From Curtobacterium sp. MR_MD2014 (GTDB lineage: Bacteria; Actinomycetota; Actinomycetes; Actinomycetales; Microbacteriaceae), in NCBI RefSeq assembly GCF_000772085.1, contig NZ_CP009755.1:3379801-3443800 (forward strand): a DNA stretch of 64,000 nt, written 5' to 3'. The position numbers were made by a program, and so were the translations under genes. How positions within the stretch are numbered: position 1 is the stretch's first letter; each line of letters starts with the position of its first letter. The notes under the pieces were generated by a model, which was not told where the DNA came from, searched no databases, and saw only the letters and a list, made by a program, of their open reading frames with translations. This document shows, piece by piece, positions 1 through 64,000 of this stretch.

Positions 1-1
1 G

Positions 2-454
2 CGCGCCGTCGGTGGCTACGCGCACAGCGGGTACCGTGCCGACCAGGTCCTCGCGGAGATCGGTCCGGTCCCGCAGGCGCGCGTGCTCGTGGTCGAGGTC
101 GGTACGAACGACGTCAACCAGGCCGTCCCGCTCGACCGGACGATCGCCGGTGTGGACGCGATCGTCCGCAAGGTCGGTGCGGCGCGGGTCCTCGTCGTCG
201 CCGGTCCGCCGTCCGACTGGACGTGGAGCCGGTGGGGTGCCGACCGTCGCTCGGGTCAGATCGTCCTGACCGATGCGCTGCACGCGGATGCCGACGCCCA
301 CGGGTGGGCGTTCGTCGACCCGTTCCGCTCGCTCCGGGCGGCCGACGGGGCGTACGTGGCGGGGACGACGCCGGACGGGATCCACCCGACGGCCGAGGCG
401 AACCGCTCGGTCGCCGCGGCGATGGCCGACGCGATCGAGCGCACCGCGCGCTGA
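2..454 (+). CDS. SGNH/GDSL-family hydrolase, 5' end outside the window
   Basis: C-terminal 150 residues of a lipase/esterase-like SGNH hydrolase; the start lies upstream of base 1. The block III motif GTND (about residue 35 of the visible part) and the block V motif DGIHP (about residue 125, supplying the catalytic Asp and His) are both present. The nucleophile block GDS is upstream and not visible. Substrate cannot be told; the family covers esterases, acyl-thioesterases and polysaccharide deacetylases. It converges on the next gene across a hairpin. Confidence 0.8.
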   Translation, partial: RAVGGYAHSGYRADQVLAEIGPVPQARVLVVEVGTNDVNQAVPLDRTIAGVDAIVRKVGAARVLVVAGPPSDWTWSRWGADRRSGQIVLTDALHADADAHGWAFVDPFRSLRAADGAYVAGTTPDGIHPTAEANRSVAAAMADAIERTAR

Positions 455-487
455 CGCTGCCGGCTCGGGCGTAACGAAGCACCGTGC

Positions 488-535
488 GACGGACGGGAGG
501 CCCGTGGCGATCCCGCCACGAGCCCGGCGTCCGTC
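488..535. repeat. 48-bp hairpin repeat, copy 1 (probable bidirectional terminator)
   Basis: Copy of the family with outer arms GACGGAC.../...GTCCGTC and inner arm CGTGGCG pairing with CGCCACG. It lies between two convergent 3' ends (454 and 541), which fits a bidirectional terminator. Confidence 0.7.
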
Positions 536-540
536 GTCGC

Positions 541-1206
541 TCACTCCGGCAGCGGCTCGGCGTGGGTCCGGAAGTCCCCGCGCTCGGTGTGGATGCTCCA
601 GAGCCGCTCGGCGACCGCAGCCGACGAGTGGTCGTCCTGTCCGTCGTCGATGCCGAACGGGATGATCAGCTGACCGACGTGCACGTGCTCGTCGGCCACC
701 GCGTCGTGGAGGAGCTGCGCGTAGGCGCTCTCGCCCGCGAACGCGACCGACGTGCCCGTCACCCGGGCGCCGGGTCGGACCGCGCTGCCGCCGTTGACGA
801 AGAGGATCGTGCCCGTCCCGATCGCCCGCATGCCCGGGAGCACCTGGCGCACGGCGTTCACCGAGCCGTAGACCGAGAACTCGATCGGGCCGACCAGGTC
901 CTCGGCGGTGGTCTCGAGCACCGGGCGCATGTACTCCTTCGCGGGCAGCGGGCTGTACTGCAGCACCTCGATCGGGCCGAGCTGTTCGGTGGCGGCCTCG
1001 AGCGCGGCGCGGAGCGAGTCCCCGTCGCGGACGTTCGCGGCGAAGCCCTGCGCGCGGTACCCCGACGACCGGAGCTCGGCGGCGAGCGCGTCGAGCCGGT
1101 CCTGGTTGCGGGAGATCAGGGCGACGTCGAAGCCCTCGCGGCCGAAGCGGTCCGCGACGGCGAGCCCGAGGCCCTTGCCGGCGCCGACGATGGCGATGGT
1201 GGTCAT
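541..1206 (-). CDS. atypical SDR-family oxidoreductase lacking the catalytic lysine
   Basis: 221-residue Rossmann protein. The nucleotide-binding glycine motif GAGKGLG is at residues 8-14. Tyr152 fits the SDR catalytic tyrosine, but the YxxxK position four residues on is Leu156, so it may be a degenerate or differently acting SDR. I chose the ATG at 1206 because GGAAGGA lies just upstream and the longer frame adds unlike sequence. Neighbours give no pathway. Substrate unknown. Confidence 0.75.
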   Translation of the reverse strand: MTTIAIVGAGKGLGLAVADRFGREGFDVALISRNQDRLDALAAELRSSGYRAQGFAANVRDGDSLRAALEAATEQLGPIEVLQYSPLPAKEYMRPVLETTAEDLVGPIEFSVYGSVNAVRQVLPGMRAIGTGTILFVNGGSAVRPGARVTGTSVAFAGESAYAQLLHDAVADEHVHVGQLIIPFGIDDGQDDHSSAAVAERLWSIHTERGDFRTHAEPLPE

Positions 1207-1337
1207 GCGGTGGTCCTTCCGTGGGTGTGGCGCCGACGGTAGGCCGCCCCGCGCAGCGGTGAGGGGTTCCGCCGGGAACCCCCAGCCGTTTCCCGACGGG
1301 GCCGTGTGGACTCGGGGCACGACCCGGGAGGATCACC

Positions 1338-2489
1338 GTGGACACCACCCGCACACGCCGCAGCCGCCGCACCTGGTCCGCCCTCGGGTTGGCCGCCGTG
1401 GCAGCCCTCGGCCTGGCCGCCTGTTCGGACGACCGCGCGACGACCGGTCCGGGCGACCCCGCCGGGCAGGGCAGCACCGCGAGCCCGCCCGCCGACCTCG
1501 CTGCCGGCCAGCTGGCGCCGGACGGCCGGACCACGGACGTCGTCTCGGGCCTCGAGGCGCCGTGGTCGGTGGTCCCCGTCGGCGACGACGGCGACGCGTT
1601 CGTCAGCGAGCGGGACTCGGCGCGCGTGCTCGAACTCCGGGCGGACGGGTCGACGCGGGAGGTCGGGACCGTCGACGGGGTCCGGCACGGCGGCGAGGGC
1701 GGACTCCTCGGCCTCGCCCTGCACGACGGAGACCTGTTCGTCTACTCGACCGCCGACGACGGCAACCGGATCCAGCGGTACGACCTGACCGGGGACACCG
1801 GCTCGTACCGGCTCGGTGCGGCGACGACGGTGATCGACGGGCTGCCCGCGAACACCTTCCACGACGGCGGGCGCATCGCGTTCGGCCCCGACGACATGCT
1901 CTACGCGAGCGTCGGCGACGCGGGGCAGCGGTCCGAGGCGCAGGACCGCGGCTCCCTGGCGGGCAAGATCCTGCGGCTGACCCCGGACGGCCAGGTACCC
2001 GACGACAACCCGTTCGACGGTTCGCCCGTGTGGTCGCTCGGGCACCGGAACGTGCAGGGCATGGGTTGGGCCGAGGACGGCACGATGTTCGCCGCGGAGT
2101 TCGGGGAGGACCGCTGGGACGAGCTCAACGTCATCGAGCCAGGGGGGAACCACGGGTGGCCCGAGGTCGAGGGCACCGGCGGCGAGGACCGCGGGTTCGT
2201 CGACCCGGTGCAGCAGTGGTCGACGGACGAGGCCTCGCCGAGCGGGCTGACCGTGATCGGCGAGACCGTGTTCGTCGCGAACCTCAAGGGGGAGTCCGTC
2301 CGCGCCGTCCCGGTCTCCGACCCGTCGAGCTCGACGGTGTACTTCCAGGGCGAGCACGGGCGCATCCGCACGGTGCTGCCCGGCCCCGACGACACCCTCT
2401 GGTTCGTGACGAACAACACCGACGGCCGCGGCGACCCACGCGACGGCGACGACCGGATCCTGTCCGTGCCGCTCACCAACGTGCGCTGA
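1338..2489 (+). CDS. PQQ-dependent sugar dehydrogenase-type lipoprotein
   Basis: 383-residue protein of the soluble aldose/sorbosone dehydrogenase beta-propeller family. The N terminus has a basic stretch, a hydrophobic core and lipobox LAAC with Cys29, so it should be a membrane-anchored lipoprotein acting outside the cell. Family-typical segments include GLEAPWSV, GGEGGLLGLALH, DGGRIAFGPD and GNHGWPEVEG. The start is a GTG at 1338 with GGGAGG upstream. Whether it really uses PQQ is unknown; no PQQ biosynthesis gene is in the window. Confidence 0.8.
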   Translation: MDTTRTRRSRRTWSALGLAAVAALGLAACSDDRATTGPGDPAGQGSTASPPADLAAGQLAPDGRTTDVVSGLEAPWSVVPVGDDGDAFVSERDSARVLELRADGSTREVGTVDGVRHGGEGGLLGLALHDGDLFVYSTADDGNRIQRYDLTGDTGSYRLGAATTVIDGLPANTFHDGGRIAFGPDDMLYASVGDAGQRSEAQDRGSLAGKILRLTPDGQVPDDNPFDGSPVWSLGHRNVQGMGWAEDGTMFAAEFGEDRWDELNVIEPGGNHGWPEVEGTGGEDRGFVDPVQQWSTDEASPSGLTVIGETVFVANLKGESVRAVPVSDPSSSTVYFQGEHGRIRTVLPGPDDTLWFVTNNTDGRGDPRDGDDRILSVPLTNVR

Positions 2490-2564
2490 CGGGAGACACC
2501 GTGCGCTGACGGGGGTTCCGGCAGCACCTCGTTGCGGATCCCGCACGGCCGTACCGTGGGGCGC

Positions 2565-3470
2565 ATGGATCACCGTGACGAAGCCCGCGACTTCCTGTCC
2601 AGCCGTCGCGCACGCATCAGCCCGGAGCAGGTCGGCCTCCTGACTTCCGGCACCCGTCGGCGCGTCCCCGGACTGCGGCGCGAGGAGGTCTCCCGCCTGG
2701 CCGGCGTGAGCATCGACTACTACACGCGGCTGGAGCGCGGGAACCTGCAGGGCGTCTCCGACAGCGTGCTGGACGCCGTCGCCACGGCGCTGCAGCTCGA
2801 CGCCGCCGAGCACGAGCACCTGCGCGACCTCGCCCGGCACCAGAACACCAGCCCCCGCCGGGCGGCCCGGTCCGTCCCGGTCGCCGCCGTGCGCCCGGAG
2901 CTGCAGTACCTGCTCGACGTCGTGACCGAGGCGCCCGCCATGATCGTGAACAACCGGCAGGACATCGTCGCCGCGAACACGCTGGGGTGGGCGTTGCACG
3001 CCGAGATCGTCACGGGCGACCGACCGATGAACTTCGCGCGGTACATCTTCCTCGACTCCAGGGCGCGCGACTTCTACCGTGACTGGGACCGCGCGGCGCA
3101 CACGAACGTCGCGATCCTCCGGCGCGAGGCCGGTCGGGCCCCCGGAGACCGGGAGCTCGCGGCGCTCATCGGTGAGCTGGCGATGCGCAGCGAGGACTTC
3201 CGGGAACTCTGGGCGTCCCACGACGTGCGGCGGCACTACGCCGGCGTGAAGTCCTTCGACCACGGCGTGGTCGGACCGATCGAGCTGCACTTCCAGTCGT
3301 TGGAACTCACCGAGGACCCCGGCCTGTCGCTGACGATCTACCCAACGACCCCGGGCAGCGCGACCGCCGACGCGCTGCGGGTACTCGCGTCGTGGGCCGC
3401 AACGGAGCGGATCGCCGAGCGTGCCACAGGTCCGACGACGGCCGACGCGACGGGACAGGAGCTCGCGTGA
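2565..3470 (+). CDS. XRE-family regulator with MmyB-like ligand domain
   Basis: 301 residues. Residues about 9-75 form a helix-turn-helix of the xenobiotic response element type (GLRREEVSRLAGVSIDYYTRLERG); the rest matches the MmyB-like C-terminal domain, which binds small hydrophobic ligands in some members. The ATG at 2565 follows TACCGT by 7 nt, suggesting a leaderless start. Its stop overlaps the start of a 75-codon gene that in turn overlaps an MFS gene, so it probably regulates this small efflux operon. Confidence 0.85.
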   Translation: MDHRDEARDFLSSRRARISPEQVGLLTSGTRRRVPGLRREEVSRLAGVSIDYYTRLERGNLQGVSDSVLDAVATALQLDAAEHEHLRDLARHQNTSPRRAARSVPVAAVRPELQYLLDVVTEAPAMIVNNRQDIVAANTLGWALHAEIVTGDRPMNFARYIFLDSRARDFYRDWDRAAHTNVAILRREAGRAPGDRELAALIGELAMRSEDFRELWASHDVRRHYAGVKSFDHGVVGPIELHFQSLELTEDPGLSLTIYPTTPGSATADALRVLASWAATERIAERATGPTTADATGQELA

Positions 3471-3694
3471 CCGACACCTCCGCCGTCGCCACACCACTGT
3501 CCGGGCGACCGGGGCCGTGGGCACGCCTGCGCTTCCGGTGGCAGGCCGAGCAGGAGGTCCACGAGCTCACCCGCGACCGGGAACACGAGCGACGGGTCCT
3601 CGCCGAGGCGGCCGTCCGCCTGCAGCCCGGCCCGTGGGCCGTCGGCCTGCTCCTCCGCCGTGATGCGGACACCGACCAGGGCACGTCCCGGTGA
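3467..3694 (+). CDS. small hypothetical protein between regulator and MFS gene
   Basis: 75 residues from a GTG overlapping the upstream stop (GTGA), and its own stop overlaps the next GTG. The central part is a charged, probably helical stretch (QAEQEVHELTRDREHERRVL). No family recognised. The double 4-bp overlap with both neighbours is the main evidence that it is translated. Confidence 0.55.
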   Translation: MTDTSAVATPLSGRPGPWARLRFRWQAEQEVHELTRDREHERRVLAEAAVRLQPGPWAVGLLLRRDADTDQGTSR

Positions 3695-4899
3695 GCAGAG
3701 AGCAGGCTCCGGCGACCATGACCCGCGGCCGCACGCTGCTCTTCGCCGTCGCGGGCGGTGCGGCGGTGGGCAACCTGTACTGGGCGCAACCGCTGCTCGA
3801 CGACATCGCCGCCGACCTCGGCACCTCGCCCGCGTCCGCGGGGTTCCTCGTCACGCTGACGCAGGTCGGCTACGCCCTCGGGATCCTGCTGCTCGTGCCG
3901 CTCGGCGACGTGGTCGACCGTCGTCGGCTGGTGCCGGGCGTGCTCGCAGCCTCCGCCGTGGCCCTGCTCGCGGCCGCACTCGCCCCGGGGTTCAGCGCCC
4001 TGCTCGTCGCACTCGCGCTGGTCGGCGCCACGACGGTCGCCGGACAGCTCCTCATCCCGCTCGCGGGCGACCTGGCCGACCCGGCGTCACGTGGTCGGGT
4101 GGTCGGGACGATCGCGTCCGGCGTGCTCACCGGCATCCTGCTGTCCCGGACCGTCAGCGGCGTGATCGCAGAGGTCGCCGGGTGGCGGAGCGTGTACGTC
4201 CTGGCCGCGGTGGTCGCGGTCGTGCTGGCGTTCCTGCTCGCGCGGGCGGTCCCGCGCCTGCCACGGCGCGAGCGGGTGCGGTACCCGCAGCTCATCGCGT
4301 CGGTGGTCGGAGTCGTCCGGGCACACCTGGCGGTCCGCGTGACGCTGGTCGTCAGCGCGTCGGTGTTCGCCGTGTTCACGATGTTCTGGACGGCGCTGAC
4401 GTTCCTGCTCAGCAGCGCACCCTTCGGGTACTCGACCACCGCGATCGGCGCCGTCGGTCTGGTCGGGCTCGCCGGGGCGGTGGCGGCGCAGCGCGTCGGG
4501 CGGCTGCACGACCGCGGCTGGTCGGTCCCGGTCACCGGTGCCGCGCTCGTGCTGGTGCTCGTCTCGCTGGTGGTCGCGGGGCTGGGGGCGCGGTCGATCG
4601 TGGTCGTGCTCGTCGCGGTGCTGCTGCTCGACGTCGGGGTGCAGGCCACGAACGTGCTGAACCAGACACGGCTGTTCGCGATCGACCCCGCGGCTCGCAG
4701 CCGGTTGAACACGGCGTTCGTCACCGGGAACTTCGCCGGCGGCGCGGTCGGGTCGGCGATCGCCGGCGTGCTCTGGAACGCCGGCGGGTGGACCGCCGTG
4801 ACGGTCGGCGCTGCCGTGCTGGTCGGCTTCGCGACGACGGTCTGGGCGGTGCACCGACGCGGGGCACTCGCGCTCCCGGGGCGCACCGCGTCGAGCTGA
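3691..4899 (+). CDS. MFS transporter (DHA1-type)
   Basis: 402 residues with about 12 hydrophobic segments. The motif GDVVDRRRLVPG after the second helix matches the MFS motif A region (GxxxDRxGRR type). It resembles drug/sugar exporters of the NepI/YdhP kind. It is translationally coupled to the upstream small gene and lies under the XRE regulator, so a role in efflux of a compound sensed by that regulator is plausible. Substrate unknown. Confidence 0.8.
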   Translation: MSREQAPATMTRGRTLLFAVAGGAAVGNLYWAQPLLDDIAADLGTSPASAGFLVTLTQVGYALGILLLVPLGDVVDRRRLVPGVLAASAVALLAAALAPGFSALLVALALVGATTVAGQLLIPLAGDLADPASRGRVVGTIASGVLTGILLSRTVSGVIAEVAGWRSVYVLAAVVAVVLAFLLARAVPRLPRRERVRYPQLIASVVGVVRAHLAVRVTLVVSASVFAVFTMFWTALTFLLSSAPFGYSTTAIGAVGLVGLAGAVAAQRVGRLHDRGWSVPVTGAALVLVLVSLVVAGLGARSIVVVLVAVLLLDVGVQATNVLNQTRLFAIDPAARSRLNTAFVTGNFAGGAVGSAIAGVLWNAGGWTAVTVGAAVLVGFATTVWAVHRRGALALPGRTASS

Positions 4900-4908
4900 C
4901 GGTCGGGA

Positions 4909-5880
4909 TCAGGGCCGGAACGACTCCGGCACGTCGAGGTCGCCGTGCTCCGCCTGCCACCGCAGCGCATCGCGCACCGTCGCCGACGCCGTGTACGCCG
5001 GTGCGTACCCGAGGACCCGCCGCGGCTTCTCGGTGCTGAACACCTGGCTGCGGGACAGGTGCTCCCAGCTCGCGTCGGCGTGCTCCGGAGCCGTGGTCTG
5101 CCGGAACTGGTCCCAGTCGACGGACTCGAGCCGTGCCTCCCGGCCGGCCCACGACGCGACCAGGTGGGCGTACCCGCGCACCGTGAGCGCCGTCGGGGCG
5201 GTCGCGAAGAAGTCCTGCCCGGCGGCGGCGTCCCGCTGCTCGACCGCGAGCTGGAACAGCTGCGCGACGTCGTCGGCGTGCACGTGGGCCATCGACTCCG
5301 CGCCGAGGCCCGGGACCTCGACGACCTCGCCCGCGGCGAGCCGTTCGACCACCGTGGGGTCGAGGTTGCCGAGCGGACCGATCGGCATCCAGCCCGGACC
5401 GCTGATGTGCCCGGGGTGGATCGACGTCGTGACGACCCCGCCGTCGGCGGTCTCCTGCAGGAGCATCCGGGCGATGGCGTCCTTCTGCGTGCCGTACTCG
5501 CCGAAGGGCGGCGTGGCGGTCTCCTCGGTGATCGGCAGGACGTGCGAGACGCCGGCGCGCCAGATCGACCCGCAGTGGACCAGGTGGGTCCGGCTGCCGC
5601 GGAGCGCCCGGACGAGCTGCTCGGCCGACCCGAGCGTGAAGCAGACGAGGTCGACCACGGCGTCGGCGCCGAGAGCGGCGATCCGGTCGCCGAACGTGCC
5701 GTCCCGGTCCTCCTGCTCGCGGTCGGCGGTGATCCGCTCGACCTGCTCCCACTCGGGAGCCTCCGCGTACGGGCTGCTGGTGCCGCGCGTCACGACCCTG
5801 ACGCGGTGCCCGGCGCGCACGAGGCGGGGGACCAGGAAGGTGCCGATGTGGCCGGTGGCTCCGATGACGACGATGTCCAT
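4909..5880 (-). CDS. NAD-dependent epimerase/reductase family protein
   Basis: 323 residues beginning with a Rossmann motif GATGHIG at residues 7-13, as in extended or atypical SDR proteins (NAD-dependent epimerase/dehydratase family). The ATG at 5880 is the first residue of the Rossmann strand. Only 9 bp separate its 3' end from the convergent MFS gene, and no hairpin is seen between them. Substrate unknown. Confidence 0.75.
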   Translation of the reverse strand: MDIVVIGATGHIGTFLVPRLVRAGHRVRVVTRGTSSPYAEAPEWEQVERITADREQEDRDGTFGDRIAALGADAVVDLVCFTLGSAEQLVRALRGSRTHLVHCGSIWRAGVSHVLPITEETATPPFGEYGTQKDAIARMLLQETADGGVVTTSIHPGHISGPGWMPIGPLGNLDPTVVERLAAGEVVEVPGLGAESMAHVHADDVAQLFQLAVEQRDAAAGQDFFATAPTALTVRGYAHLVASWAGREARLESVDWDQFRQTTAPEHADASWEHLSRSQVFSTEKPRRVLGYAPAYTASATVRDALRWQAEHGDLDVPESFRP

Positions 5881-5950
5881 GCGGGCCACGCTAGGCGCGC
5901 GTCCCCGTGTGCGGCAGGCCCTGCCGGTGCTCCCCGGCGGACGGGACGGC

Positions 5951-6024
5951 GACGGACCGGACACCGGACGGACGGGAGGCGCGTGGCGGGTCCGCCACGT
6001 GCCTCCCGTCCGGTGTCGGTCCGG
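5951..6024. repeat. 48-bp hairpin repeat, copy 2 (extended arms)
   Basis: Same family as copy 1, but the outer arms are extended by further inverted sequence (ACCGGAC / GTCCGGT), so the whole stem is longer. It directly follows the stop of the DUF4126 gene at 6025 on the minus strand and precedes the promoter side of the epimerase gene. Confidence 0.7.
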
Positions 6025-6510
6025 TCAGGACCCGCTGACCACCTTGACGGAGCCGGCGATGACCGCCGCGTCCTCGGCGAGCGCGCCGACCGGGTCGGGC
6101 AGGCCGGAGCTGCTGAGGAGCTTGCGGGCGGCCCACCCGGCGAAGCTGCCGACGATCGCGCCGACGCCTCCGAGGATCGCGCCCTCGAGTCGGAGGTCCC
6201 GCCGACCGGTCGTCCCGAGCGCCGCACCCGCGAACGCACCGGCACCGATGCGGCCGACCAGGCCGAGCGGCGAGATGCGGGCGGGGGCCTTCGGGGACTT
6301 GTCGCCGACGAGCTCGCCGATGGCGGACGCGACGAGCAGGCCGCGGCCGAGCGGCGAGCTGAAGGCCTTCCACTGCTGCCAGTCGCCCTTGACGGCCTTG
6401 TTGTCGTGGTTCAGCGCGAGGACGGCCAGCGGGGTGCTGCTCCGTCCACCGCTGAGGAACCCGAGTGCCAGAGTGCGGACCAGGGTGTGCTGCTCGTCGT
6501 GCTTGCTCAT
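6025..6510 (-). CDS. DUF4126-family membrane protein
   Basis: 161 residues with Gly/Ala-rich hydrophobic segments (GRIGAGAFAGAALGTTGR, GAILGGVGAIVGSFAGWAAR), matching DUF4126-type small integral membrane proteins of unknown function. The ATG at 6510 has GGGAGA eight bases upstream. The 3' end abuts hairpin copy 2, a likely terminator. Divergent from the next gene. Confidence 0.7.
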   Translation of the reverse strand: MSKHDEQHTLVRTLALGFLSGGRSSTPLAVLALNHDNKAVKGDWQQWKAFSSPLGRGLLVASAIGELVGDKSPKAPARISPLGLVGRIGAGAFAGAALGTTGRRDLRLEGAILGGVGAIVGSFAGWAARKLLSSSGLPDPVGALAEDAAVIAGSVKVVSGS

Positions 6511-6608
6511 CGGTTCTCCCGTCGTGTCGCACCGGACGGTACTCGCCGGGCGCTGGGGGACGGACCCGCTCCCGCCGCTTCCGAGCCGCACCGCGTACCG
6601 TCCGGGCC

Positions 6609-7250
6609 ATGAGCAACGTCATCCTGTTCGGCGGCCACGGCAAGGTCGCGCTCCTCGCCACCCGGATCCTCACCGAGCGCGGACACCGCGTGACCTCCGT
6701 GATCCGCGACCCCGACCAGCAGGACGAGGTGCGCGCCCACGGCGGCGAGCCCCGGGTCGCCGACGTGCAGGAGCAGTCGCTCACCGACTTCGCCGACCTG
6801 GTCCGCGGGCACGACGCCGTCGTCTGGTCGGCCGGTGCCGGCGGCGGTTCCGCGGACCGCACCTGGGCGATCGACCGCGACGCCGCCGTCCTGTCCGTGC
6901 AGGGCGCCGCGCAGGCCGGGGTCGACCGCTACGTGATGGTCTCGTGGTCCGGGTCGAAGCTCGACCACGGGATCCCCCAGGACCAGGACTTCTTCGCGTA
7001 CGCGCAGTCCAAGATGATCGCCGACGCCGTGCTCCGGGACTCCGGGCTGCAGTGGACGGTCGTCGCGCCGAGCACCCTGACCGACGACGAGCCGACCGGC
7101 TCGGTCGACTGGGACGGCTCGGCGTCGCAGGTCCCGCGCGGTGACGTGGCCCACGTGGTCGCGGACGTGCTCGAGGACCCGTCGACGGCCGGTCGGACCA
7201 TCCGCTTCAACGGCGGCGACACGGCGATCGCCGACTTCCTCCGGGGCTGA
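6609..7250 (+). CDS. NAD(P)H-binding atypical SDR protein (NmrA/YwnB-like)
   Basis: 213 residues with N-terminal Rossmann motif GGHGKVA and the family-typical stretches VSWSGSKLDH and YAQSKMIADAVLRDSGLQWT (the YxxxK-like YAQSK may be catalytic). TACCGT lies 7 nt before the ATG, a leaderless arrangement. It belongs to the group of single-domain NAD(P)H-binding oxidoreductases; substrate unknown. Confidence 0.75.
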   Translation: MSNVILFGGHGKVALLATRILTERGHRVTSVIRDPDQQDEVRAHGGEPRVADVQEQSLTDFADLVRGHDAVVWSAGAGGGSADRTWAIDRDAAVLSVQGAAQAGVDRYVMVSWSGSKLDHGIPQDQDFFAYAQSKMIADAVLRDSGLQWTVVAPSTLTDDEPTGSVDWDGSASQVPRGDVAHVVADVLEDPSTAGRTIRFNGGDTAIADFLRG

Positions 7251-7254
7251 CCGC

Positions 7255-7380
7255 GTGGCGGACGCCCCCCGGTCGCTCACACTGGAGATCGGGGACCACG
7301 AGCTGGTCATCGGGCTCGTGCGGCGCGTCCACCTCCGACGGATCGGGGGCCCCGTCACCGAAACGTCGCGAGACTTCTGA
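7255..7380 (+). CDS. possible 41-codon ORF, doubtful
   Basis: A GTG just after the preceding stop opens a 41-codon frame with no recognisable domain. It fills the space before the DUF2254 gene. It could be coding, a leader peptide or chance in high-G+C DNA. Confidence 0.15.
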   Translation: MADAPRSLTLEIGDHELVIGLVRRVHLRRIGGPVTETSRDF

Positions 7381-7404
7381 CCACCGGGACGAACGGACCA
7401 GTCC

Positions 7405-8649
7405 ATGCACGCTCTCCTCGTCCGCATCCGGGAGTCCTTCTGGTTCCTGCCGGCCGTGCTCGGTGTGGTGGCGATCGTCGCCGCGCAGCTGCTCGTCACC
7501 CTCGACCGCGAGGTCCTCGACGGGCGGGTCCCCGCGGTGCCGTTCCTCGACGCGCTGAGCGCCGGGGGCGGTCGGTCGATCCTGACGACGATCGGCACGG
7601 CGATGCTCACGGTCGCCGGGACGTCGTTCTCGATCACGATCTCGGTCCTCGCCACCACGTCCTCGACGTACGGCCCGCGGCTCGTGCGGAACTTCACGGC
7701 CGACCGGGCGAACCAGCTCGTGCTCGCGGCGTTCACGTCGACGTTCCTCTACGCGATGGTCGTGCTGCGGACGGTGCACACCGACGTCGACGACGGCGAC
7801 CCGTTCGTCCCCGTCGTCGCGATCCACGTCGCGGTCCTGCTCGCCGTGCTCGACGTGGGCGTGCTCGTCTTCTTCATCCACCACATCGCGTCGAGCACGC
7901 AGATCACGTCGCTGCAGCGGCAGGTGCAGACCGACCTGCGTGCAGCGGTCGACGAGGCCTACCGGGACGGCGACGACGATCGACGGACGATCGCCCCCGT
8001 CGTCGTGCCCGAGGACGGGTGGTCCGCGGTCCGGGCTGCGGCCGACGGCTACGTGCAGTCGGTGGAGTGGCGGGCCCTGACGGCCTGGGCGGGCCGCAAC
8101 GACCGTCTGGTCGACGTCGTCGCGACCCCGGGCCGGTACGTGATCCAGGGCGACGTCGTCGTCCGCGTCCGCGCGGACGGGGGCAGCAGGCCGACGGTCG
8201 ACACCGCCACCGCTCGGACGCTGCGCGCCGCGGTGGTCCTCGGCACCGCCAGGACGCCCGTGCAGGACGTCGAGTTCGCCCTGCAGCAGCTGGTCGAGAT
8301 CGCCGTCCGCGGGCTCGCTTCCGGATCGAACGACCCGTACACCGCGGTCAGCGCCCTGGACATGGCGACGCCCGTCCTGGTGCCGCTCTGGCGGGACCGG
8401 GCGGCCGTCACGGCACTGCTCGGACCGGACGGAGCGCCGCGGGTCCTGCAGCACTGGCCGGCACCGGAGGACCTCGTGGCGGGCCTCTTCGCGACCGTCG
8501 GCCACTACGGCGCCGGGCAGCCGCTCGTCGAGCGTGCCGCCGACCGGCTGGCCGGTCGGCTCGAGCAGCAGGCGTCCCAGCGGCGGCGCGGACTCGTCGC
8601 GACGATGCGTGCGCGGACCGTCGACCCCGGCCAGGACAGCCCCGCCTGA
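7405..8649 (+). CDS. DUF2254 membrane protein
   Basis: 414 residues. Four hydrophobic segments lie in the first 165 residues, with the family stretch ILTTIGTAMLTVAGTSFSIT followed by ATTSSTYGPRLVRNF; the rest is a soluble, mostly cytoplasmic part. This matches DUF2254 predicted membrane proteins. Function unknown. It is followed 33 bp later by the BCCT transporter on the same strand. Confidence 0.8.
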   Translation: MHALLVRIRESFWFLPAVLGVVAIVAAQLLVTLDREVLDGRVPAVPFLDALSAGGGRSILTTIGTAMLTVAGTSFSITISVLATTSSTYGPRLVRNFTADRANQLVLAAFTSTFLYAMVVLRTVHTDVDDGDPFVPVVAIHVAVLLAVLDVGVLVFFIHHIASSTQITSLQRQVQTDLRAAVDEAYRDGDDDRRTIAPVVVPEDGWSAVRAAADGYVQSVEWRALTAWAGRNDRLVDVVATPGRYVIQGDVVVRVRADGGSRPTVDTATARTLRAAVVLGTARTPVQDVEFALQQLVEIAVRGLASGSNDPYTAVSALDMATPVLVPLWRDRAAVTALLGPDGAPRVLQHWPAPEDLVAGLFATVGHYGAGQPLVERAADRLAGRLEQQASQRRRGLVATMRARTVDPGQDSPA

Positions 8650-8682
8650 ACGGTTCCACAGCACATCAGGCACCATGGACGG

Positions 8683-10530
8683 ATGGCCACCACCAGACCA
8701 CCCGCAACCGCATCCGATCAACTCCGGCCCGGTGAGCCGGTCCGCACCACCCCTCAGCTCGCTCGTTGGGTCTTCTGGCCGGCCGCCGTGATCGTGCTCG
8801 GCTTCGTCGCCTGGACCCTCATCGCGCCGTCGTCCGCCGAGGCCGTGTTCACCGCACTGCAGAGCGGGATCGTCCGCAACTTCAGCTGGTACTACGTGCT
8901 CATCGCGGCGTTCTTCGTCGGGTTCTCGCTGTTCGTCGGCTTCTCGAGGTACGGCGACATCAAGCTCGGCAAGGACCAGGACGAACCGGAGTTCTCCACC
9001 GGCTCGTGGTTCGCCCTGCTCTTCGCTGCGGGCATGGGCATCGGCCTCGTCTTCTACGGTGTCTCCGAGCCGCTCAGTCACTTCGCCTCGCCCCGGCCCG
9101 GTGTCACGGGCACCGAGAACCAGCTCGCCCAGCAGGCGATGACCCAGACCTTCCTGCACTGGGGCCTGCACGCCTGGGCCATCTACGTCGTCCTCGGCCT
9201 CGCCCTGGCGTACGCGATCCACCGCAGGGGCCGCCCGGTCTCGATCCGCTGGGCACTCGAACCGCTGCTCGGCAACCGCGTCCGCGGCGGGTGGGGCAAC
9301 CTCATCGACGTGATCGCCCTGATCGGCACGCTGTTCGGTGTCGCGACCTCGCTCGGCCTCGGTGTCATCCAGATCGGTGCCGGCCTCGAGAGTGCGGGTC
9401 TCGCGGAGAGCAGCACCGTCAGCCAGATCGCGATCATCGCGGTCATCACCGCCGTGACGATCGTCTCCCTGGTCACCGGTGTGACCAAGGGCATGAAGAT
9501 CCTCTCGAACTTCAACCTCATCCTCGCGGCGGCACTGCTGCTCTTCATCCTGATCGTCGGCCCCACGCAGTTCCTGCTCCGCGACTTCGTCCAGTCGATC
9601 GGCGCCTACCTGCAGAACGTGGTGGGCCTGTCCTTCAACGTCACCGCGCAGCAGGGCGCCGCGGGCGAGGAGTGGCAGGGCGCCTGGACCACGTTCTACT
9701 GGGGCTGGTGGATGTCGTGGGCCCCCTTCGTGGGCATCTTCATCGCCCGGATCTCGCGCGGTCGCACCGTCCGTGAGTTCGTCTTCGGCGTGCTGCTCGT
9801 GCCGACCGCCCTCACCTTCCTCTGGTTCGCCGTCCTCGGCGGTGCCGCGATCCACCAGGAGACCGACGGCGCCGGCGGCCTCGTCGGCGCGGACGGCTCC
9901 GTCGACGTCGAGGGGTCGCTCTTCACGCTGCTCGCCGACCTGCCCGCGGGCGTCGTGCTGACGTTCGGCGCGATCCTGCTCATCGGTGTGTTCTTCGTGA
10001 CGTCCTCGGACTCGGGGTCGCTCGTCATGGCGATGATCGCCTCGGGCGGTGACATCGAGCCGAAGAACTGGCTCCGCGTCTTCTTCGCGGTCGTCGCCGC
10101 CCTGCTCGCCGTCGCGCTGCTGCTGACCGGCGGGCTGAACGCGTTGAAGACCGCGGCGATCACCACGGCACTCCCGTTCAGTGTCGTGCTGCTCATGGTC
10201 TGCTGGTCCACCGTGATCGCCTTCAACCGGGAACGCCGGGCGTACGACAAGGCGGAGCGCGAGGTCCTGCTCGAGCACGTCGGCGCGTACTACGGTCTCG
10301 AGGTCGACGCACCGGAGCAGCGGCAGTCCGGTCGCCCCTGGGACCTGGTGCGCCGGATCCGCGGCGGCCGTGGGCGTTCCGCGTCGGCCGTCGGCGGGGT
10401 CAGCACCTCGCCGGATGCCTTCCCGGTGCACACGCAGACCGTCTCGCCGGACCCCGGCATCGACGCGACCCTCGACCCGGCGCCGGCGGACACGTCCGCA
10501 GACCGCCCGGAGGAGCGCCCCGGCTCCTGA
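8683..10530 (+). CDS. BCCT-family betaine/choline/carnitine transporter
   Basis: 615 residues with 12 predicted membrane spans. The family signature region WTTFYWGWWMSWAPFVG carries the tryptophan-rich substrate site of helix 8, and GMGIGLVFYGVSEPL matches the Gly-rich helix 3 region. The hydrophilic C-terminal tail of about 110 residues is longer than in many members and could be regulatory, as the C-terminal domain is in osmosensing BetP. Expected role: sodium-coupled uptake of a compatible solute. A perfect 22-bp stem hairpin follows its stop. Confidence 0.9.
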   Translation: MATTRPPATASDQLRPGEPVRTTPQLARWVFWPAAVIVLGFVAWTLIAPSSAEAVFTALQSGIVRNFSWYYVLIAAFFVGFSLFVGFSRYGDIKLGKDQDEPEFSTGSWFALLFAAGMGIGLVFYGVSEPLSHFASPRPGVTGTENQLAQQAMTQTFLHWGLHAWAIYVVLGLALAYAIHRRGRPVSIRWALEPLLGNRVRGGWGNLIDVIALIGTLFGVATSLGLGVIQIGAGLESAGLAESSTVSQIAIIAVITAVTIVSLVTGVTKGMKILSNFNLILAAALLLFILIVGPTQFLLRDFVQSIGAYLQNVVGLSFNVTAQQGAAGEEWQGAWTTFYWGWWMSWAPFVGIFIARISRGRTVREFVFGVLLVPTALTFLWFAVLGGAAIHQETDGAGGLVGADGSVDVEGSLFTLLADLPAGVVLTFGAILLIGVFFVTSSDSGSLVMAMIASGGDIEPKNWLRVFFAVVAALLAVALLLTGGLNALKTAAITTALPFSVVLLMVCWSTVIAFNRERRAYDKAEREVLLEHVGAYYGLEVDAPEQRQSGRPWDLVRRIRGGRGRSASAVGGVSTSPDAFPVHTQTVSPDPGIDATLDPAPADTSADRPEERPGS

Positions 10531-10541
10531 CGCGACCCGGT

Positions 10542-10589
10542 GACGGACGGGAGGCGCGGTGCCGGCTGGCACCGCGCCTCCCGTCCGTC
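10542..10589. repeat. 48-bp hairpin repeat, copy 3 (perfect 22-bp stem)
   Basis: The clearest family member: 22 bp of perfect complementarity around a 4-nt loop, inner arm CGCGGTGCC pairing with GGCACCGCG. It sits between convergent stops at 10530 and 10596. Confidence 0.8.
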
Positions 10590-10595
10590 CTGCCG

Positions 10596-11297
10596 TCAGC
10601 CGAGCTGCGCCGCGAGCACGTCCGGCGTCTGCTGGAGCGACGCCTTGACCATCGCGCTCCACTCGTCGACGACGACCTCCGCGAGCCCCTGCTCGACCCC
10701 GTCGAGCGACGCGCGTGCGACGTCGGCCGGGTCGGTCATGTGGCCGTCGTACCCGGCCATCATGTCGGTGTCGGCCGCACCGAGGTGCAGCCCCTGGACC
10801 GTGATCCCGGCGTCGCGCAGCTCGAGCCGGACCGCGTTCGTCATGTTCCACTCCGCGGCCTTCGCCACCCCGTAGGCACCCGACCCCGGGTACGCGAACC
10901 AGGAGAGCGCGGAGAGCACGTTGACCACCGCGCCACCACCGTTGCGTTCGATGACGGGTGCGAAGGCCCGCAGCATCGACAGGGTGCCCCAGAGGTGGGT
11001 GTCGAGCAGCCGGTGCGCGTCGGCGAGGTCGTCGCGCAGGAGCGAGCCGGTCCCGGCGATCCCGGCGTTGTTGACGAGCAGCGTGACGTCCTGCGCGGCG
11101 GCAGCCGCAGCGGCGACCGACGTCTCGTCGGTGATGTCGAGCGGCAGCACCTCGACGCCGTCGATGTCGACGAGCTCGGGGCGGCGAGCGCTCGCGTAGA
11201 CCTTCGACGCGCCGCGCTCGAGCAGCTGGGTGACGAAGCGGCGGCCGATGCCCCGGTTCGACCCGGTGACGAGTGCGACGGATCCGGCGATGTCCAT
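10596..11297 (-). CDS. SDR-family oxidoreductase under divergent MerR control
   Basis: 233 residues of classical SDR type: TGSNRGIG at residues 11-18, NNAG at 76-79, catalytic Tyr142 and Lys146 in YGVAK. GGAGG lies upstream of the ATG at 11297. The gene is divergent from a MerR-type regulator, and a MerR-like dyad lies in its own promoter with an unusually long -35/-10 spacing, so MerR control is likely. Substrate unknown. Confidence 0.85.
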   Translation of the reverse strand: MDIAGSVALVTGSNRGIGRRFVTQLLERGASKVYASARRPELVDIDGVEVLPLDITDETSVAAAAAAAQDVTLLVNNAGIAGTGSLLRDDLADAHRLLDTHLWGTLSMLRAFAPVIERNGGGAVVNVLSALSWFAYPGSGAYGVAKAAEWNMTNAVRLELRDAGITVQGLHLGAADTDMMAGYDGHMTDPADVARASLDGVEQGLAEVVVDEWSAMVKASLQQTPDVLAAQLG

Positions 11298-11348
11298 GGT
11301 GTCCTCCTGCCTGGCGGGTCCTTCCCGCTGCGGCTCGGCTACGGTAGG

Positions 11349-11368
11349 ACCTCACATCGGTGTCAGGT
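11349..11368. promoter_or_regulatory. MerR-type operator in the SDR promoter
   Basis: A 20-bp dyad ACCTcACA-N4-TGTcAGGT. On the minus strand it lies between TTGCAC and TACCGT, which are 20 bp apart; such stretched spacing with an internal dyad is the hallmark of promoters activated by MerR-family proteins. The adjacent merR-like gene (11391) is the likely source of the regulator. Confidence 0.6.
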
Positions 11369-11390
11369 GCAAGTGTGGATCGGAGACGAC

Positions 11391-11777
11391 GTGCGGATCG
11401 GTGACCTCGCTGCGGCGACGGGTGCGAGCGTGCGCTCGCTGCGGTACTACGAGGAGCAGGGGTTGCTCAGCGCGGAGCGGACCGCGGGTGGCCAGCGGTC
11501 CTACGCGGCGTCGTCCGTCGAACGGGTGCAGCTCGTGCAGCAGCTCTTCGCCGCCGGACTCCCGAGCCGGACCATCGTGCAGCTGCTGCCGTGCGTCGAC
11601 GCGGGGGTGGCGACGCCGGAGTCCTTCGCGCTGCTGGTCGCCGAGCGCGACCGGATCACCGCACAGCTCACGGAGCTCGAGGCCGCCCGCGACCGGCTCG
11701 ACGAGGTCATCGCGATCACCGAGCACCCGACGCCCGAGCACTGCCCGGCACTGCGGGAGCACGCCGCCGCGGCCTGA
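11391..11777 (+). CDS. MerR-family transcriptional regulator
   Basis: 128 residues: an N-terminal winged helix (IGDLAAATGASVRSLRYYEEQGLL), then a dimerisation coiled coil (VAERDRITAQLTELEAARDRL). I chose the GTG at 11391 because CGGAG precedes it at good spacing; a GTG at 11373 is an in-frame alternative. It has a single cysteine near the C terminus (EHCPAL) and no metal-binding cysteine pair. Likely regulates the divergent SDR gene. Confidence 0.85.
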   Translation: MRIGDLAAATGASVRSLRYYEEQGLLSAERTAGGQRSYAASSVERVQLVQQLFAAGLPSRTIVQLLPCVDAGVATPESFALLVAERDRITAQLTELEAARDRLDEVIAITEHPTPEHCPALREHAAAA

Positions 11778-11818
11778 GGGACGCCGACGCTGTCGGTGGC
11801 CCCGCCTAGCGTGAGGGC

Positions 11819-12643
11819 ATGCCCGAGGGTGACTCCGTCCACCGCCTGGCAGCTCGACTCCGTGCCGTCGACGGGGCCCTGGTCGCCCGCGGCGAGCTCC
11901 GCGGCGGCGCCGACGCCGGCACCCCGCTCGGCGGCCGGCGCATCGTCGCCCACGCCACGCACGGCAAGCACCTGCTCACCCGGTTCGACGACGGCACGAC
12001 GCTCCACACCCACATGCGGATGACCGGTTCGTGGACCACGACGGGTGCGGGGAAGCGGCTGCCGGTCCGCGCCGCGCAGGACGCCCGGGTGCGCATGGCC
12101 CTCGACGACGGACGGACGGTGTGGGGGATCGCGCTGCCCGTGGTCGAGCTGCTCCCCACCCGCGACGAGCACCTGGCGGTCGGGTACCTCGGCCCGGACC
12201 TGCTCCACGACGACTTCGACCGCGACGAGGCCGTCCGACGCTGCACGGCGGACCCGGACCTGCCCGTGCGCACGGTCCTGCTCGACCAGAGGCGCGTGGC
12301 CGGGCTCGGCAACCTCTGGGCGAACGAGCTCGGCTTCGTCCGCGGGCTGCACCCGGACCGGCCGATCGGCACGGTCGACGTCGGGACCCTGCTCGACACC
12401 GCGCAGCGGATGCTCCGCCACTCGGCGACGACACCGGACGCCCACCAGGTGACGACGGGGGTGCTCCGTCGTGGGGAGCGCCACTGGGTCGTCGGGCGGG
12501 CCGGTCGGCCGTGCCTGCGCTGCGGCACGCGGGTGCGCGCCCGCGACGACGTCGAGGTGGTCGGCTCCGCGCCCCGACGCGTCTGGTGGTGTCCCCGCTG
12601 TCAGCCCGCGGCGATCGGGCTCGCCGGGACCACCGCGGGCTGA
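11819..12643 (+). CDS. Fpg/Nei-family DNA glycosylase (endonuclease VIII type)
   Basis: 274 residues starting MPEGD, giving the catalytic N-terminal Pro and Glu after Met removal. The helix-two-turn-helix segment VAGLGNLWANELGFVRGLHP and a C-terminal zinc finger (CLRCG and CPRC pairs) are intact. This is the oxidised-base repair family; Nei2-like proteins are common in Actinobacteria. TAGCGT precedes the ATG by 6 nt, so the mRNA is probably leaderless. Its last 43 bp overlap the convergent kinase-like gene. Confidence 0.85.
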   Translation: MPEGDSVHRLAARLRAVDGALVARGELRGGADAGTPLGGRRIVAHATHGKHLLTRFDDGTTLHTHMRMTGSWTTTGAGKRLPVRAAQDARVRMALDDGRTVWGIALPVVELLPTRDEHLAVGYLGPDLLHDDFDRDEAVRRCTADPDLPVRTVLLDQRRVAGLGNLWANELGFVRGLHPDRPIGTVDVGTLLDTAQRMLRHSATTPDAHQVTTGVLRRGERHWVVGRAGRPCLRCGTRVRARDDVEVVGSAPRRVWWCPRCQPAAIGLAGTTAG

Positions 12644-13152
12644 CCGTCCGCGATGCCCCGGGCGACCTGCTCGGGCGTGCGCCCGACGGTCGACACGACC
12701 TCGGCGGCCTCGTGCAGCCAGCCGTCCGCCGCCTCGGCGTACGGAGCGAGGCGGCTCATCCGGAAGGTCGAGTAGCCGACGACGGCGTCGTCCTCGATCC
12801 GTCGGCGCAGGGTGTCCTGGTCGGCGTGCAGCACGACGTGCCGCACCGGGATCCCGTGCTGCGCGAACCCGTCGGCGATCTCCCGCCAGTAGGCCTCGAC
12901 CAGCACGGTCTGCGGCATGACGAGGGTGCCGCCGACCTGGTCGAGCACCCGTCGCGCGGTCTCGACGACGAGGGGGCGCCACGGGGCCCAGTGCTGGAAG
13001 TCCCCGTGGTCGGGCAGCGCCGGTCGGACGTCCATCAGGGCCTCGCCGATCTTCTCCGGGTCGAGCACGTGGGCGTCGGGCAGCATCGGCTGCAAAAGGC
13101 GGGCCGTCGTCGTCTTGCCGGCTCCGTGGGTGCCGTTGATCCACACGATCAC
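12601..13152 (-). CDS. TmrB-like P-loop ATP-binding protein
   Basis: 183 residues. It begins MIVWINGTHGAGKTTTARL, a Walker A P-loop, followed by LDPEKIGEAL and DFQHWAPWRPLV, which resemble TmrB, the tunicamycin-resistance ATP-binding protein, and related small kinases. TAGCGT lies 7 nt before the GTG start. The 3' end overlaps the glycosylase gene by 43 bp. Actual substrate unknown; general nucleoside/antibiotic kinase activity is only an inference. Confidence 0.7.
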   Translation of the reverse strand: MIVWINGTHGAGKTTTARLLQPMLPDAHVLDPEKIGEALMDVRPALPDHGDFQHWAPWRPLVVETARRVLDQVGGTLVMPQTVLVEAYWREIADGFAQHGIPVRHVVLHADQDTLRRRIEDDAVVGYSTFRMSRLAPYAEAADGWLHEAAEVVSTVGRTPEQVARGIADGQPAVVPASPIAAG

Positions 13153-13208
13153 CCCGCGGACGCTACCGCACCGACCCGCTCGGGTGGGTCACGATCTGGA
13201 CGCGCCAC

Positions 13209-13258
13209 GGGACGGACGGGAGGCACGGTGCCGGCCCGCCACGGGCCTCCGGTCCGCC
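13209..13258. repeat. 48-bp hairpin repeat, copy 4 (in a divergent junction)
   Basis: A degenerate member whose 3' arm has lost bases (GCCTCCGGTCCGCC). It lies between the starts of two divergent genes (13152 and 13329), where it cannot end either of them, so this copy argues against termination being the only role. Confidence 0.6.
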
Positions 13259-13328
13259 GCCGGGCCCGTTCGTCCACCTCGGTGCGGCAGGATGACCCCA
13301 CCCCGTCCCGACGACCCCCGGAGTCACC

Positions 13329-13730
13329 GTGCCCGACCAGAAACCCGCCGTCCTGTTCGTCTGCGTCCACAACGCCGGCCGCTCGCAGATGGCAGCCGGG
13401 TGGCTCCGGCACCTCGGCGGCGACCGTGTCGACGTCTTCTCCGCCGGGTCGGAGCCCGCCGACCGCATCAACGCCGTCGCGGTGCAGGCGATGGCCGAGG
13501 AGGGCATCGACATCGCGGGGGAGCAGCCCGCCGTCCTGACCACCGACGCGGTGCGCCAGGCGGACGTCGTCGTGACGATGGGCTGTGGGGACGCGTGCCC
13601 GGTCTTGCCGGGCAAGCGCTACGAGGACTGGGCGCTCACCGACCCGGCCGGCCTGCCGATCGACCAGGTGCGCCCGGTGCGCGACGAGGTCCGCCGTCGG
13701 GTCGAGGCCCTGCTCGCCGAGCTGCTCTAG
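13329..13730 (+). CDS. arsenate reductase-like low-molecular-weight phosphatase
   Basis: 133 residues with the CX5RS loop at residues 12-19 (CVHNAGRS), the TMGCGD...CP segment that carries further cysteines used in ArsC catalysis, and the DWxLxDP segment. This matches the LMW-PTPase-fold arsenate reductases (thioredoxin- or mycothiol-coupled). No arsenite exporter or ArsR lies next to it, so arsenic resistance is plausible but not shown by context. Confidence 0.8.
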   Translation: MPDQKPAVLFVCVHNAGRSQMAAGWLRHLGGDRVDVFSAGSEPADRINAVAVQAMAEEGIDIAGEQPAVLTTDAVRQADVVVTMGCGDACPVLPGKRYEDWALTDPAGLPIDQVRPVRDEVRRRVEALLAELL

Positions 13731-13751
13731 ACCAGCGCCGCGACCACTCGC

Positions 13752-14138
13752 TCAGACCAGCGCGGCGATCCCGAGCAGGAGCAGTGCGAGGAGCGGCAGC
13801 GCACCCTGCGTGGTGGCGGCACGGCGCTTCGTCGCGTCGCTCGTGAACAGCACCAGCGCGGCGGCGAGCATGCTCCCGGTGCCGGCGACGACGAGCGTCA
13901 GACCGACGGCGGTGCCGCCGGAGGCGACGACGACGATGCCGACCAGGACGAGCACGGCGAGGAACAGGTTGTAGAAGCCCTGGTTGAACGCGAGCGAGCG
14001 TGTGGCGGCGGCCTCCTGCTCCGAGGTGCCGAAGGTGTTCCGCGCACGCGGGGTGGTCCAGAGGACGGACTCGAGCACGAAGATGTAGACGTGCAGGAGC
14101 GCGGCGAGGGCGGCGAGCACCAGGGCGACGACGGTCAT
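13752..14138 (-). CDS. DUF1304 membrane protein
   Basis: 128 residues with four predicted membrane helices and the DUF1304 stretches HVYIFVLESVLW and NQGFYNLFLA. Function unknown across the family. The 3' end is 21 bp from the convergent ArsC-like gene. Confidence 0.8.
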   Translation of the reverse strand: MTVVALVLAALAALLHVYIFVLESVLWTTPRARNTFGTSEQEAAATRSLAFNQGFYNLFLAVLVLVGIVVVASGGTAVGLTLVVAGTGSMLAAALVLFTSDATKRRAATTQGALPLLALLLLGIAALV

Positions 14139-14160
14139 GCTCAGACCCTACGACGTCCGG

Positions 14161-14418
14161 TCAGCGACGTCGCGCGGCCCGGCGTCGCACGAGCCCGAGC
14201 GCCGCTGCCGCGAGCAGGCCGCCGATCACCGCACCGATGCCGTTCGTGACCAGGTCGCTCGTGTCGCAGGCCCGGCCGATGCCGAGCACGAACGCCTGCA
14301 CCGCCTCGATGCCGGCGGACAGGCCGATGCCGGCAGCCGCCATCAGCAGCGGCCGGCCGGTGCGCAGCCCGGCCAGGAACACGACCGGGACGAGGACGCC
14401 GGAGGCGAGCCACGGCAC
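14161..14418 (-). CDS. short VanZ-like protein, N-terminally reduced
   Basis: 85 residues matching the C-terminal half of VanZ-family proteins: GIEAVQAFVLGIGRACDTSD and the following NxxGxxxG segment keep the conserved E..Q and R..D..D...N positions. VanZ proteins are usually 140-190 residues, so this is a reduced form. The frame is the same as that of the upstream Nudix gene, interrupted only by its TGA nine codons earlier. A CTG at 14442 is an alternative start. Confidence 0.55.
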   Translation of the reverse strand: MPWLASGVLVPVVFLAGLRTGRPLLMAAAGIGLSAGIEAVQAFVLGIGRACDTSDLVTNGIGAVIGGLLAAAALGLVRRRAARRR

Positions 14419-14445
14419 CTCGACGAGCAGGGTGGAGAACAGGGG

Positions 14446-15162
14446 TCAGGTCCTTCGGTGCGCAGGGAGCGGGAGCTCGTGCCCCGCGTCCCAGGGCTCC
14501 GTCCAGCCGAGCCGGTCGAAGAGCGCGTCGAGCAGCATCGCCGTGAACCCCCAGAGCGTGTGCACGCCGTGGTCCGACCGTACCGTGAAGGCCGGCCCCC
14601 GCCACTCCCGGCCGCCGCGGCGGAGGACGGTCACCCCGCGGTTCGCCGGATCGAGCAGGTCGGCCACGGGCGTCCGGAAGACGGCGGCGGACTCCCGCTC
14701 GTCGACGACCCGCACGGGCGTCGGTTCGCGCCACCACCCGAGCACGGGCCGCACCAGGTGGTTCGAGTGCGCGAGCGGTACGGCGGGCAGTGCGCCGAGG
14801 ACCTCGACACCGGACGGGTCGAGCCCGGTCTCCTCGCGGGCCTCCCGCAGGGCCGCAGCGGGCGCGTCGACGTCGTCCGGGTCGATGCGCCCGCCGGGGA
14901 ACGCGATCTCGCCCGGGTGCGAGCGGAGGGTCGAAGCGCGGGCGAGCAGCAGGACGTCGAGGTCACGGTGCACGGCGTCGGCGACGGCGGGGCGTGTGCT
15001 CGGGGTGCGGTCGAGCACACCGAAGAGCATGAGCACGGCCGCCGCCCGGGGGTCCGGCGTGCTCGGCATCGCGGGCACGAGCGGGGCGGCGTCGGGACCG
15101 GCGACGGCGGCGAGCGCCGCGCGGGCAGCGTCGGCCGACGGGACCTGCGCCGGCCCGGTCAC
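14446..15162 (-). CDS. Nudix hydrolase, CoA pyrophosphatase type
   Basis: 238 residues. The Nudix box runs from FPGGRIDPDD to AALREAREETGL, and LRSHPGEIAFPGGR is the signature of the CoA diphosphatase subgroup (NudL-like), which cleaves CoA to phosphopantetheine and adenosine 3',5'-bisphosphate. The GTG start at 15162 overlaps the CopC stop (GTGA), so the two are translationally coupled. Confidence 0.85.
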   Translation of the reverse strand: MTGPAQVPSADAARAALAAVAGPDAAPLVPAMPSTPDPRAAAVLMLFGVLDRTPSTRPAVADAVHRDLDVLLLARASTLRSHPGEIAFPGGRIDPDDVDAPAAALREAREETGLDPSGVEVLGALPAVPLAHSNHLVRPVLGWWREPTPVRVVDERESAAVFRTPVADLLDPANRGVTVLRRGGREWRGPAFTVRSDHGVHTLWGFTAMLLDALFDRLGWTEPWDAGHELPLPAHRRT

Positions 15163-15914
15163 CGCCGTGTGCCGTCCTCGTCCGTGCCGTGTCCGACCGT
15201 GCCGTGCCCGACCGCGCCGTGCTCGCCGGAGTCGTGCCCGGCGGTGCCGTCCTCGACGTCCGGTCCCGCGGCGGAGACACCGTTCCGACGGGCCAGCAGG
15301 GCGCGGACGCCGACGACGCCGGCGAACACGACGACGACCAGCGCGACGATCAGCAGCAGGATCGTGTGGTGTCGGTGGTCGACCGGGGCGACGGCCGCCT
15401 GGGTGGCCGACACCTCGTCGGAGGTGCCGGACGCGGCGTCCGCCGTCGCCGTCGCGGTCGGCGCTGCGGAGGACGCAGCAGCGGTCGGGGTCGGCGTCTC
15501 CGCGATGCCCGAGGTCGTCGAGGAGTCGAGCGCTGCCGGGCCGCTCGACGCGAACCGGTACTCGCCGGAGATCGGGTGCCCGTCGACGGAGACGCTCCGC
15601 CACCGCACCGAGTACGACCCCGCTGCGGAGATGTCGAGGTCCTTGCCGATGGTGTTGCCCTCGACCGTGACCTCGCCGGACGTGTGCTCGGCGTCCTCTG
15701 CGTCGGTGACGCTGATCACGATGCCGGTCTGCAGGCCGCTGAGCGGCGGTTCGGAGAGGGTCAGGGTGATGCGGTCCAGGTCACCCGCGACCGTCGCGTC
15801 GGCCACCGGGTCGGACGCGACCAGCACGTCGTGGGCCGATGCCGGTCCGGCGACGAACAGGACGGGAGCGAGCGCTGCGACGACGACGGTGGCGAGGAGG
15901 GCTCGGAGACGCAC
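15159..15914 (-). CDS. CopC-domain copper-binding protein with His/Gly tail
   Basis: 251 residues: signal peptide ending ASA, then mature His in HDVLVASDP (the N-terminal copper-ligand His of CopC), a CopC beta-barrel with VSVDGHPISGEYRF, a Ser/Ala/Thr linker, one membrane helix and a cytoplasmic tail rich in His and Gly (GHDSGEHGAVGHGTVGHG). No CopD gene follows. The GTG start at 15914 has GAAAGG upstream. The tail could bind metal; that is an inference. Confidence 0.8.
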   Translation of the reverse strand: MRLRALLATVVVAALAPVLFVAGPASAHDVLVASDPVADATVAGDLDRITLTLSEPPLSGLQTGIVISVTDAEDAEHTSGEVTVEGNTIGKDLDISAAGSYSVRWRSVSVDGHPISGEYRFASSGPAALDSSTTSGIAETPTPTAAASSAAPTATATADAASGTSDEVSATQAAVAPVDHRHHTILLLIVALVVVVFAGVVGVRALLARRNGVSAAGPDVEDGTAGHDSGEHGAVGHGTVGHGTDEDGTRR

Positions 15915-15993
15915 GGGTGCCTTTCGACGAGGGCGGACCCGGCTGGTACCGGACGCCCCGAGCGTACCCGGGGCGTCCGGCAGAGCGGCCCGG

Positions 15994-16431
15994 TCAGCCC
16001 TTGCTGACGAACTGCACGTCGGACGAGCCGAGCTGCAGCTGCTCCTCGATGCCCTGCTGGTCCGTCGAGCCCCAGCGCTCCGCGATCCTGCCGTCGACGA
16101 ACTTCGACACCTGGATGCCACGGACGGTGAACGAGCGTCCGGTCGGCTCGTGCCCCTGGAACGGACCCGTGTGCGTGCCGTGGATCGTGAACACCGCGGT
16201 GACGAAGTCGTCGGTGACGATCAGCGGGTCGGCCTCGAGCGTGACGTCGGGGAACGCCGTCGTGAACTCCGTCCAGAAGTCGACGATGCCGGCGAGTCCG
16301 GGCGCCTGCCCGGGTGCGGGGTCGTGGTCGACGACGTCCTCGTGCCAGGCCTCGTGCATGCGACCCCAGTCGCGGGCCTCGAGGATCCCGCCGAGCTTCT
16401 CCTGCGTGGCGGCGTTCGCGTCCTTGGTCAT
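15994..16431 (-). CDS. SnoaL-like ester cyclase family protein
   Basis: 145 residues with a SnoaL-like alpha+beta barrel pattern: EDVVDHDPAPGQAPG near the N terminus, then FPDVTLEADPLIV and GRIAERWGSTD. Such proteins are annotated as ester cyclases or polyketide cyclases, but most are of unknown function. Single gene; the ATG at 16431 has GGAGGAAC upstream. Confidence 0.75.
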   Translation of the reverse strand: MTKDANAATQEKLGGILEARDWGRMHEAWHEDVVDHDPAPGQAPGLAGIVDFWTEFTTAFPDVTLEADPLIVTDDFVTAVFTIHGTHTGPFQGHEPTGRSFTVRGIQVSKFVDGRIAERWGSTDQQGIEEQLQLGSSDVQFVSKG

Positions 16432-16538
16432 GTGGGTTCCTCCCGTGGTCGGACGGTGAGGGTCCTGGCTACGCCGGAGACCCCGGAACGACCCGGGTGT
16501 CCGAGGGACACGCTGTCCGATCGGCGAACGACGGTGGC

Positions 16539-16586
16539 GACGGACGGGAGGAGCGTGGCGACCCCGCCACGCTCCTCCCGTCCGTC
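16539..16586. repeat. 48-bp hairpin repeat, copy 5 (perfect 22-bp stem)
   Basis: Perfect stem with loop ACCC; inner arm AGCGTGGCG pairs with CGCCACGCT. It lies just after the stop of the DUF4097 gene on the minus strand. Confidence 0.8.
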
Positions 16587-16596
16587 CGCCGACCGG

Positions 16597-17382
16597 TCAG
16601 CGGCCCGTCCCGCGCTGGATCTCGACGTCGCCCGCCACCGCCGTGAACCGGTACTGCTGCGCGGCACCGGGGTCGGTACCGAGCTCGTTGTCGACGTCGC
16701 CGACGGTGGCCTCGGCGGTGATCCGGTAGTCGCCGTCCGGCAGGCTGACCACCTGGTCGCCCGACGTCGTCTCGACCGTGATGCTCCGCGGCGCCGCAGC
16801 GAGGGTGAGCTGCACGTCGCCCGAGGTCGCCTCGACGGCGAGGGCGTCCGCCCGCCCGTCGAGCGTGACGTCACCGGCGGTGCTCGTCAGTGCGACGTCA
16901 CCCCAGCTGCCGGCGAGCAGCACGTCGCCGGCGGTGGCGTCGACCTCGACCGGGACGTCCGCGGCGTCCTCCGGCACCCGCACGGTCAGGTGGGCGCCCT
17001 GTCGGACCCCGACGGAGAGGTCGACGATGCTCCACGCCGGACCGGACACCGTGAGGTCGAGCACCCCGTCGCGGACCGCGTGCCGTTCACGGAGTCGGGT
17101 GTCACCGGCGACGAAGACGACCTCCGTGCGGTCCACGTCGACCCGCTCGACGCGGACGTCGGTTGCCCCGGTCTCGATCCGGATGCGGTCGAAGGACTCG
17201 TCGACGGCACTCGTCCGTGAGTGGTCCTGCCGGTCGCTGGCGGCGACGGACTGCACCACGACGACGGCGAGCAGTGCGACGAGCAGCACGGAGCCGACCA
17301 CGAGCAGGACGGTCCGCAGGGTGCGGGGACGTCGGGGAGCCGGTGGGGGCGTGGAGCTGGTGGGCGGGGCGGTGGTCGTCAC
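16597..17382 (-). CDS. DUF4097 beta-strand repeat membrane protein
   Basis: 261 residues: a Pro-rich cytoplasmic N terminus, one membrane helix (LLVVGSVLLVALLAVVVVQS), then repeated short beta strands with DVxVEVDATAGDVLL-like periods typical of DUF4097 (putative adhesin-like beta-helix). It lies directly downstream of the two-component system genes at 17445-19303, on the same strand and 62 bp away, so it may be their target or a cell-envelope sensor partner. Confidence 0.75.
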   Translation of the reverse strand: MTTTAPPTSSTPPPAPRRPRTLRTVLLVVGSVLLVALLAVVVVQSVAASDRQDHSRTSAVDESFDRIRIETGATDVRVERVDVDRTEVVFVAGDTRLRERHAVRDGVLDLTVSGPAWSIVDLSVGVRQGAHLTVRVPEDAADVPVEVDATAGDVLLAGSWGDVALTSTAGDVTLDGRADALAVEATSGDVQLTLAAAPRSITVETTSGDQVVSLPDGDYRITAEATVGDVDNELGTDPGAAQQYRFTAVAGDVEIQRGTGR

Positions 17383-17444
17383 GGGGATCTCGTTCCTTCA
17401 GGTGCTGGTGCGGGGTGGGCGGGCGGGGCGGGGCGGGTGCGCGG

Positions 17445-18107
17445 TCAGCGTCCCCGGCCGGCGGCCTCGGACAGGTAGCGGAGCACGGCGAGCACGCGGC
17501 GGTTGCCGGTGCCCTCGGCCGGGACGCCGAGCTTCGTGAACACGGCGGAGGCGTGCTTCTCGACCGAGCTCTCGGTGATGTGCATCGCAGCGGCGACCGC
17601 GCTGTTCGACCGACCCTCGGCCATGAGCTGCAGGACCTGGAGCTCCCGCGGGGACAGGGTGTCGATGCCGTCCGTGCGGCGCGAGCGAGCGAGGATCTGC
17701 GCGACCACCTCGGGGTCGAACACGGTGCCACCCGAACCGACCCGCGCGACGTCACCGAGGAACTCGTCGACCTCGACCACGCGGTCCTTGAGCAGGTACC
17801 CGAGTCCTGCGGTGTCGCTCGTGATGAGGTCGGCCGCGTAGCGCTCCTCGACGTACTGGGAGAGCACGAGCACCGCGACCCCGGGGTGCTGCGCGCGGAT
17901 GAGGACCGCGGCGCGCACCCCCTCGTCGGTGGAGGTCGGGGGCATCCGTACGTCGACGATCGCCAGGTCGGGGCGGTCGGCGGCGACGGCGTCGAGCAGG
18001 GCGGGAGCGGTGTCGACGGCCGCCGTCACCTCGTGCCCGGCGTCGGTCAGCAGGCGGACGAGTCCGGCCCGCAGGAGGACGGCGTCCTCGGCGATCACGA
18101 TGCGCAC
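17445..18107 (-). CDS. LuxR-type response regulator
   Basis: 220 residues. Receiver domain with Asp7/Asp8 region (AEDA), phospho-acceptor Asp52 (VDVRMPP) and conserved Lys in LLKDR; C-terminal LuxR helix-turn-helix (LSPRELQVLQLMAEGRSNSA). The GTG start at 18107 lies inside the last codons of the kinase gene (13-bp overlap), so the pair is coupled. Confidence 0.9.
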   Translation of the reverse strand: MRIVIAEDAVLLRAGLVRLLTDAGHEVTAAVDTAPALLDAVAADRPDLAIVDVRMPPTSTDEGVRAAVLIRAQHPGVAVLVLSQYVEERYAADLITSDTAGLGYLLKDRVVEVDEFLGDVARVGSGGTVFDPEVVAQILARSRRTDGIDTLSPRELQVLQLMAEGRSNSAVAAAMHITESSVEKHASAVFTKLGVPAEGTGNRRVLAVLRYLSEAAGRGR

Positions 18108-19303
18108 GGGAGCTCCACGGTCACTCGGGTCGGGCCGCCGACGGGGCTCTCGGTCAGCAGGGTGCCGCCGGCGGCGCGGACGCGGTCGCGCATCCCGCTC
18201 AGTCCGCCGCCGGGGTGACCGTCGGTGCCGGCGCCACCGACCCCGTCGTCCCACACGACGGTCCGGACACCGCCGGGCACCTGGTCGACGGTGACGGAGC
18301 ACCGCGTGGCACCGGAGTGCTTCGCGACGTTCGTCAACGCCTCGGCGACGGCGAAGTAGAGGACCGCCTCGACCTCGGGCCGCGGTCGACCGGTGAGCAC
18401 CACGTCGACGGTCGTCGGGACGGCGTTGCGTGCGGCCACGGCGGACAGCGCGGCGTCGAGCCCCCGGTCGGTGAGGATCGCCGGGTGGATGCCGCGGGCG
18501 AGCTGTCGGAGCTCGGTGATCGAGTCCTTCGCGTCGCGGTGCGCCTGGTCGAGGAGCTCCCGGGTGGCCGCCGGGTCGCTGTCGAAGCGCGACCGAGCCA
18601 TGCCGAGGGTCATCGCGAGCGCCACGAGCCGGGGCTGGACGCCGTCGTGCAGGTCGCGCTCGATGCGGAGTCGTTCGGTGGTCGCGGCGTCGACCGCACC
18701 CTGCCGGGCGTCGGCGAGGGCGTGGATGCGGTCCTGCAGCGCCGCGGTCCGGCTGGAGCCGAGGAGCAGCGGTGCGAGCGCCCGGTCGAGACTGCCGGCG
18801 CCCCACACGTAGAGCACGGTCACCACGAGGAGCACCACGCTCGCCGCGACACCACCGGCCGTGCCACCGGGGAGCAGTCCCGGCAGGGGACCGGATCGAG
18901 CCGTCGTCACGATGAACGGAGCGAGCGTCACGAGCGAGAGGAACCCCCACCCGAGGACGGTGGACACCAGGTGGTGCGCCAGCGCCCGCCAGGTCACCGG
19001 GTCGGCGAGGTCGACGAACGCCTGCACCACGGGACGCCAGAGCCCGGTCGTGCGGGTCGCCCGGCGGATCGGCCGCGGGATCTCGACGTCGCGGAGGGCC
19101 GCGGCGCGGCGGCGCTCGAGCTCGGCGGCCCACCGGGCCGTCAGGGTCGTGGCCACCAGCAGGAGCACCCCGACCCCGGCGGCGGGGATGCTGCCGATCG
19201 AGGTGGCGAGGAACGTGACGAGGAGGACGGTCCAGACGAGGCCGAGGAACGCGTCGAGGAGGAGGTCCACGGCGGAGCTCCAGAGGGCGATCGCTTTCTG
19301 CAC
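18095..19303 (-). CDS. two-component sensor histidine kinase (HisKA_3)
   Basis: 402 residues. Membrane segments occupy roughly the first 230 residues; the dimerisation/phosphoacceptor motif ERLRIERDLHDGVQPRLVAL is followed by a GHKL ATPase with EALTNVAKHSGA (N box) and GGGLSGMRDR (G box). It is of the NarL/DesK class. TACTGT lies 6 nt before the GTG, so the transcript is probably leaderless. It acts with the overlapping LuxR-type regulator; signal unknown. Confidence 0.9.
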   Translation of the reverse strand: MQKAIALWSSAVDLLLDAFLGLVWTVLLVTFLATSIGSIPAAGVGVLLLVATTLTARWAAELERRRAAALRDVEIPRPIRRATRTTGLWRPVVQAFVDLADPVTWRALAHHLVSTVLGWGFLSLVTLAPFIVTTARSGPLPGLLPGGTAGGVAASVVLLVVTVLYVWGAGSLDRALAPLLLGSSRTAALQDRIHALADARQGAVDAATTERLRIERDLHDGVQPRLVALAMTLGMARSRFDSDPAATRELLDQAHRDAKDSITELRQLARGIHPAILTDRGLDAALSAVAARNAVPTTVDVVLTGRPRPEVEAVLYFAVAEALTNVAKHSGATRCSVTVDQVPGGVRTVVWDDGVGGAGTDGHPGGGLSGMRDRVRAAGGTLLTESPVGGPTRVTVELPCAS

Positions 19304-19386
19304 GGCTTCACAGTAGGGGCGGACGCGAGCACCGCTCGACGGTGGTGACCGCACGATCGGGTGGGGGTTTCCCCCACCCACCCACG

Positions 19387-19434
19387 GACGGACGGGAGGC
19401 GCGCGGCGTCCCCGCCACGCGCCTCCCGTCCGTC
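19387..19434. repeat. 48-bp hairpin repeat, copy 6
   Basis: 22-bp arms around a 4-nt loop with one mismatch; inner arm CGCGCGGCG faces CGCCACGCG. It immediately follows the LamG-domain gene stop (minus strand). Confidence 0.75.
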
Positions 19435-19445
19435 GTGCTGGTGCG

Positions 19446-20297
19446 TCAGCGACCGGCGGCGTGGTGGTTCGCGACCTGCGTCGCGGACAGCTCCGTCGAG
19501 TAGACCGCGGCGTACCGCATCGACCCGGTGAAGTACTCCCTGGACGGCGCACCCGGCCACCCGCTGATGGTGTCGTACCCGATGCGGAAGTACCCGGTGT
19601 AGTTCTCCGGGGCCTTGAACGCGGTGTTCGACGCGACGAGCGTGCCGTCCAGGTACAGGCGCATGCCGTTCGTCGGCGACATCGTCGACACGACGTGGTG
19701 CCACGCACCGTCGGTGACGGCCTTCGGCGAGGTGACCACCTGGGTCGTCCCGTTGTACGACCCGAACACGAGCTGCCCGGCGCTGTTCACGTAGATCTGC
19801 CGGTCGTGCTGCCCCGAGGTGGCGACCTGGTTGCTGCCGAAGCCGATGAGCAGTCCACCGGCCACCGTGGTGCGGAACCAGACCTCCTCGCTGAAGGTCG
19901 TCGGGTTCGCGTAGGCCCGCGGCGTCGAGACGAAGCTCGTCGACCCGTTCAGCGTGTACGCCGGACCACCGTCGCGGGAACACGCTGCCGGGTTCGCGGT
20001 CGTGGTCATCGACCCCTGGTAGGTGCCGGCGTTGCCCTTGCCCGACGAGTCCGCCGCGGTCCGCGACCCGGAGGCCTCGTCGAGGTCGTACGCGAACAGC
20101 GCGCCCGCAGCGTCGGCGCGGGCGGCAGCTGCGCAGGTGAAGTACGGCGCGGTCGCCGCGGTGTTGCCGGTGTTGACGACGGTCGCACTGTACGCGGAGC
20201 GTGTCGGGGCGAACTGGTTGAGCAGCACGACCACGGCGAGGGCGACGACGAGCAGTGCGGCGACGACCCGGCCGTCGCGGAGGCGAAGGGCCCTCAC
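19446..20297 (-). CDS. LamG-like jellyroll secreted protein, probable SipW-type substrate
   Basis: 283 residues. One N-terminal hydrophobic helix (VVAALLVVALAVVVLLNQF), then SAYSATVVNTGNTAATAP, which resembles the N-terminal motif of TasA/camelysin-type proteins processed by SipW. The rest is a LamG/concanavalin-like domain (AWHHVVSTMSPTNGMRLYLDG). The GTG start overlaps the stop of the upstream signal peptidase gene (GTGA), strong evidence that the peptidase processes it. Confidence 0.8.
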   Translation of the reverse strand: MRALRLRDGRVVAALLVVALAVVVLLNQFAPTRSAYSATVVNTGNTAATAPYFTCAAAARADAAGALFAYDLDEASGSRTAADSSGKGNAGTYQGSMTTTANPAACSRDGGPAYTLNGSTSFVSTPRAYANPTTFSEEVWFRTTVAGGLLIGFGSNQVATSGQHDRQIYVNSAGQLVFGSYNGTTQVVTSPKAVTDGAWHHVVSTMSPTNGMRLYLDGTLVASNTAFKAPENYTGYFRIGYDTISGWPGAPSREYFTGSMRYAAVYSTELSATQVANHHAAGR

Positions 20298-21175
20298 GAG
20301 GCACGCACCGGTTCGACACGGCCGACGGCCAGGCAGAGCACGAGCGGCACGAGGCACACCAGGACGAGCGCGGCCCAGCCGACCGGGTCGAGGTGGATGT
20401 TCGAGGTCAGCTGGTAGTGCCCGTTCTCCGTGAGCTCGTGGATGACGACGCGTCCGACCTGGCCGTCGACCAGGTGCACGGTGGTGCCGCCGTGGGCCTC
20501 GACGCGGACGGGGAACATCCCGGAGGAGACGATGGTCGCCTCGACCCCCTCGGGGCTCGAGGTGTTCGTGATCGTGGTCACGTTCACGAACGGCTTGAGG
20601 ACGAAGGCGGCGTACGAGGTCGTGAGGGCACCACCGGCGATGCGCAGGCAGGTGCGGGTCACGCGGTCGGTGAAGGCGCTGGTGAGCGTCCAGATCAACA
20701 GGGTGCCGACGAGCAGGATCGGTGCGGCGCGGAACAGCCAGCCGAGGTGGGGCACGAGGAGCACCGGTGCGCCGATGACGTCGTGCTGCGTGAGCGTCCA
20801 CGGGTCGGTGGCACCGTTGATGTCCCCGCGGGTGTGCAGGCCCTGCGCGTCGATGCCGATGATGCGGTGCGTGTAGACGACGCCGGGGTTCGCATCGGTC
20901 GCGAACGAGACGACGTCGCCGACCGCGAGCGTGTCCACGTCGACCGGCATGTCGAGCACGAGGGTGCCGACCGGGGCGGCCACGCCCATCGAGGGCGTCT
21001 CGACGACGAACCAGCGACCACCGGCGGACAGGAACAGCACCGCGGCGGTCAGCAGCACGGCGGCGACCGCGGCGACCGTCCAGGCGAGGACGGTCTCGGA
21101 GCGGCTGACGGCACGGCCACGCAGGACCGGACGGTCGAGCGTGCCGCTGAGCGGGATCGCTGCGGTCTGGCTCAT
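20294..21175 (-). CDS. SipW-type (Ser-His) signal peptidase I
   Basis: 293 residues with N- and C-terminal membrane segments. Catalytic Ser62 sits in ETPSMG; the general base position is His103 (VVYTHRIIG) rather than Lys, and GDIN supplies Asp118, the arrangement of the ER-type/SipW peptidases. The roughly 150-residue C-terminal extension with extra membrane helices is longer than in Bacillus SipW. Flanked by two proteins with SipW-like N termini, so it is likely a dedicated processing enzyme. Confidence 0.85.
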   Translation of the reverse strand: MSQTAAIPLSGTLDRPVLRGRAVSRSETVLAWTVAAVAAVLLTAAVLFLSAGGRWFVVETPSMGVAAPVGTLVLDMPVDVDTLAVGDVVSFATDANPGVVYTHRIIGIDAQGLHTRGDINGATDPWTLTQHDVIGAPVLLVPHLGWLFRAAPILLVGTLLIWTLTSAFTDRVTRTCLRIAGGALTTSYAAFVLKPFVNVTTITNTSSPEGVEATIVSSGMFPVRVEAHGGTTVHLVDGQVGRVVIHELTENGHYQLTSNIHLDPVGWAALVLVCLVPLVLCLAVGRVEPVRAS

Positions 21176-21250
21176 CTGCTGCTCCGGTGGGGTCGGCCGC
21201 CCCGGAGGGACGGCGGGTGGTGCGGGTGCGGGGAGTGCGTGGGGAAGGGG

Positions 21251-21377
21251 GGCGGCGCTCGGGCGTGGGGGGACGTCCGAGCGCCGCCGGGGTGGACGCG
21301 TCCGACCGGACGGGGGGATGACGGTCGGACTGCGCCGGGGGTGACGTCACCCGGCCGGAAGGGGGGAGGCCGGTCGG
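21251..21377 (-). ncRNA. candidate 6C-like RNA: three hairpins with C6 loops
   Basis: Read on the minus (transcribed) strand, three stem-loops each expose six consecutive C: 21288-21251 (16-bp stem with one mismatch, loop exactly C6), 21329-21301 (8-bp stem TCCGACCG/CGGTCGGA) and 21377-21351 (8 bp with one mismatch). A loopless palindrome GGGTGACGTCACCC lies at 21339-21352. The known actinobacterial 6C RNA has two such hairpins. It lies between the TasA-like and signal peptidase genes, so it could also be an intercistronic processing or attenuation element. Confidence 0.45.
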
Positions 21378-21422
21378 GGGGCGTCGGTCTGTGGAGTTCG
21401 GTCTGGGAGCGGGGGGTGCTGT

Positions 21423-21455
21423 GCCGGCGGGACGGGATCAGGGCGTCACGCCGGC
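21423..21455 (-). terminator. hairpin after the TasA-like gene
   Basis: Arms GCCGGCG and CGCCGGC around a 19-nt loop, 15 bp past the stop at 21470. Weak candidate terminator; no T run. Confidence 0.3.
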
Positions 21456-21469
21456 TCGCTCCCTGCGGG

Positions 21470-22135
21470 TCAGGCGGTGAAGGTCCAGGTCATCGGGACG
21501 GACGCTGCGAGGCCCTGGTACGTGTTGCCGGCCGACGGGTCGAGGGTGACCGCGAAGTTGAACGGCACGGTGGCGCCGGCGGCGGGGGCCTGGGGCATCG
21601 TGAAGGACGAGGCCGGCGCACCCTTGAAGCTGGCGAGGGTGCCGGTGAAGACGGTGGTCGAGCCCGAGGTGATGACGAGGTTCATCTTCGCGCACAGGTC
21701 GGTCGCGGTGCCGTTCTGCGTGCCGTTGGCCGACTGCGTGCAGGTCGCACCCGGGGTCAGCGTGAAGGTCGCGGCGTTCGCGGTACCGGTGTTCTTGATC
21801 GAGATCGCGGTGTTGACGGTGTTGCCGGGCGTCATCGTCGTGCTGCCACCGAACTTGTTGATGGTGGAGCAGGTCGCCGCGTTCGTGGAGACCGAACCAC
21901 CGTCGGTGCTGAGGCAGGTGACGGTCGCGCCGGCGTTCTGCTCCTGCATGACCAGCGTGCCGGTCGCGGCGGTGTTGCTCGAGTTGGTGATGCTCGCGGC
22001 GAACCCGGAGAGGGTGCCGGTGAGCGAGAGCGACAGCAGGACGGCGGCGAAGATGCCGGCGAGGAGTGCCACGGGGGCGAAACGGATCCGCTTCATCGCG
22101 GAGGTGCGGAGCTTGGTGGACACGGTGTACCTCAT
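21470..22135 (-). CDS. TasA/camelysin-like secreted protein with SipW-type signal
   Basis: 221 residues. A basic start (MKRIRF), hydrophobic core and the stretch LSGFAASITNSSNTAATGTL give the SipW-dependent signal pattern. The mature part is Thr/Ser/Asn-rich with four to five cysteines, beta-structured, ending VPMTWTFTA. A second ATG at residue 14 is a possible start. It probably forms a surface or fibre protein processed by the downstream peptidase; which one is not known. Confidence 0.75.
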   Translation of the reverse strand: MRYTVSTKLRTSAMKRIRFAPVALLAGIFAAVLLSLSLTGTLSGFAASITNSSNTAATGTLVMQEQNAGATVTCLSTDGGSVSTNAATCSTINKFGGSTTMTPGNTVNTAISIKNTGTANAATFTLTPGATCTQSANGTQNGTATDLCAKMNLVITSGSTTVFTGTLASFKGAPASSFTMPQAPAAGATVPFNFAVTLDPSAGNTYQGLAASVPMTWTFTA

Positions 22136-22229
22136 CGTTCGGTGGTGGTGCGGGCAGTGGGAGCAAGAGGTTCGGGCTCACTTGCTTCAATGATCAAGAT
22201 AGTCAGTCGTTCACCAATTTGACCACTCG

Positions 22230-22235
22230 TATACT
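22230..22235 (+). promoter_or_regulatory. -10 element TATACT upstream of the MarR gene
   Basis: TATACT within an unusually A+T-rich patch (22180-22240) in the divergent region between the TasA-like and MarR genes. This patch probably holds the promoters and regulator sites for both directions. Confidence 0.4.
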
Positions 22236-22287
22236 TACCCCAGAGCGGGGGACGCCCCGTGTCCCCCCTTCGACGGAAGCAGGTCCC

Positions 22288-22740
22288 GTGGCCCCCTCCA
22301 CCGACGACGCCGACCTGATGGCGGCGTTCGCCGCGGTCGTCCGCGCGAACACGAGCCTGGTCGGCCAGCTCAGCGCGCGAGCCGGCATCCACGAGAACGC
22401 CCTGCGTGCGCTCGTGCTCGTCAGCGACACCGGGTACTCGACCCCCACCGAGGTCGCCGGCTACCTCGGACTGACCTCGGGTGCGGTGACGAACATGATC
22501 GACCGCATGACGGCCGCCGGGCTGATCGAGCGCGCACCCAACCCCGCGGACCGACGGGGATCGCTGCTGCGCCTGCTCCCGGCTGGCGACGCCGTCGTCG
22601 ACGACTACCGCGCGCGCTACGGCGCGATGCTGCGCGCCGTCGACGGCGCGCACGGCGGCGAGCTCCACGAGGTGCTGAACTCCCTGGCGACCAGCCTGTA
22701 CGAGCAGGCGGCCGACGCGATCGGCGTCCGCGGGGACTGA
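22288..22740 (+). CDS. MarR-family transcriptional regulator
   Basis: 150 residues with a winged helix: PTEVAGYLGLTSGAVTNMID is the recognition region, followed by the wing (NPADRRGSLLRL). GTG at 22288 is chosen as the first in-frame start after the promoter. It is divergent from the TasA-like secreted protein gene, so it may regulate that system. Ligand unknown. Confidence 0.8.
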   Translation: MAPSTDDADLMAAFAAVVRANTSLVGQLSARAGIHENALRALVLVSDTGYSTPTEVAGYLGLTSGAVTNMIDRMTAAGLIERAPNPADRRGSLLRLLPAGDAVVDDYRARYGAMLRAVDGAHGGELHEVLNSLATSLYEQAADAIGVRGD

Positions 22741-22750
22741 GCCGGGACGC

Positions 22751-22797
22751 GACGGACGGGAGGCACGTCGCGGGCCCGCCGCGCGCCTCCCGTCCGC
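22751..22797. repeat. 48-bp hairpin repeat, copy 7
   Basis: Outer arms GACGGACGGGAGGC and GCCTCCCGTCCGC; inner part only partly paired. It follows the MarR stop by 10 bp and precedes the TerC gene promoter on the same strand. Confidence 0.7.
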
Positions 22798-22815
22798 ATG
22801 CCCCAGACTGGAACG

Positions 22816-23799
22816 ATGCCCCAGCTCCCCGTCGTCTTCGAGGTCGGCTCCATCATCGCGCTCGTCGCGATCCTGCTCGTCGACCTGCTCATCGTCGCCC
22901 GCCGACCGCACGTCCCGAGCCTGCGCGAATCGGGCGCGTGGGTCGGTGTCTACGTGGGGCTCGCGCTCGTCTTCGCGGTGCTCATGCTGGTCTTCGCTGG
23001 CGGTGACGCCGCGGGGCAGTTCGTCGCCGGCTGGCTGACCGAGTACAGCCTGAGCATCGACAACCTGTTCGTCTTCGTCATCATCATGGCGCGGTTCAGC
23101 GTGCCGAAGGCGATCCAGCAGGAGGTGCTGATGCTCGGCATCATCATCGCCCTGGTCCTGCGCGGGGTGTTCATCCTGGTCGGCGCGCAGCTCATCGAGG
23201 ACTTCACCTGGATCTTCTACCTGTTCGGCGCGTGGCTCATCTGGACCGCGATCCAGCAGCTCCGTGAGGACGACGACGAGGAGCAGCAGGACAGCGCCCT
23301 CGTCCGCCTGCTGCGCCGTCGGGTGCGCATCACGGACGAGTTCGACGGCATGAAGTTCCGCGTGTCCCAGGACGGGGCGAAGCACTTCACTCCGCTGCTC
23401 ATCGTGCTCATCGCGATCGGCACGACGGACCTGCTGTTCGCGCTCGACTCGATCCCGGCGATCTTCGGCATCACCGAGAGCGCGTTCATCGTCTTCACCG
23501 CGAACGTGTTCGCCCTGATGGGCCTGCGGCAGCTGTACTTCCTGCTCGGCGGGCTGCTCGAGCGCCTGGTCTACCTGAAGTACGGGATCGCGCTCATCCT
23601 GGCGTTCATCGGCGTGAAGCTCGTGCTGCACGCCCTGCACGAGAACGAGCTGCCGTTCCTCAACGGGGGCGAGGGGTTCTCGTGGGCGCCGGAGATCCCG
23701 ACGTGGGTGTCCCTCGTGGTGATCCTCGTCGCGATGGCGGGCGCGACCGGTGCGAGCCTTGTGCGGATGCGGCGGGACGCGGCGGTCAGCGGGCGCTGA
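22816..23799 (+). CDS. TerC-family integral membrane protein
   Basis: 327 residues with about nine membrane segments. Family segments LTEYSLSIDNLFVFVIIMAR and DLLFALDSIPAIFGIT carry the paired acidic residues conserved in TerC/Alx. Members have been linked to tellurite resistance and to manganese export; here no ter operon is nearby. CAGACT precedes the ATG at 22816 by 6 nt (leaderless); an ATG at 22798 is in frame. Confidence 0.85.
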   Translation: MPQLPVVFEVGSIIALVAILLVDLLIVARRPHVPSLRESGAWVGVYVGLALVFAVLMLVFAGGDAAGQFVAGWLTEYSLSIDNLFVFVIIMARFSVPKAIQQEVLMLGIIIALVLRGVFILVGAQLIEDFTWIFYLFGAWLIWTAIQQLREDDDEEQQDSALVRLLRRRVRITDEFDGMKFRVSQDGAKHFTPLLIVLIAIGTTDLLFALDSIPAIFGITESAFIVFTANVFALMGLRQLYFLLGGLLERLVYLKYGIALILAFIGVKLVLHALHENELPFLNGGEGFSWAPEIPTWVSLVVILVAMAGATGASLVRMRRDAAVSGR

Positions 23800-23828
23800 C
23801 CCTCCGGGTCGCGGTGGTCGGTCGGCGC

Positions 23829-23896
23829 TGAGCGGGCGGCCGCCTCAGGCGGCGGGCTCCGGCGTTGAGCGGGCGGCCGCCTCAGGCGGCGGGCTC
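23829..23896. repeat. tandem duplication of the AI-2E gene 3' end
   Basis: Two identical 31-bp copies (23829-23859 and 23866-23896), 37 bp apart. The second copy contains the last codons and TGA of the AI-2E family gene; the first is a downstream duplicate. Each copy can fold through GGCGGCCGCC and GCCTCAGGC. Confidence 0.8.
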
Positions 23897-24982
23897 GGCG
23901 CTCTGCGGGATCGGCAGGGCGATCTCGACCTCGGGGTCGTCCTGCCGGGCCGCCCGGATCATCGAGTTCGCGGTCGCGGCGAGCGGTACGGCGAAGAACC
24001 CACCGGCGATCCCGCCGATCGTCGTGCCGGCGATCACCGCGAGCAGCACCGCGAGCGGGTGCACGGCGACGACGGACCCGGTCAGGAACGGGTGCAGCAC
24101 CTGGCCCTCGAGCTGCTGCACGAGCACGACGACCCCGAGCATGACCAGGGCGAACACCCAGCCCTTGAACAGCAGTGCCAGGAGCACCGCGACGGCCCCG
24201 GCGGCGAAGGCCCCGACGACGGGGATGAACGCCCCGACGAACACCACGACACCGATCGGCCCGGCGAGCGGCACCCCGAGCAGGAACGCGCCGAGTGCGA
24301 TGCCGATCGCGTCCGTCGCCGCGATGACGACCTGCACGCGGATGAAGTGCGTCAGGGTCGTCCACCCGGCCTCGCCGGCGACGCCGATCCGGTGCTGCGC
24401 GGCCCGGGGGAAGAGTGAGACGACCCACTCCCACATCCGACGACCGCCGGTGAGCGCGAAGATCGTCACGAAGGTCACGATGAAGAGCCCTTCTCCGAGG
24501 TGCACGAGGGTGGCGCCCGCGACGACGACGCCCTGCCGCAGTTCGGCGGCGTGCTGCTCGACGAAGGTCCTGGCGTCCGTCGAGAGCGTGTCGAGGTCGA
24601 CCGACGGCAGGCCGAACGGCGGGTGCCGCAGCAGGTCCTGCACGGTGCCGATGAGCGCCACCGTGCGGTCCTCGAGGCTCGGGAGCTGCTCGCTGACGCG
24701 CCAGACGACCAGGAAGACGAGCAGGGCGATCCCGACGACGAGCGACAGCAGCGCGAGGACGATCGCGAGCCACCCCGGGACACCGTGACGCTGCAGCAGG
24801 GCACTGAAGGGCACGAGCAGCGCGGCGACGACCAGCCCGATGAGCAGGGGCACCACGACGTTCGACAGGGTGAAGGCGATCCACCCGACCAGACCGACGG
24901 CCGCCGCGATGACGAGGATGCGACCGGCGAACACCGCGCCCGTGCGCAGGCCGGACGGGCGGGGAGCGGGTGTGGTGGTCAC
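23882..24982 (-). CDS. AI-2E/UPF0118-family transporter
   Basis: 366 residues with about eight membrane helices in the family order, including the long amphipathic middle part and GAFIPVVGAFAAGAVAVLLA. The family is named for AI-2 export, but some members have been reported as Na+(Li+)/H+ antiporters. The GTG start overlaps the blh stop (GTGA), making it the last gene of the rhodopsin operon. A cation/proton antiport that uses the light-driven proton gradient is an attractive inference, not shown. Confidence 0.8.
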   Translation of the reverse strand: MTTTPAPRPSGLRTGAVFAGRILVIAAAVGLVGWIAFTLSNVVVPLLIGLVVAALLVPFSALLQRHGVPGWLAIVLALLSLVVGIALLVFLVVWRVSEQLPSLEDRTVALIGTVQDLLRHPPFGLPSVDLDTLSTDARTFVEQHAAELRQGVVVAGATLVHLGEGLFIVTFVTIFALTGGRRMWEWVVSLFPRAAQHRIGVAGEAGWTTLTHFIRVQVVIAATDAIGIALGAFLLGVPLAGPIGVVVFVGAFIPVVGAFAAGAVAVLLALLFKGWVFALVMLGVVVLVQQLEGQVLHPFLTGSVVAVHPLAVLLAVIAGTTIGGIAGGFFAVPLAATANSMIRAARQDDPEVEIALPIPQSAEPAA

Positions 24983-26103
24983 GGGGTGTCCTTCGTTCGG
25001 GGTGCTGGTGCCGGGGGATCGGTCGAGCGCTCGGCACGGGGGTGCGCCACGTGGTCCGGTGTGCGTCGGGACCAGGTGCGCTGCACGTGGTCCATCCACG
25101 TGACGACGACGGTGTGCGGGGTGGTGAGTGCCGCGATGAGCACCAGGTAGACGCCGAGGTCGGCTCGGCGGACCACGACGGCGAGTGCCACGAGCATCGC
25201 CACCGCGATCGCGGTGATCGGCCACGCCTGACGGGCGAAGCGGAGGAACGGCGCGAGCAGCCGCCCGCGGTGCAGCTGTCCCGCGCTCGTCGGCTCGGTC
25301 AGCTCGAGGCGCAGGATGTGCCGGACCGCGTGCCACAGCGTGAAGTAGAGGCCGACCGCGAGCACCGGCGGCACGTCGGCGAAGAACGCGACGAGCACGA
25401 GGTCCTCGGAGACCTGCCGCCAGCGCGGTCCGCCGGCACGGGCGACGACCACGACGTGCAGCACGACGAGCGCGGCGACCAGGACGGCGCCGGCGAGCCG
25501 GACCGCGCCGGGCACCACGAGCACGGCGCCGTCGAGCCCGCCGTCGACCACCGCCGCCGACTCGACGACCACGTGCGCGGCGGCACCCGGCTGCGCGACG
25601 AACGGCACGGTCATCGGCAGGGCTCCGCGCACCGCCACGGTCAGGCTGGACCCGAGCGCGCCCGGCACGCCGTCGCCGAGGAGCCGGTCGACGAACAGGT
25701 CGCCCTGCCCCCAGTGGAACCAGGTGATCCCGACGAACACCGCGAAGCCGAGCAGCGGTGCGGTGGTCCAGAGCGCGACCGTCGCCGCGCCGACGACGAG
25801 GTAGAGCGCCACGACGGTGACGACCGACCGCGCGGTGCTCGTCCCCGGGCGCAGGCGCGCGGGGACCAGGTGGTCGAGGGCGCCGTGGGGGAGCCCGAAG
25901 ACCAGCACGCTCACCGCGAAGGGCACGAGCTGCACCGCCACGGGGACGGCAGCGCCGCTGAGCGTCGTGACGGCGCAGGCGAGTGCGACGAGCGCGAGCA
26001 CCGCGGTCACCGGCGCGAGCACGCGGTCGGCGACCCAGGTGCGGAGCGCGGGCGGCGCCGCGAGCCCGCGGTCGGGCAGGACGCCCGCCGGCACCGCGGT
26101 CAC
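24979..26103 (-). CDS. blh: Brp/Blh-family beta-carotene 15,15'-dioxygenase
   Basis: 374 residues, multi-membrane protein. The histidine motifs of Blh are all visible: GLPHGALDH, WFHWGQGD, TLWHAVRH and TTPHTVVVTWMDH, which bind catalytic iron. It cleaves beta-carotene to two retinals, supplying the chromophore of the rhodopsin encoded in the same operon. The GTG start overlaps the crtY stop and its own stop overlaps the AI-2E start. Confidence 0.9.
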   Translation of the reverse strand: MTAVPAGVLPDRGLAAPPALRTWVADRVLAPVTAVLALVALACAVTTLSGAAVPVAVQLVPFAVSVLVFGLPHGALDHLVPARLRPGTSTARSVVTVVALYLVVGAATVALWTTAPLLGFAVFVGITWFHWGQGDLFVDRLLGDGVPGALGSSLTVAVRGALPMTVPFVAQPGAAAHVVVESAAVVDGGLDGAVLVVPGAVRLAGAVLVAALVVLHVVVVARAGGPRWRQVSEDLVLVAFFADVPPVLAVGLYFTLWHAVRHILRLELTEPTSAGQLHRGRLLAPFLRFARQAWPITAIAVAMLVALAVVVRRADLGVYLVLIAALTTPHTVVVTWMDHVQRTWSRRTPDHVAHPRAERSTDPPAPAPRTKDTP

Positions 26104-27539
26104 GATCGGCCCCCGGACCGGACGGCCGTGTCCCGGTCCGTCCGGGTCCGGGTCCGGGTCCGGGTCTGGGTCTGGGCGATCGTGTCCGGGTCCGTCCGGG
26201 TCCGGACGACCGTGTCCCGGACGGTCCGCGCCAGTGCCGCCAGGAACGGGCGCTTCTGCAGCGCCAGGACGATGCGCAGCTCGTCGATCAGGCCCGACCG
26301 CTCCGACAGGAACCGGACGACGAGGGGACCGGGCAGCGCGAAGAGCCGCCGGAACGCCTCCGCTGCCTGCTCCGGCCGGTCCCGCAGGAACCGCAGGAAC
26401 ACCGCGTCGAGGAAGCGCGTCCGCCACCCGTCGACGAACGGCGGCACCGCGGTCCCGGCGGCGAGGTGCTGCGCGACGACGGCGCTGTGCCGGTTGCTGC
26501 GGGCGAACCCGTAGCCGCTGCTCGGTCGGGTCGTCCCCACGACGGCGGTCGCTGCCGACCACCGGGCGTCGGGCCGTGCGGGTGCGTCGGTCATCGGGAT
26601 GCACCCGCGTTCCTCGTCGACCACGCGCCACTCGTCCGGACGGAGCCCCCACCGTCGCCCGACGTAGCCGGCGACGTGGCCCTCGTGGTCGAACGGGTCG
26701 GCGGCGTCCGGGGTGAAGACCGTGCTCTCGACGAGCGCCTCGGTGGGGGAGACCGGCAGGACGTAGACGAACCGGACCGGTCCGGCGGCGTCCTGCCCGG
26801 TGAAGTCCATGAGCGTCGCGGTCGACGTGTCGAACACGGGTCGGTCGGCGGTGACCCAGTGTCCGACGAACCGCTGGTGCAGGAGCACGCGGCCTGCTCC
26901 GACGTGGTCCGGGCACCGGGGTCCACGGGCGTCGAGCACCTGCCGTGCGCGCACCGTCCCGAGTCGGGAGGTCACGACGCACCCGTCGTCGGTGCGCACG
27001 ACCGTCGAGACGGGGGCACCGCCGACGACGCGGACGGTCCCGGCGGTGTCGTGGCCACCCGCGGCGATCCGTCGCTCGGCTGCCTCCCGACGATCGGCGG
27101 CCCGGACGAGCACGTAGGGGTGTGCGGGGTCGGTCCCGGTGCTCGTTCCGTGGTCCGTGCGGACCTCCCACCGGTCCCAGCTCGCCGACCGCGCCTCCGG
27201 CAGGGGATCGCTGCCGTCGTCCCACGAGCACCACGAGCGCGGGTCGGGCGTCGAGCGCCCCTCGAGCACGAGGACGGTCGGTGCGCCCGCGGAACCGGCC
27301 TCGGCACCAGCACCGACACCGGCACCGGCCCCGGCCCCGGCCCCGGTCTCGGCCTCGGCCTCGGCCTCGGCCTCGGCGAGCCGGATCGCGGTGGCCAGGC
27401 CGGAACAGCCGGCCCCGACGATCGCGACGTCGACGGTGCCGGGCAGTGCCGGACGGACGGGGCCGGGGGCCGGAACGCCGTGCGCTCCGACCCCCTGGCT
27501 GGTCGCGACCGTCGAGTCAGCGACGAGCACGCTGCGCAC
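26100..27539 (-). CDS. crtY: lycopene beta-cyclase with low-complexity inserts
   Basis: 479 residues against about 380-400 usual. FAD-binding motif GAGCSG at residues 42-47; SWCSWDDG, FVGHWV, GCIPM and RPSSGYGFARS match CrtY/CrtL cyclases. Two hexanucleotide tracts add length: residues about 56-84 (Glu-Ala then Gly-Ala repeats, right after the first Rossmann helix) and about 446-468 (Arg/Gln-Thr repeats). It makes beta-carotene from lycopene, the Blh substrate; no lycopene synthesis genes are in the window. The GTG at 27539 overlaps the rhodopsin 3' end by 23 bp; GTG 27530 is an alternative. Confidence 0.85.
   Translation of the reverse strand: MRSVLVADSTVATSQGVGAHGVPAPGPVRPALPGTVDVAIVGAGCSGLATAIRLAEAEAEAEAETGAGAGAGAGVGAGAEAGSAGAPTVLVLEGRSTPDPRSWCSWDDGSDPLPEARSASWDRWEVRTDHGTSTGTDPAHPYVLVRAADRREAAERRIAAGGHDTAGTVRVVGGAPVSTVVRTDDGCVVTSRLGTVRARQVLDARGPRCPDHVGAGRVLLHQRFVGHWVTADRPVFDTSTATLMDFTGQDAAGPVRFVYVLPVSPTEALVESTVFTPDAADPFDHEGHVAGYVGRRWGLRPDEWRVVDEERGCIPMTDAPARPDARWSAATAVVGTTRPSSGYGFARSNRHSAVVAQHLAAGTAVPPFVDGWRTRFLDAVFLRFLRDRPEQAAEAFRRLFALPGPLVVRFLSERSGLIDELRIVLALQKRPFLAALARTVRDTVVRTRTDPDTIAQTQTRTRTRTRTDRDTAVRSGGRS
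26138..26204. repeat. GTCCGG hexanucleotide tract in crtY 3' end
   Basis: Interrupted tandem copies of GTCCGG/GTCTGG on the plus strand. Units are 6 bp, so copy number changes keep the reading frame and lengthen or shorten the Thr-rich C-terminal tail of the cyclase. Confidence 0.85.
27301..27378. repeat. GGCCTC/GGCCCC/GGCACC hexanucleotide tract in crtY 5' part
   Basis: Runs of GGCACC, GGCCCC and GGCCTC (about five of the last) encode Gly-Ala and Glu-Ala dipeptides just after the FAD-binding helix. In-frame length variation is expected from slippage. Confidence 0.85.
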
Positions 27540-28437
27540 CGGGGGCGGCGGTGGCGTGCTGCGAGTGGTGCGCCGTGGCGGTGTTCGGGAGCGTGCCGTC
27601 GGAGAGCTTCTCGGACGAGATCCAGAGCGCCTCGGGGAGGGTGTCGACGCCGGTGCGGACGTCCTCGGCGGAGCGGAGCTTGGCGATCTTGTGGATCATC
27701 GAGCCGAAGCCGACCTTCGCGACGATGTCGGCTGCCGACAGCACGATCTGCATCCACGTGATGACCGCGCCCCCGTGCCCCCAGCCCTGCAGGCCGAAGA
27801 CGACCGGGTACGCCATCCACGTGACGATGAGCAGGATCCCGGCGTTGCGGAGCGTCCCGGCGGCCTCGGTCCCCTTGAGGTCACGGCCGCCCTTGACGAC
27901 GACGTAGACGACGAGGACGTACAGGACCACCATGAAGACGCCGGAGATGACGCCCCAGGTCCAGAGCGCACCCGTGTTCGTGCCGGAGTCGATGACGACG
28001 CCGCCGACGAAGCCGGTGCTGATCATCAGGAACGCGGCGGCGATGCCCACCGCACGCAGTCGACGGGCCGCGGCACCGGCGAGGGTGGCGACGGCGATGA
28101 GCTCGATCACCAGCAGCGGCACGGTGACGGTCCAGTCGAAGTAGCGCGGCGCCCAGGACAGGATCGCGTTCGCGTTCGGTACCCAGGACGCACCCTTGCG
28201 GTCGTAGCCGATCGCGAACTCGAGCACGAGCAGGACGTACGACAGGAACGCGATGCCGGTGATGCACAGTCCCGCGTACACGCCGCTGCGGTACCGGCCG
28301 GTGACCTCGCTGACCGAGACCCACGACTTCACGAAGAACGCGAAGAGCGCGAGTCCCGCGACCGAGAGTGCGTAGACGATGAGCGTGTGCTCCGCGAGCG
28401 TCAGCGTCGCGTTCCACGGAGCGAGTGCATCCGACAT
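27517..28437 (-). CDS. microbial rhodopsin, outward proton pump type
   Basis: 306 residues with seven membrane helices. Helix C reads RYFDWTVTVPLLVIE: Asp101, Thr105 and Glu112 match the proton acceptor/Thr/donor (DTE) set of proteorhodopsin-type proton pumps, and Leu109 is at the spectral tuning site, suggesting green absorption. Helix G SAADIVAKVGFG supplies the retinal Lys241. A soluble 55-residue C-terminal tail follows. It heads the operon with crtY, blh and an AI-2E family gene. Whether it binds a carotenoid antenna cannot be judged here. Confidence 0.93.
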   Translation of the reverse strand: MSDALAPWNATLTLAEHTLIVYALSVAGLALFAFFVKSWVSVSEVTGRYRSGVYAGLCITGIAFLSYVLLVLEFAIGYDRKGASWVPNANAILSWAPRYFDWTVTVPLLVIELIAVATLAGAAARRLRAVGIAAAFLMISTGFVGGVVIDSGTNTGALWTWGVISGVFMVVLYVLVVYVVVKGGRDLKGTEAAGTLRNAGILLIVTWMAYPVVFGLQGWGHGGAVITWMQIVLSAADIVAKVGFGSMIHKIAKLRSAEDVRTGVDTLPEALWISSEKLSDGTLPNTATAHHSQHATAAPGAQRARR

Positions 28438-28480
28438 GGGGGTCCTTCCGGGGGATCGAGGGCCGACGGGACACCGCCGA

Positions 28481-28500
28481 CCAGGAGAACTTGCTCCTGG
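28481..28500. promoter_or_regulatory. perfect inverted repeat in the rhodopsin leader
   Basis: CCAGGAG-aacttg-CTCCTGG, 44-63 bp upstream of the rhodopsin ATG. Could be an operator for the divergent LuxR-type regulator or a 5' leader hairpin. Confidence 0.5.
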
Positions 28501-28529
28501 GCAACCGTCGCGGTTCCCAGGCCCGGCTG

Positions 28530-28552
28530 CGGACGGGGTACAGCACCGTCCG
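28530..28552. promoter_or_regulatory. second inverted repeat in the rhodopsin/luxR divergent region
   Basis: CGGACGG-N9-CCGTCCG, directly followed by TAGCGT on the plus strand, a possible -10 for the LuxR-type gene. Confidence 0.4.
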
Positions 28553-28628
28553 TAGCGTGGTGATCCCGAACGAACCAGGGCACGATCGCGCCCGTCTCAC
28601 CCCCAGGGGTGGTCCTGAGAGGATCCAG

Positions 28629-29282
28629 ATGTCCGAGCGCATCCGCGTCGCACTCGTCAACGACTACGAACTCGTCCTGCGCGGCCTCGCCGACCTGCTC
28701 GCCCCGTTCTCGGACCGACTCGAGGTCGTGCAGCTCGACGCCCGTCACCGGGTGACCGTGGACGTCGACGTGGCGCTCTACGACACGTTCGCCCAACCGC
28801 AGCGCGACGACGAGGACGTGACCCGGCTGGCCGCGAACCCCCGCATCCGGACCGTCGCCGTCTTCACGTGGAAGATGGACCAGGACCTCATCGACGCCGC
28901 CGTGTCCCGGGGCGCGACGGGCTACTTCGCGAAGAGCTCGACCGCCGAGCAGCTCGCCGACGGGCTCCTCCGCGTCGCGGCGGGCGAGCGGGTGCTGGAC
29001 GAGCCGCGACGTCGGGTGGCGAGCGGGCCGGGTGTCGACTGGCCCGGCCGCGAGCTCGGGATCTCGGACCGGCAGTCCGAGATCCTCGCCCTGATCACCC
29101 AGGGCAAGCGCAACGACGAGATCGCCGACCTGACGCACCTCAGCCCGAACACGGTGAAGACCCACATCCGCACGCTCTACAGCAAGATCGGCGCCCGGAC
29201 CCGGGTCGACGCGGTGCTGTGGGGGACCGACCACGGGTTCCGGCCCGACCACCGCAGCGTCGACCGGGCCACGTCGCCGTAG
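28629..29282 (+). CDS. LuxR-type response regulator divergent from rhodopsin
   Basis: 217 residues. A receiver-like domain has Asp12 (NDYE), Asp52 (ALYDTFA) and Lys102 (FAKSS); the C-terminal LuxR helix-turn-helix reads GISDRQSEILALITQGKRND. The receiver keeps key residues but the pocket is short on one acidic residue (N11-D12 instead of a D-D pair). No kinase is adjacent. Its position, divergent from the proton-pump operon, makes it a candidate regulator of that operon. Confidence 0.8.
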   Translation: MSERIRVALVNDYELVLRGLADLLAPFSDRLEVVQLDARHRVTVDVDVALYDTFAQPQRDDEDVTRLAANPRIRTVAVFTWKMDQDLIDAAVSRGATGYFAKSSTAEQLADGLLRVAAGERVLDEPRRRVASGPGVDWPGRELGISDRQSEILALITQGKRNDEIADLTHLSPNTVKTHIRTLYSKIGARTRVDAVLWGTDHGFRPDHRSVDRATSP

Positions 29283-29291
29283 GCTGGCCCG

Positions 29292-29771
29292 GTGGGCGAC
29301 GACGATGAGCAGCAGTCACGAACGGAGTCGTCCGTCGTGGACGCGTCGGTCGTCGGGCTCGGCATCGTGCTCCGCTCCCTCGCGCCCGCGCTCGAGCAGG
29401 TGACGCTGCAGCAGTACCGGATCCTCGTCCTCCTGGCCACGCGTGGGCCGCTGCGGGCCGGGGACCTGGCCGTCGAGCTCGGGCTGCTCCCCTCCGGCAT
29501 CACCCGGATGGTCGACCGTCTTGTCCGCGACGGGTGGGTGACCCGGAGGACGTCCGGTCGCGAGGTCCTGGTCACCGCCGGTGAGGACGCCCTCGCGCTC
29601 GTCGAGCACGTGCTGGCGCGTCGGGCCGTCGAGTTCCGGGCGGCGCTGCGCCGGATGACCCCCGAGGAGCGGTCCGCAGTGCGCACGGCGGCGGACGCGC
29701 TGGCACGCACCGCGATCGCGGACCCGGTGCTGGACGCACAGCTCCTGCTCGCCACCCCACCCGGACGGTGA
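29292..29771 (+). CDS. MarR-family transcriptional regulator
   Basis: 159 residues with winged-helix segment RAGDLAVELGLLPSGITRMVDRLVRDGWV. TAGGCT lies 6 nt before the GTG, so it can be transcribed leaderless from its own promoter inside the gap of 9 bp after the LuxR-type gene. Target unknown. Confidence 0.8.
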   Translation: MGDDDEQQSRTESSVVDASVVGLGIVLRSLAPALEQVTLQQYRILVLLATRGPLRAGDLAVELGLLPSGITRMVDRLVRDGWVTRRTSGREVLVTAGEDALALVEHVLARRAVEFRAALRRMTPEERSAVRTAADALARTAIADPVLDAQLLLATPPGR

Positions 29772-29794
29772 TCCCCGGGTCGTACCGTGGAGGC

Positions 29795-30349
29795 GTGACG
29801 ATCACGCTGACCAGGACCGACCCGCAGGGCGCCGACCGGGAGGCCCTGGTCACCTTCCACACGTCTGCCCGCTTCCCCTTCCACGTCCGTCCGCAGCCCA
29901 CCCGCGTCGACCTGGATCGCGCGATCGACCGCGGTGCGTTCCGCGACGACGAGCACGACTCGTGGTGGCTCGACGACGAGCGGCTCGGACGCGTCGGGCT
30001 GGTCGTCCTCGAGGACCTGCAGGACCCGGCACCACTGCTCGACCTGCGGCTCGCCCCGGCGTTCCGTGGGCAGGGACTCGGGGTGCCGGCGCTCCGAGCG
30101 GTGACCGACCACGTGTTCCGCACCATGCCCGACGTGACGCGCTTCGAGGGGCAGACGCGCGAGGACAACACCGCGATGCGACGCGTGTTCCTGCGCGCCG
30201 GGTGGGTGCAGGAGGCGCACTACCGGGAGTCGTGGCCGGTCGAGGGCGGAGCACCACTGGCATCGGTGGCGTACGGCGTGCTCCGGCGGGACTGGGAGAC
30301 GGGTCGGGTGACGACGTTCGCGTGGGACGCCGTCACGCTCGACGACTGA
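29795..30349 (+). CDS. GNAT-family N-acetyltransferase
   Basis: 184 residues of RimJ/RimL-like type; the acetyl-CoA loop is LRLAPAFRGQGLGVPAL and the C-terminal NTAMRRVFLRAGW is typical. I chose the GTG at 29795 because TACCGT lies exactly 6 nt upstream; a GTG at 29768 overlapping the MarR stop is the alternative. Substrate unknown. Confidence 0.75.
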   Translation: MTITLTRTDPQGADREALVTFHTSARFPFHVRPQPTRVDLDRAIDRGAFRDDEHDSWWLDDERLGRVGLVVLEDLQDPAPLLDLRLAPAFRGQGLGVPALRAVTDHVFRTMPDVTRFEGQTREDNTAMRRVFLRAGWVQEAHYRESWPVEGGAPLASVAYGVLRRDWETGRVTTFAWDAVTLDD

Positions 30350-30354
30350 CCGAG

Positions 30355-30410
30355 GAGTCGTCGCGATCAGCCCGACTCGTCGCGATCAGCCCGACTCGTC
30401 ACGATCAGGA
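30355..30410. repeat. three tandem 19-bp repeats
   Basis: Copies at 30355-30373, 30374-30392 and 30393-30410 of a unit like GACTCGTCGCGATCAGCCC. They lie between convergent 3' ends, and the third copy includes the stop codon of the minus-strand gene. Confidence 0.8.
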
Positions 30411-30761
30411 CGGCTCGTCGACCAGGGCGGTGAACCGACTGCCGACGCCGTACACGAGGTGCCGCGTCGTCCCGGCCGCGGGCGGCGGCACCTCGTCGTG
30501 GTCGTCGCACACGAGCAGCGTCCAGTCCGGCCACCACTTCTTCGGCCGCTCCTGCTCGGAGAACCCGCAGACGGCGCACTCCAGGTGCGTCCAGACCTTC
30601 TTCGTCCCCGTGCGGTTGCCCCGGGACTGCACCAGCCAGGCGGGCGGGTCCTGCTCGATGCGCTCGAGCTCGGCCTCGCCGATGTGCGACGGGATGCCGT
30701 GACGAGCGGCCATCTCGAGGGGGATGTCGAGCCGGATCGCGGCGTCACGGCGGGAGAGCAT
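30405..30761 (-). CDS. conserved hypothetical protein with CxxC and CxxH
   Basis: 118 residues. Begins MLSRRDAAIRLDIPLEMAAR; has ECAVCGF and VCDDHDE, a possible zinc site (two Cys, then Cys and His). I recognise the pattern as a conserved actinobacterial protein of unknown function but cannot name a family. TACCCT lies 6 nt before the ATG on the minus strand, suggesting a leaderless transcript. Confidence 0.65.
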   Translation of the reverse strand: MLSRRDAAIRLDIPLEMAARHGIPSHIGEAELERIEQDPPAWLVQSRGNRTGTKKVWTHLECAVCGFSEQERPKKWWPDWTLLVCDDHDEVPPPAAGTTRHLVYGVGSRFTALVDEPS

Positions 30762-30851
30762 CCGTCCAGGGTAGGTCGTCCCGAGGTGTGCGGATGCGCC
30801 GGTTCCCGCGTCGCCACCCGGCCACCCGGGTCATCCGCGCGGCGGATCTTG

Positions 30852-30867
30852 CCTGAACCCCCGTTCA
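30852..30867. promoter_or_regulatory. inverted repeat upstream of the LAXTG protein gene
   Basis: CTGAAC-cccc-GTTCAG about 140 bp before the start; another (ACAGA-N7-TCTGT) lies at 30969-30985. TACTCT near 30951 may be the -10 element. Confidence 0.3.
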
Positions 30868-31006
30868 GCCCACGGTGGAACGACCGGTGCTGACCGGGAC
30901 TTTCCCGTCTGCCCCTCGGGCGGGGGACCAGCCGCGCGCCCGGGATCCTCCTACTCTGCGCGAACCGACAGATTCCCGTTCTGTCACCTGACCCCTGGGG
31001 GAACCC

Positions 31007-32668
31007 GTGCGCCGTAGCACCTCCACCGCCCGACGCGCCTGCGCCGTCGGCACGACCATCGCCCTCGTCGGCCTCACGACCGGCCTCGGCATCATGACCG
31101 CGACGTCGGCCTCCGCCGTCGAGCCGACGACGAGCACCGCCGTCGCGGACGGCGGGACCACGTCGACCGACGCCCCGAGCACCGACACCCCGAGTACCGA
31201 CGCGCCGAGCACGGAGGCACCCGCGACGGGGACCCCGACCTCGGACGCCCCCGCCGCCGATGCACCGTCGACGGCTGCTCCCACGACCGACGCCCCCGCC
31301 ACCGAGACACCCGCCACCGACGCGCCGACCCCGTCCGAGGGCGACGAACCGACCGGCTCCTCGACGACCGCCGACCGCCCCGCGGCCGCCGGCACCGTGA
31401 CGATCGACGGCGTCGCCGCGGTCGGGTCGAAGCTCACTGCCGAGCCCTCGGGCTTCACCGCCCCGACGAACCTCAGCTACTCGTGGACCGTCGACGGCAC
31501 GTCCGTCAGCCAGGGCCAGAGCTACGTGGTGAAGCCCACCGACGCCGGCAAGGTCGTCATGGTCGCCGTCACGAACACGCAGGGCGGGATCGCCGTCGAG
31601 TCCGAGTCGGCCCAGACCGACCCGATCACGCAGGCCCCGGTCTTCGTCGACGAGGACGGCGAGCCGGTCACCGACGGCATCACGACCGAGGGCGACCTGA
31701 CCCTCACCGCGACCGCGGGCGAGGCGTTCTCGTACACCTTCCGCGCGATCGGCTCGCCGAAGCCCGTGCTCGCCCTCGACTTCTACAACACCGAGGACGG
31801 CGAGGACGCGGACGGCTGGACCCCGGCCGACCAGCTGCCCGAGGGGATCTCGTTCGACCCGGCGACCGGCGTGCTCAGCGGGACGACCGTCGATGCCTCG
31901 TACTGGGACTTCGCCGTCACCGCGACGAGCGGGACCGAGACCGTGACGCAGACCGTCGAGCTCGACGTGCAGGCCGCCGCACCGGTCGGGCTCGAGGCGA
32001 CCGCGGTCGACCGCGCCGACTTCATCGACTACGCGAAGGCCGGCTTCCCGGTCGGCTGGTTCGACGACGAGGCGACGAAGAAGGCCGGCTCGCTCCGGTC
32101 CTGGATCATCAAGGCCGACGGGTCGGTCGTCACCGAGCACACCGACTGGGAGCAGACGCCCTTCGGCGGGTCGGAGTTCATCGACGAGGTCCCCGGCGGC
32201 ACCCCGACCGTCCCGCAGGGCGGCACGCTGCTGCTGTCCGGCACCCTGGTCGACGAGTTCGGCAACGCGGTCGAGGACGAGGAGGACGACCTCGGCGTGA
32301 CCACCATCGACGTCCGCTCGAACGTCGCGTCCGACGTCGTGGAACAGGACTCCCTGCTCGGTGACTCGGGCTTCGTCGGGGTCACCTTCCCGCACGCCTC
32401 GGTGCACCGCCTGACGGTCAGCGCGTCCGACTTCAGCACCGCGTTCGACGTGCAGGTGACGCCGACGCCGGTCGCGGCCGTCCCGGGCGGCACCACGACA
32501 CCCGCTGCGGTGCAGCACGGCACCGCGTCGGCGCCGAAGGGCCACGGCCGGCTCGCCTACACCGGCGCCGACGAGACCTCGCCGATCGCCTGGGCACTCG
32601 GTCTGCTCGTCGCCGGTGCCGGCCTGATCGGCGCACGCACGCTGCGTCGTCGACGCGCCCGTTCCTGA
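31007..32668 (+). CDS. LAXTG cell-wall anchored surface protein
   Basis: 553 residues: signal peptide ending SASA, a Ser/Thr/Pro stalk of TDAPSTDTPSTDAP-like repeats (about residues 50-115), Ig-like domains (SYSWTVDGTSVSQG; DLTLTATAGEAFSYTFRAIG) and a C-terminal sorting signal LAYTG, membrane helix and Arg-rich tail. LAXTG is the class E sortase motif of high-G+C Gram-positives. Likely adhesin or surface structural protein; the sortase is not in the window. GTG start after GGGGGAAC. Confidence 0.85.
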   Translation: MRRSTSTARRACAVGTTIALVGLTTGLGIMTATSASAVEPTTSTAVADGGTTSTDAPSTDTPSTDAPSTEAPATGTPTSDAPAADAPSTAAPTTDAPATETPATDAPTPSEGDEPTGSSTTADRPAAAGTVTIDGVAAVGSKLTAEPSGFTAPTNLSYSWTVDGTSVSQGQSYVVKPTDAGKVVMVAVTNTQGGIAVESESAQTDPITQAPVFVDEDGEPVTDGITTEGDLTLTATAGEAFSYTFRAIGSPKPVLALDFYNTEDGEDADGWTPADQLPEGISFDPATGVLSGTTVDASYWDFAVTATSGTETVTQTVELDVQAAAPVGLEATAVDRADFIDYAKAGFPVGWFDDEATKKAGSLRSWIIKADGSVVTEHTDWEQTPFGGSEFIDEVPGGTPTVPQGGTLLLSGTLVDEFGNAVEDEEDDLGVTTIDVRSNVASDVVEQDSLLGDSGFVGVTFPHASVHRLTVSASDFSTAFDVQVTPTPVAAVPGGTTTPAAVQHGTASAPKGHGRLAYTGADETSPIAWALGLLVAGAGLIGARTLRRRRARS

Positions 32669-32675
32669 CCCGGTC

Positions 32676-32748
32676 CCTCCCGTCCGTCAGGTGCCCACCT
32701 GACGGACGGGAGGTTCCTCCCGCGGCCCCGCCACGTCCCTCCCGGACG
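32676..32748. repeat. 48-bp hairpin repeat, copy 8, with an inverted half-copy
   Basis: A reversed half unit (32676-32693) pairs perfectly over 18 bp with the start of a full unit (32696-32713), and the full unit continues to 32748. Two alternative hairpins are possible. Lies between convergent 3' ends at 32668 and 32783. Confidence 0.75.
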
Positions 32749-32782
32749 CAGCGGGGCCGTCGCGCGTCCGTGGACGGGTGGG

Positions 32783-33517
32783 TCAGACGGCGATGCGGCC
32801 GCCGTCGACGGGCAGGACCGCGCCGTGCACGAAGGACGCCGCGTCGGCCGCGAGGAACGCGATCGCCTCGGCGACCTCCTGCGCGGAGCCCGGGCGACCC
32901 GCCGGACCGGCCGCGGCCAACTGGTCGAGTGCCTCACCCATGGCCGCGGTGCCCTCGGTACGGGTCGGTCCGGGGCTGACCGCGTTCACGCGGACGCCGG
33001 AGGGACCGAACTCGGCCGCCCACGACTTCGTCAACAGGACCAGCGCCGCCTTGGTCGAGCCGTACAGGCCCATGCCGGCGGCGCCGAACTCGGCGACCAT
33101 CGTGGTCACGTTGACGATCGCGCCCGTGCCACGCTCCGCCATGCCCGGCGCGAGCGCTGCGACGAGGAAGTACGGCGCCTTGACGTTGAGGTCGTAGACC
33201 TCGTCGAACCCCTCGGGCGTGGTGTCGGCGGTCGGGCCGAACGGGAAGATGCCCGCGCTGTTCACGAGCACGTCGACCCGACCGTCACCGATGCGCAGCG
33301 CCGCAGCGGCGAGGGCCCTGGCGCTCTCCGCGTCGCCGAGCTCGGCGCGCACGAAGTCTGCGGTACCGCCGGCCGCGCGGATGCCGCGGACGACCTCCTC
33401 GCCGCGCTCGGCGCTGCGGCCGGACACGACGACGTGCACGCCGCGCGAGGCGAGGAGCTCGGCGGTCGCGCGGCCGATGCCGCTGGTGGAACCGGTGATG
33501 AGGGCGGTGGTGCTCAT
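32783..33517 (-). CDS. classical SDR-family oxidoreductase, TetR-controlled
   Basis: 244 residues: TGSTSGIG at 8-15, NSAG, catalytic Tyr152 and Lys156 (YGSTK), and ending LPVDGGRIAV, typical of FabG-like reductases. The catalytic Ser position is Thr139. It diverges from a TetR-family gene across a 77-bp region with two matched operators, so it is very likely repressed by it. Substrate unknown. Confidence 0.85.
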   Translation of the reverse strand: MSTTALITGSTSGIGRATAELLASRGVHVVVSGRSAERGEEVVRGIRAAGGTADFVRAELGDAESARALAAAALRIGDGRVDVLVNSAGIFPFGPTADTTPEGFDEVYDLNVKAPYFLVAALAPGMAERGTGAIVNVTTMVAEFGAAGMGLYGSTKAALVLLTKSWAAEFGPSGVRVNAVSPGPTRTEGTAAMGEALDQLAAAGPAGRPGSAQEVAEAIAFLAADAASFVHGAVLPVDGGRIAV

Positions 33518-33530
33518 GGGACAGTCCTAA

Positions 33531-33583
33531 CTGAACAGATCTGTTTGGTTTGTGGTGCTGGTAACTGTACAGATCGGTGCAGT
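33531..33583. promoter_or_regulatory. twin TetR operators between SDR and tetR-like gene
   Basis: Two copies of CTGnACAGATCnGT: 33531-33548 next to the SDR start and 33565-33582 next to the regulator start, each a near-palindrome around ACAGATCTGT. One site per promoter fits joint repression. TAAAGT at 33583-33588 is 6 nt before the regulator ATG. Confidence 0.7.
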
Positions 33584-33594
33584 AAAGTCAAACC

Positions 33595-34173
33595 ATGGCC
33601 GAGCCCACCAAGACACGCCGCCGTCCCGCGTACGAACGCGCCGTCGCGACCGCCGACCGCCTGTTCTACGAGCAGGGCATCCACGCCGTCGGGGTCGACC
33701 AGGTCGCGGCAGCAGCGGACATCTCGAAGGCGAGCCTCTACACGCACTTCCGCACGAAGGACGACCTCGTGCTCGGCTACCTGCGCGGCCGGAGCACCGC
33801 CTGGCAGGACCACGTCGCGACCGAGCTCCCGCAGCGCGGGGCGACACCGCAGGAGCGGATCGTCGCCGTGTTCGCGCTGCTCGGCGAGTGGTTCGACGAG
33901 CCCGGTTACCGCGGGTGCCCGTTCATCAACGTCGAGGCCGAGTACGGCGCCGGACACCCCACGCACGAGGTGACGCTCGAGCACCGCGACTGGGTGCGCG
34001 GACTGTTCAGCGGCCTCCTGGCAGAAGCCGGCTCCTCGGACGTCGACGGCACCGCGCTCCAGCTCTGCCTGCTCTACGACGGCGCCATGGCCAGTGCGCA
34101 GGCCGACCCGTCCCGACCGTGGGCCCGGGCGGCAGCGGCAGCCGCACGGGCACTGCTCGGACCGGCGCTGTAG
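33595..34173 (+). CDS. TetR/AcrR-family regulator
   Basis: 192 residues. N-terminal helix-turn-helix: GVDQVAAAADISKASLYTHF. The C-terminal domain (YRGCPFINVEAEYG) resembles the subgroup with TetR_C_6-like ligand domains. Leaderless start. It controls, by position and operators, the divergent SDR gene and itself. Confidence 0.85.
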   Translation: MAEPTKTRRRPAYERAVATADRLFYEQGIHAVGVDQVAAAADISKASLYTHFRTKDDLVLGYLRGRSTAWQDHVATELPQRGATPQERIVAVFALLGEWFDEPGYRGCPFINVEAEYGAGHPTHEVTLEHRDWVRGLFSGLLAEAGSSDVDGTALQLCLLYDGAMASAQADPSRPWARAAAAAARALLGPAL

Positions 34174-34209
34174 CCGGTCCGCCGGGAGGGGCGCGGCCCG
34201 ACCTCGTGG

Positions 34210-34593
34210 TCACCGGGCGCGGTCGGGCGCCGGCCTGCTGAACAGGTTGACGACGTTGCCGTCGGGGTCACGGACCAGCGCGGAGCGGTTGCCCCAGGGC
34301 ATCGTGGTCGGCTCGAGGACGACGTCCTCCGGTCCGAGCCGGAGCTCCGCGAAGGCGCCGTCGACGTCGGCGACCGCGAACTCGATGATCACCGACCGGT
34401 TCGTGGCGGGCGTCAGGGCCCCGCCGAGCATCGCGACGGTGGCGGTACCGGCGATCGCGAGGGCCGCGCCGGGGCCGGTGAACTGCGCGAAGACGGGTGC
34501 GGGGCGTTCGGCGCGCTGGCCGGTGACCCGCTCGTAGAAGGCGACGAGACCGTCGAGGTCGTCGGTGACGATGCGGATGGATGCGAACGACAA
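34210..34593 (-). CDS. VOC-family (glyoxalase/dioxygenase-like) protein
   Basis: 127 residues with the beta-alpha-beta-beta-beta VOC pattern and the closing motif RDPDGNVVNLF. Function could be a small-molecule binding, resistance or isomerase role. Upstream lie two tandem palindromes and then a WYL-domain regulator on the same strand, which may control it. Confidence 0.8.
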   Translation of the reverse strand: MSFASIRIVTDDLDGLVAFYERVTGQRAERPAPVFAQFTGPGAALAIAGTATVAMLGGALTPATNRSVIIEFAVADVDGAFAELRLGPEDVVLEPTTMPWGNRSALVRDPDGNVVNLFSRPAPDRAR

Positions 34594-34672
34594 GGGGTCC
34601 TCCGGTGGTGCTGGTGCTGACGTGGTCGGCGCCCAGCCTCACCGGGGGTCGCGACACCGTCCTGTCGGTGTT

Positions 34673-34705
34673 CGCGGGATCCCGTCCGTGTCCGCGGGAT
34701 CCCGT
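34673..34705. promoter_or_regulatory. two tandem palindromes 20 bp apart upstream of the VOC gene
   Basis: CGCGGGATCCCGT occurs at 34673-34685 and 34693-34705. The 20-bp spacing puts both palindromes on the same DNA face, as for cooperative regulator binding. They lie between the regulator stop (34725) and the VOC gene start (34593). Confidence 0.5.
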
Positions 34706-34724
34706 CGTGCGGTCGCGGCTGCGG

Positions 34725-35417
34725 TCAGTCGACGACCGGGCGCAGTCGCCCGTACGCGATGCCCAGGTCCTCGGTCCGGAGCACGCGCCTCGGTGGTCGT
34801 TCGTCGGTGACCTCGATCGCCACCATCCGGTCGGCGCGGAACGCACGGACGCCGTCACGCAGTCGGCACCACGCGACCAGGTACCACTGCCCGTCCTTCT
34901 CGATCGATCCCAGCGGTTCGACGTCCCGGATCGAGACCGCGCCGTCCGCAGCCCGGTACCGCAGGCGCACCACCCGGTCCGCACCCAGCGCCTCCGCGAA
35001 GGCGACCGGCGTGACGGGGTCCTCGTCGGCCTCCAGGAAGTGCACCCGGGACGCAGCGGCACCAGCGCGAGCCGCGTCGCGGTCCGGCATGACCGCGAGC
35101 ACCTTGCGTGCCGCGGTCCGGGCAGCCTGCCGGAACGGGCTGTTGCCGAGGGCGCCGAGGCCGATCAGCACCGCGAGGGCCTCGTCCGGCGTGAAGCCGG
35201 CGGGGCCGAGCGTCGCCGAGGCGTCGATGACGTACCCGCCGGTGCGGCCGGGCTCGGCCCAGATCGGCAGACCCGACTGCTGCAGCGCCGCCAGGTCCCG
35301 CTCGACGGTCCGCACGGACACCTCGAACCGCTCCGCGAGACGCCGTGCGCTCCGCGGCCGGGGTGCGGCGGCCCGGAGCTCCTCCACGATGCCGTAGAGG
35401 CGGTCGGTGCGGTTCAC
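34725..35417 (-). CDS. WYL-domain transcriptional regulator (YafY type)
   Basis: 230 residues: N-terminal HTH_11 helix-turn-helix (SARRLAERFEVSVRTVERDLAALQ), then a WYL domain (GQWYLVAWCRLRDGVRAFRADRM) that binds ligands or nucleic acid in some members. GATGAT lies 6 nt before the GTG start. Likely regulates itself and the downstream VOC gene. Confidence 0.85.
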   Translation of the reverse strand: MNRTDRLYGIVEELRAAAPRPRSARRLAERFEVSVRTVERDLAALQQSGLPIWAEPGRTGGYVIDASATLGPAGFTPDEALAVLIGLGALGNSPFRQAARTAARKVLAVMPDRDAARAGAAASRVHFLEADEDPVTPVAFAEALGADRVVRLRYRAADGAVSIRDVEPLGSIEKDGQWYLVAWCRLRDGVRAFRADRMVAIEVTDERPPRRVLRTEDLGIAYGRLRPVVD

Positions 35418-35655
35418 GGACCCATCATCCGGCAGGGCGGACCGGTCCGCAGACGTCGGGTCCCCGAGCGCCCTTCGGTGCGACGGTGCTCACACGTTCG
35501 CGAGCCGACCAGGCGGGAGTCGAGCCAGCACGCCCCCCGGGCAGCGCCCCCTGCGCGACGCAGCATCTCGATCCGGCGTTCGGAGCGGCGCGAGCGGATG
35601 CTTCTCGTTGACTCAGACGACCGTCAGGCCGTCAGACCGCTGTTACCTTCAGCCC

Positions 35656-36087
35656 ATGAGTACCGGGCATGGCAATGCACCGCTTCGCTTGACTCCGGCG
35701 GTACGGATCGCAGCGGTGCTCGCCGCCGCGTACGGCTTCTCGCTCGTCGCGCTGGCAATCGTGCTCGCCACGGATCAGGCCCTCCATCGAGGAAACGTCG
35801 GCCACCTCCACAGCCTCGCTGCGTCTCGCGGGGTCGTGTACTTCATCGTTGCGTGTATTGCCGGCGCTGCTCTGCTGATGACGGGCAGCGTCCGAGCATG
35901 GCGCGGCGCGAGGGGGCTTCCAGCGCTCATCCCCCTCGGACTCATCGTTGCCATCGGTTGTATCGGCGAGCCGATCGACATCTTGACCGGTCAGAGCTTG
36001 AGCTCCGACATCACCGGTGTGGCGATCATCTGCGCCGCCGCCCTCCCGGCAGTACTCCTGATCCTGCCCCGAAAGGACACTGCGTAG
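35656..36087 (+). CDS. small membrane protein, first gene of the repeat-spaced island
   Basis: 143 residues with four predicted membrane helices (VRIAAVLAAAYGFSLVALAI; VVYFIVACIAGAALLM; ALIPLGLIVAIGCIG; ITGVAIICAAALPAVLLIL). No family recognised. TACCTT is 6 nt before the ATG (leaderless). Its TAG stop is part of repeat element A. Base composition is lower in G+C than the flanks. Confidence 0.6.
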   Translation: MSTGHGNAPLRLTPAVRIAAVLAAAYGFSLVALAIVLATDQALHRGNVGHLHSLAASRGVVYFIVACIAGAALLMTGSVRAWRGARGLPALIPLGLIVAIGCIGEPIDILTGQSLSSDITGVAIICAAALPAVLLILPRKDTA

Positions 36088-36104
36088 CGATCGGCTGATG
36101 AAAC
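36079..36104. repeat. island element A (degenerate)
   Basis: TAGCGATCGGCTG, one base short of the TAGCCGATCGGCTA core; its TAG is the stop codon of the preceding gene. A further degenerate half-copy follows at 36112-36137. Confidence 0.5.
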
Positions 36105-36141
36105 GGCGGCCGTCTGGCCGTCAGCCGATGCCGAGACGCGT

Positions 36142-36168
36142 TCTTGCTGACCGATCGGCTGTCGAGAT
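36142..36168. repeat. island element B
   Basis: CCGATCGGCT core followed by GTCGAGAT, reverse orientation to the consensus; ends 39 bp before the next start codon. Confidence 0.55.
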
Positions 36169-36207
36169 GCGAGCCGTAGTTTTCATCGCCGACTGGTTTG
36201 ATGAGCT

Positions 36208-36495
36208 GTGCGACGACAACGCGGAGAACCGGACACGCGCAAGCCAAACCTGGCACTCGTGCTGGCGCTCGTCGCCGGATTCTTCTGGCTCCTCGCGCTT
36301 GCGCTGCCGATCTACTTGCTCGCCCTCATCGGCAACCTCCCCGGGGAGGACCCCGAGCGCGCCGAGCGGTCCCTTGTCATCGCTTCCGGCGCTTCCTTGA
36401 GTTCCGTGCTCCTCGCAGTCCCGGCAACGATCGGCTCTTTCGTTGTGCGCCGCGCAGGAGTCCGCAGAACCAGCGCCGGAGCGGAATCGACCTGA
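36208..36495 (+). CDS. small two-helix membrane protein
   Basis: 95 residues with two membrane helices (LALVLALVAGFFWLLALAL; VIASGASLSSVLLAVPAT) and a charged N terminus. GTG start with a weak -10 (TTTGAT) about 6 nt upstream. Unknown family. Convergent with the next gene across element C. Confidence 0.5.
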   Translation: MRRQRGEPDTRKPNLALVLALVAGFFWLLALALPIYLLALIGNLPGEDPERAERSLVIASGASLSSVLLAVPATIGSFVVRRAGVRRTSAGAEST

Positions 36496-36502
36496 GATCC
36501 GT

Positions 36503-36528
36503 GTCCGACAGCCGATAGGTGTCCGGAC
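36503..36528. repeat. island element C
   Basis: GTCCGA-CAGCCGATAGG-TGTCCGGAC: outer arms kept, core altered. Lies between convergent genes ending at 36495 and 36540. Confidence 0.5.
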
Positions 36529-36539
36529 GGCTCTAGGGT

Positions 36540-36818
36540 CTACAACCCCTTGCGCTTATTGGTCTCCCAGTAGCCGAGCACCACGTCGTCTCCCTCCGGC
36601 AGCTCTCGTTCGACAAGCAGCAGCAGACGACGTCCTTGGCGTTCGTGGGAGCGCGCAGCCTCCTCAGTCGGCCAGCCAGTTTCGATGCCGTAGTTCTCGT
36701 TGAAGTCGCGAGCCCATTCGAGAATCTCGCGCTCAAGTCGGGGCGTGAAGGACGGCGTGCCAGCGTCGCAAGGACCGTCGTCGTGCCACAGCGGCCAGTC
36801 GAGGCTGTACTCATTCAT
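36540..36818 (-). CDS. hypothetical protein, 92 residues
   Basis: Soluble, acidic protein rich in Glu, Trp and aromatic residues (LEREILEWARDFNENYGIET, RLLLLVERELPEGDD). No family recognised. Its start region at 36818-36840 directly abuts the truncated end of a hydrolase gene, so its arrival or a nearby deletion probably removed the hydrolase N terminus. Confidence 0.55.
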   Translation of the reverse strand: MNEYSLDWPLWHDDGPCDAGTPSFTPRLEREILEWARDFNENYGIETGWPTEEAARSHERQGRRLLLLVERELPEGDDVVLGYWETNKRKGL

Positions 36819-36841
36819 CAGCCGGTAGCGCACACCAGCAG

Positions 36842-37246
36842 GATGGCACAGGTAGCGAGACCCTGTCCGAGCCCGATCTCCCGGAGGATGTCGTCGAGCT
36901 GCCGCTGCCGCCCTTCGACCAACTCTCCGACCAGGCCAGCATGGACGGTCTGAGCGACACGGACCTCGAGCAGTTCCGCATGCAGGCCGTGTCGCAGCCC
37001 GCCTCCGTCCTGCGCGATCCGGTCGTGTTGCACGATCAGGGAAGCACGCCTGTGCCGACCACACTGGTGTGTTGTTCCTTCCCGAGCGCGCAGGTCCTCG
37101 AGCTTGCCCGCGCGGGGCATCCGATGTTCGCGCCGATCGCAAAGCTCGAGCGAGTCGACGTCGTCGATCTCCCGACCGGGCACTGGCCGATGTGGAGTCG
37201 TCCAGAAGAGCTGGGACGGCTGATCGCCCAGGAGTCCGCGCGGTAG
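36842..37246 (+). pseudogene. alpha/beta-hydrolase remnant lacking its N-terminal half
   Basis: An open frame of 134 codons encodes the C-terminal part of an alpha/beta hydrolase (PTTLVCCSFPSAQVLELAR; DLPTGHWPMWSRPEELG, the latter with the catalytic His). The N-terminal part with the oxyanion loop and the nucleophile Ser is absent, and no good start codon is found at the break near 36840. A short product from an internal ATG (36941) is possible but would be inactive. Confidence 0.75.
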
Positions 37247-37265
37247 TGGCGCCTTCGACGACGAC

Positions 37266-37291
37266 GTCCGGAAGCTCAGCGGTTACCGGAC
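37266..37291. repeat. island element D (degenerate core)
   Basis: Outer arms GTCCGG and CCGGAC flank a 14-bp centre that matches the core at 9 of 14 positions. Lies between the hydrolase remnant and the convergent small membrane gene. Confidence 0.45.
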
Positions 37292-37383
37292 GCTCGGCGA
37301 TGAGAACCGATGCTTCACTTTGGTCTCCGCCCTGAGCGCGGGATCCAGATCGCGACTCCCGCGTGGGTCGACACCTCGACGAG

Positions 37384-37426
37384 CGACGACCGCCCCAGCA
37401 TCGAAGGCTGCTGGGGCGGTCGTCGC
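37384..37426 (-). terminator. strong hairpin terminator of the secreted protein operon
   Basis: GACGACCGCCCCAGCA and its complement form a 16-bp stem around an 8-nt loop directly after the stop at 37428. Confidence 0.75.
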
Positions 37427-37427
37427 C

Positions 37428-37601
37428 TCACCGCGGTCCTGGCCTCTGCCGCTTCCGTCGGGCGATCACGGCATCTCCAGCGATGAGGGCGAGTGCTGAG
37501 GCGGCTCCGATGATGGCGAGCAACCACCAGCCTATGTCGGTGAGGAAGCCGATCAAGCCGAGGACGACGATGGGAATCGGAATGTATTTCAGCAAGTTCA
37601 T
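37428..37601 (-). CDS. 57-residue membrane protein, partner of the secreted protein
   Basis: Sequence MNLLKYIPIPIVVLGLIGFL opens the protein; two hydrophobic segments (about residues 7-21 and 24-45) are followed by a very basic tail (ARRKRQRPGPR). GAGGTG lies 2-7 nt before the ATG, which is only 6 bp after the stop of the upstream secreted protein gene, and the strong terminator follows it. The layout (secreted Cys-containing protein, then a tiny membrane protein) is like an effector with its immunity or export partner; that is an inference. Confidence 0.65.
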   Translation of the reverse strand: MNLLKYIPIPIVVLGLIGFLTDIGWWLLAIIGAASALALIAGDAVIARRKRQRPGPR

Positions 37602-37607
37602 TGCACC

Positions 37608-38579
37608 TCAACTGCAGTTGCTTCGAGCGGTCTTCACGAAGGGTCGAGACTCGCCGCCGATCTTCGTCTGGTAGCAGGAGTTGCCCGCGTACTTCTTGTT
37701 CGAGTAGATCTTCGCGATGCTCGTGAAGACCTGCTTCACCGTCACTCCTCCAACGGCGGTGCAGAGGATCGCGGCCGCTTTCGCGGGTCCCGCCGGGAGT
37801 TTGGTCGCGCCCCCGCAGATGGCGGCAGCGCTGAGTCCCGTAACGGCTGCCACTGCCGTAGCGATCGCCTTCATCTCCGCTCCGGTCAGGTTGATGTACG
37901 CGCCGGGCCCGTAAGGAGTGCCGGTGATACCCGCAGTGATCTTCGGATCTGCGACCACTGGGTACGTGGTTCCTGCATTCCTGTGTTCGACCACCTGGAC
38001 GAGGCGTCCGCTGTCCACCTCGTAGTGGGTCGGGACAGTGACACCAGCCGCGTCCTTTGCCCAGGGAGCGTCGATGATGCCTGCGACGGGCGGCACGGTG
38101 TCGTCCGTCTCCGGGCTGTCGAAGAGCACGACTGAACCGTCCTCGTTCAGAACTGGGACGACCGAGTCCGGCAGTGCGTACGTGAAGCGCGACGGCGCGG
38201 CGTTGTCCTGCAGGACTGCCTGGACGCGCACTCCATCGCTGAGCGCCTGTGCTGCCACGTCAGTCGACGTCGCGGCGTTGGCGTAGACGACCGTACCGTC
38301 CGCCGCAGCTTGCCCGACCGCGTTCCGTGCAGCCCCCGGCAGGCCGAAGCGCAATGTGCCGTCCGCAGTTGCGAGCTCGATCGCACCGGCGGTGTCTTCT
38401 GGGAGCGTCGTCACCGACGAACCACCGTCCTGCACATCCAATTCAGGAGCAACGCGCGCGATGTCCTGAGCAACTGCGTCCGCGTCCGAGGTGCCGTCGG
38501 CGTGCGCCACTCCAGCGCCTGCCAGAACCAGTGCTCCAGCAGCAACGGTGGCCAAGAGTGCGTGTGTCCTCACCTGCAT
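37608..38579 (-). CDS. secreted protein of unknown function with four C-terminal cysteines
   Basis: 323 residues. Signal peptide THALLATVAAGALVLAGAG ending AHA; then an Asp/Ala-rich domain with TTYPVVADP, a pattern seen in other secreted actinobacterial proteins. The last 100 residues are Gly/Ala-rich and hydrophobic (TAVAAVTGLSAAAICGG, AKAAAILCTAVGG) and end with GNSCYQTK and RSNCS, so two disulfides are possible. ATG at 38579 is chosen for the GAGGGG upstream; ATG 38594 is an alternative. Confidence 0.7.
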   Translation of the reverse strand: MQVRTHALLATVAAGALVLAGAGVAHADGTSDADAVAQDIARVAPELDVQDGGSSVTTLPEDTAGAIELATADGTLRFGLPGAARNAVGQAAADGTVVYANAATSTDVAAQALSDGVRVQAVLQDNAAPSRFTYALPDSVVPVLNEDGSVVLFDSPETDDTVPPVAGIIDAPWAKDAAGVTVPTHYEVDSGRLVQVVEHRNAGTTYPVVADPKITAGITGTPYGPGAYINLTGAEMKAIATAVAAVTGLSAAAICGGATKLPAGPAKAAAILCTAVGGVTVKQVFTSIAKIYSNKKYAGNSCYQTKIGGESRPFVKTARSNCS

Positions 38580-39061
38580 GTTCGATCCCCTCATCGTCCA
38601 GTGGGCAGTGCGCCGGTCGGAGCTTGACAGCTACGCGAGGGCCCGCGCATCCAGCCGAGGAGGGAGGCGCTCTGGCCAGACGGCCAGCACGTGACCCCAG
38701 GCGGACGTCTGAAGTGCACCTCAGCTGAACGTAAGGATCCGTGACCGGCTCGGTTCGACAAAGGCGGGCTCTCTGACCTCCTCGTGGATCTGAGGCTTCC
38801 AGCTGACCGTGATGGCGGGTCAGCTGGTCGGGGTGTGGAGGCGAGCAGCACTGGGGTGCGGCGCGTCAGCCGACGGCGTCGCATTGGGGAGTGTCGAGTT
38901 CAGGGCACCGAAAAGGACGCGGATTGCCCGCAGTTCGAGGCGATGGTCGGGTCGTACGAGGACGGGGACATGCCCTCCCCCTCCACAGAGTCCCGATAGC
39001 CGATCAACTACCGGACAGCTGAGATCAAGCCTCGCCGTCTGCTGCTCGCTACCTTCGATTC
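38580..39061. other. 482-bp stretch with no complete gene
   Basis: Holds the promoter side of the secreted protein gene, a perfect hairpin (CCAGCTGACC, 38799-38808, with GGTCAGCTGG, 38818-38827) and, at about 38910-38999 on the plus strand, a protein-like acidic frame (CPQFEAMVGSYEDGDMPSP) whose TAG stop belongs to element E; probably the 3' end of a lost gene. Confidence 0.5.
38990..39016. repeat. island element E
   Basis: Arm GTCCCGA, core TAGCCGATCAACTA, arm CCGGAC; 27 bp, plus orientation. Ends 45 bp before the next start codon. Confidence 0.7.
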
Positions 39062-39262
39062 ATGAGCAAGTCATCGTTCTGGCGTCGGGCGAGCATTGCT
39101 ACCGCCTCCCTTGTGCTGGGCCTGGCGTGCCTACTGACGCCAGCGCGGACCGCGATCACGACACACGGCTTCCCGACGTGGGTCCTCGCCGTCGTTCTTC
39201 TGATTGGCGGCGCGGGCTTGTGGGTTGATGCGCTGATCGGCCGAGCTCGAGATCGCGATTGA
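39062..39262 (+). CDS. 66-residue membrane protein
   Basis: Two membrane helices (IATASLVLGLACLLT; WVLAVVLLIGGAGLWVDAL) and a charged end (GRARDRD). TACCTT is exactly 6 nt before the ATG, the same arrangement as the gene at 35656. No family recognised. Confidence 0.55.
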   Translation: MSKSSFWRRASIATASLVLGLACLLTPARTAITTHGFPTWVLAVVLLIGGAGLWVDALIGRARDRD

Positions 39263-39326
39263 GTCGAAGGGGTTGGAAATTTCCGGCTGCTCTTCTCAGT
39301 GCTCGTCAGCTGTGCTCTCGACGTCA

Positions 39327-39345
39327 CATCGGCGTATCAGATGAC
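39327..39345. repeat. island element H' (weak)
   Basis: ATCGGCGTATCAGATGAC resembles half of the element (ATCGGCTATCGAGAC). Between the genes at 39062 and 39397. Confidence 0.35.
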
Positions 39346-39396
39346 AAGCCCCATCGGGCGTTACGGCTGCCTTTCTGCACGGTGCAAGATGGGGTC

Positions 39397-39612
39397 GTGA
39401 GCAAAGAACCCGAGAAGAAGCGAACGTGGTCGCGTGGCACCATGATTCTCGTCGGATCCTTGGTCGTCCTGTCCCAAGTGCTCACGATCACGTCCCGAAT
39501 TCTTGACGGCGACAGCTTCTTCAGCCCGTGGGTCATCTTCAGCGCGGCCCTCGCCGTAATCGGTGCAATCTTCGCCGGGATCGCGCTCACCAGGACGAAG
39601 CGGTCTCGCTGA
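39397..39612 (+). CDS. 71-residue two-helix membrane protein
   Basis: Charged N terminus (SKEPEKKRTWSRG), then MILVGSLVVLSQVLTIT and VIFSAALAVIGAIFAGIAL helices and a basic tail. CAAGAT is 6 nt before the GTG. Unknown family; could belong to the loosely defined small actinobacterial membrane proteins. Confidence 0.5.
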   Translation: MSKEPEKKRTWSRGTMILVGSLVVLSQVLTITSRILDGDSFFSPWVIFSAALAVIGAIFAGIALTRTKRSR

Positions 39613-39622
39613 CGCCTCTCGC

Positions 39623-39649
39623 GTCCGGTAGCCGATCGGCTATCGAGAC
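39623..39649. repeat. island element F (perfect core)
   Basis: Arm GTCCGG, perfect palindromic core TAGCCGATCGGCTA (39629-39642), arm TCGAGAC; minus orientation. 10 bp after one gene's stop and 48 bp before the next start. Confidence 0.8.
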
Positions 39650-39697
39650 GGCATGGTGGGCTGTTCCTCTGGTTTGGGCGCGGCCTAGGCTGAACGG

Positions 39698-40204
39698 ATG
39701 TCTCGCGTCTCTGACAATTTCGGTTCTATGACGGTGACTGAGTCCGGCGGGACGCCCGGGCGTCGGACGTTGCTGTCTGTCTTGCCGTTGACGACGGCGT
39801 GGGCGGGGGCCGCAGCTGTTGTCGCCGTCCCGATCGCGGGCGTTGTCGTCGGTGCCGTTGTCGAGCGTTCGACCAGTGGTTTGTCGTTCATCCCGATCAT
39901 GGTTCCGGTGCTCGTGGGAGCGGCGGCGGCCACATTCGTGTTCGGGCTCGCTGCTGGAGCGTTGGCGGGTCTACCGGATTGGTTCCTGCGTCGACGTCCA
40001 CTCGGCACGGTCGGCGCCGTTGCGGCCGTCGTGATCCTGACTCTGGTCGTGGCGGGCGCATCGAGCGCCGCGTTTCTGGTGGCGCCCTACTTGATCCCAT
40101 GGCCGGTACTGACGCAGGTGTGCGTCGTGGCAGCAACGACAGCGATCGCGACGCTGGTGGTCGTCGCCTTGCACCGCCGACGCGAACGTCAACGACACCA
40201 GTAG
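39698..40204 (+). CDS. 168-residue four-helix membrane protein
   Basis: Four membrane helices with a middle basic loop (DWFLRRRPLG) and a basic C terminus (HRRRERQRHQ). TAGGCT is exactly 6 nt before the ATG. No family recognised. Confidence 0.55.
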   Translation: MSRVSDNFGSMTVTESGGTPGRRTLLSVLPLTTAWAGAAAVVAVPIAGVVVGAVVERSTSGLSFIPIMVPVLVGAAAATFVFGLAAGALAGLPDWFLRRRPLGTVGAVAAVVILTLVVAGASSAAFLVAPYLIPWPVLTQVCVVAATTAIATLVVVALHRRRERQRHQ

Positions 40205-40243
40205 ACGAGCGGCGTCGCTGCTGCCCCTATTCGGCGGAACGGT

Positions 40244-40270
40244 GTCCGGAGGACCATCGGCTAGCGAGAC
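40244..40270. repeat. island element G
   Basis: 27 bp, identical to element F at 22 positions (arm GTCCGG, ATCGGCTA, end GCGAGAC). Between convergent genes ending at 40204 and 40277. Confidence 0.7.
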
Positions 40271-40276
40271 AAACCC

Positions 40277-40609
40277 TCAAGCGACTACTGGCCCGAACCA
40301 GAGCAACACGGGTCCCAGGGCAAGCAGGACCGCACTCGCGGCCATGACTGCCTCGCTGCGCTTAGCCCCTGCTTCCTTTCGGGACCGTGCCGCTAGCGCG
40401 AGGGCGGTCCAGGTTCCGCCCCACGGTCCTACGGCCAGTAAGAAGACAATCGGGTAGAGGAAGAGGGTGCCCTCGCTGCCGGTTAGGAGCACGGGGAGCC
40501 ACATGATCGCCCAAAGGATCGCGAAGCCCGCCGCAGAGCAGATCAGCAGCGCCAGCGCTGTGCTGTAACGCCCGTTGGTCGGCGACTCAGGCTGAACAAG
40601 CGTCCACAT
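40277..40609 (-). CDS. 110-residue membrane protein
   Basis: Three to four membrane helices (ALALLICSAAGFAILWAIMW; LFLYPIVFLLAVGPWGGTW; AASAVLLALGPVLLWFG). TAGCAT is exactly 6 nt before the ATG on the minus strand. No family recognised. Confidence 0.5.
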   Translation of the reverse strand: MWTLVQPESPTNGRYSTALALLICSAAGFAILWAIMWLPVLLTGSEGTLFLYPIVFLLAVGPWGGTWTALALAARSRKEAGAKRSEAVMAASAVLLALGPVLLWFGPVVA

Positions 40610-40638
40610 AGCATGATGCTAGCCAGACTGTCGCTGCC

Positions 40639-40654
40639 GCGTCGGCTATCAGAC
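40639..40654. repeat. island element H (half copy)
   Basis: GTCGGCTATCAGAC, matching the 3' half of element F. Lies between two divergent genes (starts 40609 and 40681), where a terminator would not be expected. Confidence 0.5.
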
Positions 40655-40680
40655 GCAGGGGGACGGGGCACAGTAGTGCC

Positions 40681-41031
40681 ATGTCTTGGCTCGCGGCGCA
40701 AATCTTCCAGCGGAACCAAGACCGTCGCGCGCGTCAGCATGCAGCTCACAGGCTGGCTGCACCCCCGGCGCTTCACCCGATTCTGGGAGTTGGAGGTCGG
40801 TCGATTCAACTCTCGATCGCCTCGGACGTCCCTCCCGACCCTGGCGCGTTTGAACTTGCAGCCGAGCACATACACACTCTCGTGATGCAGCAAGACACTG
40901 AACGTAGCGACCTCTTACAGGCGGCGCGGTGGCTTCGTGGTCTCTGGTCCCCCGAGGCCCCCGCGTCAGTCCTCGCTCGACTCGACGACGACCTCGAGGA
41001 GCTTGGCCGCCGTCAGACGAAGGGGTATTAG
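40681..41031 (+). CDS. 116-residue soluble hypothetical protein
   Basis: Gln/Arg/Ala-rich, probably helical (AAQIFQRNQDRRARQHAAHR; RLDDDLEELGRRQ). CACAGT lies 6 nt before the ATG. No family recognised. Its TAG stop directly touches the core of element I. Confidence 0.45.
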   Translation: MSWLAAQIFQRNQDRRARQHAAHRLAAPPALHPILGVGGRSIQLSIASDVPPDPGAFELAAEHIHTLVMQQDTERSDLLQAARWLRGLWSPEAPASVLARLDDDLEELGRRQTKGY

Positions 41032-41051
41032 TAGCCGATCGGCTACCGGGC
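41025..41051. repeat. island element I (perfect core)
   Basis: Perfect palindrome TAGCCGATCGGCTA at 41032-41045, then CCGGGC. The TAG read on the minus strand (41045-41043) is the stop codon of the convergent GNAT gene; the plus-strand gene stops one codon before the core. Confidence 0.8.
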
Positions 41052-41576
41052 AGGCGCGTCGGGTAATGACACGGTGAACTTGAAGCCCACGTGCGAGTCG
41101 ATGAAACCGAGACGACGGTAGAAGCGGTGCGCATCGGTACGCGCAGCGTCGGAGGTCAGCTGCACCAGCGGAGTCCTGAGTTCGATCGCGGCCTGCGCGA
41201 CAACCCATCGCATCAGACTCGTTCCGACGCCCGAAGACCGCTCTGTGCCGGCGACGCGGACTGCCTCGACCAGCAGCCGGGCACTGCCTCGTCGAGCCAT
41301 TCCGGGGATGACCGTCAGCTGCAGCGTGCCGATGACGGCTGCGAGCTCGTCTTCCAGGACGAGCACATCATTGCTCGGGTCGCCGATGATGCGTTGCAAG
41401 GCTTCCGCATAGGCCGCCTCGTCCGCGGTGCTCCCCACGTCGCCACGCCCGGCGCTGATCGGATCGTCCGACAGGAGCCGGATGATCGGATGCAGGTCCG
41501 CGGCTGTGGCCCGTCGGAGCAGCAGCTCACGGTCGCGGGAGGGGATGGTGGCGGGGAGAGTCAATCCAGAGATCAC
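41043..41576 (-). CDS. GNAT-family N-acetyltransferase
   Basis: 177 residues with a GNAT core: LLLRRATAADLHPIIRLL, MARRGSARLLVEAVRV, the acetyl-CoA loop GTERSSGVGTSLMRWV and HRFYRRLGF near the C terminus. The nearest -10-like sequence is GACAAT. Similar to single-domain acetyltransferases of unknown substrate. The stop is supplied by element I. Confidence 0.75.
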   Translation of the reverse strand: MISGLTLPATIPSRDRELLLRRATAADLHPIIRLLSDDPISAGRGDVGSTADEAAYAEALQRIIGDPSNDVLVLEDELAAVIGTLQLTVIPGMARRGSARLLVEAVRVAGTERSSGVGTSLMRWVVAQAAIELRTPLVQLTSDAARTDAHRFYRRLGFIDSHVGFKFTVSLPDAPAR

Positions 41577-41702
41577 ACCGCATTGTCTCTGACGTACAAG
41601 AGTCAGGAAGCAGACCGCCACCGCAGTGAAGCGGACACGGATGAAGGATGCAGATGCGGTGCGGCGAGCAATCAACTGACGCACCTACAGCTCATCGTGA
41701 CC

Positions 41703-41729
41703 GTCCCGATAGCCGATCGGCCACCGGAC
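41703..41729. repeat. island element J
   Basis: Arm GTCCCGA, core TAGCCGATCGGCCA, arm CCGGAC; plus orientation. In the divergent gap between the GNAT gene and the frameshifted gene at 41750. Confidence 0.75.
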
Positions 41730-41749
41730 GCCGCTGGAACGATGAACGT

Positions 41750-42147
41750 GTGACGTTCCACACCATGACCGAGCATGACGTCGAACCCATTCGTGCTTTC
41801 CTGCGCGACGCCGACCTGACCCTTGCCGGTCTCGACGAGCCGACCGTTCACCTCTGGATCGAACAGGAGAAGCGGGGACAGTAATCGGTAGCACCGGCTT
41901 CGAGCTGAGCCGGGACGGCACCGACGCGCTGATCCGGAGCGTCGCCGTGGCACCCGACCGTCGTGCGGCCGGTGCCGGCTCGCGCCTCGCCATGTTCGCA
42001 CTCGAACAAGCGGCACAGGCCGGGGCATCGTGCGCCTGGCTGTTCTCTCGACGATCGGGGCCGTTCTGGCAGAAGCTCGGCTTCACCAACGCCGACCGAG
42101 AACGCCTGGCGGCCGTGTTGCCCGAGACGCAACAGGTTTGCCTCTGA
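41750..42147 (+). pseudogene. ArsN2-like GNAT acetyltransferase broken by one frameshift
   Basis: The first frame starts at GTG 41750 (TMTEHDVEPIRAFLRDADL) and ends at TAA 41882-41884. The second half continues in another frame from about 41875 (VIGSTGFELSRDG, then VAPDRRAAGAGSRLAMFALE and FWQKLGFTNADRERLAAVL). Loss of one G in the run at 41874-41877 would explain the break. The joined product matches single-domain GNAT proteins annotated as arsenic resistance N-acetyltransferase ArsN2. A sequencing error in the G run is possible. Confidence 0.75.
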
Positions 42148-42385
42148 CTCGGCAACACCGAACGCGGAGCCATCCAGCGCGGGCGAGGTCGGCGCGTCGC
42201 TGAGGCGTCTGCTAGCGCTGGCTGTCGGGAACTCTTGTCTCAGATGGGTGGACCGCGATCCTTCTCGGTGAAGGTGCGTCATGCGGACTCTTCGCGCGCG
42301 CTCCCCGGACCCGGGGTGGGCGACGGACCGGCGCCCCCGCGCCCACGGGAACGGCGACGAGTTGTGCGCGAAGGAAACGGGTCAT

Positions 42386-42404
42386 GGGCGCGGCGACAGG
42401 TCGC
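42386..42404 (-). terminator. possible dnaB terminator hairpin
   Basis: GGCGAC and GTCGCC form a short stem just past the dnaB stop. The rest of 42148-42405 shows no gene I can support. Confidence 0.3.
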
Positions 42405-42405
42405 C

Positions 42406-43770
42406 CTACTGCGGCATGTCGACGAACCGCGAGAACATCCCGTGGAACGCCACCGTGATGGTGTCCGTCGGGCCGTTGCGGTGCTTCGCCACGATGAGGT
42501 CCGCCTCACCCTGACGCGGGTTGTCCTTCTCGTACGCCGACTCACGGTGCAGCAGGATGACCATGTCGGCGTCCTGCTCGATGGAGCCCGACTCACGCAG
42601 GTCCGAGATCATCGGCTTCTTGTCGGCGCGCTGCTCGGGACCACGGTTCAGCTGCGACAGCGCGATGACCGGCACGCCGAGCTCCTTCGCCATGAGCTTC
42701 AGCGCACGCGAGAACTCCGAGACCTCCTGCTGACGGCTCTCGACCTTCTTGCCCGAGGTCATCAGCTGCAGGTAGTCGATGACCACGAGCTTGAGGTTGT
42801 GCTGCTGCTTCAGCCGGCGGCACTTCGCCCGGATCTCCACCAGGGTCATGTTGGGGGAGTCGTCGATGAAGAACGGGGCGTCGTTGATGCGCCCGCGGGT
42901 CTGCGCGATGGTCGTCCAGTCACGGGAGTCGACGGTGCCCTTGCGCATGTTCTGCAGCGGCACGCTCGACTCGGCGGAGAGCAGGCGCATCGCGATCTCG
43001 GCGCGACCCATCTCGAGCGAGAAGAACGCGGCGGTCTGGTCGTGCTTGAGCGCTGCGGCGCGGCACAGGTCGAGGGCCAGGGTCGACTTGCCGAGCGCGG
43101 GTCGGGCGGCGACGATGATGAGCTGCCCGGGGTGGAAGCCGTTCGTCAGGGCGTCGAGGCCACTGAACCCGGTCGGGACGCCGGTCATCTGCCCGTCGCG
43201 CCCCTTGGCGGCCTCGATCTCGTCGATCGCGGCGCCGATGGCATCGGTCAGGGGCACGTAGTCCTCGGTCTGCACGCCGCCGGCGACGTTGTAGACCTCC
43301 GCCTGCGCGCTGTTCACGAGGTCGGTGACCTCACCCTCGGACGCGTAGCCCATCTGCACGATGCGGGTGCCCGCGTCGACCAGACGGCGGAGCACGGCCT
43401 TCTCGGCGACGATCGCTGCGTAGTACCCGGCGTTCGCCGCGGTCGGCACCATGCTCGTGACGCTGTGCAGGTACTCGGCGCCGCCGGCCCGGGAGAGCAG
43501 TCCGGTCTTGGTCAGCTCGTCGGTGACGGCGATCACGTCGGTGGGCTCACCGTGCGAGTACAGCGACAGGATCGCGTCGAAGATGACCTCGTGCTTCGGG
43601 ATGTAGAAGTCCACCCCGCGCGCGGTCTCGATGACGTCGGCGACGGCGTCCTTCGACAGCAGCATGCCGCCGATGGTGGACTGCTCCGCGAGCAGGTCGT
43701 GCGGCGGCGTCCGCTCCGAACCCCGTTCGGACAGGTCCTGCGGGGACGGATCGAGATGCGCGATCGACAC
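42406..43770 (-). CDS. dnaB: replicative DNA helicase DnaB
   Basis: 454 residues. N-terminal collar domain (PPHDLLAEQSTIGGMLLSKD), then RecA-type ATPase with Walker A ARPALGKST at about 222-230, Walker B LKLVVIDYLQLM and the C-terminal SIEQDADMVILLHRE. No intein. GTG start at 43770. The gene loads on the replication fork with DnaA/primase; its upstream region carries DnaA boxes. Confidence 0.97.
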   Translation of the reverse strand: MSIAHLDPSPQDLSERGSERTPPHDLLAEQSTIGGMLLSKDAVADVIETARGVDFYIPKHEVIFDAILSLYSHGEPTDVIAVTDELTKTGLLSRAGGAEYLHSVTSMVPTAANAGYYAAIVAEKAVLRRLVDAGTRIVQMGYASEGEVTDLVNSAQAEVYNVAGGVQTEDYVPLTDAIGAAIDEIEAAKGRDGQMTGVPTGFSGLDALTNGFHPGQLIIVAARPALGKSTLALDLCRAAALKHDQTAAFFSLEMGRAEIAMRLLSAESSVPLQNMRKGTVDSRDWTTIAQTRGRINDAPFFIDDSPNMTLVEIRAKCRRLKQQHNLKLVVIDYLQLMTSGKKVESRQQEVSEFSRALKLMAKELGVPVIALSQLNRGPEQRADKKPMISDLRESGSIEQDADMVILLHRESAYEKDNPRQGEADLIVAKHRNGPTDTITVAFHGMFSRFVDMPQ

Positions 43771-44218
43771 ACGGACTCCCTCTTGTCGTGACGGTGCGGG
43801 CCTCGGCCCACACCGGCTTTCCTACCCCGGACGACCGACATCCCCAGCCCTCCGCCGAGTCGCTGGGCCAAGCTACGGGGACAGAGTTATCCCCAGCAAA
43901 CGGCCCTGTGGATAACTCTGTGGAGAGGATGCGGAACACGCCGGACACGCATGTGCAAAACTGTGGATGGACGTGTGGACAAGTCGGCGTTCGAACACGT
44001 GTTCTTGCCCTGGACCTGGGCTTTTCCGTTCCACACCGTGTGTGGAGAACCGCGGTTCAAGTACACCTTGAAGGTTCCGATTCGGGGCGTTTCGACTGTG
44101 TAAAACGACTTGACAACAGGCCCTCCTGTGGGGAGCGTTCTCGGGTCGCTCCCAGCAAGCCCGGACGGGCGCGAGGGGTAACCGCCCAACGCAGCAACAC
44201 CTGTCCCACAGCAACACC
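43771..44218. promoter_or_regulatory. dnaB upstream region with DnaA-box cluster and LexA-like site
   Basis: DnaA-box-like 9-mers: TTATCCCCA 43887-43895, TGTGGATAA 43907-43915, TGTGGATGG 43962-43970, TGTGGACAA 43974-43982, TGTGGAGAA 44041-44049. The first two lie in arms of a 15-bp inverted repeat (43882-43896 / 43906-43920, one mismatch, 9-nt loop). GAACACGTGTTC at 43993-44004 fits the Gram-positive LexA box GAAC-N4-GTTC. Another inverted repeat, TTCAAG-N5-CTTGAA, is at 44056-44072. Confidence 0.6.
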
Positions 44219-44219
44219 C

Positions 44220-44279
44220 GCGCGCGGCGAGCCGCGCGCACGACGAAGGGCGGGCCTCCCGGAGGAGACCCGCCCTTCG
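44220..44279 (-). terminator. double hairpin terminator of the rpsF-ssb-rpsR-rplI operon
   Basis: CGAAGGGCGGG and its complement (44244-44254 / 44269-44279) form an 11-bp stem 17 bp after the rplI stop, followed by a second hairpin GCGCGCGGC/GCCGCGCGC at 44220-44239. Confidence 0.75.
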
Positions 44280-44295
44280 ACGGTGGTGACGCTGC

Positions 44296-44748
44296 TTACT
44301 TGGCGGCGACGACCTGCAGGGAGATCACCGCGGTGATGTCCTCGCGCAGACGCACGGTGGCCTCGTGGTCACCGACGGTCTTGATGGTCGCGGGGACCTC
44401 GACCTTGCGCTTGTCCAGCGAACCGACGCCCTGCGCCTGGACCGCGTCGGCGACGTCCGCCGGGCGGACCGAGCCGAACAGGCGGCCGTCCTTGCCGGCC
44501 TTGACGGTCAGCTTGATGGTCGCGTTCTCGAGCTTCATCTTGAGGTCCTGGGCCTCTTCGATGGTGGCGAGCTCGCGAGCGGCACGGGCCGCACGGATCG
44601 ACTCGACCTGCTTCTCGCCGCCCTTGGACCACGCGACGGCGAAGCCCTGGGGGATGAGGTAGTTGCGGGCGTAGCCGTTCTTGACGTCGACGACGTCACC
44701 GGCGGAACCGAGGCCGGAGACCTCGTGGGTGAGGATGAGCTTCGACAT
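44296..44748 (-). CDS. rplI: 50S ribosomal protein L9
   Basis: 150 residues, full length. N-terminal [20 protein letters not shown] and [16 protein letters not shown] match the L9 signature; the long connecting helix and C-terminal rRNA-binding domain follow. Last gene of the S6-Ssb-S18-L9 operon, 14 bp after rpsR. Confidence 0.97.
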
Positions 44749-44762
44749 GGTGATCCTCCTGA

Positions 44763-45020
44763 TCAGCGGCCGGAGCCGGCGTAGGGGAGGAGCGCCATCT
44801 CACGGGCGTTCTTCACGGCACGGGCGATGAGGCGCTGCTCCTGGACGGAGACGCCGGTGATGCGACGGGCGCGGATCTTGCCACGCTCCGAGATGAACTT
44901 GCGCAGGGTCGCGACGTCCTTGTAGTCGATGACGCCGACCTTGATCGACTTCGCGGGAGCGGCGTTCTTGCCGCCCTTGCCGCGAGGCTTCCGGCGGTCG
45001 CCGGTGCTCTTTCCAGCCAT
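44763..45020 (-). CDS. rpsR: 30S ribosomal protein S18
   Basis: 85 residues with the S18 signature [18 protein letters not shown] and [20 protein letters not shown]. The N terminus is rich in Gly/Lys. No CxxC zinc motif is present, so it is the C-minus form. In operon with ssb and rplI. Confidence 0.97.
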
Positions 45021-45070
45021 TGTTTGTCCTTAGAGAAGAAGAAGTTGTGTGTCCGTCAGACCGCTGAGGA

Positions 45071-45661
45071 TCAGAACGGGGTCTCGTCGTCGTACGAGCC
45101 GCCGGGCTGGCTCCACACGTCGTTCGACTGTGCGTTGCCGCCCTGCTGGCCGCCCTGGGGCGACCACGGTGCGTCCGACTGACCGCCGCCGCTGTTGTTG
45201 TTCCAGCCGCCGCCGTTCCCGCCCTGGCCACCGCCGGAGCCAGCGCCGTTGTTCACAGCGCCGCCGCCGACCTGGCCACGACCGCCACCGGAGCCACCCG
45301 CAGCGCGGGTGATCTGGGCGGTCGCGTAGCGGAGCGACGGGCCGATCTCGTCGACCTCGAGCTCGATGCTCGTGCGCTGCTGGCCCTCACGGTCCTGGTA
45401 GGAGCGCTGACGGAGACGACCCTGCGCGATGACGCGCGAGCCCTTCGTCAGCGAGCCCGCCACGTGCTCGGCGAACTCGCGCCACACGCTCGCACGGAGG
45501 AACAGCGCGTCGCCGTCCTTCCACTCGTTCGCCTGACGGTCGAACGTGCGAGGGGTGGAGGCGATGGTGAAGTTCGCCACCGCGAGCCCGTTCTGCGTGT
45601 ACCGCAGCTCCGGGTCTGCGGTGAGGTTGCCCACCACCGTGATGACGGTTTCGCCGGCCAT
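45071..45661 (-). CDS. ssb: single-stranded DNA-binding protein
   Basis: 196 residues. OB fold in the first 115 residues ([40 protein letters not shown]), a Gly/Gln/Asn-rich linker and the acidic tip SYDDETPF that binds partner proteins. Lies between rpsF and rpsR, 3 bp after rpsF, the usual order. Confidence 0.97.
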
Positions 45662-45664
45662 GAG

Positions 45665-46036
45665 CTACTCGGCGCTCGCGGTCGCGTTCGCGGCCTTGCG
45701 GGCCGCGCGGGCCTCGTCGCGCTGCTTCTGCGCGGCGACCTGGGCGATCGCCTCTTCGGCGCGGAGGACCTTCGTGCGGAGCACGGCCTCGGAGAGACCG
45801 AGCTGACGGTCGAGCTCCTTGGCGGCCTCGGGCGTCGAGGTGAAGTCGACGACGGCGTAGATGCCCTCGGACTTCTTCGCGATCTCGTAGGCCAGGCGAC
45901 GACGGCCCCAGACGTCCACGTTGTCGACGGTGCCACCGTCGTTGCGGATGACCGCGAGGAACTTGTCCAGGCTGGGAGCGACGGTGCGCTCGTCGATCTC
46001 GGGGTCGAGGATCGCCATCAGTTCGTACTGGTGCAT
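45665..46036 (-). CDS. rpsF: 30S ribosomal protein S6
   Basis: 123 residues: [19 protein letters not shown] and [20 protein letters not shown] match S6. Preceded by a perfect Shine-Dalgarno AAAGGAGGTG and by a hairpin that resembles the S6:S18 control element. First gene of the operon. Confidence 0.97.
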
Positions 46037-46065
46037 GCGGAACCCACCTCCTTTGGTCTCGGCGG

Positions 46066-46084
46066 CTCCGGGCGGTTCCCGGAG
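46066..46084 (-). promoter_or_regulatory. candidate S6:S18-binding hairpin in the rpsF leader
   Basis: On the minus strand CTCCGGG-AACCG-CCCGGAG forms a 7-bp stem with CCG in the loop, about 10 nt before the Shine-Dalgarno. The known S6:S18 autoregulatory element is a hairpin presenting a CCG triplet near the rpsF start. Confidence 0.5.
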
Positions 46085-46221
46085 CAGGAGGGTTGATGCA
46101 TGTGTCCGGACACGCAGGAGCGCGTGGACAACTCGAGTAGCTTAGCCCACGGCCTGGAGGCGCGCCACCGGTCGTGCAGAGCGGCCGGCGTCGTCAGGCG
46201 GTCGCCGTCAGGCGGTCGCCG

Positions 46222-47658
46222 TCAGGTGGTCGCGTCGCGCTCGGCCCACCAGGCGCGCAGGCGCTGCTCGGCCTCGTCGGTGCCGAGGGGACCCTCGTCC
46301 ATGCGGACCTCGAGCAGGTGGCGGTACGCCTCGCCCACAGCACGCCCCGGCGGGATGTCGAGGATCCGCATGATGTCGTCGCCCGTCAGGTCCGGACGGA
46401 TCGAGTCGAGTTCCTCCTGGTCGGCCAGCGCCGTGATGCGGTCCTCGAGGTCGTCGTACGCGAAGCCGAGCCGGTCGGCCTTGCGGCGGTTCCGCGTCGT
46501 GACGTCCGAGCGGGTGAGCTCGTGCAGGCGCTCGAGCAGCGGGCCGGCGTCCCGGACGTAGCGGCGGACGGCGGAGTCGGTCCAGGCACCCTCGGTGTAG
46601 CCGAAGAACCGCAGGTGCAGCTCGATCAGTCGGGAGACGGCGGCGATGGTGTCGTTGTCGAACCGCAGCGCCCGCAGTCGCTTCTTCGCGAGCTTCGCGC
46701 CGACCAGGTCGTGGTGGTGGAAGCTGACGGCACCGCCGGGCTCGAGCTTGCGGGTGGCCGGCTTGCCGATGTCGTGCAGCAGGGCCGCGAGCCGGAGCAC
46801 GGTGTCGGGGGCCTCGCCCGGGTGCCGCTCGGCCTCGTACCCGATGGCCTGGGACAGCACCGTCAGCGAGTGCTCGTACACGTCCTTGTGGTGGTGGTGC
46901 TCGTCGATCTCCAGCCGCATCGCGGGGAGCTCGGGCAGGAAGCGCTCGGCGAGCCCGGTGTCCACGAGCAGGCGGATGCCGGGGACCGGCTCGGACGTGT
47001 TCAGCAGCTTCACGAGCTCGTCACGCACCCGCTCGGCCGACACGATGTCGATCGAGTCGGCGAGGTCCGTCATCGCGGCACGCACCTCGTCGGACACCGT
47101 GAAGCCCAGCTGCGCGGTGAATCGTGCGGCGCGCATCATGCGCAGGGGGTCGTCGCGGAACGAGACGGGCGCCGCCTGCGGGGTGTGCAGGCGCCCGGCG
47201 AGCAGGTCCTCGACCCCGCCGTGCACGTCGACGAGCTCACGCTGGGGGAGGCGGAGCGCCATGGCGTTCACCGTGAAGTCACGGCGGAGCAGGTCGTCCT
47301 CGATGGTGTCGCCGAACGCCACCTCGGGCTTGCGGGTCTCGCCGTCGTACACGTCGCTGCGGTAGGTCGTGATCTCGACCTGCTCGCCGGCGACCCGGGC
47401 GGCGATGGTGCCGAACTGCCGACCGACGTCCCACGTCGCGCTCGCGATCGGCTCGACGATGCGCAGGACGTCGTCGGGGCGGGCGTCGGTCGTGAAGTCG
47501 AGGTCGGTGACGGCACGGCCGAGGAAGGCGTCGCGGACGGGGCCGCCGACCAGCGCCAGCTCGTGTCCGGCGTCGGCGAACGCCCGAGCGAGGACGGCGA
47601 CGGGCTCGGTGGCTGCGAGTGCGTCGAGTCGTTCGACGGCCTGGGCAACGGACTGCAT
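46222..47658 (-). CDS. cca: CCA-adding tRNA nucleotidyltransferase
   Basis: 478 residues. Nucleotidyltransferase signature LVGGPVRDAFLG with Asp52/Asp54 (TDLDFTT), the RRDFTVNAMAL motif and RFTAQLGF neck; C-terminal HD domain (EHSLTVLSQ, LLHDIGKP). It completes or repairs the CCA 3' end of tRNAs. ATG 47658 is chosen for Shine-Dalgarno spacing; an ATG at 47670 is in frame. Divergent from the next gene. Confidence 0.93.
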   Translation of the reverse strand: MQSVAQAVERLDALAATEPVAVLARAFADAGHELALVGGPVRDAFLGRAVTDLDFTTDARPDDVLRIVEPIASATWDVGRQFGTIAARVAGEQVEITTYRSDVYDGETRKPEVAFGDTIEDDLLRRDFTVNAMALRLPQRELVDVHGGVEDLLAGRLHTPQAAPVSFRDDPLRMMRAARFTAQLGFTVSDEVRAAMTDLADSIDIVSAERVRDELVKLLNTSEPVPGIRLLVDTGLAERFLPELPAMRLEIDEHHHHKDVYEHSLTVLSQAIGYEAERHPGEAPDTVLRLAALLHDIGKPATRKLEPGGAVSFHHHDLVGAKLAKKRLRALRFDNDTIAAVSRLIELHLRFFGYTEGAWTDSAVRRYVRDAGPLLERLHELTRSDVTTRNRRKADRLGFAYDDLEDRITALADQEELDSIRPDLTGDDIMRILDIPPGRAVGEAYRHLLEVRMDEGPLGTDEAEQRLRAWWAERDATT

Positions 47659-47781
47659 GACGGACCTCATCCTCCCAGATCGGTGCGCCGAGTTCTCCAC
47701 ACGGCCCGCGCGCACGGGATCGTCCCCGTCCGCCCCTCGTACACTCGTGCTCGGCCGGAACCGACCCTCGGGCCCTCCTGT

Positions 47782-50700
47782 ATGCACATCCTCCGCTCCA
47801 CGCTCGCCGCCGCTGCCACGGCCCTCGTCGCCGTCGGCCTCGTCGCCACGCCCGCAGGTCCGGACCCGGCGCACGCCGCCTCCGTCGACCGCACCACGAC
47901 GCGCACCGCGGCTCCGGCCGCCGCCGACCAGGGGAAGACCACCGTGTCGATCGCCCCGGCCGACCGCGGGATCGTCCGACGGGACGAGGACCTCCAGGTC
48001 AGCGTCACGGTGACCAACGACACGGACACGGACGTCCCCGCCGGGTCGGTCGAGCTCGACATCTTCCGCTCCGAGAGCACGCGCGACGTCCTCTCCGACT
48101 GGCTCTCCGACACCACCACGACCGGTTACCTCGGCGCCCCGATGGACTCGGCGGACGTCCCGATCGTCCCGGCGCACCGCTCGGTGACCCAGACGGTGAC
48201 CATCGTGCCGGGCAACGTCGCACTCGGCGGCTACTCGTCCTTCGGCGCCCGACGCATCGCGGCCGAGTACACCGCGGGCGACACCTTCGCCGTCGCCCGG
48301 TCCGCGATCACCTGGTACCCGGACTTCCAGCAGACCCCGGTCGGTGTCTCGGTCGCGATGCCGATCACCCTGCCGAGCACGGCTGACGGCGTGATCGGTG
48401 CCAACGACCTCGCGGCGGCGACCGCGGTGGACGGCACCCTCACCCAGCAGCTCGACGCCGCCGTGGACCACAACGTGGCCGTCGGCGTCGACCCGAGGAT
48501 CATCGCCTCGATCCGGCTGCTCGGCGAGAACGCCCCGTCGAGTGCGCGCAACTGGCTCGACCGGCTCGAGGGGCTCCGGAACGAGACCTTCGCGCTGTCG
48601 TACGCCGACGCCGACGTCACCGGGTTGCGCCAGGCCGGCGCGGACGGGATCCCGGGCGTGATCTCGCTCGACCAGGCGGTCGAGGAGCAGAACTTCCCCG
48701 GTGCCAGCACGCCGACCCCGACCCCGACGGCCACCGGGACGCCGACGGCCTCGGCCAGCGCGGGTGCCCCCGTCGACGAGACCCCGGACGCGACACCGAC
48801 CCCCTCGGACGACGTGACCGCCGGCACCCAGGACGGCACAGGTCAGGACGGCTCGGGGCAGGACGACACCGACGGCACGACCACGACGCTGCCGACCACC
48901 GCCAGCCTGCTGGACTTCCCGTACGCACTCGACGACGTCGCGTGGCCGGTCGAGAACACCGTGGCCACCGACGACCTGCCCGCACTCGCGAAGGCCGGCA
49001 CCGAGACGACGATCATCGCGAGCGGCAACACCTCCGCCGGCCCGGACACCACCGTCTCCGCCGCCGAGCGCATCGGCGACCAGAAGGTCCTCGTCGCCGA
49101 CCAGGGCATGTCTGCCCTGCTGCGGGACGCCGCCGACGCCACCGACCAGCGCGCCTACGACGCGGCCGTGGCGGAGCTCACCGCGACCCTGGCGACGGCG
49201 GCGCGTGCCGGTACCGCGCAGAGCCCCGTGCTCCTGACCCTCGGCCGCAGCTGGCCGACCGAGACCGGTCGACTGAGCGCCGTGCTCGACGCGCTCGAGG
49301 ACACCCCGTGGGTGTCGCCCTCGGACCTGTCGACCGCGGCGAAGGCGACCGCCGGCTCGCTCACCCTGGCGCCGGCCGACGACGGCGACGCCCGCCTCGA
49401 CCGCCTGCGGACCCTGGTGGACAGCGAGCGCGAGCTCGTCGCCTTCGCATCGGCCGTCGACGACCCCGCGACCGTCACCGCCCCTGCGCGGCTCCAGCTG
49501 CTCGCCCTGGCGTCGAACGCCTGGCGGGACGAACCCGACGCCCTCACCACCGCCGTCGACCGGCAGGCCCGGTCCTGGACGCAGACCACCGACCAGGTGA
49601 GCATCCCCGACTCCAGCTCGCTGACGCTGCTCGGGGACCGATCGTCGCTGCCCGTGTCGGTCCGCAACCGGACGGACTACCCGGTCACCGTGCGCCTCAA
49701 CGTCCAGCCGTCGAGCTCGGCGCTGCAGGTCGTGCGGAACGACATCGAGGTGAAGCTCCAGCCGCAGTCCTCCGCCCGCACGACCATCCCGGTCCGGTCG
49801 GTCGCGAACGGCACGGTCAACCTGACGATGTCCCTGACCACGCCGACCGGGGTCACCGTGTCGCAGCCCACCACGGTCGAGCTCAACGTGCAGGCGCAGT
49901 GGGAGACCGTGATCACCGCGGTGGCCGCGATCGGCCTCGTCGCGATCTTCGGCTTCGGGATCTTCCGCAGCATCCGGAAGCGCATCCGCCGCCGCAACGG
50001 CGAGCTCGACGACGAGGACGACGACGACCCGAACCGTCCGCTCGCGGTCCAGCCCGATGCTCCCGGCGCCCCTGCCCGGTCGGGAGGCCCGTCCCACGTC
50101 GCACAGGCGGCGCCCGCCGCCGCCGTGGTCGGCACCACTGCCGCGTCCGGTCCCGCGCGCGTCGCACCGCAGCAGGCCGGTGCGCGCCCTGCGGACGCGA
50201 CGGCGCGCGACGGCGGCGAGCCGCGCCTCCAGGCCGGCCGTCCGGACCAGGACGACACCCCGCCAGATCCCGAGGAGCCGACCATCAGCACGCAGCAGCA
50301 ACCCGCCGTCGACGCGGAGCCCGCGGCCGAACGGAACCTCGGTCGGGCGAGCGCGATGCTCGCGGCGGGCACGATGCTCTCGCGGGTCCTCGGCTTCGGC
50401 AAGACGTTCGTGCTCGCCTACGCGATCGGTCAGGCGAAGTCGCCCGGCGCCGACGCGTTCGCGCTCGCGAACCAGCTGCCGAACAACATCTACGCGCTCA
50501 TCGCCGGTGGTCTGCTCTCCGCGGTGCTCATCCCGCAGATCGTCCGGTCGATGCGGGAGAGCAGCGACGGCGGTACGGCCTACGTCAACAAGATCGTCAC
50601 GCTCGGCGCGACGGTGTTCGTGGTGATCACCATCGTCGCGACGGTCCTCGCACCGTTCCTCGTGTTCGTCTACAGCCAGCAGGCGACCGGGGACGGCAAG

Positions 50701-51957
50701 GGCTTCACGCCGGCACAGACCGACCTGGCCGTGGCGTTCGCCTTCTGGTGCCTCCCGCAGATCCTCTTCTACGCGCTGTACTCGCTCCTCGGTGAGGTCC
50801 TCAACGCCAAGCAGGTCTTCGGCCCCTTCACGTGGGCACCGCTCATCAACAACGTCATCGCCATCGCCGGTCTCGTCGTCTTCATCGCGATGTTCGGCGG
50901 TCAGGACGTCAACTCCTCGGTCGACGGCTGGACACCGCTGAAGATCGCGGTGCTCGCGGGGAGTGCCTCGCTCGGCGTCTTCGCGCAGGCCGCGTTCCTG
51001 CCGTTCTTCTGGCGGCGCGCCGGCCTGTCGTTCCACCCGGACTTCCGCTGGCGCGGTGTGGGCCTGAAGGCGACGGGCACGGCGGCCGGCTGGCTGTTCG
51101 CGATGATCCTCGTGACGCAGCTGGCGGGCATCGTGCAGTCGCGCGTCGCGTCGCTCGGTACGGGCGCCGCAGGCAACGCGGTGCTGCAGAACGCGTGGCT
51201 GCTGTTCATGCTGCCGCACTCGATCTTCGCGGTGTCGATCGCGACGGCGTACTTCACGCGGATGAGCCACGACGCGGGCCGCGGCGACCTCGACGCCGTC
51301 CGGCGCAACCTGTCGCTGTCCCTGCGGATCGTCGGACTGTTCACGGTGTTCGCGTCGGTGGCGCTGATCGTCGTCTCCGTGCCGTTCGGTCGCATGTTCG
51401 CCGGCACCTTCGAGCAGGCGCTCTCCATCGGCGCGGTGCTCCTCGCCTACATGCCCGGCCTGGTGCTGTTCAGCATGCTGTTCATCATCCAGCGCGTCTT
51501 CTGGGCGATGCACGACCACCACACGCCGTTCCTCATGCAGTGCGTGCAGTCGGTGCTGTTCGTCATCGGAGCCCTGGCCGTCGCGACGTTCCCGCAGAGC
51601 ATCGTCGGCGTCTCCATCGCGGCGTGCACGACGCTCGCCGGCACGGCGCAGACGATCATCGCGCTCGTGCTCGTCCGTCGTCGCCTGAACGGCATCGAGG
51701 GCCCCGTGGTCACCCGCTCCCACGTGCAGTTCGTCATCGCGGCACTCATCGCCGGCGTCGCCGGGGCGGCCGTCGTCACCGCCCTCGGGACCTTCTCGCC
51801 CGACGGCTTCGCCATGTCCGACCGGACGGGCGCGCTCGTCACCATCGCGCTGACCGGAGCCGTCATGGCGCTCGTGTACTTCGGCGCCCTGGTCGTGTCG
51901 AAGAACGGCGAGATCGCGAACGCGGTCGCGCTGCTCCGCAAGCGGCTCGGACGCTGA
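47782..51957 (+). CDS. murJ: DUF6049-MurJ fusion: surface domain plus lipid II flippase
   Basis: 1391 codons with no stop. Residues 1-720: signal peptide ending AHA, a DUF6049-type extracellular region with a Thr/Pro/Asp linker (about 310-370), then one membrane helix (VITAVAAIGLVAIFGFGIF) and a basic stop. Residues about 740-850 are a Pro/Ala/Gln-rich cytoplasmic linker. From about 855 it is MurJ (RASAMLAAGTMLSRVLGFGK, ANQLPNNIYALIAGG), 14 helices, which flips lipid II for peptidoglycan. In relatives the two are commonly separate neighbouring genes; an internal murJ start with a non-ATG/GTG codon cannot be excluded (GAGGAG lies near 50270). Confidence 0.8.
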   Translation: MHILRSTLAAAATALVAVGLVATPAGPDPAHAASVDRTTTRTAAPAAADQGKTTVSIAPADRGIVRRDEDLQVSVTVTNDTDTDVPAGSVELDIFRSESTRDVLSDWLSDTTTTGYLGAPMDSADVPIVPAHRSVTQTVTIVPGNVALGGYSSFGARRIAAEYTAGDTFAVARSAITWYPDFQQTPVGVSVAMPITLPSTADGVIGANDLAAATAVDGTLTQQLDAAVDHNVAVGVDPRIIASIRLLGENAPSSARNWLDRLEGLRNETFALSYADADVTGLRQAGADGIPGVISLDQAVEEQNFPGASTPTPTPTATGTPTASASAGAPVDETPDATPTPSDDVTAGTQDGTGQDGSGQDDTDGTTTTLPTTASLLDFPYALDDVAWPVENTVATDDLPALAKAGTETTIIASGNTSAGPDTTVSAAERIGDQKVLVADQGMSALLRDAADATDQRAYDAAVAELTATLATAARAGTAQSPVLLTLGRSWPTETGRLSAVLDALEDTPWVSPSDLSTAAKATAGSLTLAPADDGDARLDRLRTLVDSERELVAFASAVDDPATVTAPARLQLLALASNAWRDEPDALTTAVDRQARSWTQTTDQVSIPDSSSLTLLGDRSSLPVSVRNRTDYPVTVRLNVQPSSSALQVVRNDIEVKLQPQSSARTTIPVRSVANGTVNLTMSLTTPTGVTVSQPTTVELNVQAQWETVITAVAAIGLVAIFGFGIFRSIRKRIRRRNGELDDEDDDDPNRPLAVQPDAPGAPARSGGPSHVAQAAPAAAVVGTTAASGPARVAPQQAGARPADATARDGGEPRLQAGRPDQDDTPPDPEEPTISTQQQPAVDAEPAAERNLGRASAMLAAGTMLSRVLGFGKTFVLAYAIGQAKSPGADAFALANQLPNNIYALIAGGLLSAVLIPQIVRSMRESSDGGTAYVNKIVTLGATVFVVITIVATVLAPFLVFVYSQQATGDGKGFTPAQTDLAVAFAFWCLPQILFYALYSLLGEVLNAKQVFGPFTWAPLINNVIAIAGLVVFIAMFGGQDVNSSVDGWTPLKIAVLAGSASLGVFAQAAFLPFFWRRAGLSFHPDFRWRGVGLKATGTAAGWLFAMILVTQLAGIVQSRVASLGTGAAGNAVLQNAWLLFMLPHSIFAVSIATAYFTRMSHDAGRGDLDAVRRNLSLSLRIVGLFTVFASVALIVVSVPFGRMFAGTFEQALSIGAVLLAYMPGLVLFSMLFIIQRVFWAMHDHHTPFLMQCVQSVLFVIGALAVATFPQSIVGVSIAACTTLAGTAQTIIALVLVRRRLNGIEGPVVTRSHVQFVIAALIAGVAGAAVVTALGTFSPDGFAMSDRTGALVTIALTGAVMALVYFGALVVSKNGEIANAVALLRKRLGR

Positions 51958-51971
51958 CCGCCGATCGTCCG

Positions 51972-52026
51972 CACACCGGCTGTCCGATCATCGGCTGTTC
52001 GCTCACCGGCTGTCCGCTCACCGGTG
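51972..52026. repeat. imperfect tandem repeats between murJ and trxB
   Basis: Units like CACCGGCTGTCCG repeat about every 17-20 bp, including a palindromic CCGATCATCGG. The copies could pair with CCGGTGGGCCGG just after and form a hairpin; no promoter is obvious inside. Confidence 0.5.
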
Positions 52027-52091
52027 GGCCGGAATGTCCCGCCGCTACCATGTGTTCACCCGGTCAGCACTCAACGGAAGGGCAGCGAGGC

Positions 52092-53090
52092 ATGCGCCAG
52101 CTCATCATCATCGGTTCCGGTCCCGCCGGGTTCACCGCCGGCATCTACGCCGCGCGCGCGGAGCTCAAGCCCCTGATCGTCGCGTCCAGCGTCGAGACCG
52201 GCGGCGAGCTCACCAAGACCACCGAGGTCGAGAACTTCCCGGGCTTCCCCGAGGGGATCCAGGGCCCGGACCTCATGATCAAGATGCAGGAACAGGCCGA
52301 GAAGTTCGGCGCCGAGGTCCTGTACGACGACGCGGTCTCGGTCGACCTGACCGGTGAGGTCAAGAAGGTCACCGTCGGGTCCGGAGAGACGTACGAGGCC
52401 CTCGCGGTCATCTACGCGACCGGATCGGCGTACCGCCACCTCGGTCTCGCCGACGAAGAGCGTCTGTCCGGCCACGGCGTCAGCTGGTGCGCCACGTGCG
52501 ACGGGTTCTTCTTCCGGCAGAAGAACATCGCCGTCGTCGGCGGCGGCGACTCCGCGATGGAAGAAGCCACGTTCCTCACCCGGTTCGCCGACAAGGTGAC
52601 GGTCATCCACCGCAAGGACAGCCTGCGCGCGTCGAAGATCATGCAGGACCGTGCGATGAACGACCCGAAGATCGAGTTCGCGTGGAACAAGGAGGTCACC
52701 GGGATCACGGGTGACTCCTCGGTCGAGGGCGTCACCCTCCGCGACACGGTCACCGGGGAGGAGTCCTCGCTCCAGCTCGACGGTCTGTTCATCGCGATCG
52801 GCAACGACCCGCGGACGCACCTCATCCACGGGCAGATCGACCTCGCTCCCGAGGGCACGATCGCGGTCCAGGGTCGTTCGTCGAAGACCAACCTGCCCGG
52901 GGTCTTCGCCGCGGGTGACGTCATCGACCCGACCTACCGTCAGGCGATCACGGCAGCCGGTTCCGGTACCGTCGCCGCGCTCGACGCGGAGAAGTACCTC
53001 GCCGAACTCGACGACGCGCTGGTCGACCAGGCCGAGGGCGTCACGCCCGCGGGGCCGGCGATCATCGACGTCGAGGCCGCACGGGCCTGA
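52092..53090 (+). CDS. trxB: thioredoxin-disulfide reductase
   Basis: 332 residues: FAD motif GSGPAGFTAG, redox centre Cys133-Ala-Thr-Cys136, NADPH motif GGGDSAMEEA and GVFAAGDVID. Transfers electrons from NADPH to the thioredoxin encoded 63 bp downstream. GAGG lies before the ATG. Confidence 0.96.
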   Translation: MRQLIIIGSGPAGFTAGIYAARAELKPLIVASSVETGGELTKTTEVENFPGFPEGIQGPDLMIKMQEQAEKFGAEVLYDDAVSVDLTGEVKKVTVGSGETYEALAVIYATGSAYRHLGLADEERLSGHGVSWCATCDGFFFRQKNIAVVGGGDSAMEEATFLTRFADKVTVIHRKDSLRASKIMQDRAMNDPKIEFAWNKEVTGITGDSSVEGVTLRDTVTGEESSLQLDGLFIAIGNDPRTHLIHGQIDLAPEGTIAVQGRSSKTNLPGVFAAGDVIDPTYRQAITAAGSGTVAALDAEKYLAELDDALVDQAEGVTPAGPAIIDVEAARA

Positions 53091-53153
53091 CCCAGACCGG
53101 AATACCGCAGCGGCCCAGCCGTTGCACCAACTGAACTTCTCGAAGGAGCACAC

Positions 53154-53480
53154 ATGTCCAACGCAAAGGCCGTCACCGACGCCACCTTCTCGGACGAGGT
53201 CCTCAAGTCCGACAAGACCATCCTCGTCGACTTCTGGGCCGAGTGGTGCGGCCCGTGTCGCGCCGTGTCCCCGATCCTCGACCAGATCGCCGCGGAGCAC
53301 GCCGACAAGATCGAGATCGTCAAGCTCAACGTCGACGACAACCCGCAGTCGGCCATGAACTACCAGATCACGTCGATCCCGGCGATGAAGGTGTTCAAGG
53401 GCGGCGAGGTCGTCAAGACCGTCATCGGCGCCAAGCCGAAGCCGGCGCTCGAGGCCGACCTCGCCGAGTTCCTGGCGTAG
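53154..53480 (+). CDS. trxA: thioredoxin
   Basis: 108 residues with the active site WCGPC (Cys32, Cys35) and the cis-proline segment ITSIPAMKVF. GGAG precedes the ATG. Reduced by TrxB; could serve the ArsC-like protein and ribonucleotide reductase. Confidence 0.96.
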   Translation: MSNAKAVTDATFSDEVLKSDKTILVDFWAEWCGPCRAVSPILDQIAAEHADKIEIVKLNVDDNPQSAMNYQITSIPAMKVFKGGEVVKTVIGAKPKPALEADLAEFLA

Positions 53481-53499
53481 TCCGACCGACAGACCGTGA

Positions 53500-53531
53500 A
53501 CGGCCCCGCTCTCCTCGGAGGGCGGGGCCGT
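53500..53531 (+). terminator. terminator after trxA
   Basis: ACGGCCCCGC and GCGGGGCCGT form a 10-bp stem around a 12-nt loop, 20 bp past the trxA stop. Confidence 0.75.
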
Positions 53532-53657
53532 CGCCGTTCCCGGATGCCGGCTGCGCGCGCCAGGGCCACAGCTTCAGGATCGGCCCCCGCCTCCCACCGC
53601 GGATCCGGCAACGCATGTCGTAGTGTGGCGGGAATGTCCCACTGAACGGAGTACACG

Positions 53658-54962
53658 ATGACGAACGGCAACAGCCTCGACCCCTGGTACGACTCCTACG
53701 CCCAGCGCACCGCCGGGCTGAGCGCCTCCGAGGTCCGAGCCCTGTTCGCCGTGGCATCGCGGCCCGAGGTGGTCTCGCTCGCCGGCGGCATGCCGTACGT
53801 CTCGGCGCTCCCGCGGGAGCTCGTCACGGGGTCCATCGACCGCGTGATGACCGAGGACGCCGCGATGGCGCTGCAGTACGGCGGTGGGCAGGGCCTGCGC
53901 TCCCTCCGTGAGCACATCGTCGACGTGATGAGCCTCGAGGGCATCCGTGCCAGCGCCGAGGACGTCGTGGTCACCACCGGCTCGCAGCACGCGCTCGACC
54001 TCGTCACGCGGCTCTTCATCGATCCGGGCGACGTCGTGCTCGCCGAGTCGCCGTCGTACGTCGGCGCCATCGGGGTCTTCCGCTCGTACCAGGCGGAGAC
54101 CGTCCACGTGACCACCGACGAGCACGGCCTGGTCCCCGAAGCGCTGCGCGAGGCGATCGCGAACCTGCGCACGCAGGGCAAGCGGATCAAGTTCCTCTAC
54201 ACGATCCCGAACTTCCACAACCCGGCGGGTGTCACGATGAGCCGTGAGCGCCGCATCGAGGTGCTCGACATCTGCCGCTCGAACGGCATCCTCGTGCTCG
54301 AGGACAACCCGTACGGACTGCTCTGGTTCGACGAGCCCGCTCCGCAGGCGATCCGGTCGATCGACGACGAGGGCGTCGTGTACCTCGGGTCCTTCTCGAA
54401 GACCCTGGCTCCCGGCTTCCGTGTCGGTTGGGCCCTCGCCCCGCACGCCATCCGCGAGAAGCTCGTGCTCGCCAACGAGTCGGCCGTCCTCGCGCCGAAC
54501 TCCTTCGGTCAGTACGTCGTCAACGCCTACCTGGACGCCGCAGACTGGAAGGGGCAGGTCGACACCTTCCGGGGCCTCTACGCGGAGCGCAGGGACGCGA
54601 TGATGGCCGCCCTGGGGGAGTTCCTGCCGGACCTCACCTGGACGAAGCCGAACGGTGGGTTCTTCGTCTGGCTGACGCTGCCCGACGCCCTCGACTCGAA
54701 GGGCATGCTGCCCCGTGCCGTGAAGGAACTCGTCGCGTACACACCGGGGACCGCCTTCTACGCCGACGGCCGTGGCGGCGGCAACATCCGCCTGTCCTTC
54801 TGCTACCCGACCCCCGATCAGATCCGGGTCGGCGTCAAGCGCCTGGCCACCGTCATCAACGACGAGCTCGAGCTCTTCGAGACCTTCGGACACACAACCC
54901 GTCCGAGCGCGGTGTCCGAGTCGCGCTCCACCGTCGTCGCGCCGCCGCCGAACGTGTCCTGA
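53658..54962 (+). CDS. PLP-dependent aminotransferase (class I/II, LysN/AroT-like)
   Basis: 434 residues. PLP-binding Lys248 in GSFSKTLAPGFRVGW, with FLYTIPNFHNPAGVTM and LVLEDNPYGLL typical of the fold type I group related to 2-aminoadipate and aromatic aminotransferases. There is no N-terminal DNA-binding domain, so it is not a MocR regulator. Substrate not certain. Followed 40 bp later by the Ddl-like gene. Confidence 0.9.
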   Translation: MTNGNSLDPWYDSYAQRTAGLSASEVRALFAVASRPEVVSLAGGMPYVSALPRELVTGSIDRVMTEDAAMALQYGGGQGLRSLREHIVDVMSLEGIRASAEDVVVTTGSQHALDLVTRLFIDPGDVVLAESPSYVGAIGVFRSYQAETVHVTTDEHGLVPEALREAIANLRTQGKRIKFLYTIPNFHNPAGVTMSRERRIEVLDICRSNGILVLEDNPYGLLWFDEPAPQAIRSIDDEGVVYLGSFSKTLAPGFRVGWALAPHAIREKLVLANESAVLAPNSFGQYVVNAYLDAADWKGQVDTFRGLYAERRDAMMAALGEFLPDLTWTKPNGGFFVWLTLPDALDSKGMLPRAVKELVAYTPGTAFYADGRGGGNIRLSFCYPTPDQIRVGVKRLATVINDELELFETFGHTTRPSAVSESRSTVVAPPPNVS

Positions 54963-55002
54963 TCAGCACTTTCATCGTTCGCTCTTCCCGGAGGACCCTC
55001 GC

Positions 55003-55965
55003 ATGGCCGAGCTCACCCGTCGTCACGTCGTCGTCGTCGCGGGAGGGATCTCGCACGAACGAGACGTCTCCCTGCGGTCAGGGCGACGCGTCGCCGACTC
55101 ACTGACCGGTTACGGCTGGACGGTCGACCTGCGCGATGCCGACGCGTCGCTCCTGCCCGCGCTGCGCGAGTCACGCCCGGACGTCGTCTGGCCGGCCCTG
55201 CACGGCGCGTCCGGCGAGGACGGCGCGCTGCGGGGCATCCTGGAGGCGCTGGACATCCCGTTCGTCGGCTCCCGTTCCACGTCAGCCCGGCTTGCATGGG
55301 ACAAGCCCACCTCGTCCGCGCTCGTCGCGCGGGCCGGTGTGCGGACCCCTCGGTCGGTCACGTTGTCGCACGACGTCTTCCGCGAGCTCGGTGCCGTGGG
55401 CGTCCTCGACGCCATCGCCGCGGAACACCCGGTGCCGCTCGCCGTGAAGCCGGCACGAGGCGGGAGCGCACAGGGGGTCACGCTCGTCGAGGACGCACAC
55501 GATCTCCCGCGTGCGATGGTCAGCGCGTACACCTACTGCGACGACGTCGTGGTCGAACAGCTCATCCGCGGCACCGAGGTCGCCGTCGGGATCATCGACA
55601 CGGGTGACGGCCCGGTGGCGCTCTCGGCGGTCGAGATCGTCCCGAAGAGCGGGACGTACGGGTTCGAGGCGCGCTACAACGCGGGGGAGACGACCTTCTT
55701 CACGCCCGCCCGACTGTCGGGCGACTTCGCCTCCGCCGCCGCAGACGCAGCCGTGTCAGCGCACACGGCGCTCGGTCTCCGCCACATCTCGCGCGTCGAC
55801 CTGATCATCGATGCGGCAGGGACGCCGTGGTTCCTCGAAGCCAACGTCCTCCCGGGTCTGACCGAGACCTCCCTCGTTCCGCAGGCGCTGAGTGCCTCCG
55901 GCTTCGACCTCGGTTGGACCTACGCGGAGCTCGCGGAACAGGCCATCCGCGACCACCGCAGCTGA
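55003..55965 (+). CDS. D-alanine-D-alanine ligase family ATP-grasp protein
   Basis: 320 residues. ATP-grasp elements: EDGALRGILEALDIPFVG, AVKPARGGSAQGV, RVDLIIDAAGTPWFLEANVLPG with metal ligands, and SLVPQ near the end. It fits the Ddl family; many Actinobacteria also carry a longer Ddl elsewhere, so this may be the sole or a second ligase. GGAGG precedes the ATG at 55003. Not confirmed as cell-wall Ddl. Confidence 0.85.
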   Translation: MAELTRRHVVVVAGGISHERDVSLRSGRRVADSLTGYGWTVDLRDADASLLPALRESRPDVVWPALHGASGEDGALRGILEALDIPFVGSRSTSARLAWDKPTSSALVARAGVRTPRSVTLSHDVFRELGAVGVLDAIAAEHPVPLAVKPARGGSAQGVTLVEDAHDLPRAMVSAYTYCDDVVVEQLIRGTEVAVGIIDTGDGPVALSAVEIVPKSGTYGFEARYNAGETTFFTPARLSGDFASAAADAAVSAHTALGLRHISRVDLIIDAAGTPWFLEANVLPGLTETSLVPQALSASGFDLGWTYAELAEQAIRDHRS

Positions 55966-55967
55966 CC

Positions 55968-56630
55968 ATGTCAGTACGACGCAGGGGCAGTGTTCCACGT
56001 GGAACACTGCCCCTGCTCGTTGTGGCCGTCCCGTTGGGCGCTGCCGCGATCGTCGGCGAGGTTGCTCATGCTGTGGCGGCGATGACTGCGCGGCGCGCGC
56101 TCGGCACGATTCGGACTCGCACCGCAGGGAGGACAGCGGGCACCGGAGCGGTGACGGCCATCGTCGTCCTCGGTTTCGCGAATGCAGGCCCCGACCCGAA
56201 CGCGGTGAATCGATGGCGCGCCCGTATCGCCGTGCGCACCGCGCGGCGGTACGAAGCAGCGGGTGACACGGCCATCATCGTGTGCTGCGGCGGAGCGGTG
56301 CGCGGGGCGTTCCCTGAGGCTGATCTGCTCGAGAATGCGGTGCGCCGGCTCGGGTGGACCGGTGCGGTCAGGAAGGACCGCGACAGCGTCTCCACATGGG
56401 AGAACATCGCGAACGCGAGGCCGATGATCGCCGCCGCAGACCGCGTCGTCATCTGCTCGAACGGACTCCACGCCGCGAAGGGGCGAACGTACCTCCGCCG
56501 CCAGGACGCGAATCTAGCGTCGAAACTGGCCCCAGCGCTGGACTATCGCGTCGGAGAGATGCTCTGGGCGAAGCCGGTCTTCGCCGCCGTCGGAATCTGG
56601 AAGCTCCTGCGGACGCGCCGTTTCACGTGA
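55968..56630 (+). CDS. YdcF-family (DUF218) protein carrying a parS site
   Basis: 220 residues: an N-terminal hydrophobic helix (LLVVAVPLGAAAIVGEV), then DUF218 features (IVVLGFANA, RTARRYEAAGDTAIIVCCGGA, KDRDSVSTWENI, VVICSNGLHAAKG). Thought to act on nucleotide or peptidoglycan-related substrates; role unknown. Two bp after ddl. A parS site is inside codons 8-14 and another overlaps the stop codon. Confidence 0.75.
   Translation: MSVRRRGSVPRGTLPLLVVAVPLGAAAIVGEVAHAVAAMTARRALGTIRTRTAGRTAGTGAVTAIVVLGFANAGPDPNAVNRWRARIAVRTARRYEAAGDTAIIVCCGGAVRGAFPEADLLENAVRRLGWTGAVRKDRDSVSTWENIANARPMIAAADRVVICSNGLHAAKGRTYLRRQDANLASKLAPALDYRVGEMLWAKPVFAAVGIWKLLRTRRFT
55991..56006. other. parS site 1, inside the YdcF-like gene
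   Basis: TGTTCCACGTGGAACA, a perfect 16-bp palindrome matching the chromosomal ParB-binding parS. Confidence 0.85.
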
Positions 56631-56634
56631 AACA
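56619..56634. other. parS site 2, at the YdcF-like stop codon
   Basis: CGTTTCACGTGAAACA, the classical parS sequence with one mismatch, overlapping TGA at 56628-56630. Confidence 0.85.
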
Positions 56635-58433
56635 CCCCGGCGAGTGGTCGCCGGATGCACTGTCGCCCGTCGTGGGACGGTTGACGAGGACGTCTCCGGG
56701 GAGCGCGCCGAACCACGTGATCCGGACGCGGTGAACAGAGCCGGCGTGCGTTCGTCATCTCCATCGGGACAGGGGCGCGGAGACCGATCATGCTCGCCAG
56801 CGCGGTAGGGCTACTGCATCGCCGGTTCCCAAGCGGAGATCGCGCCGATCGGTCCCTCTGCTGCTGACCGGGTGCGGACAGCTCTCGCAGGACGGTCGTC
56901 GTCGAGGTGCACCGCGCCGCCGATTCTCCAACCTCGACCCTTCGTGCAGCCCCGAGCCTCGCATTGTTTCAGGAGCGGACTCAGGGCGCCTCCTGCACCA
57001 CGGGCAAGCCGGTCGTGAATTGGTGCATCCGGAGCACAGGTACCGCACATCGCTCCGGTCCTGGTTGACCCTGACAGTGGCCTACGGGCGTCGCAGGATG
57101 CATCGGGTTCGCGCTCGCACCGCCGAACGGCTTGGCTCGAGCCTCACCTGAGCCGATGCCGTCGGTCGCAGCGATCCTCGTCCTCCTCGATGAACCCCCG
57201 CCAGCCCAGAGACCGTATCCCGCGGCTCGGTTCACTTCGCGCGCGTCGCGGGCCGAGCGGGGGAGGGCGGCGCTGCAGAACGACCAGTGCGGACGAGTTC
57301 GAGTAGAGCGAGACCCTTCCGACCCTGATGCAGCGCAGCCACGGGATGCGGGCCATCCGCACGACACCCTTCGCAGGTCGCCTCCCGTGGATGGTGCGGG
57401 CATCTGCATCCTCATCCCGGACGTCCCGCTACCGTCACCAGGCGGCGAGGTAGGCATCACCTGGCGCCGTCGAGGTCGTTGCACCACCGCCGATCGTCCG
57501 CGGCGCCCGACGGTACTGCCGACGGCCAGGGAGCCGTGCCGCCCGTAGCCGCAGACGGACCACTCGGGGTTGCACCTTGCGAACATCCGGGTTGGGCCGA
57601 CCTACTCAGTTCGAAGTCCACAGCGCCCGCTCGATGGTGCCGCCAGCGTGAGGACGAACGATGCGCTGCCCGCTTACGGTGTGAAGTCGGGTCCTAGCTC
57701 CAAGCCACGCGGTCGTCGTCCGCCCGAGGTCCGGCGCCGCATCCGTCCCGGGTTGTTCTGATCGAACGCCGACACAAGCATCGTTGCGCCATCGCCGTCG
57801 CCAGAGAGGCCGAGCACCAAGCCGTTTCTGTCGCGCACGACCACTCGTTTGACGGGCGCACCGCCGGTACCGCGAACACGAGGATCGTGGTCGAGGTCGA
57901 GGTCGACGACCGACGCACTCGGAGGACAAGAGGGAGAGAGACCATGGAGCAGTGATGGTGCCAGCACGTCCGGTGGCCCGTCATCGCGTAGCGACCATGC
58001 GATCCGCGTACTGCCGCAGGCTCACCCCAGCTGCACTCCGCGAGCCGTACGCCGGCACAGGCTCCGATCGGTAGCACCGGAAGAACTCGGCGGCGTACGC
58101 AGCCTTCTCCAGCTTGCAGGGACAGGCAGGCAGGCAGGCAGGCACATCGTCACATCGTCGAGATGTGCAGGCCGCGAGCACCCGAGCAGCCTCGCGAGAC
58201 GAGACGGCTGACCCGAACAAGCGGATCCAGACGTTTCACGTGGAACACTGCCTCAGATGGCCTTGGCGTACGCGCGAGCGCGGCTGTCGCCCTCAGCGCC
58301 TCGTCAACGCCGCCGTACGCCCCGCAGGCGGCCCAACAGGTCCGATCGGGGACTGGGTGACAGGGACGCACGGTACGCCCCGCACACGGCCGCAGGGCGC
58401 CGTCCCTGCACCGACGACGGCCTCCGAGCGCGT
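56635..58433. other. 1.8-kb gene-poor interval between parS sites
   Basis: No convincing complete gene. Minus-strand frames at 57674-57967 (KRVVVRDRNGLVLGL and onward) and 57981-58100 (AAYAAEFFRCYRSEP) look protein-like but are disjoined, so they may be the decayed ends of one gene. A small frame at 56811-57050 has two Cys pairs. An AGGC tract (58124-58145) is present. It may be a spacer around parS. Confidence 0.45.
58232..58247. other. parS site 3
   Basis: CGTTTCACGTGGAACA, parS-like, 187 bp beyond the parB stop codon in the gene-poor interval. Confidence 0.8.
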
Positions 58434-59411
58434 CTAACCAGCGATGTCGCTGATGCCCAGCTCGCCGAGGATGCGGTTGAGATCATCGCCGTTCGCGAAG
58501 TCGATCGTCACCGAGCTCTTGCGAGCACCAACCGCGATCTTCACGCGCGTGTTCAACCGATCACCGATGCGCTCGGCGAGGTCGTTGAAGTGCGCCTGGC
58601 GCTTTGTCGGCTCCGCCTTCGGCTTCACCGGCGTCTTCGCCGACAACTGCTGCGCGATCGCCTCTGCGGCCCGCACGGACAGGTCCTCGTTGACGATCTT
58701 CTCGGCGAGGTACTCCATCGCCTCGGCGTCCGGCGCCGCGAGGATGGCACGTGCGTGTCCCGCGGACAGCACCCCGGCAGCGACGCGGCGCTGAACGGGG
58801 GAGGGCAACCGGAGCAGACGGATCGTGTTCGTGATCTGCGGACGCGACCGGCCGATACGCTGCGCGAGTTGCTCCTGCGTGATCCCGAAGTCCGCGAGCA
58901 GCTGCTGGTACGCCGACGCCTCTTCCAGCGGATTGAGCTGTGCACGATGCAGGTTCTCGAGCAGCGCATCCCGAAGCATGGCGTCATCAGGGGTGTCCTT
59001 GACGATCGCGGGAATGGTCGCGAGCCCGAGCTCCTTCGTGGCACGCAGACGACGCTCGCCCATGATGAGCTCGTACTGCGCCTCGGTTCCGGATGCGCCG
59101 GCGATCGGACGGACGACGATGGGCTGGAGCACACCGATCTCGCGGATCGAGTGGACGAGCTCCTGGAGCTCCTCCTCGCGGAACTCCTTGCGCGGCTGCT
59201 GTGCGTTCGGCACGACGTCGAGCGGATTGAGGTTCGCCAGACGTGCGCCGGGAACGGCGACGAGGTCCTCAGCGGTCGCACCGGCGGAGGGCGCCGAGGC
59301 CGGGGAGCCGCCGGTCGGGAAGAACACGTCGACGGGCCGGTCCTGCTGGTCCGACGCCGTCGGGATCAGGGCGCCGATGCCTCGTCCGAGTCCAGTTCGC
59401 TTGGGTGCCAT
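58434..59411 (-). CDS. parB: chromosome partitioning protein ParB
   Basis: 325 residues. ParB/Spo0J core: VVPNAQQPRKEFREEELQEL, the CTP-binding GERRLRATK, then helix-turn-helix (ITQEQLAQRIGRSRPQITNT) that reads parS. The ATG overlaps the parA stop (ATGA). Forms spreading complexes on the four parS sites found within 4.4 kb. Confidence 0.95.
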   Translation of the reverse strand: MAPKRTGLGRGIGALIPTASDQQDRPVDVFFPTGGSPASAPSAGATAEDLVAVPGARLANLNPLDVVPNAQQPRKEFREEELQELVHSIREIGVLQPIVVRPIAGASGTEAQYELIMGERRLRATKELGLATIPAIVKDTPDDAMLRDALLENLHRAQLNPLEEASAYQQLLADFGITQEQLAQRIGRSRPQITNTIRLLRLPSPVQRRVAAGVLSAGHARAILAAPDAEAMEYLAEKIVNEDLSVRAAEAIAQQLSAKTPVKPKAEPTKRQAHFNDLAERIGDRLNTRVKIAVGARKSSVTIDFANGDDLNRILGELGISDIAG

Positions 59412-60304
59412 CAGTCCTGCGCTCCTCGTGCTGCGATCTCGGCGGCTGCCTCGAGGTACGAGAGCGAGCCCGACGAGTTGACGTCGTACGACACGACGCT
59501 CTGTCCGTAACTCGGTGCTTCGCTGACGCGCACCGACCGGGGGATCACGGCCTTCAGCACCTGCTCGCCGAAGTGCTCACGGACATCCGCTGCAACCTGG
59601 TTGGACAGGTTCGTGCGTCCGTCGAACATCGTGAGCAGGATCGTCGACACCCGGAGGTTCGGGTTGAGGTGCCGTTCGATCAGCTCGATGTTCCGCAGGA
59701 GTTGGCTGAGGCCCTCGAGCGCGTAGTACTCGGTCTGGATCGGGATCAGCACCTCCTGCGCGGCGACGAATGCGTTGATCGTCAGGAGGCCGAGCGAAGG
59801 CGGGCAGTCGATGAAGACGTAGTGGTACGGCTCCTCGAGCGACGACAGGTACTGGTCGAGCGCCGTGCGCAACCGCTGCTCGCGCGCCACGAGGGAGACG
59901 AGTTCGATCTCCGCGCCCGCCAGGTGGATGGTCGCCGGGACACACCAGAGCGTCTCGGACTCTGGCGATCGTTGAACAGCATCGGCGATCGGCGCCTCGT
60001 CCACGATCACGTCGTAGACGCTGGTCACTTCGGCCTGGTGCTCGACCCCGAGCGCGGTCGAAGCATTGCCCTGCGGATCGAGGTCGATCACCAGGACACG
60101 GGCACCACCGTGCGCGAGGGCAGCCGCGAGGTTCACCGTGGTGGTCGTCTTCCCGACGCCACCCTTCTGGTTCGACACGGTGAACACGCGAGTCTTCGCG
60201 GGGAGCGGGAACTGCTGCGTGGCGATCGCTCGCCGCCGCCGGTTGAGGTCAGCGATCTCGCGAGCCAGGGGCGTCGACGAGTCGTAGTCGGTCGATGAAC
60301 TCAA
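59411..60304 (-). CDS. parA: chromosome partitioning ATPase ParA
   Basis: 297 residues. Walker A KGGVGKTT at 47-54, VIDLDPQGNAST, and FIDCPPSLGLLT. I chose the TTG at 60304: GAAGAGG lies 6 nt upstream, and upstream frames would translate the parS site. Works with ParB in origin segregation. Confidence 0.94.
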   Translation of the reverse strand: MSSSTDYDSSTPLAREIADLNRRRRAIATQQFPLPAKTRVFTVSNQKGGVGKTTTTVNLAAALAHGGARVLVIDLDPQGNASTALGVEHQAEVTSVYDVIVDEAPIADAVQRSPESETLWCVPATIHLAGAEIELVSLVAREQRLRTALDQYLSSLEEPYHYVFIDCPPSLGLLTINAFVAAQEVLIPIQTEYYALEGLSQLLRNIELIERHLNPNLRVSTILLTMFDGRTNLSNQVAADVREHFGEQVLKAVIPRSVRVSEAPSYGQSVVSYDVNSSGSLSYLEAAAEIAARGAQD

Positions 60305-60327
60305 CGAAGACCTCTTCCCCGGGTCAG

Positions 60328-60343
60328 TGTTCCACGTGGAACG
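60328..60343. other. parS site 4, upstream of parA
   Basis: TGTTCCACGTGGAACG, one base from the perfect palindrome, 24 bp upstream of the parA start. Confidence 0.85.
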
Positions 60344-60384
60344 TCGGGCTTTCTGGTCCAGCACAGCCGGACCCAGCCGCGGCG

Positions 60385-61029
60385 TCAGTCAACTGTAGCC
60401 CGGAAGACTCGCGTGGTCTCCTCGACCACACCGTCTCCGAGCTCGAGCACCTCGACATCGGCCAGGCGCTTCCGGAGGATCACCTTCCGAGCCTTCTCGA
60501 TCTCTTCGTCGACCCGCGCACCCTTCATCAGGATGAGCTGACCGCCCGACCGCACCAGCGGGACCGTGAGCGGAATGAGCTTCGACAGCGCACTCACCGC
60601 ACGAGCCGTGACCTGGTCGACGACGACCGAGTCTGCGACGTCCTCGGCCCGCCCGCGGAGGACGGTGACGTTCCCCAGCCCGAGTCGCTCGGATTCGGCG
60701 TTCAGCCAGTCGCAGCGACGCTCCATCGGTTCGATGAGCGTGAAGGAGACGTCGGGACGGGCGATCGCGAGCACCAGGCCAGGCAGCCCTGCTCCGGAAC
60801 CGACGTCCGCGACGCGACCATCGGCCTCCAGGAGCGGCGCGAGCAAGACAGAGTTGAGGATGTGTCGCGTCCACAGGCGGGGGAGTTCGAGGGGTCCGAT
60901 GAGGCCCAGTTCCTCGCCGCGACGAGCGAGCTCGGCCGTGAAGGACCGCGCGACCTCGATCCGGTCGCCGAACAGCTGCGCAGCGGCAGCCGGCTCCCGC
61001 TCGAGGACCGGCGTGACCTCGTCGGTCAT
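60385..61029 (-). CDS. rsmG: 16S rRNA (guanine-527-N7) methyltransferase RsmG
   Basis: 214 residues with SAM motif VADVGSGAGLPGLVLAIARP and VTARAVSALSKL. The ATG overlaps the jag stop (ATGA). Loss of this family gives low-level streptomycin resistance in other bacteria. Confidence 0.95.
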   Translation of the reverse strand: MTDEVTPVLEREPAAAAQLFGDRIEVARSFTAELARRGEELGLIGPLELPRLWTRHILNSVLLAPLLEADGRVADVGSGAGLPGLVLAIARPDVSFTLIEPMERRCDWLNAESERLGLGNVTVLRGRAEDVADSVVVDQVTARAVSALSKLIPLTVPLVRSGGQLILMKGARVDEEIEKARKVILRKRLADVEVLELGDGVVEETTRVFRATVD

Positions 61030-61529
61030 CGCCTGACGACCGTGTGGCGGTCTCGTCCCTCGCCCTCGGACTCCGAGTGGAAGCCCTTCTCGGCAACCAG
61101 GTCGTGCACGAGCTTGCGCTCGTAGGACGACATCGGGGGGAGCGCCGCCGACGACGAACCGCTCTCGATGCGCTCGACAGCCGTGTCGACCAGACGCTGG
61201 AGCTCCGTCGCTCGGGCGTCACGCGAGCCACCGACGTCCAGGATGAGGCGGCTGAACTCGCCGGTCTCGGCCTGCACGGCGATGCGGGTCAGCTCCTGCA
61301 GGGCCGACACCGTGTCCGGCTTCGAGAGCACCCGCAGCGCGCCGCCCTCGTCGCTCACGGACAGGTACACCCGTCCGCCACGCTCCTCGATCTCGATGTC
61401 CCCGTCGAGGTCGCAGATGTCGAGGAGCTCCTCGATGTAGTCCGCCGCGATGTCCGCTTCGTCGCGGACCTCGTCGGTCTCGGTCTCCGCCGCGGCGTCG
61501 ACGGTGGGTGCGGTGTCCTGCTCGGTCAC
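61026..61529 (-). CDS. jag: Jag/KhpB RNA-binding protein (KH-R3H)
   Basis: 167 residues: acidic N terminus, KH-like middle (GRVYLSVSDEGGALRVLSKP), R3H end (ARATELQRLVDTAVERIESG, MSSYERKLVHD, HTVVRR). The GTG start directly follows the yidC stop. Confidence 0.93.
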   Translation of the reverse strand: MTEQDTAPTVDAAAETETDEVRDEADIAADYIEELLDICDLDGDIEIEERGGRVYLSVSDEGGALRVLSKPDTVSALQELTRIAVQAETGEFSRLILDVGGSRDARATELQRLVDTAVERIESGSSSAALPPMSSYERKLVHDLVAEKGFHSESEGEGRDRHTVVRR

Positions 61530-62504
61530 TTACTTCTTCCCGTTCTTCTTGGAGCGGTTCTTGCCGACCGGCTGCTGACGCTGCGTGGTCACGCGGACGG
61601 GCTCGACCTCGACCGCGGTGGATCCTGCACCGGCCTCGGCGAGCACCGGGGTGCCGCGACGCTGGGCCTTCTTGGCCAGGCGGGCCTCACGGGCGAGTGC
61701 GGCCTCGGAACCCGGGGTCGGCATGCTGCGGATGACGAAGTACTGCTGCGCCATCGTCCAGATGTTGGAGGCCAGCCAGTAGAACATGACGCCGAGGGGG
61801 AAGCTCAGACCCGAGATCACGAACACCAGCGGGAGGATGTACAGCATCATCTTCTGCTGGCGGTACATCGGCGACGCCTTGGTCTCCGGCGACATGTTCT
61901 TCGCCACGAGCTGCAGCTGGGTGACGAACTGCGATGCGGTCATCACGACGATCATGAAGCCAGCGATGACCCGGACCTCCCACCCGGAGGCGTTCGTGAA
62001 GGTCTCGTGCAGGGGAGCGCCGAACAGGGCCGCGTTGCCGAAGTCCTGCGCCAGGGTGTTCGTGAGCAGACCGATGCCGGTCTTGTTGATCTGCGCCTCG
62101 TGCAGCACCGAGTACAGCGAGAAGAAGATCGGCATCTGGATGAGCAGCGGCAGGCAGGAGCTCAGCGGGTTCGTCCCGGTCTCCTTGTAGAGGGCCATGG
62201 TCTCGCGGCTCATGGCCTCACGCGAGAACTGGTCCTTCTTGCCCTTGTACTTGTCCTGGATCTTCTTCAGCTGCGGCGCCACCTCGAGCATGCGTCGCTG
62301 CGACTTGATCTGCCGGACGAAGATCGGGATGAGCGCGGCCCGCACCACGAAGGTGAGGAAGATGATCGACAGCACCCAGGTGATGCCGGCCGACGGGTCC
62401 ATGCCGATCGACTCGAAGATCCAGTGGAAGGCCACGAGGATCGCCGAGACCACCCACTTCAGTGGCCAGAGGATCGTTCCGATGAAGTCCATGAGGACGG
62501 TCAC
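61530..62504 (-). CDS. yidC: YidC/Oxa1 membrane protein insertase
   Basis: 324 residues. Five helices of the YidC core (ILSIIFLTFVVRAALIPIFV, PLSSCLPLLIQMPIFFSLYS) with the conserved positively charged groove; the C-terminal tail is basic (RSKKNGKK). GTG start overlaps the yidD stop (GTGA). Inserts membrane proteins with or without Sec. Confidence 0.95.
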   Translation of the reverse strand: MTVLMDFIGTILWPLKWVVSAILVAFHWIFESIGMDPSAGITWVLSIIFLTFVVRAALIPIFVRQIKSQRRMLEVAPQLKKIQDKYKGKKDQFSREAMSRETMALYKETGTNPLSSCLPLLIQMPIFFSLYSVLHEAQINKTGIGLLTNTLAQDFGNAALFGAPLHETFTNASGWEVRVIAGFMIVVMTASQFVTQLQLVAKNMSPETKASPMYRQQKMMLYILPLVFVISGLSFPLGVMFYWLASNIWTMAQQYFVIRSMPTPGSEAALAREARLAKKAQRRGTPVLAEAGAGSTAVEVEPVRVTTQRQQPVGKNRSKKNGKK

Positions 62505-62896
62505 GCCTTTCGAGTGCGCTGGGGGAGCAGGACCGGACGACGGGCATCGCCGGACGGCTGGGGGTGCAGCTGGGACGGGGGGAGCACGAACCCGAACCGG
62601 GTCAGGCGGTAGGGACGGCGGCGGTCACGCACGTCGTCGATCCCGCCTGCGGCCCACGGGTTGCACCGCGCGATCCGCCAGGCCCCCATCGCCGACCCGC
62701 GCACGACGCCGTACTGCTGGATGGCCTCGAGCGCGTACCGTGAGCACGACGGGTGGTAGCGGCAGACGTTCCCGTACAGGGGAGAGATGACCGCGCGGTA
62801 GGCGCGCAGCACGACGACGCACACGTTGCGCGGGAGCAACGCGACGACCCAGGCCAGTCGGTTCAACGCCAGCCGGGTCCACTGGATGCGGTTCAT
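62501..62896 (-). CDS. yidD: membrane protein insertion efficiency factor YidD
   Basis: 131 residues: RAYRAVISPLYGNVCRYHPS and CSRYALEAIQQYGVVRGSAMG with WRIARCNPW match YidD. The C-terminal extension of about 40 residues is Pro/Arg-rich. The ATG overlaps the rnpA stop (ATGA). Confidence 0.92.
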   Translation of the reverse strand: MNRIQWTRLALNRLAWVVALLPRNVCVVVLRAYRAVISPLYGNVCRYHPSCSRYALEAIQQYGVVRGSAMGAWRIARCNPWAAGGIDDVRDRRRPYRLTRFGFVLPPSQLHPQPSGDARRPVLLPQRTRKA

Positions 62897-63255
62897 GCTG
62901 CCTTCTCCACCCCGCGCGCGAAGGAGCGCGAGACGTCTCCGAGCAGGCTAGGCCATCCGGCCTGCGCCGCGGCTGGCAAGGCCCTGATGACCACGTCGTG
63001 GCCGGTCGGCACCTCGGTCAGCAGATCGTGGGCGATCGCCTTGAACCGACGTCGCACCGTGTTGCGGGTGACGGCGTTGCCGACCGTCTTCGCGACGATG
63101 AACCCGAAGCGGGTCGGGTCGTCCGGACCGGGCTCGGCCCCGACGGGTCGACGGACCACGGATACGACGACGTGCGCCGTGGCGCTCCTGCGACCACGAC
63201 GCACGACGGACCGGTAGTCCTCACCGCGGACGATGCGGTTGGCGCGAGCCAACAC
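62893..63255 (-). CDS. rnpA: ribonuclease P protein component
   Basis: 120 residues. RFGFIVAKTVGNAVTRNTVRRRFKAIAH carries the RNR basic signature that binds the RNase P RNA. GTG at 63255 is chosen because the upstream part of the open frame is alanine/proline-rich junk. 61 bp after rpmH. Confidence 0.93.
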   Translation of the reverse strand: MLARANRIVRGEDYRSVVRRGRRSATAHVVVSVVRRPVGAEPGPDDPTRFGFIVAKTVGNAVTRNTVRRRFKAIAHDLLTEVPTGHDVVIRALPAAAQAGWPSLLGDVSRSFARGVEKAA

Positions 63256-63316
63256 GATCGCTACCGGGTTCCGATTCGGGACCGGATCAGGCGCTGCCCC
63301 GAGGGGCGCAGCCCGA

Positions 63317-63454
63317 TCAGGCGCTGAGCTCGGTGCGGCCCTTGCCGCGGCGCGCGGCCAGGATGGCGCGGCCGGCACGGGTGCGCATGCGGGCGCGGAA
63401 GCCGTGCTTCTTGGCGCGACGACGGTTGTTCGGCTGGAAGGTGCGCTTGCTCAT
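63317..63454 (-). CDS. rpmH: 50S ribosomal protein L34
   Basis: 45 residues, [20 protein letters not shown] and onward, highly basic L34 signature. First gene of the rpmH-rnpA-yidD-yidC-jag-rsmG block, which runs away from dnaA. Confidence 0.97.
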
Positions 63455-64000
63455 GATGATCTCCACACGGCTGCGCTCGAGGACGGGCTCAGCGCGAGCC
63501 GACACGTATGTCTGGACAGCCGCTCGACGAGGCCGAACGACACGATGGGCGCGACCAGGTGGCCGCAGTCAACTGGTTAACGGTACGTGACAGCGGCGGT
63601 GAGGTCAAACGGCGACGACGGCCGCCCTCGTCCGAGGTGAGCGCACGATCATCATCCACATTGGGGAAAACGTGCGTTCGGTACGACTCGGTCGGACCCT
63701 TTACAGTGGTGTGATCGATCGGCCCGTTCCGCGGAGCGACGGGGGAGTCACCTCACCGTCCGCAGCCGGGCCACCGTGGACAGGACTGTGGACAACCCTG
63801 TGGATCACCGCCACGGCGTGACGGCGGTCCGGCCCGTGGATCGGCCGCGCCGGACACCACTCGCGGAGCGGCACCGACCCGGCGCGCCGGAGTCCCGCCG
63901 TTCCGGGCACCGAGCACCGAGCACCGAGCACCGAGCACCACGGCACGGGACCGGCGCCACGACACCAGCACACCGACACCAGACCAGGAGACCAGCGCGA
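63455..64000. other. rpmH-dnaA intergenic region (left part), oriC side
   Basis: No gene. DnaA boxes: TCATCCACA 63652-63660, TGTGGACAA 63787-63795, TGTGGATCA 63799-63807. TACAGT at 63702-63707 may be the -10 of the dnaA promoter. Four perfect 7-bp repeats CGAGCAC lie at 63911-63938, followed by CACC/CGACACC-rich sequence up to the window end. dnaA itself would start just outside. Confidence 0.65.
63911..63938. repeat. four tandem CGAGCAC repeats before dnaA
   Basis: Four exact copies of a 7-bp unit, period 7, in the region expected to precede dnaA. Confidence 0.85.

Follow-up and report, generated by a model that had tools for sequence, protein, structure and literature searches.

A probable array of mobile gene cassettes bounded by interchangeable half-sites in Curtobacterium, with a small serine recombinase as candidate enzyme

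The window analyzed here, a stretch of 64,000 nucleotides of the chromosome of Curtobacterium sp. MR_MD2014, contains an island of small genes, and our analysis confirms that an element of the 27-bp type lies at the gene junctions of this island. An earlier note on this DNA had placed the element at eleven positions. Using a trained half-site model, applied to the window and to fetched loci, we found eight elements scoring at least 18 between 36.14 and 41.73 kb, none with an assigned strand: 36141..36168 (centre 36154, score 27.4), which forms the left edge of the array, 36502..36529 (centre 36515, score 22.4), 37265..37292 (centre 37278, score 22.8), 38990..39017 (centre 39003, score 36.6), 39622..39649 (centre 39635, score 43.5), 40243..40270 (centre 40256, score 30.2), 41025..41052 (centre 41038, score 30.9) and 41703..41730 (centre 41716, score 38.2), which forms the right edge, before dnaB. 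By comparison, 40 dinucleotide shuffles of the window contained 0.075 elements on average and one at most. The sites at 39.33 kb (39320..39345, a degenerate boundary at the end of a match to locus L087) and 40.64 kb (40642..40657, a single surviving half-site), likewise without strand, fail the model, yet they are real unit boundaries, because the stretches 38994-39345 and 40642-41048 match units of other genomes whose ends coincide with scored elements: the matching L087 unit is closed by an element with a score of 20.6, and the match to locus L076 starts at the surviving half-site at 40.64 kb, at a distance of 0 from the L076 element. Ten of the eleven positions therefore stand as elements or boundaries; the copy at 36.08 kb scored below 13 in the half-site model and has no boundary support.

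The leftmost cassette (36155..36515, plus strand), whose small ORF 36208-36495 (95 aa) is membrane-like and without a Pfam match, has a 93% copy in the same chromosome (L001:8096-8464, 369 bp) whose limits lie inside elements; at the element centred at 36154, the right half is common to L001 and the left half is not. The following cassette (36516..37278, no strand assigned) contains two ORFs without a Pfam match at 0.01, namely 36540-36818 (minus strand, 92 aa), with a relative at L044:10963-11253, and 36941-37246 (plus strand, 101 aa), which resembles a piece of an alpha/beta hydrolase; the DNA at 37058-37212 matches plasmid genes named alpha/beta hydrolase or esterase. Next comes a minus-strand unit (37279..39003) with a secreted-looking ORF of 328 aa (37608-38594, no Pfam match), followed by plus-strand cassettes at 39004..39345 (ORF 39062-39262, 66 aa; 79% match to L087:10961-11312), 39346..39635 (ORF 39442-39612, 56 aa, no Pfam match) and 39636..40256 (ORF 39698-40204, 168 aa, membrane-like). 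The minus-strand cassette 40257..40641 has a membrane-like ORF of 110 aa (40277-40609), and the plus-strand cassette 40642..41038 (ORF 40681-41031, 116 aa) has an 87% match to L076:8756-8349, where it stands in the opposite orientation in the locus. The last cassette (41039..41716, minus strand) carries a GNAT acetyltransferase gene (ORF 41043-41576), with DNA at 41080-41477 matching a GNAT gene.

The element had been read as a single fixed 27-bp palindrome; instead, it is built from a 13-bp and a 14-bp half that are interchangeable. Half-site A is GTCYCGRTAGCCGA and half-site B is GTCCGRTAGCCGA (lengths 13-14 bp), and two of them abut around a central AT to give an element of about 27 bp. Over 57 loci we counted 252 elements, compared with 2 in reversed sequence, and the central pair was AT in 227 of the 252. 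The halves were combined as AA in 36 elements, AB in 129 and BB in 87, against an expectation of 40, 121 and 91 (p = 0.28). The half types pair at random, which is why we dropped a scheme in which A halves were part of the cassettes and B halves part of the array. Moreover, complementarity between the halves of one element (5.86 of 9 positions) showed no excess over shuffled halves (5.93, sd 0.057) that would indicate an attC-like constraint on folding. The position at gene junctions, as originally described, was borne out across the 57 loci: only 3 of the 252 elements fell inside called genes, which cover 63% of bases, a contrast that is somewhat inflated since the calls come from our own simple finder, which misses some small cassette genes.

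When loci were compared, single gene units recurred at other places, in other orders and in other orientations. We found that 184 of 1189 alignment ends lay 15 bp or less from an element centre, compared with 0.8% of random points, and 40 locus pairs had a common unit with ends at elements. We compared 95 cassette ends, 60 of which reached at least 88%. Their inner sides remained similar, while their outer sides had dropped by position -3 to the similarity seen between unrelated halves. Homology thus stops at the element centre, with the inner half retained and the outer half swapped. The comparison for gain or loss of single units proposed in the earlier note yielded two cases, in each of which all three boundaries lie at elements. 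In addition, plasmids D35 and D40 share 15.5 kb at 99.85% identity, and this stretch starts at an element whose left half differs between the two. As judged from these alignments, there has been recent exchange between plasmids as well as gain and loss of single units.

We also searched for the element beyond the window. The only window site outside the island scoring at least 13 lies at 16592 (score 13.1). The element is not confined to this island, however: the same chromosome has two further islands, one with 6 copies (L001) and one with 6 copies (L044 and L045). With 3 mismatches allowed at most, a 22-bp pattern occurred at 6 sites in the whole chromosome, all within the three islands; the copies are clustered and not scattered. 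The element was matched in all 66 sampled Curtobacterium genomes, one genome (G050) is without the entire island, and arrays occur on chromosomes and on plasmids. Outside the genus, the 22-bp pattern was found in 20 of 341 genomes, and many of these single matches are chance, because a reversed control matched nearly as often (17 of 349).

The earlier note saw no integrase, and for the window this is correct; what probably moves the cassettes is a serine recombinase of related genomes and not an integron integrase. In protein clustering, the recurrent recombinase-like neighbour was this serine recombinase, and its gene lies inside such arrays in Curtobacterium. The protein is of the small serine type (about 190 aa, Gin/Hin/resolvase family), with a resolvase catalytic domain (PF00239) and a C-terminal helix-turn-helix (PF02796). 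Its best solved relative is a DNA invertase (E = 5e-28), and Ser11, Arg9, Arg70 and Arg73, which we take to be its catalytic residues, are invariant in nine sequences. A recombinase correlating with the element had been suggested as something to look for, and the gene does accompany the element in related genomes. In two sister genera, where the flank of the gene is conserved and the adjoining array varies, each of the 16 fetched loci carries 2-14 elements on the 3' side of the gene, and on its 5' side there is nothing but a site 130-133 bp before its start, scored in 11; an array always 3' of the gene fails as a rule in Curtobacterium. Homology in the sister genera stops at the 3' end of the gene, and no site was seen there. 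A scored site was present upstream of the gene in 12 of 14 sister-genus loci. Among 91 relatives outside the main groups, 15 had an upstream site within 400 bp, compared with 23 of 1201 control windows (p = 7e-9), and 14 of these 15 sites lie 108-141 bp before the gene; no upstream site was found in the other 76. Within Curtobacterium, the upstream site was scored in 5 of 10 first-subtype and 3 of 10 second-subtype copies, and some second-subtype copies carry a different leader. Relatives at 82% in other genera had 1 weak element in 11 loci.

Close forms of the recombinase (at least 69%) occur in 21 of the 66 Curtobacterium genomes, and no match at E 1e-3 was found in the window's genome or in 14 others of the 66. 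In the leaf-litter isolate MCBD17_035 the gene lies on a plasmid. A 107-bp stretch at 38.87-38.97 kb of the window matches a plasmid recombinase gene; a tblastn search of the window for a recombinase remnant gave no convincing match, the best (E = 0.035) lying elsewhere than this stretch. Outside the genus, the recombinase was present in 9 of 20 pattern-positive genomes compared with 40 of 321, a genome-level link that depends on one genus, since the contrast is gone without it (3 of 14 compared with 39 of 320, p = 0.25). The genomes without a match, the loci without an upstream site and the dependence on one genus weigh against the small serine recombinase, which is nevertheless the best candidate and most likely the enzyme.

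Together, these observations make it quite probable that the island consists of mobile gene cassettes that are arranged in an array and moved by a site-specific recombinase, with a small serine recombinase as the best candidate. The clustering in islands, the ends of homology at elements, the gain and loss of units and the associated recombinase gene support the cassette array with a common recombination site that the earlier note had offered as one explanation; to these our sequence comparisons add the half-sites, their random pairing and the plasmid exchange, and the identity of the enzyme is what we infer. Each cassette ends in half-sites of type A or B, and adjoining cassettes contribute one half each to a site of about 27 bp centred on AT. 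We propose that a site-specific recombinase exchanges two such sites at the centre, whereby inner halves are kept and new outer halves gained, and the palindromic centre would permit cassette entry in either orientation. Because the window's chromosome is without the recombinase gene, its arrays would now be static or moved in trans. It further seems fairly likely that this is a second, independently evolved integron-like system, in which a serine recombinase would capture, flip and exchange single-gene cassettes via interchangeable half-sites across the whole of Curtobacterium, both on chromosomes and on plasmids, and in its sister genera.

It is unlikely, in our view, that the host XerC/XerD or some other tyrosine enzyme moves the same cassettes, in the manner of the dif modules of Acinetobacter. 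The site length and the exchange at the centre would also fit such an enzyme, breakpoints cannot tell serine from tyrosine exchange because the centre is too conserved, XerC/XerD-type enzymes occur in nearly every genome, and CGATA is common to the element and the genus dif. However, the gene within the arrays encodes a serine recombinase and not Xer, and we rejected the host dif as the element, since the genus dif core CGATAATGCATATTATGTCA (typed pattern matched in 29 of 30 genomes) is without the element arms and the element is without the TTATGTCA arm. The window's genome has 3 PF00589 genes, none of them in the window. In 8 of the 66 Curtobacterium genomes, all of which contain elements, the number of tyrosine recombinases is exactly two, and these are presumably XerC and XerD. 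The lack of a third in these 8 argues against the tyrosine reading and led us to reject a phage-like tyrosine integrase at 175 kb on the same chromosome as a general mover. We consider it improbable that the units are MITE-like non-autonomous transposons moved by a transposase, with the half-sites as ends and an AT duplication where ends abut. Inverted ends around a 2-bp centre are present and single units are found in many contexts, but the junctions consist of two abutted halves, with half-site-like sequence on the outer sides that extends to the edge of the array next to the recombinase, and protein clustering gave no transposase family as a recurrent recombinase-like neighbour, though a transposase with unrecognised domains may have gone unnoticed. 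As for an operator, which the earlier note had raised, a terminator or some other repeat that regulates the small genes, the position at gene junctions is what one would expect, but such a repeat gives no account of homology ending at the element centre or of halves that re-pair at random and are no more complementary than shuffled ones. Contradicted by the mobility of the units, this reading is very improbable, and the element may have a regulatory side role.

Exchangeable gene-cassette arrays are known mainly from two systems, integrons and dif modules, in each of which a tyrosine recombinase does the work, and to our knowledge the phylum of Curtobacterium is practically without integrons. 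If an array served by a serine recombinase is the true version, cassette capture arose more than once, and this would explain the swapping of single small genes in these Actinobacteria, provide a motif delimiting many uncharacterised small genes and offer a double-strand cassette tool without fixed orientation. Among the matches listed from the open-access PMC literature, none described serine-recombinase gene cassettes or cassettes in Curtobacterium. Like integrons (IntI/attC, including CALIN), the arrays are rows of exchangeable cassettes with one small gene each, separated by recombination sites and present both on chromosomes and on plasmids, and a recombinase gene with a conserved flank stands beside a variable array, here in two sister genera; the window's arrays without a recombinase gene can be likened to CALIN, which are arrays without an integrase. 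Integrons, however, use a tyrosine enzyme, whereas the candidate here is a serine enzyme, and the PF00589 counts gave no sign of an IntI-type integrase. Unlike attC, folded with complementary arms, the Curtobacterium site is a short double-strand junction of half-sites without a fold constraint, found in both orientations. The dif (pdif) modules of Acinetobacter, as described in one account (PMC13141974), are genes between sites of about 28 bp in mixed orientation that are rearranged between plasmids, and to that extent they share gene modules between short sites in mixed orientation with our arrays. They use XerC/XerD and dif-like spacers, whereas the gene associated here is a serine recombinase and the sites do not resemble the host dif arms. 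With Gin, Hin and transposon resolvases, the likeness lies in the protein family, including the resolvase domain with a C-terminal helix-turn-helix, and, at some of the loci, in a site near the gene. Members of this small serine recombinase family likewise use a short site with a 2-bp centre, and the known Gin/Hin invertases and resolvases invert or resolve within one element, whereas here the sites bound many units exchanged between genomes. Staphylococcal cassette chromosomes are alike in having a serine recombinase and modular insertion, but they are large elements with their own ccr (large serine recombinases) and one chromosomal site, whereas in Curtobacterium single small genes make up the arrays.

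The chromosome of Curtobacterium sp. MR_MD2014 (3.44 Mb, a single contig, of which the window is the final 64 kb) carries a series of small genes flanked by a regulator gene and dnaB. We modeled the elements between these genes as two types of half-site, A (GTCYCGRTAGCCGA) and B (GTCCGRTAGCCGA), the A half being the B half plus one base, and trained the model iteratively on 37 array loci. At an element cut-off score of 18, these loci contained 132 elements compared with 1 in a backward-read control, and 57 loci (1.02 Mb) contained 252 compared with 2 in reversed sequence. The window held 8 elements against 0.075 expected, all within 36.14-41.73 kb; the earlier note had seen no copy elsewhere in the window. 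The half types combined as AA/AB/BB = 36/129/87 in the 252 elements, compared with 40/121/91 expected at random (p=0.28), and within an element the two halves showed no more complementarity than shuffled halves did. The element therefore joins two ends that are independent of each other, and is neither a conserved hairpin nor a fixed asymmetric site.

The island in the window is almost certainly composed of mobile cassettes. A copy of its unit at 36155-36515, 93% identical, lies at 663 kb on the same chromosome, with both homology limits inside elements. Across loci, 184 of 1189 alignment ends fell no more than 15 bp from an element centre, compared with 0.8% of random points; the remaining ends include ordinary shared genes. 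Forty locus pairs, several of them the same cassette family, passed a filter requiring an element no more than 20 bp away from both query ends or from three of the four ends. Three of these pairs include the window, and two of the three each back one of the weak sites that the earlier note had placed at 39.33 and 40.64 kb. The note had also proposed looking for gain or loss of single gene-plus-element units, and two such differences were found (gaps of 486 and 608 bp); in both, each of the three boundaries lies at an element. A pair of Curtobacterium plasmids shows 99.85% identity over a 15.5-kb stretch that starts at an element, and their left halves differ. In a genome without the island (G050), homology ends at 35458 and restarts at 42403, and the 2.77 kb of other DNA in between contains no element. 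In a profile of 95 of the 97 cassette ends, the inner side was alike from the centre, and on the outer side similarity had dropped by position -3 to that between unrelated halves, which places the exchange point at the element centre, within about 3 bp. These homology breakpoints do not discriminate serine from tyrosine exchange.

A 22-bp pattern (up to 3 mismatches) matched 66 of 66 genus genomes, with one match in total for the reversed control pattern. In the family survey, it matched 28 of 349 genomes (8 of them within the genus) but the reversed control matched 17; outside the genus, a single match is therefore often due to chance. Two sister genera have multiple matches. Among 90 cassette proteins searched against Pfam at 1e-4, we found GNAT acetyltransferases (11 by the commonest model), alpha/beta hydrolases (5), cold-shock domains (3), NUDIX proteins (2), resolvases (2), and a TIR protein (1), plus others; nine window proteins had no Pfam match at 0.01. 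An apparently interrupted GNAT-type acetyltransferase reading frame lies right of the last element before dnaB (41751-42147). Elsewhere, two identical B/B elements bound a unit of 4.7 kb that carries an IS3-like transposase pair (L046:7747-12424). On the chromosome of the window, a tRNA-Gln gene is immediately left of the second island (L001:5909-5981), and upstream of the third are a phage-type tyrosine integrase and a small gene resembling an excisionase (L043; G000:C1:174978-175499).

Exactly two tyrosine recombinases were present in 8 of 66 genus genomes, each with 4-14 pattern matches (palindromic sites can count twice). Clustering of element-adjacent proteins brought out a small serine recombinase; 10 genus genomes carry a first subtype (94% identity or more) and 11 carry a second (69-72%), which is partial in one of them. 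The first-subtype gene lies within a unit of about 745 bp, and 5 of its 10 copies have a scored site 49-50 bp before the gene. Past the stop codon, by about 20-60 bp, most of the 10 copies show an inverted repeat of two opposite-facing B-like half-sites (L103-L112). Curtobacterium and Frigoribacterium plasmids carry the recombinase gene together with elements. The earlier note had suggested looking for a recombinase whose occurrence follows the element; the genome of the window, like 14 others of the 66, has no match to this one.

One sister genus is probably Frigoribacterium, its enzyme being 97% identical to that of a Frigoribacterium plasmid. Of 16 sister-genus loci, chosen by recombinase in genera with elements already seen, every one has 2-14 elements downstream of the recombinase. 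The only upstream element is a site 130-133 bp from the gene, with a score of at least 18 in 11 of the 16. The gene-side half of this site is nearly invariant, and the outer half changes with the flank. Its centre is G|T, and AC/GT replaces the central AT in 24 of the 252 elements; elements with such centres may be directional. Among 91 further recombinase loci (from other genera, with three additional ones from one of the sister genera; cut-off score 15), 15 had an element-like site within 400 bp upstream, compared with 23 of 1201 control windows, and 14 of these 15 sites lay at 108-141 bp. Most of the recombinase's distant relatives show no site, and outside Curtobacterium the genome-level link between recombinase and elements depends on one genus. 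In two pairs of loci (L145/L149 and L146/L156), conservation at 91-92% covers the recombinase and its upstream flank, and homology ends at the gene end, a pattern that we read as a fixed recombinase beside a variable array. Loci L150 and L151 are 99.6% identical over 9.1 kb from the upstream site onward, and their flanks differ. Homology among second-subtype units (L145-L161) ends near the stop codon, and no half-site was detected at the 3' end of the gene. The sister-genus arrays also contain a conserved 96-97-bp unit between two elements, with no evident gene and a third, internal half-site-like stretch, in nine copies (L147:12481-12577, L149:13109-13206, L150:10528-10625, L151:12509-12606, L152:12272-12369, L153:10032-10129, L155:9426-9523, L157:5829-5926, and L158:13895-13992), of which those in L150 and L151 are nearly identical. 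This unit may serve as a primary or an accessory site.

Co-location with elements and the site upstream of its gene make the serine recombinase the candidate enzyme, and we consider it likely, from sequence comparison, that it moves the cassettes. None of the open-access papers listed by our literature searches describes such a cassette system, and IntegronFinder 2.0 (PMC9024848) reports no complete integrons in Actinobacteria. The system works similarly to an integron array, but differs from it in the integrase type and the folded site, the defining integron features tested; it likewise resembles dif modules in its working, but without the dif-like site that defines them.
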